From NCBI GenBank assembly GCA_026391515.1, contig JAPLEC010000427.1:1-34556 (forward strand): a DNA stretch of 34,556 bases. The letters run 5' to 3'. Shown here piece after piece: positions 1 through 34,556 of this stretch. The notes under the pieces were generated by a model. The model did no database searches and was not told the DNA's origin. It worked only from the letters and a program-made list of their open reading frames with translations. The first letter of the stretch is position 1; the number at the start of each line of letters is the position of its first letter. Both the position numbers and the translations under genes were made by a program. The DNA is from Bacteroidia bacterium. Lineage in GTDB: Bacteria > Bacteroidota > Bacteroidia > Bacteroidales > VadinHA17.

Positions 1-451
1 CAGTCTGAAGCGGCTGTTTTACCGGCTGACGGAAAATAACTCCGGGAGCTTTTCTTTCAAATGGCATAGTAAACAATTCACCTCCGATTGGTCCTTTCCC
101 GTCAAGCGGTTGCCCGGTAGGAGAGATTACCCTTCCGAGCAATCCATTCCCGACATTGATGGAGGCTATACGTCCAGTACGCTTTACAATGTCTCCCTCG
201 TTGATCTCCTCAGTCGGGCCAAGCAGCACGGCGCCGATACTATCTTCCTCAAGGTTAAGGACGATTGCTTCCATCCCGTTCTCAAATTCAATCAGCTCAT
301 TCGACTCTGCGTTAGAGAGTCCGTAAATACGGGCAATCCCGTCGCCAACCTGAAGTACAGTACCGACTTCTTCCAGTTCGATGCCTGTCTGGATACCCTC
401 AAGCTGCTTGCGGAGAATACTGGTAACTTCCGCTGGTTTAATATTTGCCAT
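1..451 (-). CDS. atpA: F1F0 ATP synthase subunit alpha, N-terminal part (gene runs off the left edge)
   Basis: Minus-strand reading from the CAT at 449-451 gives MANIKPAEVTSILRKQLEGIQTGIELEEVGTVLQVGDGIARIYGLSNAESNELIEFENGMEAIVLNLEEDSIGAVLLG..., the typical alpha-subunit N-terminus; follows atpH. Confidence 0.95.
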   Translation of the reverse strand, partial: MANIKPAEVTSILRKQLEGIQTGIELEEVGTVLQVGDGIARIYGLSNAESNELIEFENGMEAIVLNLEEDSIGAVLLGPTEEINEGDIVKRTGRIASINVGNGLLGRVISPTGQPLDGKGPIGGELFTMPFERKAPGVIFRQPVKQPLQT

Positions 452-567
452 ATTGTTGTTCTTAAAATTTTCTTATGCTATTTATGTATTATAACGATCT
501 CAGTGTATTGCTTTTAAGTTCTTTTTCAATTATCCTGAGTTTGGTCCTTACGCTTGCGTCAATATAA

Positions 568-915
568 TTATCTCGCAGTTGTAAGGACTGATTCCGTAAT
601 ACCCTTATATTCTTTCGTCTCGTGGATAAAAACCCGGGCAATTGCCGGAAGAAAATTCTCCCGGTTGTTTTTCACAACCATTTCAATAAGAGAGAAGGTG
701 ATTATTTCAACGTTTTTTGCCAGAATCTTCTGAAGGACATCAATTTTCTTAGTCGGTCTGATTATCGGGCTTTCAAGAAATTCTTTCATTTCAGGAACTT
801 TACAAATATCTGAAATGAAAATCATGTCCTGATATACCTTATCGAGCAGCTTTTTTTCAAGAGCTGATTCAAAAAGAGCCTTTGAGTATCGTACCGATAT
901 TTTACCGTTGTTCAT
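568..915 (-). pseudogene. atpH: F1F0 ATP synthase subunit delta, apparently truncated or frameshifted (C-terminal tail fragment out of frame at 489-578)
   Basis: MNNGKISVRYSKALFESALEKKLLDKVY... is a delta-subunit N-domain in the expected position between atpF and atpA, but the ORF stops after ...ITESVLTTAR at 115 aa; an out-of-frame LRDNYIDASVRTKLRIIEKELKSNTLRSL* follows. Confidence 0.75.
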
Positions 916-930
916 CAGTCAAACAACCCT

Positions 931-1446
931 TTAGTTTTTATTAATGTTAACGTCCTTAAGATATTTATCAATAAGTTTTTCTTGCTCCTCGGTTTTGCTA
1001 AGCTTTTCACCAAGAACCATTGATGCTATCTCTACTGAAAGACTAGCCACCTGTTCATGGATTTCTGAAAGAGCTTTTGTTTTTTCTCTTTCAATTCCCG
1101 CTTTAGCTTTTTCAACAATTTTTTCAGCTTCTTCAGTTGCTTTTCCTTTTGCTTCAGCAATAAGTTTATCACGCACATTTCTGCCTTCTTTTAGGATAAC
1201 TTCGCGTTCTTCTCTTGCTTTCCGCAAAATAGCCTCATTATCACTCTGAAGTTTTAACATTTCTTCCCGTGCCATTTCAGCAGAAGCGAGTGATCCTTTA
1301 ATCATTTCATCTCTCTGCTTTATTGCAGCAAGAATTGGTTTCCATGCAAATTTTGCAAGCAGGAAGAAAAACAGGGAAAAAATCAATACCGACCAGAAAA
1401 GTGTGCCGATGCCAACAGATGTCAGACTATTACTTGCTAATATCAT
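931..1446 (-). CDS. atpF: F1F0 ATP synthase subunit b
   Basis: N-terminal TM segment, FAWKPILAAIKQRDEMI, and a long charged coiled coil; operon position. Confidence 0.95.
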   Translation of the reverse strand: MILASNSLTSVGIGTLFWSVLIFSLFFFLLAKFAWKPILAAIKQRDEMIKGSLASAEMAREEMLKLQSDNEAILRKAREEREVILKEGRNVRDKLIAEAKGKATEEAEKIVEKAKAGIEREKTKALSEIHEQVASLSVEIASMVLGEKLSKTEEQEKLIDKYLKDVNINKN

Positions 1447-1511
1447 ATTTTCTGAATTAAGAATTTACTGATAAAAGATCCTGCAATCAACCATTGCAGG
1501 ATATCGTTTCC

Positions 1512-2844
<1,333 letters not shown>

Positions 2845-2855
2845 ATCTGTAGTTA

Positions 2856-3242
2856 TTATAAAGATTTGCTTTTCAGTGTTTTCAATATAACCATTACTGA
2901 AAACAAAGTGAATGTTAAATATAAAACAAAAAATAATATAACAGATGATAATCCTGTTTTTTTAGCAATAAAAAACCAGAAGAATGCAAATAAAAGCTCA
3001 GCAAGAAATTTGATGCTTACCACGACGAAACTGTGCAAGGTCTGGCTTGCAGGCTCTCTCCCCTGGCCTCTGAAAAAAAAGATCAGGATCAGAAGGGTAA
3101 TAAGTGTAAAAACAGCTGATGCTATACCTATTTCGTTGTAAGTCAAGCTGATATTGAAATTTGAAACGATAAAAAATCCTGCAACCAGTATCAGAATCTC
3201 CAGCAATGCCAGCAAAAAGATGGACTTGATCAGGGGTTTCAA
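2856..3242 (-). CDS. Small four-TM membrane protein in the ATP synthase operon (AtpI/subunit-I-like position)
   Basis: 128 aa with four hydrophobic segments; located between AtpZ-like and atpB in the same orientation. Confidence 0.7.
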   Translation of the reverse strand: MKPLIKSIFLLALLEILILVAGFFIVSNFNISLTYNEIGIASAVFTLITLLILIFFFRGQGREPASQTLHSFVVVSIKFLAELLFAFFWFFIAKKTGLSSVILFFVLYLTFTLFSVMVILKTLKSKSL

Positions 3243-3250
3243 AAGATGTA

Positions 3251-3499
3251 TTATTTTTTTATTATGAAATCTTTTATGGCAACCCAGATTGCGGCAAAAA
3301 CTCCAAGAAGTGAAAGGATTATTGTAAAGACCGGCTTGCTGAATTCAGCCAGTTTATCAAGTTTAATACCGCCCCAGGTTGTAATAAAGATTATGACGCC
3401 CATCTGGACTGCTATTCCCGAATATTTGGCAAAATCTCCCAGTCCTTTATTTTCCTGGTCTTTCCGGTTCTTTTGTTCTTGCTGCTCCTGCTTCTCCAT
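3251..3499 (-). CDS. AtpZ/AtpI-family putative F0F1-ATPase assembly subunit
   Basis: 82 aa; GLGDFAKYSGIAVQMGVIIFITTWGGIKLDKL...IILSLLGVFAAIWVAIKD is the two-TM AtpZ/I pattern; upstream of atpB. Confidence 0.8.
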   Translation of the reverse strand: MEKQEQQEQKNRKDQENKGLGDFAKYSGIAVQMGVIIFITTWGGIKLDKLAEFSKPVFTIILSLLGVFAAIWVAIKDFIIKK

Positions 3500-3845
3500 T
3501 GTTGTTGTCGCTCATTTTGCAATTACCCGAAAAGATTGCTCCGGGTTCTATCGATAACCGAGTTGTAGCTATATCACCAAATATTTTCGAAGAAGCTTTT
3601 AGAATCAGCAGTTGATTTACAATGATTTTCCCTTCAACAATACCCGATACTTCAGAGTTTTTACAAACAACTTCACCTTTTATCTTTCCTGTTGTTCCAA
3701 TCACCACTTTGCCCTTTGTATTAAGATTACCGGTAAGTGAACCGTCGATACGTATATCGCCGCTGGATTTTACATCTCCGGTTATATCTGTCCCGTTGCT
3801 GACAAGGTTTATTGCCGGAGTTTCGGTCTCATTATATTTTGCCAT
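3447..3845 (-). CDS. Bactofilin (polymer-forming cytoskeletal protein)
   Basis: GTDITGDVKSSGDIRIDGSLTGNLNTKGKVVIGTTGKIKGEVVCKNSEVSGIVEGKIIVNQLLILKASSKIFGDI, a right-handed beta-helix bactofilin repeat. Confidence 0.9.
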   Translation of the reverse strand: MAKYNETETPAINLVSNGTDITGDVKSSGDIRIDGSLTGNLNTKGKVVIGTTGKIKGEVVCKNSEVSGIVEGKIIVNQLLILKASSKIFGDIATTRLSIEPGAIFSGNCKMSDNNNGEAGAARTKEPERPGK

Positions 3846-3920
3846 AGTGGTTAGAATTTTAGAGATTCCAATTTAATAACTCACAAATATAAAAACTATT
3901 GCAGAGAAAAGAATATGTTC

Positions 3921-3989
3921 GCCCCTAAATCCCCTGAAGGGGACCTTAAGGAGCAGTTTTTCAAGTCCCGCTTGCGGGATTGGGGGCGC
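3921..3989. repeat. Dispersed GC-rich palindromic intergenic repeat abutting the fabH stop codon
   Basis: gcccctaaatCCCCTgaAGGGG...agTCCCGCttGCGGGAttgggggcgc; two short perfect hairpins inside outer complementary ends; related copies near 18.9 kb and 32.7 kb. Confidence 0.75.
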
Positions 3990-4988
3990 TTATTTTGGGT
4001 CATAAGCCCATTTAAGATATATTGAGCCCCACGTAAATCCACCGCCAAATGCAGCAAGAATGATCTTATCACCTTTTCTTAGCTTGTTTTCATATTCCCA
4101 CAGGCAGAGCGGAATTGTTGCAGCTGTCGTATTTCCGTAATTTTGAATATTGATCATTATTTTTTCAGGGGGGAGTCCCATTCTTCTTCCGGTTGCATCA
4201 ATAATTCTGAGGTTAGCCTGATGTGGTACCAGCCATGCAATGTCATCTGGTTTCAGATTATTCTTTTCCATTATTTCTGCAGCTACATCAGCCATATTAA
4301 CCACAGCAAATTTGAAAACACTTTGTCCCTCCTGGTAAACAAAATGTTCTTTAGCTTCAATAGTTTCAAATGAAGCTGGTTTTGCAGAACCTCCGGCTTT
4401 AAGGTGAAGGAATTTCCCTCCGGAACCATCCGAATGAAAAATATGATCGATAATACCAACATCGTCTGTGGTAGGTTCCAGAAGAACAGCACCTGCTCCA
4501 TCTCCAAAAAGAGGACATGTAGTACGGTCCGTATAATCAACAATAGATGACATTTTATCAGCACCGACAACTATCACTTTTTTATATTTGCCCGTCTCAA
4601 TATATGATACACCTGTCTGAAGTGAAAAAAGAAAACCCGAACAGGCGGCTCCCAGGTCAAAGCTAAAGGCATTTTTTATTCCCACTTTGTCTGAAATTAT
4701 ATTGGCAGTCGCCGGGAAAGCCATATCAGGCGTAATTGTAGCGCAAATCAACAGATCAATCTCTTCAGGTGATGTATTTGTTTTTTCGAGTAACCCTTTA
4801 ACAGCCATTTCGCCAAGGACTGAGGTTCCCTGGCCGACGCCCTTAAGAATATGTCTTTCTTTAATACCGACGCGTTGCATAATCCACTCGTCGGATGTGT
4901 CGACCATTCTTGAAAGTTCCTGGTTTGTAAGCCTGTATTCAGGAACCCAGGCATGAATGCCAGTAATGGCCGCCCGTATTTTTTCCAT
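3990..4988 (-). CDS. fabH: 3-oxoacyl-ACP synthase III (KAS III)
   Basis: [20 protein letters not shown] and NYGNTTAAT supply the Cys-His-Asn triad; adjacent to plsX. Confidence 0.97.
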
Positions 4989-4990
4989 AA

Positions 4991-5929
4991 TTAAATAGCT
5001 TCTTTAATCTTCTGAGCCAAATTAACATGTACAACTGCCCATGTCTGAAGGATCATATTCATTATGGCCTTTCTTTTTGATATTCCATGACCAATCACAA
5101 CATTGGCATTTATTCCCACGACGGGTGTTCCGCCAATATTCTCGAAATCGAGACGATCAAAAAATGAATCTTTTAAATTTCTTGTTTTATAGATATGATG
5201 AAATGCTTCAGTTTGCTTTAAAACGACATTCCCTACGAATCCGTCACATACTATAACATCTGCCATTGTTTCACTGAAGAGACTGTTTGCTTCAATATTC
5301 CCTTCAAAATTAAGGCCCGGATGTTCTTTCATCATTTCATAAGCAGCTTTAACAGCAGCAGTCCCTTTTGATTCTTCCTCTCCGATATTAAGAAGCCTTA
5401 CTGTCGGATTATTAACTTTAAGTACGTATTTGGCGAACAGAGAGCCCAGAATACCATACTGAAGCAGTACATCAGGTTTACAATCCGGACTTAATCCTAC
5501 ATCAAGGATTACAGAGTTACGGCTGTTTAGTGAAGGTACAATTGTTGCAAGGGCAGGTCGCAATACTCCGGGTATAACATTTACAGTATAACTGGCTCCA
5601 ACCAGCATTGCTCCTGTGTTTCCGGCGCTGCAAAAGCCGTCTATCTGTTTCTCTTTCAGCATTCTGTATCCTACTGCAATGCTTGAATCAGGCTTTTGTG
5701 AATAGGCCTTTGCCGGAACATCACCCATTTCAATAACCTGGGTAGTATGTACAATTTTAAAACGAGAGAGCTCACAATCTAACTCTTTCAGTTTCTTTTT
5801 GATAGAGTTTTCATCTCCTATCAGAACCAGATCATCTACGGCAGATAAATGTTGCAGGGAATCAACTGCACCTTCAATAACAGCATCAGGTGCAAAATCA
5901 CCACCCATAACATCAAGGCCAATTTTCAT
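4991..5929 (-). CDS. plsX: Phosphate acyltransferase PlsX
   Basis: [22 protein letters not shown]...[15 protein letters not shown]...[14 protein letters not shown]. Confidence 0.97.
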
Positions 5930-5954
5930 TTTTTTACTGTTTCGTTACACGAAA

Positions 5955-6140
5955 TCAGGCACTTGTCTTTTTCTCAATAGCAAGCTTGCCTCTGTAAAAT
6001 CCGCACTCAGGACATACCCTGTGATACTTAACTGAAGAGCCGCAATTAGAACAGACTGACACTGTCGGAGCAGTTGCTTTATAATGTGTCCTGCGCTTAT
6101 CTCTTCTTGTTTTCGAGTGTTTACGTTTGGGATTTGGCAT
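5955..6140 (-). CDS. rpmF: 50S ribosomal protein L32
   Basis: MPNPKRKHSKTRRDKRRTHYKA...CSNCGSSVKYHRVCPECGFYRG, zinc-ribbon form. Confidence 0.97.
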   Translation of the reverse strand: MPNPKRKHSKTRRDKRRTHYKATAPTVSVCSNCGSSVKYHRVCPECGFYRGKLAIEKKTSA

Positions 6141-6152
6141 TTTATTTTCTAT

Positions 6153-6674
6153 TTAATTGTTGTTTATTAATTTCTTCAATTCTTCCCAACGGGGATCCAT
6201 TCTGCCATCTTCATTAACGATATGTTGATTAAGCTTCATAAGCATTTCCGGATCACATCCGCTGATACCATTCTTGTCTTCAGGATGAACTCTTTGTATC
6301 GGCAACGCCAGAAGAATGTACTCATAAAAATATTGTTTCAGATCGAGATCATATTCATCTGCCGGAACTGTTATTATATCAGGATCGCTTTCATCGTTGA
6401 TTTTACCGAATTTAATTAAAAGCCTGTTTTCGCTATCAACCGGATGTGAAAATACCAGCAGACATCTGTCGCACGAAATACTGACCACTCCTTTAATTCT
6501 GATTGCCAGATTTATATGAGAAGATCTTTTATCGGCTTCAATGAAAGCTTCAAGCATCCCGTTTTTAACTTCCGACTCTTCAAATTGTTCAAAAAACTCT
6601 TTGTTAATCTCAAAATTAAAATTGTGACGTCCTTCTTTTAAACCGCTGATTGGTATGGTAAATAATCCGGACAT
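6153..6674 (-). CDS. DUF177 / YceD family protein
   Basis: Located upstream of rpmF as expected; ISCDRCLLVFSHPVD...DEYDLDLKQYFYEYILLALPIQRVHPED; probable start MSGLFTIP, 14 codons inside the longest ORF. Confidence 0.88.
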   Translation of the reverse strand: MSGLFTIPISGLKEGRHNFNFEINKEFFEQFEESEVKNGMLEAFIEADKRSSHINLAIRIKGVVSISCDRCLLVFSHPVDSENRLLIKFGKINDESDPDIITVPADEYDLDLKQYFYEYILLALPIQRVHPEDKNGISGCDPEMLMKLNQHIVNEDGRMDPRWEELKKLINNN

Positions 6675-6856
6675 CTCAGTAAATTTTGGTCTGCAAAAAT
6701 ATGAAAGCTTATTCAATTAAAAAAATTATCAACAAAAAAGTAACATTTCCCCCTGTAAATGACAGGATACCGTTAAAAAACCGCCATTTACCGATTTTCC
6801 CTAACCACACCATGCCTAAAGTGTTATTTTTACCCTGAATTTAATCTTAATTAACA

Positions 6857-7225
6857 ATGAGACATCATGATAATTCATTAAAAAGACGCAGGGAGCACCA
6901 TCCGGTAGTAAGCATAGGTCTTTTCTTTATCGTGCTTGGACTGGCTCTTCTTGTTGCAACAAACGATATGCTTCATCTGGGAAGCGTAAAAGAATATTTC
7001 ACCTGGGAAACTTTATTGGTATTCCTGGGAGCTTTAATGTTGCTTAATCTTCGTTTTATCCCGGGATTGCTGCTCATAGCCGGTGGAATATGGTTTATGT
7101 GGGATAATCATTACGGTGAAATGCCTCAGCTTATCAAAACAATTTACTGGCCTGCGGTTATTATGCTGATGGGTCTGTTATTTATTATTTCTTCATTCTT
7201 TAAAAGAAAAAATGTCAATAATTAA
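6857..7225 (+). CDS. LiaI/LiaF-type transmembrane (DUF5668-like) membrane protein
   Basis: 122 aa with several TM segments; HHPVVSIGLFFIVLGLALLVATNDM...WPAVIMLMGLLFII. Confidence 0.7.
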   Translation: MRHHDNSLKRRREHHPVVSIGLFFIVLGLALLVATNDMLHLGSVKEYFTWETLLVFLGALMLLNLRFIPGLLLIAGGIWFMWDNHYGEMPQLIKTIYWPAVIMLMGLLFIISSFFKRKNVNN

Positions 7226-7249
7226 TTCAAAAAAAATAAATTTACAATT

Positions 7250-7999
7250 ATGGAAACTATAAATGATTACCGGGATGAGCGTCGTCAGTCAAGACGAGAG
7301 CATCATCATCTTACAAATAACAGGGTAATAATCGGAGTAGTCCTGTTGCTGGCAGGATTGTGCCTGGTGATAAAAAACACCGGGATCTTTCCCGATTATC
7401 TTGTTCAGATAATCTTCAGCTGGCAGATGCTACTGGTGGTGATCGGTCTTGTTATGACCCTTGGTGCAACTGAAAAAACGGCCGGAATAATTGTAATGGC
7501 TGTGGGCGGATTTTTTATGATTCCCCTGCTGTTTCGAGTGACATTTCACATGTACAACATGTTCTGGCCTGCAATATTTATAATTATCGGCATTGTTTTT
7601 ATTGTCACCAAGCGAAAAGGCTGGAATGCTGTTACATCCAAAGGTGTGGCTGAAGATGAATTTATTGATTATGTAAACATTTTCAGCGGTGGTGAACGAC
7701 AGATTGTTTCTCAAAATTTCAAGGGAGGTAAAATATCCTCAGTCTTCGGCGGTATTGATCTTGATCTTACGAAAGCAAAGCTGGCCCCCGGAAAAAATTT
7801 TCTTGAAATTGCCTGTGTTTTCGGTGGTGCTACGATAATAGTCCCTGACACATGGTATGTTACGATTGAAGTGACTCCGATCCTTGGCGGTTTCAGCGAT
7901 ACACGCAAACTTTTTCCCGGCAGATCTGTCGAATCTGAGAGTCAGCTTATTATTAAAGGAGCCGTTGTATTTGGTGGGGGTGAAGTAAAAAGTTATTAA
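7250..7999 (+). CDS. LiaF-like (cell-wall-active antibiotic response) membrane protein
   Basis: TM half followed by a C-terminal beta domain: FSGGERQIVSQNFKGGKISSVFGGIDLDLTKAKL...IEVTPILGGFSDTR. Confidence 0.8.
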   Translation: METINDYRDERRQSRREHHHLTNNRVIIGVVLLLAGLCLVIKNTGIFPDYLVQIIFSWQMLLVVIGLVMTLGATEKTAGIIVMAVGGFFMIPLLFRVTFHMYNMFWPAIFIIIGIVFIVTKRKGWNAVTSKGVAEDEFIDYVNIFSGGERQIVSQNFKGGKISSVFGGIDLDLTKAKLAPGKNFLEIACVFGGATIIVPDTWYVTIEVTPILGGFSDTRKLFPGRSVESESQLIIKGAVVFGGGEVKSY

Positions 8000-8008
8000 G
8001 ATAATCTG

Positions 8009-9064
8009 ATGAAACATCCTGTACTGAATAACAGGGTACGTCTTATAGTCTGGTGGCTGGTCTGGCTTTTCCTTGCGTCAGGCCAGACACTTTTATTCTA
8101 TTATGCATTCGGGAAATTTGCTAAAATCAGCATTCCTGATACCATTCTGTCATTAATAATCTATTCAGGCATTGCATTATCGCTGTGGTATCCTTTCAGC
8201 TATTTTAACAAAGAAGGAACAAAGCCGATATCTCTCATTACCAATCTGGTGGCAAGTGGTGCAATCTCGATCACGCTATGGATGGTGCTGACGAAATCGA
8301 TAATGTTGCTTGTATTGCCTGAACAAAATAATTACCGGGAATACTGGGACGCAACATTCCCCTACAGGATCGGTACCGGTGTATTTATTTACGGGCTTAT
8401 CGTGCTTTCTTATTATCTGTTTATCAGCCTTATTAATTTATCGGAGAAAAAAGCAAAAGAGGCCAGGCTTGAGAGCCTGGTCAAAGAGACAGAGCTTAAA
8501 ATGCTTCGATCGCAGATCAATCCTCATTTCCTCTTTAACAGCCTTAATTCAGTCAGTTCACTGACTATTACTGATCCGGAAAAAGCAAGGGATATGGTTA
8601 TTAAGCTGTCGGAATTTATGCGATATGCATTGTCGAAGAAAGATGAACAGCCCGTTTCGCTCAGAAGTGAATTTGAAAACCTGAAGTTGTATCTGGATAT
8701 CGAAAAAGTACGGTTCGGCGACAAGTTATTTACCGAGGATCATATTGATGAAAATTGTCTTGAAACAAAAATACCTGCTATGCTGCTCCAGCCGCTCTAT
8801 GAAAATGCAATTAAGCATGGCGTTTATGAAAGCATTGAACTTGTTAAAATTATAACACAGGTAAAGATTATTGACGGACATGTTGAAATTACTATAAGTA
8901 ATAATTACGATTCTGGGCCATCGTCAAAAAAAGGGACGGGAACCGGTCTGTTAAATGTTGCCAGGCGGCTTGAATTGTACTATGGAAACAAAGCATCGAT
9001 AAATACAACAAAGGAAAATGGAATTTACACTGTAACTTTGTATATACCTACAGATTATTTTTAA
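8009..9064 (+). CDS. LytS/YpdA-type sensor histidine kinase
   Basis: LRSQINPHFLFNSLNSVSSL (His_kinase) and LQPLYENAIKHGV, GTGTGLLNVARRLELYYG (HATPase); TM segments at the N-terminus. Confidence 0.93.
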   Translation: MKHPVLNNRVRLIVWWLVWLFLASGQTLLFYYAFGKFAKISIPDTILSLIIYSGIALSLWYPFSYFNKEGTKPISLITNLVASGAISITLWMVLTKSIMLLVLPEQNNYREYWDATFPYRIGTGVFIYGLIVLSYYLFISLINLSEKKAKEARLESLVKETELKMLRSQINPHFLFNSLNSVSSLTITDPEKARDMVIKLSEFMRYALSKKDEQPVSLRSEFENLKLYLDIEKVRFGDKLFTEDHIDENCLETKIPAMLLQPLYENAIKHGVYESIELVKIITQVKIIDGHVEITISNNYDSGPSSKKGTGTGLLNVARRLELYYGNKASINTTKENGIYTVTLYIPTDYF

Positions 9065-9153
9065 AGTTCCATTTGAAAATTATTATTTATATTTAGGAGG
9101 AAGAAAAGAAGGAGTCTGTTTTAAGTTAAGGGAATTGCAGGAAAAAGAAATCG

Positions 9154-9906
9154 ATGAAAAAGATCAGAACTGTAATAATTGACGATGAAGCTCCGGCACG
9201 GGAAATAATTAAACATTATTTAAAAGATCTCGATTCTATTGAAATTATTGCTGAATGTGCCGACGGCTTTTGTGGGTTGAAATCAATTTCATTTATGAAG
9301 CCGGACCTGGTTTTTCTTGATATCCAGATGCCCAGGCTGACTGGAATTGAACTGGTTGAAGTTCTTACAGAAAAACCTGTAATTATCTTTATTACAGCCT
9401 ATGACCAGTTTGCGCTGAAAGCTTTTGAGCTCAATGCCGTAGATTATCTTTTAAAACCATTCCCTAAAATACGGTTCCTTGATGCAGTCAATAAAGCTAT
9501 TGACAAGATCCGGTCAGGGACTGAAAATTTAGAGCCGGCAAATCAGCTTCTCGCCAAGAAGCCTGAACCAGCTTCTCCAATCAACAGGGTCGTTGTACGT
9601 AAAGGGAATTCCATTAATTTAATTCCCATTGAACAGATAAAATATGTTGAGGCACAGGATGATTATGTAATGATCTATCATTCATCCGGCAAAGCCCTTA
9701 AACAGCAGACTATGAAGTATTATGAAGATAATCTGCCGGTTGCTGATTTCGTACGAATTCATCGTTCGTACATCGTGAGTGTACATGAAATCAACCGTAT
9801 AGAGCCTTATGGAAAAGATAATCATGTTGCAATCCTGCATTCAGGAGATAAATTACCAGTCAGCAGATCCGGCTACAAGCATTTGAAGGAAGAACTGAAT
9901 TTTTAA
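9154..9906 (+). CDS. LytTR-family response regulator
   Basis: RTVIIDDEAPAREII...LVFLDIQMP...YLLKPF receiver plus IKYVEAQDDYVMIYHSSGK...FVRIHRSYIVSV LytTR domain. Confidence 0.95.
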   Translation: MKKIRTVIIDDEAPAREIIKHYLKDLDSIEIIAECADGFCGLKSISFMKPDLVFLDIQMPRLTGIELVEVLTEKPVIIFITAYDQFALKAFELNAVDYLLKPFPKIRFLDAVNKAIDKIRSGTENLEPANQLLAKKPEPASPINRVVVRKGNSINLIPIEQIKYVEAQDDYVMIYHSSGKALKQQTMKYYEDNLPVADFVRIHRSYIVSVHEINRIEPYGKDNHVAILHSGDKLPVSRSGYKHLKEELNF

Positions 9907-9920
9907 ATTCTAACAAATCC

Positions 9921-10014
9921 CCTTTGTGCTCTTTGTGATTTACCTTAGTGCTCTTTATGGTTAATTTTCTTCTTAACCACTAAGGACACGAAGTACACAC
10001 TAAGAACACTAAGG
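9921..10014. repeat. Dispersed inverted repeat of the CACTAAGAGCACAAAG family
   Basis: cctttgtgctctttgtg...ccttagtgctctttatggttaa / ttcttaaccactaaggacacgaag...cactaagaacactaagg; same motif at 32551-32619 and 32844-32860. Confidence 0.75.
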
Positions 10015-10040
10015 CTTATTCTGGAGAGATTTCAGTGTAA

Positions 10041-10346
10041 TTATTTCAAACGACTCCCTTTTTTAAATTTACGAAGAGAAATTGAAAATGGTTTATATCT
10101 TTTGAATCTGAAAAGCGGAACCGGATCAAACCCATGTGTCCCTCCGGGCCGGCATCTGAGAATTCTGTTTGTACCTAAAATAATACCAATAAATGGTCCA
10201 TGAAGCTTTAATGCTTCAAGCATATATTCTGAACATGATGGAACATGGCGGCAAGACGGCCTTAAAAACGGAGAAATCGCATAACGGTAAAAATGAACAG
10301 GCAGCGACAGTAAAAAGGATAATATATCTTTCACAAATTTTATCAC
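10041..10346 (-). CDS. yidD: Membrane protein insertion efficiency factor YidD
   Basis: YRYAISPFLRPSCRHVPSCSEYMLEALKLHGPFIG...RILRCRPGGTHGFDPVP. Confidence 0.95.
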   Translation of the reverse strand: MIKFVKDILSFLLSLPVHFYRYAISPFLRPSCRHVPSCSEYMLEALKLHGPFIGIILGTNRILRCRPGGTHGFDPVPLFRFKRYKPFSISLRKFKKGSRLK

Positions 10347-10426
10347 AGCCTAAATATAATTAAAAAGCTCAGATTGCATTAAAATGGGCTGCATATACTT
10401 ATGTGGTTGCTGCGCTTGGATCGCTT

Positions 10427-10520
10427 GCAACTCCGGAGGAGTTGAATAATTCAACCCTCTCCGGGGTTGTATTTATGTTATACACTTATACCCCGGATGT
10501 TACCGTGGCTATTAGACTTA
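10427..10520. repeat. Palindromic intergenic repeat (CTCCGGAGGAG / CCCCGGATG type)
   Basis: CAACTCCggaGGAGTTG perfect stem, then CAACCCtctccgGGGTTG, then accccggatgttaccgtggct. Confidence 0.65.
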
Positions 10521-10534
10521 AAAACCTCCGGTTT

Positions 10535-11290
10535 TTATCGATCTTTAACTTCAAGCCACTTTGTGTATTTGTGAATCGAATGGATTATTATCCACAGACC
10601 AACTGCTCCTATCAGCAGCCACATCCAGATCTTTGTAAAAAATATTCTCTCCGTAAAAAATTTTCTCGGCGATAAAAAGTAATTTCGGAACAGGTCGAGC
10701 AGTGCGAAAATCACAAAAATATTTGCAAAAGCGTTGTGTTCATTTTTCAGGACATTTCTGACTGAAAACGGAAGATTTGGACGAACAAATTTTACATGAA
10801 AAGGGAAAAATGCTCTGACATTTTCAGACCATTTATCATAAGCTTCAGCGAATTTTCTTCTGAGAAATTGCTCTTCAGCAAACATTATTCTTTCATAATA
10901 AAGCCAGTAAACCAGGGCAAAAACAACAGTGAACCACATCGATCTCAGGAAGAGAACCGGGCCGAGCCACATGAAAAAATTACCGACATACAGAGGATGC
11001 CTGATAATTGAATACATACCAGTGGTATTTATTTCATCGGCTATTTGTCCGGCAGCCTGATTGCGTCCGGATGTATTTTTTGCTGTAAAACCCACAGTTA
11101 AAATGCGTATTATCTGCCCGAAAATGCTGACACCAAGAAATATCATTTCATCTCTCAGGTCGAAAAAAATTGCCTGCCTGTTTCCGAGATACAGCATGAC
11201 AATGCCTGCAACAACCATAACTACCGGCAGCCAGCTTCTTCTTTTAAAAAGCCAGTTGCCGCTGTTTTCAAATTCATGTACAAGTGCCAT
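10535..11290 (-). CDS. Isoprenylcysteine carboxyl methyltransferase / phospholipid or lipid A phosphate methyltransferase-like membrane protein
   Basis: GMYSIIRHPLYVGNFFMWLGPVLFL...YYERIMFAEEQFLRRKFAEAYDKW: RHPxYxG and EExxL signature of the ICMT/PEMT fold. Confidence 0.75.
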   Translation of the reverse strand: MALVHEFENSGNWLFKRRSWLPVVMVVAGIVMLYLGNRQAIFFDLRDEMIFLGVSIFGQIIRILTVGFTAKNTSGRNQAAGQIADEINTTGMYSIIRHPLYVGNFFMWLGPVLFLRSMWFTVVFALVYWLYYERIMFAEEQFLRRKFAEAYDKWSENVRAFFPFHVKFVRPNLPFSVRNVLKNEHNAFANIFVIFALLDLFRNYFLSPRKFFTERIFFTKIWMWLLIGAVGLWIIIHSIHKYTKWLEVKDR

Positions 11291-11326
11291 ACTGTTTTTT
11301 ATTGTTGCGGCAAAAGTAGGAAAATT

Positions 11327-12478
11327 CTAGAAACTCCATTTAACCTTAAGGAAAACAAGGTTAATTCTTTCTTTGTTATCATTTATCCTGCCGTCGAAAT
11401 GCTGCCAGATCAGTGAAAAATCAACGTTCTCAGCAAGAGAATAGTCAAGAGTCGGTCCGGTAAAATATCCTTTCAGATCAGGAAACCACATTCCTGATAT
11501 CCCGATATTCAGTAAAGTAGTGGCTGACCAGGTAAACTGACCAAATGCCGTAAACTTTGAAAAAGCGAGATCTTTTGCCGAAAGATTTTCCGTATAAATA
11601 CTGGTGAAATTATTTATCTTCAGCGGGTTATTGCAATACATCAGCTGTAGCTGTGTAATGGAATTATCTTCAAAAACTTTATCTATTCCTGCAGTAATGA
11701 TCGTTGTCCCGGAGGTATCTTTAAATGCTTCAAGAGGATGAAACCATGAGCCTTCCCCCCTGAATGAGACTGATCCGATTGAACCTGACCAGCCTGCTCC
11801 TGCAACAATATCTGAACTGTTCGAATAGCCTGCAAGAAACTGAATATCATAACCCCATCTGTTAAAACGATACATCCCTGCTGCAGTTATATTATTCTCG
11901 TTGTCAATCTTGGCAGCAGCTTCAATTGTTGAGGAGGAAGACGGATAATACTGAAGCCTGATTGCATCGCTCCCTGGCTTTTCAATATAATCGATATCAA
12001 AAAACGAGTAAGCATTGAATATATCATTTGGATTCCAGACAAAAGTTTGTCCCCAGTTTATCCGTTGCCTTCCAATTGTTGCCTGGAATTTGTTATAGTT
12101 AAAGTCCAGCCAAAGTCTGTCAACAGTAGTATTCAGGTAAAACGAACTTTTGTTCATGACATCCCACGACATATCAATCCATCCCTGATCTGTACCGATC
12201 ATATCTGAATAATAATTGTTGATTCTCGCTAAATCACCCGTAAACAGACGATTTCTTAATTCGGCTGCAAATGTTATGTTTTTACTTATGAAGATTTTCA
12301 GGTTGATCCTGTTGTGAAGAAGATTGTCGAAAAGCATAGGGCCTGATAATGTGTCAAATATTGCACTCTCCATAACAGTTACATAACCATCCAGAGAAAT
12401 CACTTTTGATTTCTCCTGGGAATATATAGAAGAATTAATGAGCGTCAGGAAAAATACTATAGCAAGAAACTTTTTCAT
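11327..12478 (-). CDS. Putative outer-membrane beta-barrel protein of the ABC cassette
   Basis: Signal peptide MKKFLAIVFFLTLINSSIYSQ, alternating beta strands, GRQRINWGQTFVWNPNDIFNAYSFFD, C-terminal LVFLKVKWSF. Confidence 0.75.
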   Translation of the reverse strand: MKKFLAIVFFLTLINSSIYSQEKSKVISLDGYVTVMESAIFDTLSGPMLFDNLLHNRINLKIFISKNITFAAELRNRLFTGDLARINNYYSDMIGTDQGWIDMSWDVMNKSSFYLNTTVDRLWLDFNYNKFQATIGRQRINWGQTFVWNPNDIFNAYSFFDIDYIEKPGSDAIRLQYYPSSSSTIEAAAKIDNENNITAAGMYRFNRWGYDIQFLAGYSNSSDIVAGAGWSGSIGSVSFRGEGSWFHPLEAFKDTSGTTIITAGIDKVFEDNSITQLQLMYCNNPLKINNFTSIYTENLSAKDLAFSKFTAFGQFTWSATTLLNIGISGMWFPDLKGYFTGPTLDYSLAENVDFSLIWQHFDGRINDNKERINLVFLKVKWSF

Positions 12479-12497
12479 CCCTGAATGAGAATTTCAA

Positions 12498-13184
12498 TTA
12501 CTCTCTGACTTCATCTGAAACAACTTTTCCGTCTTCAAGTGTTATTACCCTGTGTGCCATTTTTACTACTCTCGGATCGTGTGTGGAAAAAATAAAAGTT
12601 ATTTTTTCCTCATGGTTAAGCTTTCCCATTATCTCAAGCAATGTGGTTGCGGATTTTGAATCCAGATTAGCTGTCGGTTCGTCGGCAAGGACAAATTTTG
12701 GCCGCGAGGCAAGAGCTCTTGCAACGGCTATCCGCTGCTGCTGCCCTCCCGACATTTTTGCCGGCCGGCTGTTTGCCCTCTCGCTTAGTCCTACGGATTT
12801 TAAAAGCTCAAAAGTTCTTTGATCCCTCTCTTTTTTAATCCACTTCTGAAGCGACATGATAAATTCGACATTTTCTTTTGCCGTAAGCACCGGAATAAGG
12901 TTATACGCCTGAAATACAAAACCAATATTTTTCATTCTGAAATCGATCAGAGCAGAGGATTTAAGTTTTGAAAGATCCACTCCATCAATCAGGATTTGTC
13001 CGGATGTCGGAAGATCAAGTCCGCCCAGAAGATTCAGCAGGGTGGTTTTACCCGAACCTGAAGGGCCGACTATTGTGGCAAATTCAGCTTCCTGAAAATC
13101 AAGAGTAACGCCATTAACTGCATGCACTTCAATTTCTGTTTCGTTGTATATCTTGTAAACCTCTTTTATTTCAATTACTTTCAT
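12498..13184 (-). CDS. ABC transporter ATP-binding protein (LolD/MacB-type)
   Basis: Walker A GPSGSGKTT, signature MSGGQQQRIAVARAL, Walker B FVLADEPTANLD. Confidence 0.96.
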   Translation of the reverse strand: MKVIEIKEVYKIYNETEIEVHAVNGVTLDFQEAEFATIVGPSGSGKTTLLNLLGGLDLPTSGQILIDGVDLSKLKSSALIDFRMKNIGFVFQAYNLIPVLTAKENVEFIMSLQKWIKKERDQRTFELLKSVGLSERANSRPAKMSGGQQQRIAVARALASRPKFVLADEPTANLDSKSATTLLEIMGKLNHEEKITFIFSTHDPRVVKMAHRVITLEDGKVVSDEVRE

Positions 13185-13205
13185 AATTCAGGTTTCTTTA
13201 AGTTT

Positions 13206-14633
13206 TTATTCTGTTCTGATTGCCTCAACAGGATTAAGCTTTAATGCTTTACGTGCCGGATATATTGATGAGAATATTCCTGTCAATACAATCAGAATTG
13301 TGGTTGTAATAAAGAACGGGACATCAATTGCCGGGAAGAGGTGGGCTGTATAGCCGAAAGCTTCCATTCCCTCTGAATATTTTACCAGGTTTATGCCTGT
13401 TTTCCCTGTGATCCCTATTACAACTGCGCTTATTATCATTCCAGCAAAACCTCCGACAATTGACAGAAAAACAGATTCCAGCATTATCATTGAAAATATC
13501 TTGCGGCGGTTCATGCCAATTGCCATAAGCATCCCCAGCTCTTTTGTCCTTTCAAGCACAGCCATCAGCATTGTATTGACAATTCCGAATGCCAATGCAA
13601 GAAGTATAATTCCCATGAATATGCCATAGATCTGCTCCATAAAGTCTGCAATCATTGCAAGATCCGGTTGAATTTCTTTCCAGTTTAATACTTCATATTC
13701 AGGAAGAGCTGCTCTTATTTTTGGTGTTATTTCATTCGTAAGCTCATTGTTATCAAGCAGGGCTATTGCTCTATGGAAAGTCCCTTCTTTCATCCCTGTC
13801 AGCGTTCTCAGCTCCTCAATCGGGACAAACAATGAGACAGTTTCAAACATATCATTATTTGTTCTGAAGATTCCTGCTACACGGAATGCCGCACCGGTTT
13901 GCATATTATTCATATCAAGAAAAGAGAGGATTATTTTTGAACCTTCCCTGTAAGACCAGGCTGCCTCTTTTATCTTCATTCCGTACTTTATGAATTCCTT
14001 GGGGGTGAGAAAATTTTGAAAGGCTTTTGAAAATTTTTTATCGGAGGTGAATCTCTGGTCATAAAGTGGTTCAAGCTTTGAAATAACTGCAGCCGGTATT
14101 TTCTCATTCTTAAGTGCTGAGAGCGCTTCAGGAGAGATAATATATCTTATGATATTAAGCTCTTTGGCCAGTTTTTCACCTATGAATACTGTATTGTATT
14201 TCGATTTTTCGTTAAAATAACTTCCGGTTCCGGGAATCAGCTTTTTTTCTAAGGTGAAAATCTTTTTCTCCTTTTCCACATTAATCCCGTTAATCTCCAC
14301 ACCGGTACTTTTTGCAGAAGTAGACACTATCCCTTTGATAATAATTCTGCCTGTAACATCCTTCACTCCTGTAATTGATCTCAGAGCAGACATAACTGAA
14401 GGAAAATCCTTAATGATATTCTGGATATCATTGCTGCTCCTGAAGTCTTTATTATTCACCTGAATATGAGAAAGCTCTTCATTAACAGCAGCGTCAATCC
14501 GCTGAATAATTGAACTGTTAATTGCCGCCATTGTAAATACTCCGGCAAAGACACCGATAGCCACAGCACTGATCACTATCAGGCTTCTGGTTTTGTTACG
14601 CCAAACATTTTTCCAGGCTATAGCTGTAATCAT
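13206..14633 (-). CDS. ABC transporter permease (FtsX/MacB family)
   Basis: N-terminal AWKNVWRNKTRSLIVISAVAIGVFAG, C-terminal FtsX region MAVLERTKELGMLMAIGMNRRKIFSMIMLES...SIYPARKALKLNPVEAIR; start at MITAIAWK avoids the 17-nt overlap. Confidence 0.92.
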   Translation of the reverse strand: MITAIAWKNVWRNKTRSLIVISAVAIGVFAGVFTMAAINSSIIQRIDAAVNEELSHIQVNNKDFRSSNDIQNIIKDFPSVMSALRSITGVKDVTGRIIIKGIVSTSAKSTGVEINGINVEKEKKIFTLEKKLIPGTGSYFNEKSKYNTVFIGEKLAKELNIIRYIISPEALSALKNEKIPAAVISKLEPLYDQRFTSDKKFSKAFQNFLTPKEFIKYGMKIKEAAWSYREGSKIILSFLDMNNMQTGAAFRVAGIFRTNNDMFETVSLFVPIEELRTLTGMKEGTFHRAIALLDNNELTNEITPKIRAALPEYEVLNWKEIQPDLAMIADFMEQIYGIFMGIILLALAFGIVNTMLMAVLERTKELGMLMAIGMNRRKIFSMIMLESVFLSIVGGFAGMIISAVVIGITGKTGINLVKYSEGMEAFGYTAHLFPAIDVPFFITTTILIVLTGIFSSIYPARKALKLNPVEAIRTE

Positions 14634-14643
14634 CTTCTTTCGT

Positions 14644-16059
14644 TTACGCTCTGAGGGCACTAATTACTTTTATCCTGAATATTTTACGTACGCTGAAAGT
14701 AATCGCAATGACAAGGATTATCAGCACAACAATTATCTGCCACAGGTAAAAAATACCAGGCAGTAAAGTCGGCATTACGGGCTCAAAACCGTAATCTTCG
14801 TACATACGGGCCATCTCTCCGGTAAATCTTATCGGGTGAATATTACCGTAAATCACGACCGGCAATGATGCAATGACTCCTGCAATGATGCCTACAAAAC
14901 CCAGAAGAAGTATTTCGAGCGAAACTACTTTTGCCAGCTTCCTTTTCTGCATGCCAATTGATATAAGCATTCCGAATTCCCTTCTTCTTTCGGCCATCAT
15001 CATCAGCACGGTTCCGAAAACACCAAAGGCAATTACAAGATAAAGTATGCCGATCATTATCATACCGCTTCTGCTGTCAGCTTCCATCTGGTTTACGAGC
15101 AGGGCATTCAATTCACGCCATGGTTTTAGTACAAGCGGATCAGATACTATTTGCTTAAGTCTCCCTGCTGTAAGTAAAACATCTTTATCACTATTACTTT
15201 TAAGACTGAACACTGCTGAAGTAGCCATCCCGGGGGCAGCGTAAAGTTCTCTGGCTGAGTTAATTGGAATATAAACTATAATATTATCAATATCCGGTGT
15301 CGGCAGCTTTACAATGCCTTTTACCACGTATTTGCCGGCTGCCGTTGTCCCATGATAACCTTGTCCCATCAGAACAAGTGTATCGCCTACACTTATTTTC
15401 AGATAATCTGAAAGTCCGTCTCCTATAATAACACATTGAGTATCTGTATTATTGAAATAATAATTGCTGAATGAGGCTTGCCTGCGGAATATTGGCAGTA
15501 CAGATGAAGTATCTTCCAATGAAATACCCAGATCAAGCATCATCCGTCCGATGCTGGCATAGGATTCACTGCCGATAACATCAATAAGCTTTTTTGTACG
15601 GTCAGGTATCGGTTCCTTTTTCAGAGCTTCATTGACTTCAGGACTGAGCTTGAATTTGACAAGTCTTTTTATAATATCGGAAACCTCATTTTCCCTCTCA
15701 GGATCAATTCCCATTACTATTGTTCCCTGCGTCCGGCTGCCGGCAGCTGCAAGAGCAAATGATTCAAGTCTTGGCACCACTGATCTGACATTTGGATCCT
15801 TTTTCAGCTGTTCGAGCATGTACTGATCGACCACAAAACTGTTATCAAGGACCGGTTCATCAGAATAATCTTTATGCTGCAACTGTAAATAACCGCTATA
15901 GGATTCTATGACATTTTTAAATAACCTGTCATAAGCACCGAGCTGAAAAGACCTCATAACCAGCGCAAAGAAAATGGCAAAAAAAACAGAGGCAGCAGTA
16001 ATAAGTGTCCTCCTTTTGTTTCTCCAGATATTCCTCCATGCCAGCTGAAAGTCTTTCAT
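14644..16059 (-). CDS. ABC transporter permease (FtsX/MacB family)
   Basis: AWRNIWRNKRRTLITAASVFFAIFFALVMRS and MAERRREFGMLISIGMQKRKLAKVVSLEIL. Confidence 0.92.
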   Translation of the reverse strand: MKDFQLAWRNIWRNKRRTLITAASVFFAIFFALVMRSFQLGAYDRLFKNVIESYSGYLQLQHKDYSDEPVLDNSFVVDQYMLEQLKKDPNVRSVVPRLESFALAAAGSRTQGTIVMGIDPERENEVSDIIKRLVKFKLSPEVNEALKKEPIPDRTKKLIDVIGSESYASIGRMMLDLGISLEDTSSVLPIFRRQASFSNYYFNNTDTQCVIIGDGLSDYLKISVGDTLVLMGQGYHGTTAAGKYVVKGIVKLPTPDIDNIIVYIPINSARELYAAPGMATSAVFSLKSNSDKDVLLTAGRLKQIVSDPLVLKPWRELNALLVNQMEADSRSGMIMIGILYLVIAFGVFGTVLMMMAERRREFGMLISIGMQKRKLAKVVSLEILLLGFVGIIAGVIASLPVVIYGNIHPIRFTGEMARMYEDYGFEPVMPTLLPGIFYLWQIIVVLIILVIAITFSVRKIFRIKVISALRA

Positions 16060-16088
16060 AAGCTGAACCTGTTTTGTTTAATTAAAGG

Positions 16089-16862
16089 TTATCTGATATT
16101 TTTCATGTTCTGTTGCGAGAAGAAGCTATCCTCAAGTTTGATATTGAATTTCATTTCAACGATCCTCAGTATTGTTTTATTCCCCTCGGTATCGGCGGGC
16201 ACCAGTTCAATAAGAGTAGGTAAAAGTCTCCCGTCAAGAATTTTGAGGTCTGTTGCTTTTTCAGATCTGACCAGATATCCATCCTCATCATACAGCTCTG
16301 CTTTCAGCACAATAAACTCCTTTTTATCAACCCACCAGATCTGGTGTCCCCATAATACATCTGCATCTTCTTTCGCTGTTAGTTTTATCTTATAACATAA
16401 GTGACTGTCGGTTTCCTCTTCTCCTTCAATTGCGTGTGTGTAATCATTAACAACAGATGACTCTCTGAGAATGTCGTCATTTGTATAGTCAGATCCCATC
16501 CATCCCTGCGACATCATTGACGGTGGAAGTTTTATGAGCCGGTTAATTGCAGGATTCCAGCTCCACATTTCACTTACGCGTTTTAAAAATGTCTCTCCTT
16601 TTTCTCGTGCCGGCGCAGTTATAAGAGTCAGGGAATAATCATCCTCCTTTGACCATGATCTGAACTCCACAGTTCTTTGCCATGTTGGTCTGACAATTGT
16701 CATTGTCATCACACTGTAACCGGTTTGTTCACCTTTGAATTTTTCGTCAGCTTTACGAACAATTTCTGTGGCAGTAAGCTGCTGGGAATGAAGCGGAACA
16801 AATGAAAAAATCACTACTGCCATCATTATTACAGAAATAATGTATGTTTTATTTTTCTTCAT
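16089..16862 (-). CDS. LolA-like outer membrane lipoprotein-sorting protein
   Basis: Signal peptide; ATEIVRKADEKFKGEQTGYSVMTMTIVRPTWQRTVEFRSWSKEDDYSLTLITAPAREKGETFLK, typical of the LolA-like family. Confidence 0.85.
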   Translation of the reverse strand: MKKNKTYIISVIMMAVVIFSFVPLHSQQLTATEIVRKADEKFKGEQTGYSVMTMTIVRPTWQRTVEFRSWSKEDDYSLTLITAPAREKGETFLKRVSEMWSWNPAINRLIKLPPSMMSQGWMGSDYTNDDILRESSVVNDYTHAIEGEEETDSHLCYKIKLTAKEDADVLWGHQIWWVDKKEFIVLKAELYDEDGYLVRSEKATDLKILDGRLLPTLIELVPADTEGNKTILRIVEMKFNIKLEDSFFSQQNMKNIR

Positions 16863-17029
16863 CTCTTCTTATTTCCCGAGAAACAACAAAAATTACACCA
16901 ATACTTACGCATTTTTGCACCCGGCCGTAAAAAATAAGATGTTAAATTACGAAAAAAGCAGAAACAAGAAAAAAGATTCTTAGCTACATTCCGTTTTGAA
17001 CGATATATACTTTCGAAGATTTAGGGGAG

Positions 17030-17260
17030 GTTGAAGGAGATTCCTCATTCCTCCCGCAAAGCGGGATTCATTCGGAATGACATTTCATTTGGAAGGGATG
17101 GGGGGAAGAGAAGGCGGAATGCCTGTGGTATTCCGCCTTCTCTTCCCCTATTAACCCAACATTCCACTTGTCATTCCTAACGATAGTGAGGAATCTCATA
17201 CAGTTGTAGCCGAATTTTTCTCCTTTCTTTCCGAACTAAGTGAGGAATCTCTTTCCATTA
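17030..17260. repeat. Cluster of GGAATGACA/TGAGGAATCTC-type intergenic repeats including a long perfect hairpin at 17102-17148
   Basis: ggagattcctcattcctCCCGCaaaGCGGGattcattcggaatgacat; GGGGAAGAGAAGGCGGAAT-9nt-ATTCCGCCTTCTCTTCCCC; then tgtcattcctaacgatagtgaggaatctc and ttccgaactaagtgaggaatctc. Confidence 0.8.
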
Positions 17261-17438
17261 TCTAGTTACTACTGGCTTTTTCATTCAAAACAGGAAGATT
17301 AGCAACAAATAATCAACTACTTGCAACATCTATGGCTTCAAGACCGTTATTTCTGAAATTGAAATATTTGAATTACTGTTTTTATTTATTCAGAAAAGAT
17401 TTTCTATCTTTATCAGTTGTACTTAAAACATTTATGCA

Positions 17439-18851
17439 ATGGCAAGTCTTAAGCTTCTCCTGGGATTGATCCCCTCAACTGCAAAATTAGAGCAGGCAGA
17501 AAAGGCCCTGATAGCTGAATTTGATAAGCTTACCGCCTTTTCTGATTCCGATACCCTGAAAAGATTCAATGAACTGAAGGACCTGGTTACATCATCCGAT
17601 TTCCTTCAGAAGAAGAAAGAGATTGAATCTCTCAGCTTTAAGAAATCTGAAGAGTATGCAAAAGAAAAAGAGTTTTTATCTCTTCAGAAAGCAAAAGATA
17701 TCATTCTTTACTTCAGAACTGTTGTCGGATCTGTCTTAAAGAAATTCAACGATCTGAATGGTTCTGAAAAGATCTCCAGCTATGAATCTCTTGAGAAGCT
17801 CGTCCAGTCTCTTGAATTTAAGGAGAAAATGAAGACCAAAGAATTCAAAGATTCTGATGATGCTAAAAAGCTCCAGGAATTTAACCGGTTAAAAGGAAGC
17901 TCCGAGATAAATGATTATTATCAGTTTAAAAAATCAAAGGAGTATGCCAACTTTCTGAATCTTGATGGTTCAACCAGGCTTGCCAGATATAATGAGCTTA
18001 AGGATTATGTGGCTACAAACGAATTCAAGGAAAGGAAAAATTATCTTCTTGATAAAAAAAGGTTTGAAAAGAGCGAAATGTTCAAAGAGTTGCAGGAGTA
18101 CGATAAGCTGAAGAAGAGCGATGATATTCTGTGGTATTTTAAGGTAAAGGATTCCAATAAATTCGATGTTCTTAAGTCAAGAGAATTGATATTCAGCGAT
18201 GAATTTGAAGGGAATGAACTTAACACAAAAACCTGGCTTACAAACTATTACTATGGCGATAAGCTGTTGAAAGACAGGTATTCTGTTGGTTCGGATCTCC
18301 AGGCATATACCGAAAAAGAGAATTTTGAAGTACGCAACAGCCTTTTGAAAATCATAACAAAACCTCAAAAAACAGAAGGTAAAGTTTGGTCAGCTGATGG
18401 CTTTAAAACAAAAGAATTTGCCTATACTTCAGGTATAGTCAATACCGGAAATAGCTTCCGCCAGAAATACGGAACATTCAATGCCAAGATCAAGCTTGGA
18501 AATCCTGCTGCAAAAAGTGCATTCTGGATGCTCGCCGATAAGATAACACCACATATAGATGTTTGTCGTACGGCTAATGGTAAAGTTGTTTGTGATTATT
18601 TTCCTTCAGCTGATAAGAGAACCAAAGCTTCAATCGGAGCAAAATATGCAAATGATTTTTATATCTACACTCTCGAATGGACTCCCGATAAACTTGTCTG
18701 GAAAATTAATGATACAGAGATACTTACACAAACATCTGGTGTTCCCCAGGATCCAATGTACGTACTCTTTTCCGGCGGTCTTGATAAACCTGTTAACAGT
18801 ATGATTACCACGGAAATCGACTGGGTGAGAGTGTATCAGCCGAAGAAATAG
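17439..18851 (+). CDS. GH16-fold (laminarinase/concanavalin-like) protein with N-terminal tandem helical repeat domain; catalytic residues apparently lost
   Basis: C-terminal half LIFSDEFEGNELNTKTWLTNYY...GIVNTGNSFRQKYGTFNAKIKL...SAFWMLAD...IYTLEWTPDKLVWKINDTEI...MITTEIDWVRVYQPKK is GH16; the expected ExDxxE is HIDVCR. Confidence 0.85.
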   Translation: MASLKLLLGLIPSTAKLEQAEKALIAEFDKLTAFSDSDTLKRFNELKDLVTSSDFLQKKKEIESLSFKKSEEYAKEKEFLSLQKAKDIILYFRTVVGSVLKKFNDLNGSEKISSYESLEKLVQSLEFKEKMKTKEFKDSDDAKKLQEFNRLKGSSEINDYYQFKKSKEYANFLNLDGSTRLARYNELKDYVATNEFKERKNYLLDKKRFEKSEMFKELQEYDKLKKSDDILWYFKVKDSNKFDVLKSRELIFSDEFEGNELNTKTWLTNYYYGDKLLKDRYSVGSDLQAYTEKENFEVRNSLLKIITKPQKTEGKVWSADGFKTKEFAYTSGIVNTGNSFRQKYGTFNAKIKLGNPAAKSAFWMLADKITPHIDVCRTANGKVVCDYFPSADKRTKASIGAKYANDFYIYTLEWTPDKLVWKINDTEILTQTSGVPQDPMYVLFSGGLDKPVNSMITTEIDWVRVYQPKK

Positions 18852-18990
18852 CCCCTGGCAATCCGCCAGTTGGCGGATAGCCTGCCCCCTAAAGGGGGCC
18901 TAATTCACATATATTCAGTTAATTATCTTATATTCCTGGATTTAGCCCCCCTTCAGGGGGGCATCCCCGCCTTAGCGGGAAGGGGGGCCA
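18851..18990. repeat. Dispersed GC-rich palindromic intergenic repeats
   Basis: aTCCGCCAgtTGGCGGAt, GCCCCCtaaaGGGGGC, GCCCCCCttcaGGGGGGC, CCCGCcttaGCGGG. Confidence 0.78.
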
Positions 18991-19042
18991 TTAATTTGTA
19001 ACATTTCCCACTTTTATCCGTCTATGCATTGTAAAACGTTTT

Positions 19043-19528
19043 ATGACTGTAAAGGAATATAACAGATCTGTTGAAGAGTATGCCGATTCTGTTTACCGCT
19101 TCGTCCGTGCTGACCTGAAAGACGAAGAGAGGGCAAATGATATCGTGCAGGATAGCTATGAAAAGCTCTGGAGACACGTTGCCGAAATAGAATATGCTGT
19201 TGTAAAATCGTGGTTGTTCTCTACAGCTTATCATGTTATGATCGATATCATCCGAAAGGAGAAAAGGATGACTATCCTTGATGAATCACATGAAAAAGAT
19301 CTGTTATTTGAATCACAGTACTCAGACCTCAATGAGATTCTCCATGCAGCTCTTGACCGTCTTCCGGAACAACAACGATCTGCTGTTCTGCTACGCGATT
19401 ATGAAGGATACAGTTACAAAGAAATCGGAGAAATAACCGGTTTAAGCGAAGCCCAGGTGAAAATAAATATATACAGGGGACGATTAGCCCTAAAAAGCTA
19501 TATATGTAAAATTGAAACAGTTATTTAG
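19043..19528 (+). CDS. ECF-type RNA polymerase sigma factor
   Basis: DLKDEERANDIVQDSYEKLWRHVAEIEYAVVKSWLFSTAYHVMIDIIRKEKR...LPEQQRSAVLLRDYEGYSYKEIGEITGLSEAQVKINIYRGRLALK. Confidence 0.95.
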   Translation: MTVKEYNRSVEEYADSVYRFVRADLKDEERANDIVQDSYEKLWRHVAEIEYAVVKSWLFSTAYHVMIDIIRKEKRMTILDESHEKDLLFESQYSDLNEILHAALDRLPEQQRSAVLLRDYEGYSYKEIGEITGLSEAQVKINIYRGRLALKSYICKIETVI

Positions 19529-19530
19529 TC

Positions 19531-20631
19531 ATGCAACCCGACAGATCAAATTACGAAATATGGCTTATTGACTGGCTTGACGGTAATCTCGATAAGGTTC
19601 AGACTGAGCAGCTTATGGCATTTCTCGATAAAAACCCTGATATAAAAGAAGAAGCCGATATCTTGTCATCATCTTATTTGCTGCCTGAAAAGCAATCGTT
19701 CTTACAAAAAGATAATTTGAAGAAAAATATTGAAGATCTTACTCCTTCACAGCTTGAATATCTTTCTGTTGCATATCTTGAAAACGATCTTTCAGCTGAT
19801 CAGCTGGCAGAATTAAAGCAAAACCTCGATCAAAATAAGGAAGGGAAAAAAGTATTTGATTTAATTCAGAAAATAAAATTTGCGCCGGCTTATTCAGGGT
19901 ACAGATATAAAAACAAGCTTAAAAAACTGACTGCCCGAGAAAAGGTAAAAAGATTATCTGTTATAGGATTAAGTGCAGCGGCAGCAATTGCACTCCTAAT
20001 TTTGAGTTCAGTATTTATTTCACATCAAACAGCTGGAAAATCTGATCTTGTTACAGATAATATTATTACTGACAGCCTGGAAATTCAATCTTCTGTTCCT
20101 GTAATTAGTCCCCCAGAATATCGGTCTGTAGATCTGGTTTCAGAAAAAACCAGTCCGAAGGTTGGCATTAAAACTAATAACATCCTGGCTTCCAATGAAA
20201 TAATTAACGAGATTGTCAAAGCAGATAATCCCGATTCTTCTGTTTTAAAAAGGGAAAATCCTGATTATTTTATTTCCAGAGTTCCTCTTCTTTCAGAAGT
20301 CGACCTGAGAACAGAAATAGAAAATCAGGTTTTAATTGCATCAAATTATCCTATCATAAGACCTTATTATGCTGATGACAGAAGTCGTTTAAGTAAATTT
20401 ATTGCCAGAACATTTCGTGAAAAGCTTCTTAAAGATGAACCAACAAGCGATGCTCCGCTTAAGCCTTATGAAATTGCTAAAGCAGGAATTGACGGATTAA
20501 ATAAACTACTAGGCTGGGAAATGGCTCTTAAAGAATCGAATGATACCTCCGGTGAATTAACATCTGTTTCATTCAGCTCGAGAATTCTTAAGTTCAATGC
20601 ACCTGTGAAAAAAGCTGAATCTTCACAGTAA
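19531..20631 (+). CDS. Putative anti-sigma factor (single-TM, zinc-finger-free)
   Basis: Directly downstream of the ECF sigma; N-terminal WLIDWLDGNLDKVQTEQLMAFLDKNPDIKEEAD, central TM VIGLSAAAAIALLILSSVFI, large C-terminal region. Confidence 0.7.
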   Translation: MQPDRSNYEIWLIDWLDGNLDKVQTEQLMAFLDKNPDIKEEADILSSSYLLPEKQSFLQKDNLKKNIEDLTPSQLEYLSVAYLENDLSADQLAELKQNLDQNKEGKKVFDLIQKIKFAPAYSGYRYKNKLKKLTAREKVKRLSVIGLSAAAAIALLILSSVFISHQTAGKSDLVTDNIITDSLEIQSSVPVISPPEYRSVDLVSEKTSPKVGIKTNNILASNEIINEIVKADNPDSSVLKRENPDYFISRVPLLSEVDLRTEIENQVLIASNYPIIRPYYADDRSRLSKFIARTFREKLLKDEPTSDAPLKPYEIAKAGIDGLNKLLGWEMALKESNDTSGELTSVSFSSRILKFNAPVKKAESSQ

Positions 20632-20684
20632 CTTTTTATCACATCTGATCGTCCTAGCATCAGAAACAACAAAAGAACCATATT

Positions 20685-21473
20685 ATGAAAAAGATTGGAA
20701 CAATATGCTTATTGACATTACTGATAATTCTGGGATACCGTCCTGAAGTATTTGCTGAAAAGAATTACGAACTTTTTTATTGTATTAATTGTCACGATGA
20801 TGATAAAGACAAAGATCATGAACACAGTAGACCTCACTTCAAAGGACATTGGGCAGGTATTGAATTTGGATTTAATAATTATCTGACACCTGATAATAGT
20901 TTTTCATTGCCGGTGAATATGGATTATATGACACTCCATTCGGGTAAATCAAATAATTTAAATCTCAATTTTTATCAGATCAGTGTCGGAATAACAAAGC
21001 ATTTCGGATTTGTAACAGGACTTAGCCTTAACTGGAATAATTACCGGTTCGATGGATATAATAATATTCAAAAAATAGATTCAACCGGTTTTATCGGTAT
21101 GCTTGATACGGGTGATGAGCCTTTGAAAAAGTCAAAATTCGGAACTTTATATTTGGATATGCCTCTTTTACTGGAAATTCAAATACCTGCTGATCATAAC
21201 CGTCTTCACATAGCTGTAGGACCTATTGGTGGAGTCAAACTATTCTCATATTCATCAATAGTTTATAAGAATAAAGACAAGATTAAATCAGGTAATGATT
21301 TCAATCTGAATATGCTTCGTTACGGTATAACAGCACGTATCGGGTGGGAGAATTTTCATGTCTACGGGACATATTATATGACTCCCTTATTCAAGAAAGA
21401 TATGGGACCGGAAGGCCCCGCCGGTGTAAATCTTTATCCATTTGAAATAGGTTTTGCATTCACTATTGACTAA
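20685..21473 (+). CDS. Outer-membrane beta-barrel protein (PorT-like family) with an N-terminal CxxCH and His/Asp-rich segment
   Basis: Signal peptide MKKIGTICLLTLLIILGYRPEVFA; YCINCHDDDKDKDHEHSRPHFKGHWAGIEFGFNNYL; amphipathic strands to C-terminal FEIGFAFTID. Confidence 0.75.
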   Translation: MKKIGTICLLTLLIILGYRPEVFAEKNYELFYCINCHDDDKDKDHEHSRPHFKGHWAGIEFGFNNYLTPDNSFSLPVNMDYMTLHSGKSNNLNLNFYQISVGITKHFGFVTGLSLNWNNYRFDGYNNIQKIDSTGFIGMLDTGDEPLKKSKFGTLYLDMPLLLEIQIPADHNRLHIAVGPIGGVKLFSYSSIVYKNKDKIKSGNDFNLNMLRYGITARIGWENFHVYGTYYMTPLFKKDMGPEGPAGVNLYPFEIGFAFTID

Positions 21474-21557
21474 TAAATTCAATCCGGCTTAATTAGGTAT
21501 AGTCAGGCATGCCTGTCTATACCTTTTTTATTATTCCCCTTGTTTGAAATTTCATTT

Positions 21558-21588
21558 TTTGTATCCTGCCGGCTACTATGTATATTTG
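21558..21588 (+). promoter_or_regulatory. Bacteroidota-type primary promoter upstream of the ThiF/MoeB-like gene
   Basis: TTTG (21558-21561), N19, TATATTTG (21581-21588), matching the TTTG / TAnnTTTG consensus. Confidence 0.5.
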
Positions 21589-21612
21589 TGATATCCAACT
21601 ATAAATCGAGCA

Positions 21613-22389
21613 ATGCCGGATAATATTCTGTCTCAACGTGAATTAAGGCGATACAGCAAACAAATAATGATCCCCGAAATTGGGATTGAAGGACAGGAAA
21701 AACTGAAGCAGGCCAGCGTCCTGGTTATCGGTGCCGGAGGTCTGGGATGCCCTGTCCTTCAATATCTTGTTGCTGCAGGTGTCGGGAAAGTGGCAATTGT
21801 CGAATTTGACATGGTTAACGAGACAAATCTTCAAAGACAAATTTTATATGGTTCAGATGACGTTGGAAAACTTAAATCTATAATTGCAAAAAACCGTCTT
21901 GAACATCTTAATCCGCTGGTCGAAATTGAAATTTTTAATCTCCGCCTCGATGCAACAAATTCTTTAGGGATAATAAAAGATTTCGACGTAATTGTTGATG
22001 CTACAGATAATCTTGAAACCAGATATATTATCAATGATTCATGTGTTATTCTTAATAAGCCAATGATACATGGAGCTATTTATAAATTTGAAGGACAGGT
22101 CTCGGTTTTTAACTATAACGAAGGAGCAACTTACAGATGTTACAATCCTTCAGGCAGTAAAAAAGATTATAAAAATCCATTTCCTGCTGATGTCGGGTTG
22201 CTGGGTGTTCTGCCTGGAATTACCGGTACATTTATGGCAAATGAAGTAATAAAAGTAATTACCGGGATAGGGAATATTTTAAGTGGTAAAGTTTTGTTAT
22301 TCAATATTTTGGACCATTCTTCCCGTTTGATTACTGTCAAGAATGTTCCTGGAAACCATAATATTAAAGTAATAAACAACTTCTGCTGA
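21613..22389 (+). CDS. HesA/MoeB/ThiF family adenylyltransferase
   Basis: VLVIGAGGLGCPVLQYLVAAGVGKVAIVEFDMVNETNLQRQILYGSDDVGKLK...DVIVDATDNLETRYIINDSCVILNKPMIHGAIYKFEGQVSVFNY. Confidence 0.92.
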   Translation: MPDNILSQRELRRYSKQIMIPEIGIEGQEKLKQASVLVIGAGGLGCPVLQYLVAAGVGKVAIVEFDMVNETNLQRQILYGSDDVGKLKSIIAKNRLEHLNPLVEIEIFNLRLDATNSLGIIKDFDVIVDATDNLETRYIINDSCVILNKPMIHGAIYKFEGQVSVFNYNEGATYRCYNPSGSKKDYKNPFPADVGLLGVLPGITGTFMANEVIKVITGIGNILSGKVLLFNILDHSSRLITVKNVPGNHNIKVINNFC

Positions 22390-22492
22390 TGATAATCTCT
22401 CCTTCCTGCTTTGAAAAGGAATTCTGATTTCATTCAAATAAATTAACTTTGTTCACCGTTATCTGGCCTGCACACAGATTTCCGGAAAGTTT

Positions 22493-25108
22493 ATGAAGAT
22501 TTTTTTCAGAATACTTAAAGTCCTTGCTGTTCTTATCATTACAGTTATTTTGTCTTTATTTACTGCTTCGTTCCTGATGCAGAATAAAGTTGCAGATTAT
22601 ATAATCAAATCCTTAAATAAAAACATTGCGACAAAATTTGAATTTGGTTCAGTCAGATTATCATTTCTGAGAAAATTCCCAGAAGCTTCTCTTGATTTAA
22701 AAAATGTTCTGGTACATTCATCACCCGGTTACGATAAAACCGGTTTTACAACTATTAATACCGACACTCTTCTGGCTGCCAGATCAGTATTAATTGAATT
22801 TGATATAACCGATATTATTAACGGTATATACAATATTGAAAGGATAGGGATTAATGAAGGACGATTAAATCTTTTCACTGATACATCAGGTTTTGTTAAT
22901 TATGAAATTATCGCTGACAGTTCAAAAAATACAAATGTTAATTTCAGGCTCAACCTCGACAGGATCCTGATTTCCGATCTGTATGCGACCTATAATAATC
23001 TGGCAACAAAGCTCATTATCAAAGGCTTTATTGAGAACGGACGGTTAAAGAGTTTAATGTCAGGCGATAATATAGATTTTACTGCTGCAGGGGAAATGCA
23101 GATTGATTTTTTCAAGCTTTATGATTTCATCATTTCGAAAGATATTGCCGCTGATCTTAATATTAATCTTCAGAGGTCAGGCAAAGGGATCCTCTTTAAT
23201 AAGAGCTCAATTGTTCTTAATAATTTTTATTTCGGATTATCTGGCTTTGTATCAGCGGATAATGTGCTCGATCTTTCACTGTCCGGAAAGAATATTGATA
23301 TTGCCGGCATCAAAAATTATTTCCCGGAAAAGCTTCAGGAGAAAATTGCGGAATATAATCCTGCCGGAGTTATGAATATTGACAGTAAAATAAAAGGGCG
23401 GTTATCACGAACAGAAAATCCCAGCCTTGACATAAATTTTAATCTCGATAAAGGCTCTGTATCCTATGGTCATTCGGCACTTAAAATTAATGATCTTTCG
23501 TTCAAAGGATTTTTTACAAACGGTCCCGGTAAGGTGCCAAAAACCAGTTCATTATCAATCAGTGATTTTAACGGAGTTCTCGGATCATCAAAATATAACG
23601 CATCGCTGTTATTGTCTGATTTCGATACACTGAATATGACCCTTCAGTTAAAAGGGAAAGTAATACCTGTCGAGCTTAAAGAGTTTTTCAATCTGAAAAA
23701 TATTTCTTCTGCAAAAGGAGATATTGATCTTGATCTGAAAATGGACGGGATATTCCAGAAAAAAGAAAAATATGTCCTTTGGGATATTTTCAGCCTCAAC
23801 CCGGTTGCAGATCTGACATTTAATTCTTTTGGTTTAGGACTTAAAAATGATAAAACCCTGATAGATAAGGTTAATGGAAGCCTTTTGGTTGGCGATACAG
23901 TTGTCGCTAAGAATTTCCGGTTGACATATAAAGATCAGAATTTCCATTTTAACGGCATCTTTATTAATCTTCCTGAATGGCTGGCCGGTAATTCTGTTTT
24001 TTTGAAAGTTTCTGCTGATGTCACGTGCAATAAGCTTGTTCCGGAATTATTATTTCCGGCCTGGTCAAAGAAAGATTCTTCCATAATTAACAAAACTGCT
24101 TATTCTTTCCCCGGAGATATAATGCTTGATCTCAATTTTAAGATTGATAATCTGGTTTATAAAACTTTTCAGGCTGAGAAAATCAATGGCACTTTAAGCT
24201 ACAAACCAAGGATTCTGAATTTTAAAACACTGAATTTAAATTCATTGGATGGGATAATCTCAGGCAATGGTTTTATAGTACAAAACACCGATAAGTCATT
24301 TATCGGAAGGGGTAGCTTTAATTTTGAAAAGATTAATATAAACAAGGCATTTGTTACATTTCATAATTTCAGCCAGAATTTCATAAAAGCAGAAAATCTT
24401 GCAGGAACCTTGTCCGGTTCATTGTCACTATTGATCCCAATGGATTCTCTGATGAATCCTGAAATAAAATCTATATCGGCCGAAGGAAAATATCTTATTT
24501 CCAACGGCGCTCTTATTAATTTTGAACCGGTTAAAGAACTCTCGTCATTTATTGAAATATCAGAGCTTGAGAACATAAGCTTTGAAAGACTTGAAAATAA
24601 TTTTTTTATAAAAAACAATTTTTTGTACACCCCGCAAATGGACGTCAGATCTTCAGCTGCTGATCTGATTGTCAATGGCAAGCATAGTTTTGATAACAAT
24701 TATGAATATCATGTTAAAATATTGTTGTCCGAAATGCTGAGTAAAAAAATTAAGAAACCAAAGCCAAACACAACTGAATTCGGAGCAGTGCAGGACGATG
24801 GTCTGGGGCGTACATCTCTTCTGCTTAGAATTGAAAATAAAGGAGAAGATATAAAAGTCGGATATGATATAAAAGCTGCCGGGAATCAGATAAAAAATGA
24901 AATTAAATCAGAAAAACAAACTCTGAAAACTATTCTCAAAGAAGAATATGGCTGGTTTAAAAACGACTCAACCGTCAATAAGACCAAGCCAAACAGCTCA
25001 CCCCGGTTCAGGATAACATGGGAGGAAACGGATTCTGTGAAAGTTGAAAATGAGCCTCCTGCAGAGAAAAAAGAAAGTGCAATTAAGAATTTGTTTAAGA
25101 AAAAATAA
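22493..25108 (+). CDS. AsmA-family / large periplasmic inner-membrane-anchored protein
   Basis: N-terminal TM ILKVLAVLIITVILSLFTASFL, then 871 aa of AsmA-like beta repeat; SVRLSFLRKFPEASLDLKNVLV. Confidence 0.85.
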   Translation: MKIFFRILKVLAVLIITVILSLFTASFLMQNKVADYIIKSLNKNIATKFEFGSVRLSFLRKFPEASLDLKNVLVHSSPGYDKTGFTTINTDTLLAARSVLIEFDITDIINGIYNIERIGINEGRLNLFTDTSGFVNYEIIADSSKNTNVNFRLNLDRILISDLYATYNNLATKLIIKGFIENGRLKSLMSGDNIDFTAAGEMQIDFFKLYDFIISKDIAADLNINLQRSGKGILFNKSSIVLNNFYFGLSGFVSADNVLDLSLSGKNIDIAGIKNYFPEKLQEKIAEYNPAGVMNIDSKIKGRLSRTENPSLDINFNLDKGSVSYGHSALKINDLSFKGFFTNGPGKVPKTSSLSISDFNGVLGSSKYNASLLLSDFDTLNMTLQLKGKVIPVELKEFFNLKNISSAKGDIDLDLKMDGIFQKKEKYVLWDIFSLNPVADLTFNSFGLGLKNDKTLIDKVNGSLLVGDTVVAKNFRLTYKDQNFHFNGIFINLPEWLAGNSVFLKVSADVTCNKLVPELLFPAWSKKDSSIINKTAYSFPGDIMLDLNFKIDNLVYKTFQAEKINGTLSYKPRILNFKTLNLNSLDGIISGNGFIVQNTDKSFIGRGSFNFEKININKAFVTFHNFSQNFIKAENLAGTLSGSLSLLIPMDSLMNPEIKSISAEGKYLISNGALINFEPVKELSSFIEISELENISFERLENNFFIKNNFLYTPQMDVRSSAADLIVNGKHSFDNNYEYHVKILLSEMLSKKIKKPKPNTTEFGAVQDDGLGRTSLLLRIENKGEDIKVGYDIKAAGNQIKNEIKSEKQTLKTILKEEYGWFKNDSTVNKTKPNSSPRFRITWEETDSVKVENEPPAEKKESAIKNLFKKK

Positions 25109-25133
25109 TTAATTTAAAGGCCTAAAAACCAGT

Positions 25134-26288
25134 ATGTTGAATAATTACCTGAATAAGACACCCTGGATGCTGTTTCTCTTCCTGTTCGCAATCCTGATTG
25201 GGCTTGGATCTCTTATTTATACCCGTTATCTTGTCGGTATTCTTAAAATTGAAGAGAGGAAAAAAGTTGAACTCTGGGCGGAAGCTGAATTACTTGTTGT
25301 ATCAGCAGATTCAAGTCAGAATATCGGATTCCCTTCATCAATTATTGAAAACAACAGTACGGTTCCGGTAATTCTTACTGATGAATCGGACAGAATAATT
25401 GCTGTTAAAAATTTTGATGAATTACGTATCCGCGATTCAGCTTATATTTTATCACAATTCGAAAAGATCAAAAAAAGAACTAATCCTATTGTTATTGACC
25501 TTGGAAATAATCATAAAAACCTTATCTATTATAAAGACAGTACTATACTTACTCAGCTGATCTATTACCCTTATGTTCAGCTTGGGATAATTATGCTTTT
25601 TATTCTTGTGGCATACCTGGCATTCAGCTCTTCGAAAAAAGCGGAAGATAATCAGGTGTGGGTCAGCATGTCGAAAGAAACTGCTCATCAGCTTGGGACA
25701 CCAACCTCTTCGCTTGGTGGGTGGGTAGAAATATTAAACCACAAGTACCCGGAGGTGAAAATTACAAGGGAGATTGCTCTTGATGTCGAACGGCTTGAAA
25801 AAATAACGGAAAGGTTTTCAAAGATTGGTGCAAAACTCACTTTAAATAGTGAAAATATTATAGCAATCATTTCCCGAACAATTGATTATTTAAAAACCAG
25901 GACATCCTCTAAAATCAGGTTCAGCTATGATTTTAATGAATCCCGGACAGTTATGGTTCCGGTTAGTGCCGCTCTTTTTGAATGGGTTATTGAGAATATC
26001 TCAAAGAATGCTATCGACGCAATGGAGGGAAACGGTGAAATTAATTTCCGGATTTCAGAGACGGAAAAGAACTTTATAATTGATATTTCAGATACCGGCA
26101 AAGGCATCCCTAAACGTGCTTTTAAGAAAATATTTAATCCCGGATATACCACAAAGCAGCAAGGATGGGGATTAGGACTTTCTCTCGCAAAAAGAATCAT
26201 CGAAGAGTATCATAATGGACATATTTATGTAAGAAATTCTGAAATCGGGAAAGGATCGTGCATCAGAATAGTCATGAATAAGGATTAA
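25134..26288 (+). CDS. Sensor histidine kinase (two TM, HisKA/HATPase)
   Basis: MSKETAHQLGTPTSSLGGWVEIL H-box, IENISKNAIDAM N-box, DTGKGI and GWGLGLSLAKRI G boxes; all intact. Confidence 0.93.
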   Translation: MLNNYLNKTPWMLFLFLFAILIGLGSLIYTRYLVGILKIEERKKVELWAEAELLVVSADSSQNIGFPSSIIENNSTVPVILTDESDRIIAVKNFDELRIRDSAYILSQFEKIKKRTNPIVIDLGNNHKNLIYYKDSTILTQLIYYPYVQLGIIMLFILVAYLAFSSSKKAEDNQVWVSMSKETAHQLGTPTSSLGGWVEILNHKYPEVKITREIALDVERLEKITERFSKIGAKLTLNSENIIAIISRTIDYLKTRTSSKIRFSYDFNESRTVMVPVSAALFEWVIENISKNAIDAMEGNGEINFRISETEKNFIIDISDTGKGIPKRAFKKIFNPGYTTKQQGWGLGLSLAKRIIEEYHNGHIYVRNSEIGKGSCIRIVMNKD

Positions 26289-26325
26289 CACTAATCTTTA
26301 TATTTGCAGCCTGTAAGTTTTTGCA

Positions 26326-27582
26326 ATGAACAGAAAAGACATAGAAATAATGGCTCCTGCCGGATCGTATGAATCTCTTATGGCCGCAATCCAGGGTGGT
26401 GCTGATTCTGTTTATTTCGGTGCTGAACAATTCAATATGAGAGCCGGATCTTCAAATAATTTTACTCTCGATGACCTTAAAAATATTACTGCAACATGTA
26501 AGAAAAACGGACTGAAAAGCTATCTCACGGTTAATGTCGTGGTTTATGATAATGAGATTGAACAGATGCAAAAGATCATTGATGCCTCTGCAGAAAGCGG
26601 GATTACAGCAATTATTGCTTCAGATCTTTCAGCAATAAAATATGCTTTTGATAAAGGAATTGAGGTTCACCTTTCAACCCAGCTTAATATTTCAAATTTC
26701 GAAGCGTTAAAGTTTTTTTCACAATGGGCTGATGTCGTCGTACTTGCAAGGGAATTGAATCTCGACCAGGTTAAGCATATTTTTGATAAGATCAGAGAAC
26801 ATGATATCAGGGGTCCGAAAGGAGATCTTGTGAAGATTGAAATATTTGTGCATGGAGCTCTGTGCATGGCCATATCAGGCAAATGTTATCTAAGCCTTCA
26901 TGAAAATAATACATCGGCCAATCGTGGTAATTGTTATCAGACCTGCCGTAAATCTTATATCGTTACAGAAAAAGAATCGGGCTTTGAGCTCGAGCTGGAT
27001 AATGAATATATAATGTCGCCCAAGGATTTGTGCACTATAGGATTCATTGACAAACTGATTAATGCCGGAGTAAGAGTTTTTAAAATTGAAGGCCGGGCCC
27101 GGTCAGCAGAATATGTAAAGGTGGTTTCATCATGTTACAATGAAGCAGTGCAAGCTGTAGTTGATGGAACATATAACGAGCAACAGATTGATGACTGGAA
27201 AATAAGATTATCATCTGTATTTAACAGGGGTTTCTGGGATGGATATTATCTCGGTCAGAAGCTTGGAGAATGGAATACAAAATACGGATCAAGCGCTACA
27301 AAAAGAAAGCTCTATCTCGGGAAAATAACCAATTATTTCACCAAACTGAATGTTGCTGAAATTAAGCTTGAAAACGGTGATTTGAACAAAGGTGATACAA
27401 TACTTATAACCGGCCCCTCAACAGGAGTTATTGAATATGCTGTGAGCGAGATCAGGGTTGATTTGAAGGAGACTGAAAAAGCGTTTAAAGGTGAATTCTG
27501 CTCAATTAAAATCCAGGATTATTTAAGGCGTTCTGATAAGGTTTATAAATGGGTTTCATCTGATGAATGTAATGACCTTTAA
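26326..27582 (+). CDS. Peptidase U32 family protein (TrhP/YegQ-like)
   Basis: IMAPAGSYESLMAAIQGGADSVYFGAEQFNMRA...GALCMAISGKCYLS...NRGNCYQTCRKSY...MSPKDLCTIGFIDKLINAGVRVFKIEGRARSAEYV. Confidence 0.93.
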   Translation: MNRKDIEIMAPAGSYESLMAAIQGGADSVYFGAEQFNMRAGSSNNFTLDDLKNITATCKKNGLKSYLTVNVVVYDNEIEQMQKIIDASAESGITAIIASDLSAIKYAFDKGIEVHLSTQLNISNFEALKFFSQWADVVVLARELNLDQVKHIFDKIREHDIRGPKGDLVKIEIFVHGALCMAISGKCYLSLHENNTSANRGNCYQTCRKSYIVTEKESGFELELDNEYIMSPKDLCTIGFIDKLINAGVRVFKIEGRARSAEYVKVVSSCYNEAVQAVVDGTYNEQQIDDWKIRLSSVFNRGFWDGYYLGQKLGEWNTKYGSSATKRKLYLGKITNYFTKLNVAEIKLENGDLNKGDTILITGPSTGVIEYAVSEIRVDLKETEKAFKGEFCSIKIQDYLRRSDKVYKWVSSDECNDL

Positions 27583-27583
27583 T

Positions 27584-28621
27584 TTAATCTGATTCCCAGG
27601 TTATTTGTTTTGAAGCTTCAAGTATTTTATTCGCATTTGCCTCAATATCATCGTTTTCCACTTCAACATAGATTACATTCCCTGAATGTTTTTTTGTAAT
27701 TCCGTATAAATATGCTTTATCGTAATACTTCAGGGTAATTCTGATTGCTCTTTCAAAATCTTTGGTATCAACAGCGTTAATAGCATCTTTTGTATTATCT
27801 CCTCCCATTCGTTTGCTTATTTTTATTATTGAATTCTTAAGCATCTCCGGAGGGTATGCTGAATATTCTTCAATAAGTCTCGGAACTCTTTTATCAACAT
27901 CCATAATCAAAATAATAGCAGGGGCTTTTTGAAGATTATTATAAAAGAAGTCGGGCATAAAAACAGTGCCGATGTTACGGCTTTCATCTTCGATCCATAC
28001 AGGAAGATTATTATTCAGATTTACCCATTCATTATAAAGCAGATTGGCAAAATGTTCGGAAGTGGGTTGTGCAGGCTGGCCCAGGGCTCCGAAAGCTGAT
28101 CCTTTGTGATTTGCAAGGCCTTCAAGATCAATAAACTGATGTTTTAATTTCCGGATATGATGCAGAATATGTGTCTTACTGCTTCCGGTCATTCCGCCCA
28201 GGATAATTACTTTGCGTTTTTCTGCAAGGCGTGAAATAATATGTCGTCTGTAAGTTTTATATCCTCCATCAAGAATTTCAACATTTAAATCACCCAGGGT
28301 AAAGAGCCAGGCCATTGTTTCAGATCTCATTCCTCCACGCCAGCAGTGAACAAGAAGCTTGTTTTCTTTTGCAATCTTAAGTGCTGCCAGAAGCTTTAAA
28401 TGCATTGCAGGACCTGTAAGCTCTATTCCTTTAATAATAGCCTTGTTTCTGCTTTCCTTCTTATATGTAATCCCGACAGCTTCCCGTTCCTGGTCGTCAA
28501 AAAGAGGAATGTTAAAAGCACCGGGGATGTGTCCTGCCTTAAATTCAGACGGAGATCTTACATCAACGACAGGGATACTTTCTGCCAGTTCCAGAAATTT
28601 ATGAATACCTGTTTTCTTCAA
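27584..28621 (-). CDS. mnmH: tRNA 2-selenouridine synthase
   Basis: Rhodanese domain VVDVRSPSEFKAGHIPGAFNIPLFDDQEREAVGITYKK...LLVHCWRGGMRSETMAWL plus P-loop GGMTGSSKTHIL. Confidence 0.95.
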   Translation of the reverse strand: MKKTGIHKFLELAESIPVVDVRSPSEFKAGHIPGAFNIPLFDDQEREAVGITYKKESRNKAIIKGIELTGPAMHLKLLAALKIAKENKLLVHCWRGGMRSETMAWLFTLGDLNVEILDGGYKTYRRHIISRLAEKRKVIILGGMTGSSKTHILHHIRKLKHQFIDLEGLANHKGSAFGALGQPAQPTSEHFANLLYNEWVNLNNNLPVWIEDESRNIGTVFMPDFFYNNLQKAPAIILIMDVDKRVPRLIEEYSAYPPEMLKNSIIKISKRMGGDNTKDAINAVDTKDFERAIRITLKYYDKAYLYGITKKHSGNVIYVEVENDDIEANANKILEASKQITWESD

Positions 28622-28675
28622 TAGCTGAAATACAATGAGTTTAAAGGAAATGTCTGCCCGTTCCGGTGTGGCTGG

Positions 28676-31519
28676 TCAGCTTTTCTTAAAATATTTTGTA
28701 AATAGTTTTTTAAGCTCTTCAAGTCTCACTGGCTTAGCGATGAATTCTTTTATACCTGATAATTCTGCTTTCCTTTTGGCATCAGGCATATTATCGGCTG
28801 TAAAAGCGACAATCAGAACTGTTTTGTCAATTGCCAGTATTTTTCTGGCCGAGTCAAATCCGCTCATCTCAGGTAAAATAAGATCCATAAAAATCAGGTC
28901 GTATTTCTTATTTTTTGCGGCAATAAAACCGGCATAACCATCATCAGCAAAATCAAAGGAATATCCCAGTGTTTTTAGCATGGTCCCTATTACTTTTTGA
29001 TTCATTTTATTGTCTTCGACGATCAGGATTTTTATATCACTTTTAATATTACTTATATCAACAGACGAATTGATTGATTCCAGGTAAGGAAAGCTATCGT
29101 GAATTACTTCCATCAGCTCATTGTTGTCATATGGTCTGACAAGGTAATGATCAATTCCCAATGTAATGCATTTCAAATAATTACCCTTCTGATCATTGGA
29201 ACTGAACATAATCAGAACGAGGCTGCTGGAGAGATCATTTTCCCAGATTGATTTTGCAACATCAAATCCATTGAATCCAACATCATCAAGTATTACAATA
29301 AGGTTATATTTGTCGGTAGAGACGTTCAAGTTAGATTTTATTTGATCGACTGTTGATTTCTGATATGATGTAACAGAAACGGTCAGCCCTAATTTGTGAA
29401 GAGAACTCAGGATTTCTTCGTCTCTTGATTGCGGAGCTGTAATAATAAGGGCTTTTATTTTATCGAATGATTTAATTCCTTTCTGATCAATGTTTTTAAT
29501 AATTCTGTCGTTTGAATAAGCTGTGACAGTAAACATTACTTTTGTTCCCTTGTTTCCGGGAAGACCTGAAGGGCTATCGGCAGTAAGTTCTCCGCCCATC
29601 ATTTCCACAAGCTGTTTTGCAAGAATAGTCCCAAATTCTGATTCGTCACTGCTTCTTACTGCTTTTGATTCAATATTTACAAAATCCCCAAATATTTTTT
29701 TCAGATTTGCTTTATCGAAACTTAGTCCGGTGTCAAGTAATTCAAAGCCCAGAGTTATTATTCCGTTTTCGTTGCTTTTCAGCCTGCATTTTAATTGTAT
29801 CGCTCCTTTTTCAGTATTTGAAGCTGAATAATTAATAAGATTGGTTAAAACCTGTCTTAACCTGAAAGGATCAGAAATAATGCTTTCCGGGACATTCTCA
29901 TCGATTGTACAGGAAAAAATAACGTCTTTATCATCTATATAAGTATTTGCAAGATCCGTACAATAACTAATCTCTTCTCTTAGGTTAAACGGGATTTCAT
30001 CAAGGATCATTTTGCCGGTTTCAATTTTAGAAAAGTCAAGGATATCATTGATTATATTCAGCAGAACTTCAGTTGATCTTCGCAAAAGAGTAATTATTTC
30101 CTTGACATCATCCGTGATTGCCTGTTTATTGAGAATGTCTGTCATTCCGATGATTCCGTTTAACGGGGTCCGGATTTCATAGCTCATTCTTGCAAGAAAC
30201 TCAGATTTCGCAATATTGGCTTTTGCTTCCTGTTTTCTAGCTGATTCCAGCATGGTAACATCAATCAGGATCTCCATTGTTGCTTCTTCTCCCATAAAAA
30301 TAACAGGAATGCTGTTTCTGTAGAGTACAATTTCGCCGATTTCTTTCTTAATTATTACAAATTGATCAGGATTAAATGTTCCGCTCAGGTTCTTTGAGAA
30401 GTATTCACTGACCTCGGATACAGATGTCTCGGGGAATATTTTCCCCCGCATTTCAGATTCGCCTGAGTATGAATACTGAGTCGCAGCAACTTTGTTTGCT
30501 TTTATTATTTCACGATTCTTATTATGTATAATTACTCCTACCGGCATTTCTTCAATCAGGGTGAAGAGCATTTTTTCCGATTCACCCAGACGTTTTGTCT
30601 CTGATTTCTGTCTTTTTAGATATCTCCAGAAAATATAAATGATAATCTGAATAAGCAGTAGTGTACCAAAAACAATAAAAAGCGAGTTTCTGATCAGGTA
30701 TTTTTGAAAAAAATCGGTTGGAGCTGAAAAAACAAGACCAATGTTTCTTTGAATAAGTTGAGTTGAATAATATGATGAGATAATTTCTTTTGTTTTCCCG
30801 TCAAATATAGCCTTGTGTATGGTATTTGCTATTGAGCCTGATTCAATAGCAGAGGTGATTTCCCCAATTTCAGAGTAGGTAATTTTGTTGCCGAAATTAT
30901 TATAAACGATTTCTCCTGAATCACTTACAACCCATTGCCATTGATAATCCTTAAGATTAAAAACAGAAAATATTTCATTAAAGTATTTCTGATAATTAAT
31001 AGAAACAACAATGTTTCCGATTGTAATATTGTTCTTTATCAGAGGTAAATAATAATCAAATGTTTTGTTCTCCAGGACTAGTTTTTCCATCTCAAGAATT
31101 TCTCCCTGCACATGAAGGACAAACGTTTGTTCAAGCCAATCTCCCGTATCGTCTTTCTTTAAGGTGTATTCATTCCTTTTATCATCATAAAGTTTCATTC
31201 CGGTAACCAGATCCTGATACTTTGAAAAGAATAATTTCATGTTTTCCTTAGCTCTGTATTGTTTTTCGTTATCAGTGAAAAAAAGAGCCAGATCATCCGA
31301 GAAACTTATCTTATTAAGATCGCTTAAGAAATTATTGTTGGTATTATCCACAGAGAGACCTACTATCTGTACCTGCCGGTCAAGTAATGTCGTAATATAA
31401 TTTATCTGCTTGTTATACAGGTTTCTGTAATAGAAGAAATTAGCCAGCATTATCACAACAAATGCTGAATAGACAAAAATCAATAGCTTTTTCATTTGTG
31501 AATAATATACGGCTGTCAA
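28676..31519 (-). CDS. Hybrid histidine kinase-like protein with two receiver domains; kinase core degenerate (H-box His to Tyr)
   Basis: N-terminal TM and sensor region, PAS-like segment, EFLARMSYEIRTPLNGIIGMTDIL (His to Tyr), SDPFRLRQVLTNLINYSASNTEKG, degenerate REC1, intact REC2 ILIVEDNKMNQ...LIFMDLILPEMSGFD...IAKPV. Confidence 0.9.
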   Translation of the reverse strand: MTAVYYSQMKKLLIFVYSAFVVIMLANFFYYRNLYNKQINYITTLLDRQVQIVGLSVDNTNNNFLSDLNKISFSDDLALFFTDNEKQYRAKENMKLFFSKYQDLVTGMKLYDDKRNEYTLKKDDTGDWLEQTFVLHVQGEILEMEKLVLENKTFDYYLPLIKNNITIGNIVVSINYQKYFNEIFSVFNLKDYQWQWVVSDSGEIVYNNFGNKITYSEIGEITSAIESGSIANTIHKAIFDGKTKEIISSYYSTQLIQRNIGLVFSAPTDFFQKYLIRNSLFIVFGTLLLIQIIIYIFWRYLKRQKSETKRLGESEKMLFTLIEEMPVGVIIHNKNREIIKANKVAATQYSYSGESEMRGKIFPETSVSEVSEYFSKNLSGTFNPDQFVIIKKEIGEIVLYRNSIPVIFMGEEATMEILIDVTMLESARKQEAKANIAKSEFLARMSYEIRTPLNGIIGMTDILNKQAITDDVKEIITLLRRSTEVLLNIINDILDFSKIETGKMILDEIPFNLREEISYCTDLANTYIDDKDVIFSCTIDENVPESIISDPFRLRQVLTNLINYSASNTEKGAIQLKCRLKSNENGIITLGFELLDTGLSFDKANLKKIFGDFVNIESKAVRSSDESEFGTILAKQLVEMMGGELTADSPSGLPGNKGTKVMFTVTAYSNDRIIKNIDQKGIKSFDKIKALIITAPQSRDEEILSSLHKLGLTVSVTSYQKSTVDQIKSNLNVSTDKYNLIVILDDVGFNGFDVAKSIWENDLSSSLVLIMFSSNDQKGNYLKCITLGIDHYLVRPYDNNELMEVIHDSFPYLESINSSVDISNIKSDIKILIVEDNKMNQKVIGTMLKTLGYSFDFADDGYAGFIAAKNKKYDLIFMDLILPEMSGFDSARKILAIDKTVLIVAFTADNMPDAKRKAELSGIKEFIAKPVRLEELKKLFTKYFKKS

Positions 31520-31561
31520 AGTATATAAAGATACGTTTAAATCCTCAATTAAAATATTATC

Positions 31562-32488
31562 TCAACGGTATTTCCTGTTTTCATCCTCAAGGATATTGAG
31601 ATAGCTTTTGTAGCGCAAAGGATCTATGAGCTTGTTTTCAACTGCATTTCTGACAGCACAGTCAGGTTCATCAAGATGAAGACAATTATAAAACCTGCAA
31701 TTTTTTGAAATTCTGAATATTTCCGGGAAAAAATGATAAATTTCATTCCTGTTCATATCTACAACACCAAATCCCCTGATACCGGGAGAATCGATAATAA
31801 ATCCCTCAAAAGGCATTTTATGCATTTCGGGAAATGTGGTAACATGCTTACCCTGTTTATGATAATCAGATACTTCTTCAGTTTTTAAATTAAGTGCCGG
31901 ATTTAATATGTTTAATAATGTAGTTTTCCCTACTCCGGAATTACCTGCAATGAGACTGATCCTGTCTTTCATTTTTTCTTTCAGAATATCAGTCCCGGAG
32001 TTGCTGATCAGTGATAATCTGAAACACTCATACCCTATTTTACTGTAGAGTGAGATTAGATACTCCATGCGTTCTGTCTCCTTTTTCCCATACAGATCAA
32101 CTTTATTGATAATAATGTTAGCAGGCACCCTGTAGGCTTCAGCAGTGATCAGAAATCTGTCAATGAATTCGACTGGTGTTTCAGGAAGTATTATCGTTAT
32201 CATCAGGAATGCCTGGTCAATGTTTGCTGCAATTATCTGGGATTCCTTTGAAAGATTTGAAGCTTTCCTGAGGATATAATTCTTACGTTCAAGAACTTCA
32301 GTAATTATACCTGAATTTGTACTTCTTTCAAATTCAAATAAAACATTGTCACCTACCGCAACAGGATTTGTTGTCCGAAGCTCTTTTACCCGGAATTTGC
32401 CTTTGATGGTACATCCAATTACTTCTCCTTTTTTATTCAGAACTTTGTACCTGCTTCCTGTTGATTTTATTACAAGACCTTTTTCCAA
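31562..32488 (-). CDS. rsgA: Ribosome small-subunit-dependent GTPase A
   Basis: Circularly permuted GTPase: INKVDLY (G4), GNSGVGKTTLLN (G1), DSPGIRGFGV (G3); zinc motif CRFYNCLHLDEPDC. Confidence 0.96.
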   Translation of the reverse strand: MEKGLVIKSTGSRYKVLNKKGEVIGCTIKGKFRVKELRTTNPVAVGDNVLFEFERSTNSGIITEVLERKNYILRKASNLSKESQIIAANIDQAFLMITIILPETPVEFIDRFLITAEAYRVPANIIINKVDLYGKKETERMEYLISLYSKIGYECFRLSLISNSGTDILKEKMKDRISLIAGNSGVGKTTLLNILNPALNLKTEEVSDYHKQGKHVTTFPEMHKMPFEGFIIDSPGIRGFGVVDMNRNEIYHFFPEIFRISKNCRFYNCLHLDEPDCAVRNAVENKLIDPLRYKSYLNILEDENRKYR

Positions 32489-32550
32489 ATGTTCATTGGT
32501 TTATAACAAAATTAAATCCTTTTTATTCATCCTCTGCGGCAGAAATGAAA

Positions 32551-32619
32551 ATCCTTTGTGAATCCTGGTCCTTTGTGGTTAAAAAGAAATATTATTTAAC
32601 CACTAAGAGCACAAAGGAA
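32551..32619. repeat. Dispersed inverted repeat of the CACTAAGAGCACAAAG family
   Basis: tcctttgtGTGGTTAAAaagaaatattaTTTAACCACtaagagcacaaagga-type palindrome. Confidence 0.75.
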
Positions 32620-32622
32620 TCA

Positions 32623-32841
32623 CGATAGCTATGTAATACTTCAGAATTAAAGTAACAATTTCTATTCTCAATGTTAACTACCCCCTTTCTTATTTCCCCC
32701 AGGGGGGAAAGGATTTATTTGGCTTCCCGCCTCAGCGGGATTGGGAAGGGGGTATTTTGAATTAATAAGGAAACAAAACAAACTAAGGAGAAGTATTTAA
32801 TAAAACTGTTACATGAATTGTGAAGAAATACATAGCTATCG
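32623..32841. repeat. About 220-bp intergenic element with imperfect ~43-bp terminal inverted repeats enclosing a GC-rich palindromic repeat
   Basis: Left CGATAGCTATGTAATACTTCAGAATTAAAGTAACAATTTCTATT; right arm reverse complement CGATAGCTATGTATTTCTTCACAATTCATGTAACAGTTTTATT; centre accccctttc...ccCCCGCctcaGCGGGattgggaagggggt. Confidence 0.6.
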
Positions 32842-32878
32842 GGACACTAAGAGCACAAAAGAAATAAGTCTGTTCTCG

Positions 32879-34105
32879 TTAATTATCCGAAGCCATCAGC
32901 AGGAATGGCTTCATTTCAAAGCTGTGATAATATGGTCTCAGCCTTTCAGTGTTATAATCTGATAATTTGACAATCTTCTTTGATGATGCTACAACATCAA
33001 TTGGCACATTGTCGTAACGGCCGTTTTGGAGCACAACAATACGACCATGAACACCTTTAAGTATAAGGTCAAGAGCCAGGTTTCCATAAGCCATCGGTAC
33101 AATCGAATCAAGGAAATCCGGATCGCCGCCACGAACCATATAGCCAAGCTTCTGGTTGATGATATTGATAGTTTTGCCGTTATTGTATTTTCCGGATAAT
33201 TCTTTTATTTTCTGTGAAACAACGTCTCCAATACCTCCCAGTTTAGCATGTCCGTATGCATCCTTTTCGCTATCGGTAAAGATCATCTCGCCGCCTTTGA
33301 ACATTGCTCCTTCAGAGACAAGAACTATTGAATACTTGCTGGGGTTTTGATTCCTGTCTTCAACAAGAAGTTTTGTAAGTAATTCAATATCAAATTTATA
33401 TTCTGGTATTACACATCGGTTTGCCGAACCGGCCATAGTAGGAAGCATTGCAGTAAATCCGGCATAACGACCGAATACTTCAAGGACCATAATTCTTTCG
33501 TGTGACCCGGCTGAGGTCCTCAGGGTATTCGTCATTTGGATGGTTCGTGTTACACAGGTGCTGAAGCCTATGCAGTAATCTGTACCCGGAACATCGTTAT
33601 CCATTGTTTTTGGAATTGCGACAACTTTGACACCTTTTTTGTAAAGATGGACTCCATAACTAAGAGTATCATCTCCGCCAATAGGAACCAGATAATCAAC
33701 GCCAAGCCATTCAAGGTTTTTAATTATCTCGGGGGTAAGGTCATTCATTTCTGCATTATAGGTTCCCTGAAGATGTTCAGGGACGGTGGATTTTGACATG
33801 TGGCTGGGCCGTGTTCTTGATGTGTGCAGAAAAGTCCCTCCTGTCCGGCCGGCTTTATTAACGACATTATCTGATAATATCTCGTAACAGTTGCTGTTGT
33901 CTGCTTTGATATCCCTGATTATTTCTGTAATACCTGCCCAGCCTCTGCGCAGCCCTATTACTTTATAACCTTCTCGGTTTGCGCGTATTGTAACTGCACG
34001 TATTGCCGGGTTAAGACCCGGAACATCTCCTCCTCCGGTTAGAATAGCAATAATCCCTTTTGTCTTCGGTATTGAAATGTTGCTTAGCTTTTCCTTTGTT
34101 GCCAT
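32879..34105 (-). CDS. 6-phosphofructokinase family, likely PPi-dependent type by motif
   Basis: AILTGGGDVPGLNPAIR, PIGGDDTLSYG, PKTMDNDVPGTDYCIGFSTC. Confidence 0.93.
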   Translation of the reverse strand: MATKEKLSNISIPKTKGIIAILTGGGDVPGLNPAIRAVTIRANREGYKVIGLRRGWAGITEIIRDIKADNSNCYEILSDNVVNKAGRTGGTFLHTSRTRPSHMSKSTVPEHLQGTYNAEMNDLTPEIIKNLEWLGVDYLVPIGGDDTLSYGVHLYKKGVKVVAIPKTMDNDVPGTDYCIGFSTCVTRTIQMTNTLRTSAGSHERIMVLEVFGRYAGFTAMLPTMAGSANRCVIPEYKFDIELLTKLLVEDRNQNPSKYSIVLVSEGAMFKGGEMIFTDSEKDAYGHAKLGGIGDVVSQKIKELSGKYNNGKTINIINQKLGYMVRGGDPDFLDSIVPMAYGNLALDLILKGVHGRIVVLQNGRYDNVPIDVVASSKKIVKLSDYNTERLRPYYHSFEMKPFLLMASDN

Positions 34106-34207
34106 ATTCCTTATTTTTTTAAGACCTCAAAAATATAATATTTTAAGATTATTTTGATGGATTAACTGCAATATTTACCCGTTTGATATAAGGTGAGATG
34201 AATTACT

Positions 34208-34556
34208 CTATCCTCTTTTTGAAAGGATTTCAAGCTTGTTAATATCAACCACTTCAATGGTTTTACCAAACATTTTAATGATTTCTTCCTTTTTAAAATC
34301 AGAGAGTGTCCTGATCACATTGGCAGTGCTCATACCTATATAGTCTGCAATCTCCTGGCGTGAAACAGGAAGGTCGAAAATTCTGGTATTATAAATTTCT
34401 TTGGTAAAATATAAGAGAACAAATGCAACCCGGCCAACAAGATTTTTTTGCCTTATGTCAAGTGTTTGATTTATAATCTTATCATTGATTTTGGAAATTT
34501 TTGTCAGCAGACCCATGGCAAATCCACCATTCTTCATAAAAAGGTTTTTGATAAAC
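34208..34556 (-). CDS. Crp/Fnr-family transcriptional regulator, C-terminal part (gene runs off the right edge)
   Basis: HTH segment LPVSRQEIADYIGMSTANVIRTLSDFKKEEIIKM; frame is open upstream of the listed ATG to the window edge (FIKNLFMKNGGFAMGLL). Confidence 0.9.
   Translation of the reverse strand, partial: FIKNLFMKNGGFAMGLLTKISKINDKIINQTLDIRQKNLVGRVAFVLLYFTKEIYNTRIFDLPVSRQEIADYIGMSTANVIRTLSDFKKEEIIKMFGKTIEVVDINKLEILSKRG

Follow-up and report, generated by a model that had tools for sequence, protein, structure and literature searches.

The window, that is the whole stretch of DNA analyzed, is a complete contig (C115, 34,556 bp) of a metagenome-derived Bacteroidales bin that consists of 463 contigs and is 92.1 % complete. 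Near its start, the F-ATPase genes atpB, atpE, atpF, atpH and atpA lie on the minus strand and run toward the contig start. The following features were assigned at the end of this operon:

2 to 451, minus strand: 5' part of atpA, cut by the contig end at position 1, whose frame stays open for 150 codons up to there
489 to 572, minus strand: out-of-frame remnant of the atpH C-terminal tail (DNYIDASVRTKLRIIEKELKSNTLRSL followed by a stop), aligned with the YIDASI/VxxKLRKIxKEL tail of relatives
about 573 to 574, minus strand: atpH deletion junction, located by alignment, where 125 bp present in all 23 aligned intact copies are absent
568 to 915, minus strand: 5' part of atpH, encoding the N-terminal domain of the F1 delta/OSCP subunit (Pfam PF00213, 75.4 bits); 115 aa, with 114 homologous residues, then a stop
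931 to 1446, minus strand: atpF (b subunit), intact (Pfam PF00430, 102.9 bits; full-length match to relatives)

The position of atpH between atpF and atpA on the same strand is that of an F1 delta gene. The 115-aa frame (915 to 568, minus strand) has ITESVLTTAR as its last residues before the stop and matches positions 1-110 of the 172 in the PF00213 (OSCP) profile (75.4 bits against a cut-off of 22.3), which identifies the N-terminal helical domain. Residues 1-114 share 60-73 % identity with residues 1-114 of the 180-183-aa delta proteins of relatives. Just downstream, on the same strand and in a different frame, lies the delta tail DNYIDASVRTKLRIIEKELKSN; this frame reads LRDNYIDASVRTKLRIIEKELKSNTLRSL up to its stop, ends at 489, and is 60 % identical to residues 150-179 of one relative's delta (E-value 1.1e-4). 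An in-frame C-terminal domain with the (V/I)DxxIIGGFxLRxxDxYIDAS region was not found in the window atpH (41 codons and 2 bases are absent and the tail is out of frame), and in a profile search of the whole genome the match extended to OSCP profile position 132 only when stop codons were read through. The original prediction of a delta frame ending at 568 after 115 aa, with the conserved tail following in another frame, was therefore borne out by the frame itself, the Pfam match and the tail alignment. Thus, the locus resembles bacterial atpH in the atpB-E-F-H-A order, in N-terminal residues 1-114 and in the C-terminal tail motif of the F-type ATP synthase delta/OSCP subunit (PF00213). It differs in that the C-terminal domain cannot be made.

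Each of the 23 alignments of the region with an intact copy from the genus showed a single clean gap of exactly 125 bp, between ACAACTGC(G) and AGATAATTATATTGAC. Because 125 bp correspond to 41 codons plus 2 bases, the reading frame changes, and this change created the stop at 568. The missing part includes the VDxxxxGGFxL segment. An internal deletion of about 40 codons with a frame change and loss of a VDPxxxGGFxL segment had been proposed, and all of this agrees with the alignments; the proposed junction at about 571-582 includes the measured one, but the latter was refined to about 573/574, near one edge of that span. Both flanks of the gap are still conserved at the codon level in alignment with relatives, and therefore no decay has taken place since the gap arose.

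The breakpoints share only 0-3 bp of microhomology, as judged from the sequences of relatives and not from the intact parent of the window's own lineage, and no repeat able to explain a collapse was observed there. Repeat-mediated (de Bruijn-type) collapse was considered and set aside, as it needs such a repeat; slippage or collapse between direct repeats is therefore unsupported. An imperfect 15-nt inverted repeat (80 % complementary; 544-558 and 574-588) flanks the junction. However, the window contains a repeat of this kind about every 1.2 kb, which is compatible with chance, and the repeat was not used as evidence.

The delta gene was also searched for in 62 genomes of the genus, including this one. 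The closest relative found has about 79 % DNA identity over the operon, so that the comparisons are between species. One uninterrupted delta frame of 180-197 aa was found in 58 of the 62 genomes, and the exceptions were this genome, G060 and G076 (both with the copy cut or garbled at a contig end) and G081 (no match). Full-length matches were single in genus members and lay between atpF and atpA in those cases in which the surroundings were aligned. The short form was found in none of the 61 other genomes searched, 58 of which carry a full-length uninterrupted delta, so the possibility raised at the outset, that close relatives share a stable 115-aa delta, was not borne out. An exact DNA pattern search for the same junction in other genomes returned no match. 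A protein search against a collection of genome contigs gave six Bacteroidales relatives (MAGs) with no more than 73 % identity, some of them titled as fen MAGs.

Several genus genomes are interrupted in or beside the delta gene. The two parts of the G060 gene lie on separate contigs, whose ends have an exact 24-bp overlap that was left unjoined, at the TTAV site where the window gene also breaks. The frame of the G076 copy shifts at an NN, no more than 300 bp before its contig ends. The delta match of G008 starts 88 bp from the contig start. As in G060 and G076, delta in the window is interrupted close to or at a contig end, and the TTAV site is common to the window and G060. However, the G060 contigs merely stop and the G076 frame change is marked by NN, whereas the window contig runs through a clean deletion.

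Longer frames of 271-326 aa in four relatives contain a match to the C-terminal half of the OSCP profile (G032:C67:11962-12162, G066:C105:1638-1838, G067:C119:451-666 and G037:C18:2819-3025). The contigs of G032, G066 and G067 that carry these frames also match atpA DNA. Such frames may belong to an additional F-ATPase in which b and delta are perhaps fused; this type was not found in the present genome.

As had been claimed for the remaining F0F1 genes, c, a, b and the start of alpha are intact, and they gave no sign of relaxed constraint. Comparison with relatives revealed no comparable lesion among the other window genes with a clear syntenic homologue. A second comparison pooled the window with C233 and 20 other contigs of the bin (157 near-full-length matches, for the pool and not for the window alone). 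In this pooled list, atpH was the only forward gene cut short in all relatives compared, and the other entries were read as antisense frames or variable ends. A wider lesion count, of 20 other bin contigs against 20 contigs of G023, had too little overlap to give a base rate. Elsewhere in the window, three ORFs (19043-19528, 19531-20631 and 20685-21473) lie in 18852-21612, between genes that are near neighbours in the relative G023. Judging from their sequences, the first resembles a sigma-70-like factor and the second may be the partner of that factor, anchored in the membrane.

About 570 bp separate the junction from the contig end, which falls inside atpA. The other atpA piece of the bin (C233:1-173) overlaps window positions 1-173 with 82 % DNA and 93 % protein identity, and the differences are mostly silent; 27 of the 31 mismatches in these 173 bases fall in the first 111 bases, and the last 29 bases are identical. 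With such DNA identity and mostly silent differences, the two atpA pieces seem to come from different lineages, and the sequence at the end of C115 is common to both. Judging from these sequences, the bin probably mixes two lineages or else C233 is a contaminant. The atpG of the bin comes from C233 only.

In our view, the 125-bp gap probably arose at a tangled contig end through a local error, either of the assembly or in a chimeric read. The frame-shifting gap would then most likely be absent from the main genome of the organism. The error would have arisen about 570 bp from a metagenomic contig end, in an operon whose conserved DNA is common to related species that were probably present in the same sample, and the original reads should contain the missing segment. 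This explanation is supported by the closeness of the junction to the end of a contig that is the whole window and by the C233 conflict at atpA. It is also supported by the breaks in or beside delta in other MAGs of the genus (G060, G076 and G008), by the uninterrupted frame in 58 of 62 genomes and the short form in none, by the undecayed flanks, and by the uncut state of the other comparable window genes. The 0-3 bp at the breakpoints count against it, as the gap would then require a chimera, a gap-filling step or reads that bear the junction, and C233 may be a mere contaminant, which does not in itself make C115 wrong. Our confidence goes no further because there is no repeat for a collapse and because a chimeric read, a gap-filling step and a real minority variant, each a possible source of the gap, are indistinguishable here. 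Of the two options first offered for the locus, a real lesion or an assembly collapse, the deletion with its frameshift is confirmed and the context favours assembly, but a simple repeat collapse is not supported.

A genuine and very recent 125-bp deletion, inactivating delta in this lineage or in part of the population, is the main rival, to which we give tentative weight. The clean single junction with almost no microhomology is like that of a random deletion, the remaining comparable genes of the window are intact, and nothing in the sequence demands an artefact. However, none of the 61 other genus genomes shows such a delta loss, the genes for c, a and b and the beginning of alpha are intact and show no sign of relaxed constraint, and the lesion adjoins a contig end near conflicting contigs. 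The genome also yielded no second delta and no V/A-type ATPase subunit D with which the loss would do no harm.

A stable short delta working in an altered stator, either as the 115-aa protein or with the tail joined to it by a frameshift (about 140 aa), is highly improbable. The N-terminal domain is there in full and the tail can be read in an open frame, but the missing region is constant in length in 23 of 23 intact genus copies, which argues that it is needed, and the short form was found in no relative. It is hardly credible that a functional delta lies elsewhere and the window atpH is a decaying duplicate: a copy could be missing from a bin that is 92.1 % complete, but the suggested search for a second atpH, by profile and by protein search up to an E-value of 10, found none in this bin, and full-length delta is single in genus members.

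The N-terminal domain of delta binds the N-termini of the alpha subunits at the top of F1, and its C-terminal domain binds the b subunits (b dimer). If the deletion were real, the 115-aa product would keep the former domain and lose the latter; F1 would be expected to be unheld by the stator and ATP synthesis to be uncoupled, which a fermenting cell might tolerate for a while. If it were both real and fixed, the rotary ATPase would be conserved except for a broken stator, which would be surprising. We find it very unlikely that a free-living Bacteroidales lineage with an otherwise conserved F1Fo operon lives with a real and stable loss of the C-terminal half of delta and has no normal F1-stator link. 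The feature is most likely an artefact; failing that, it would be a null mutation of recent origin. We do not regard it as a new form of ATP synthase. As an artefact or a recent mutation, its main lesson would be that gene losses deduced from fragmented metagenome bins should be viewed with caution.
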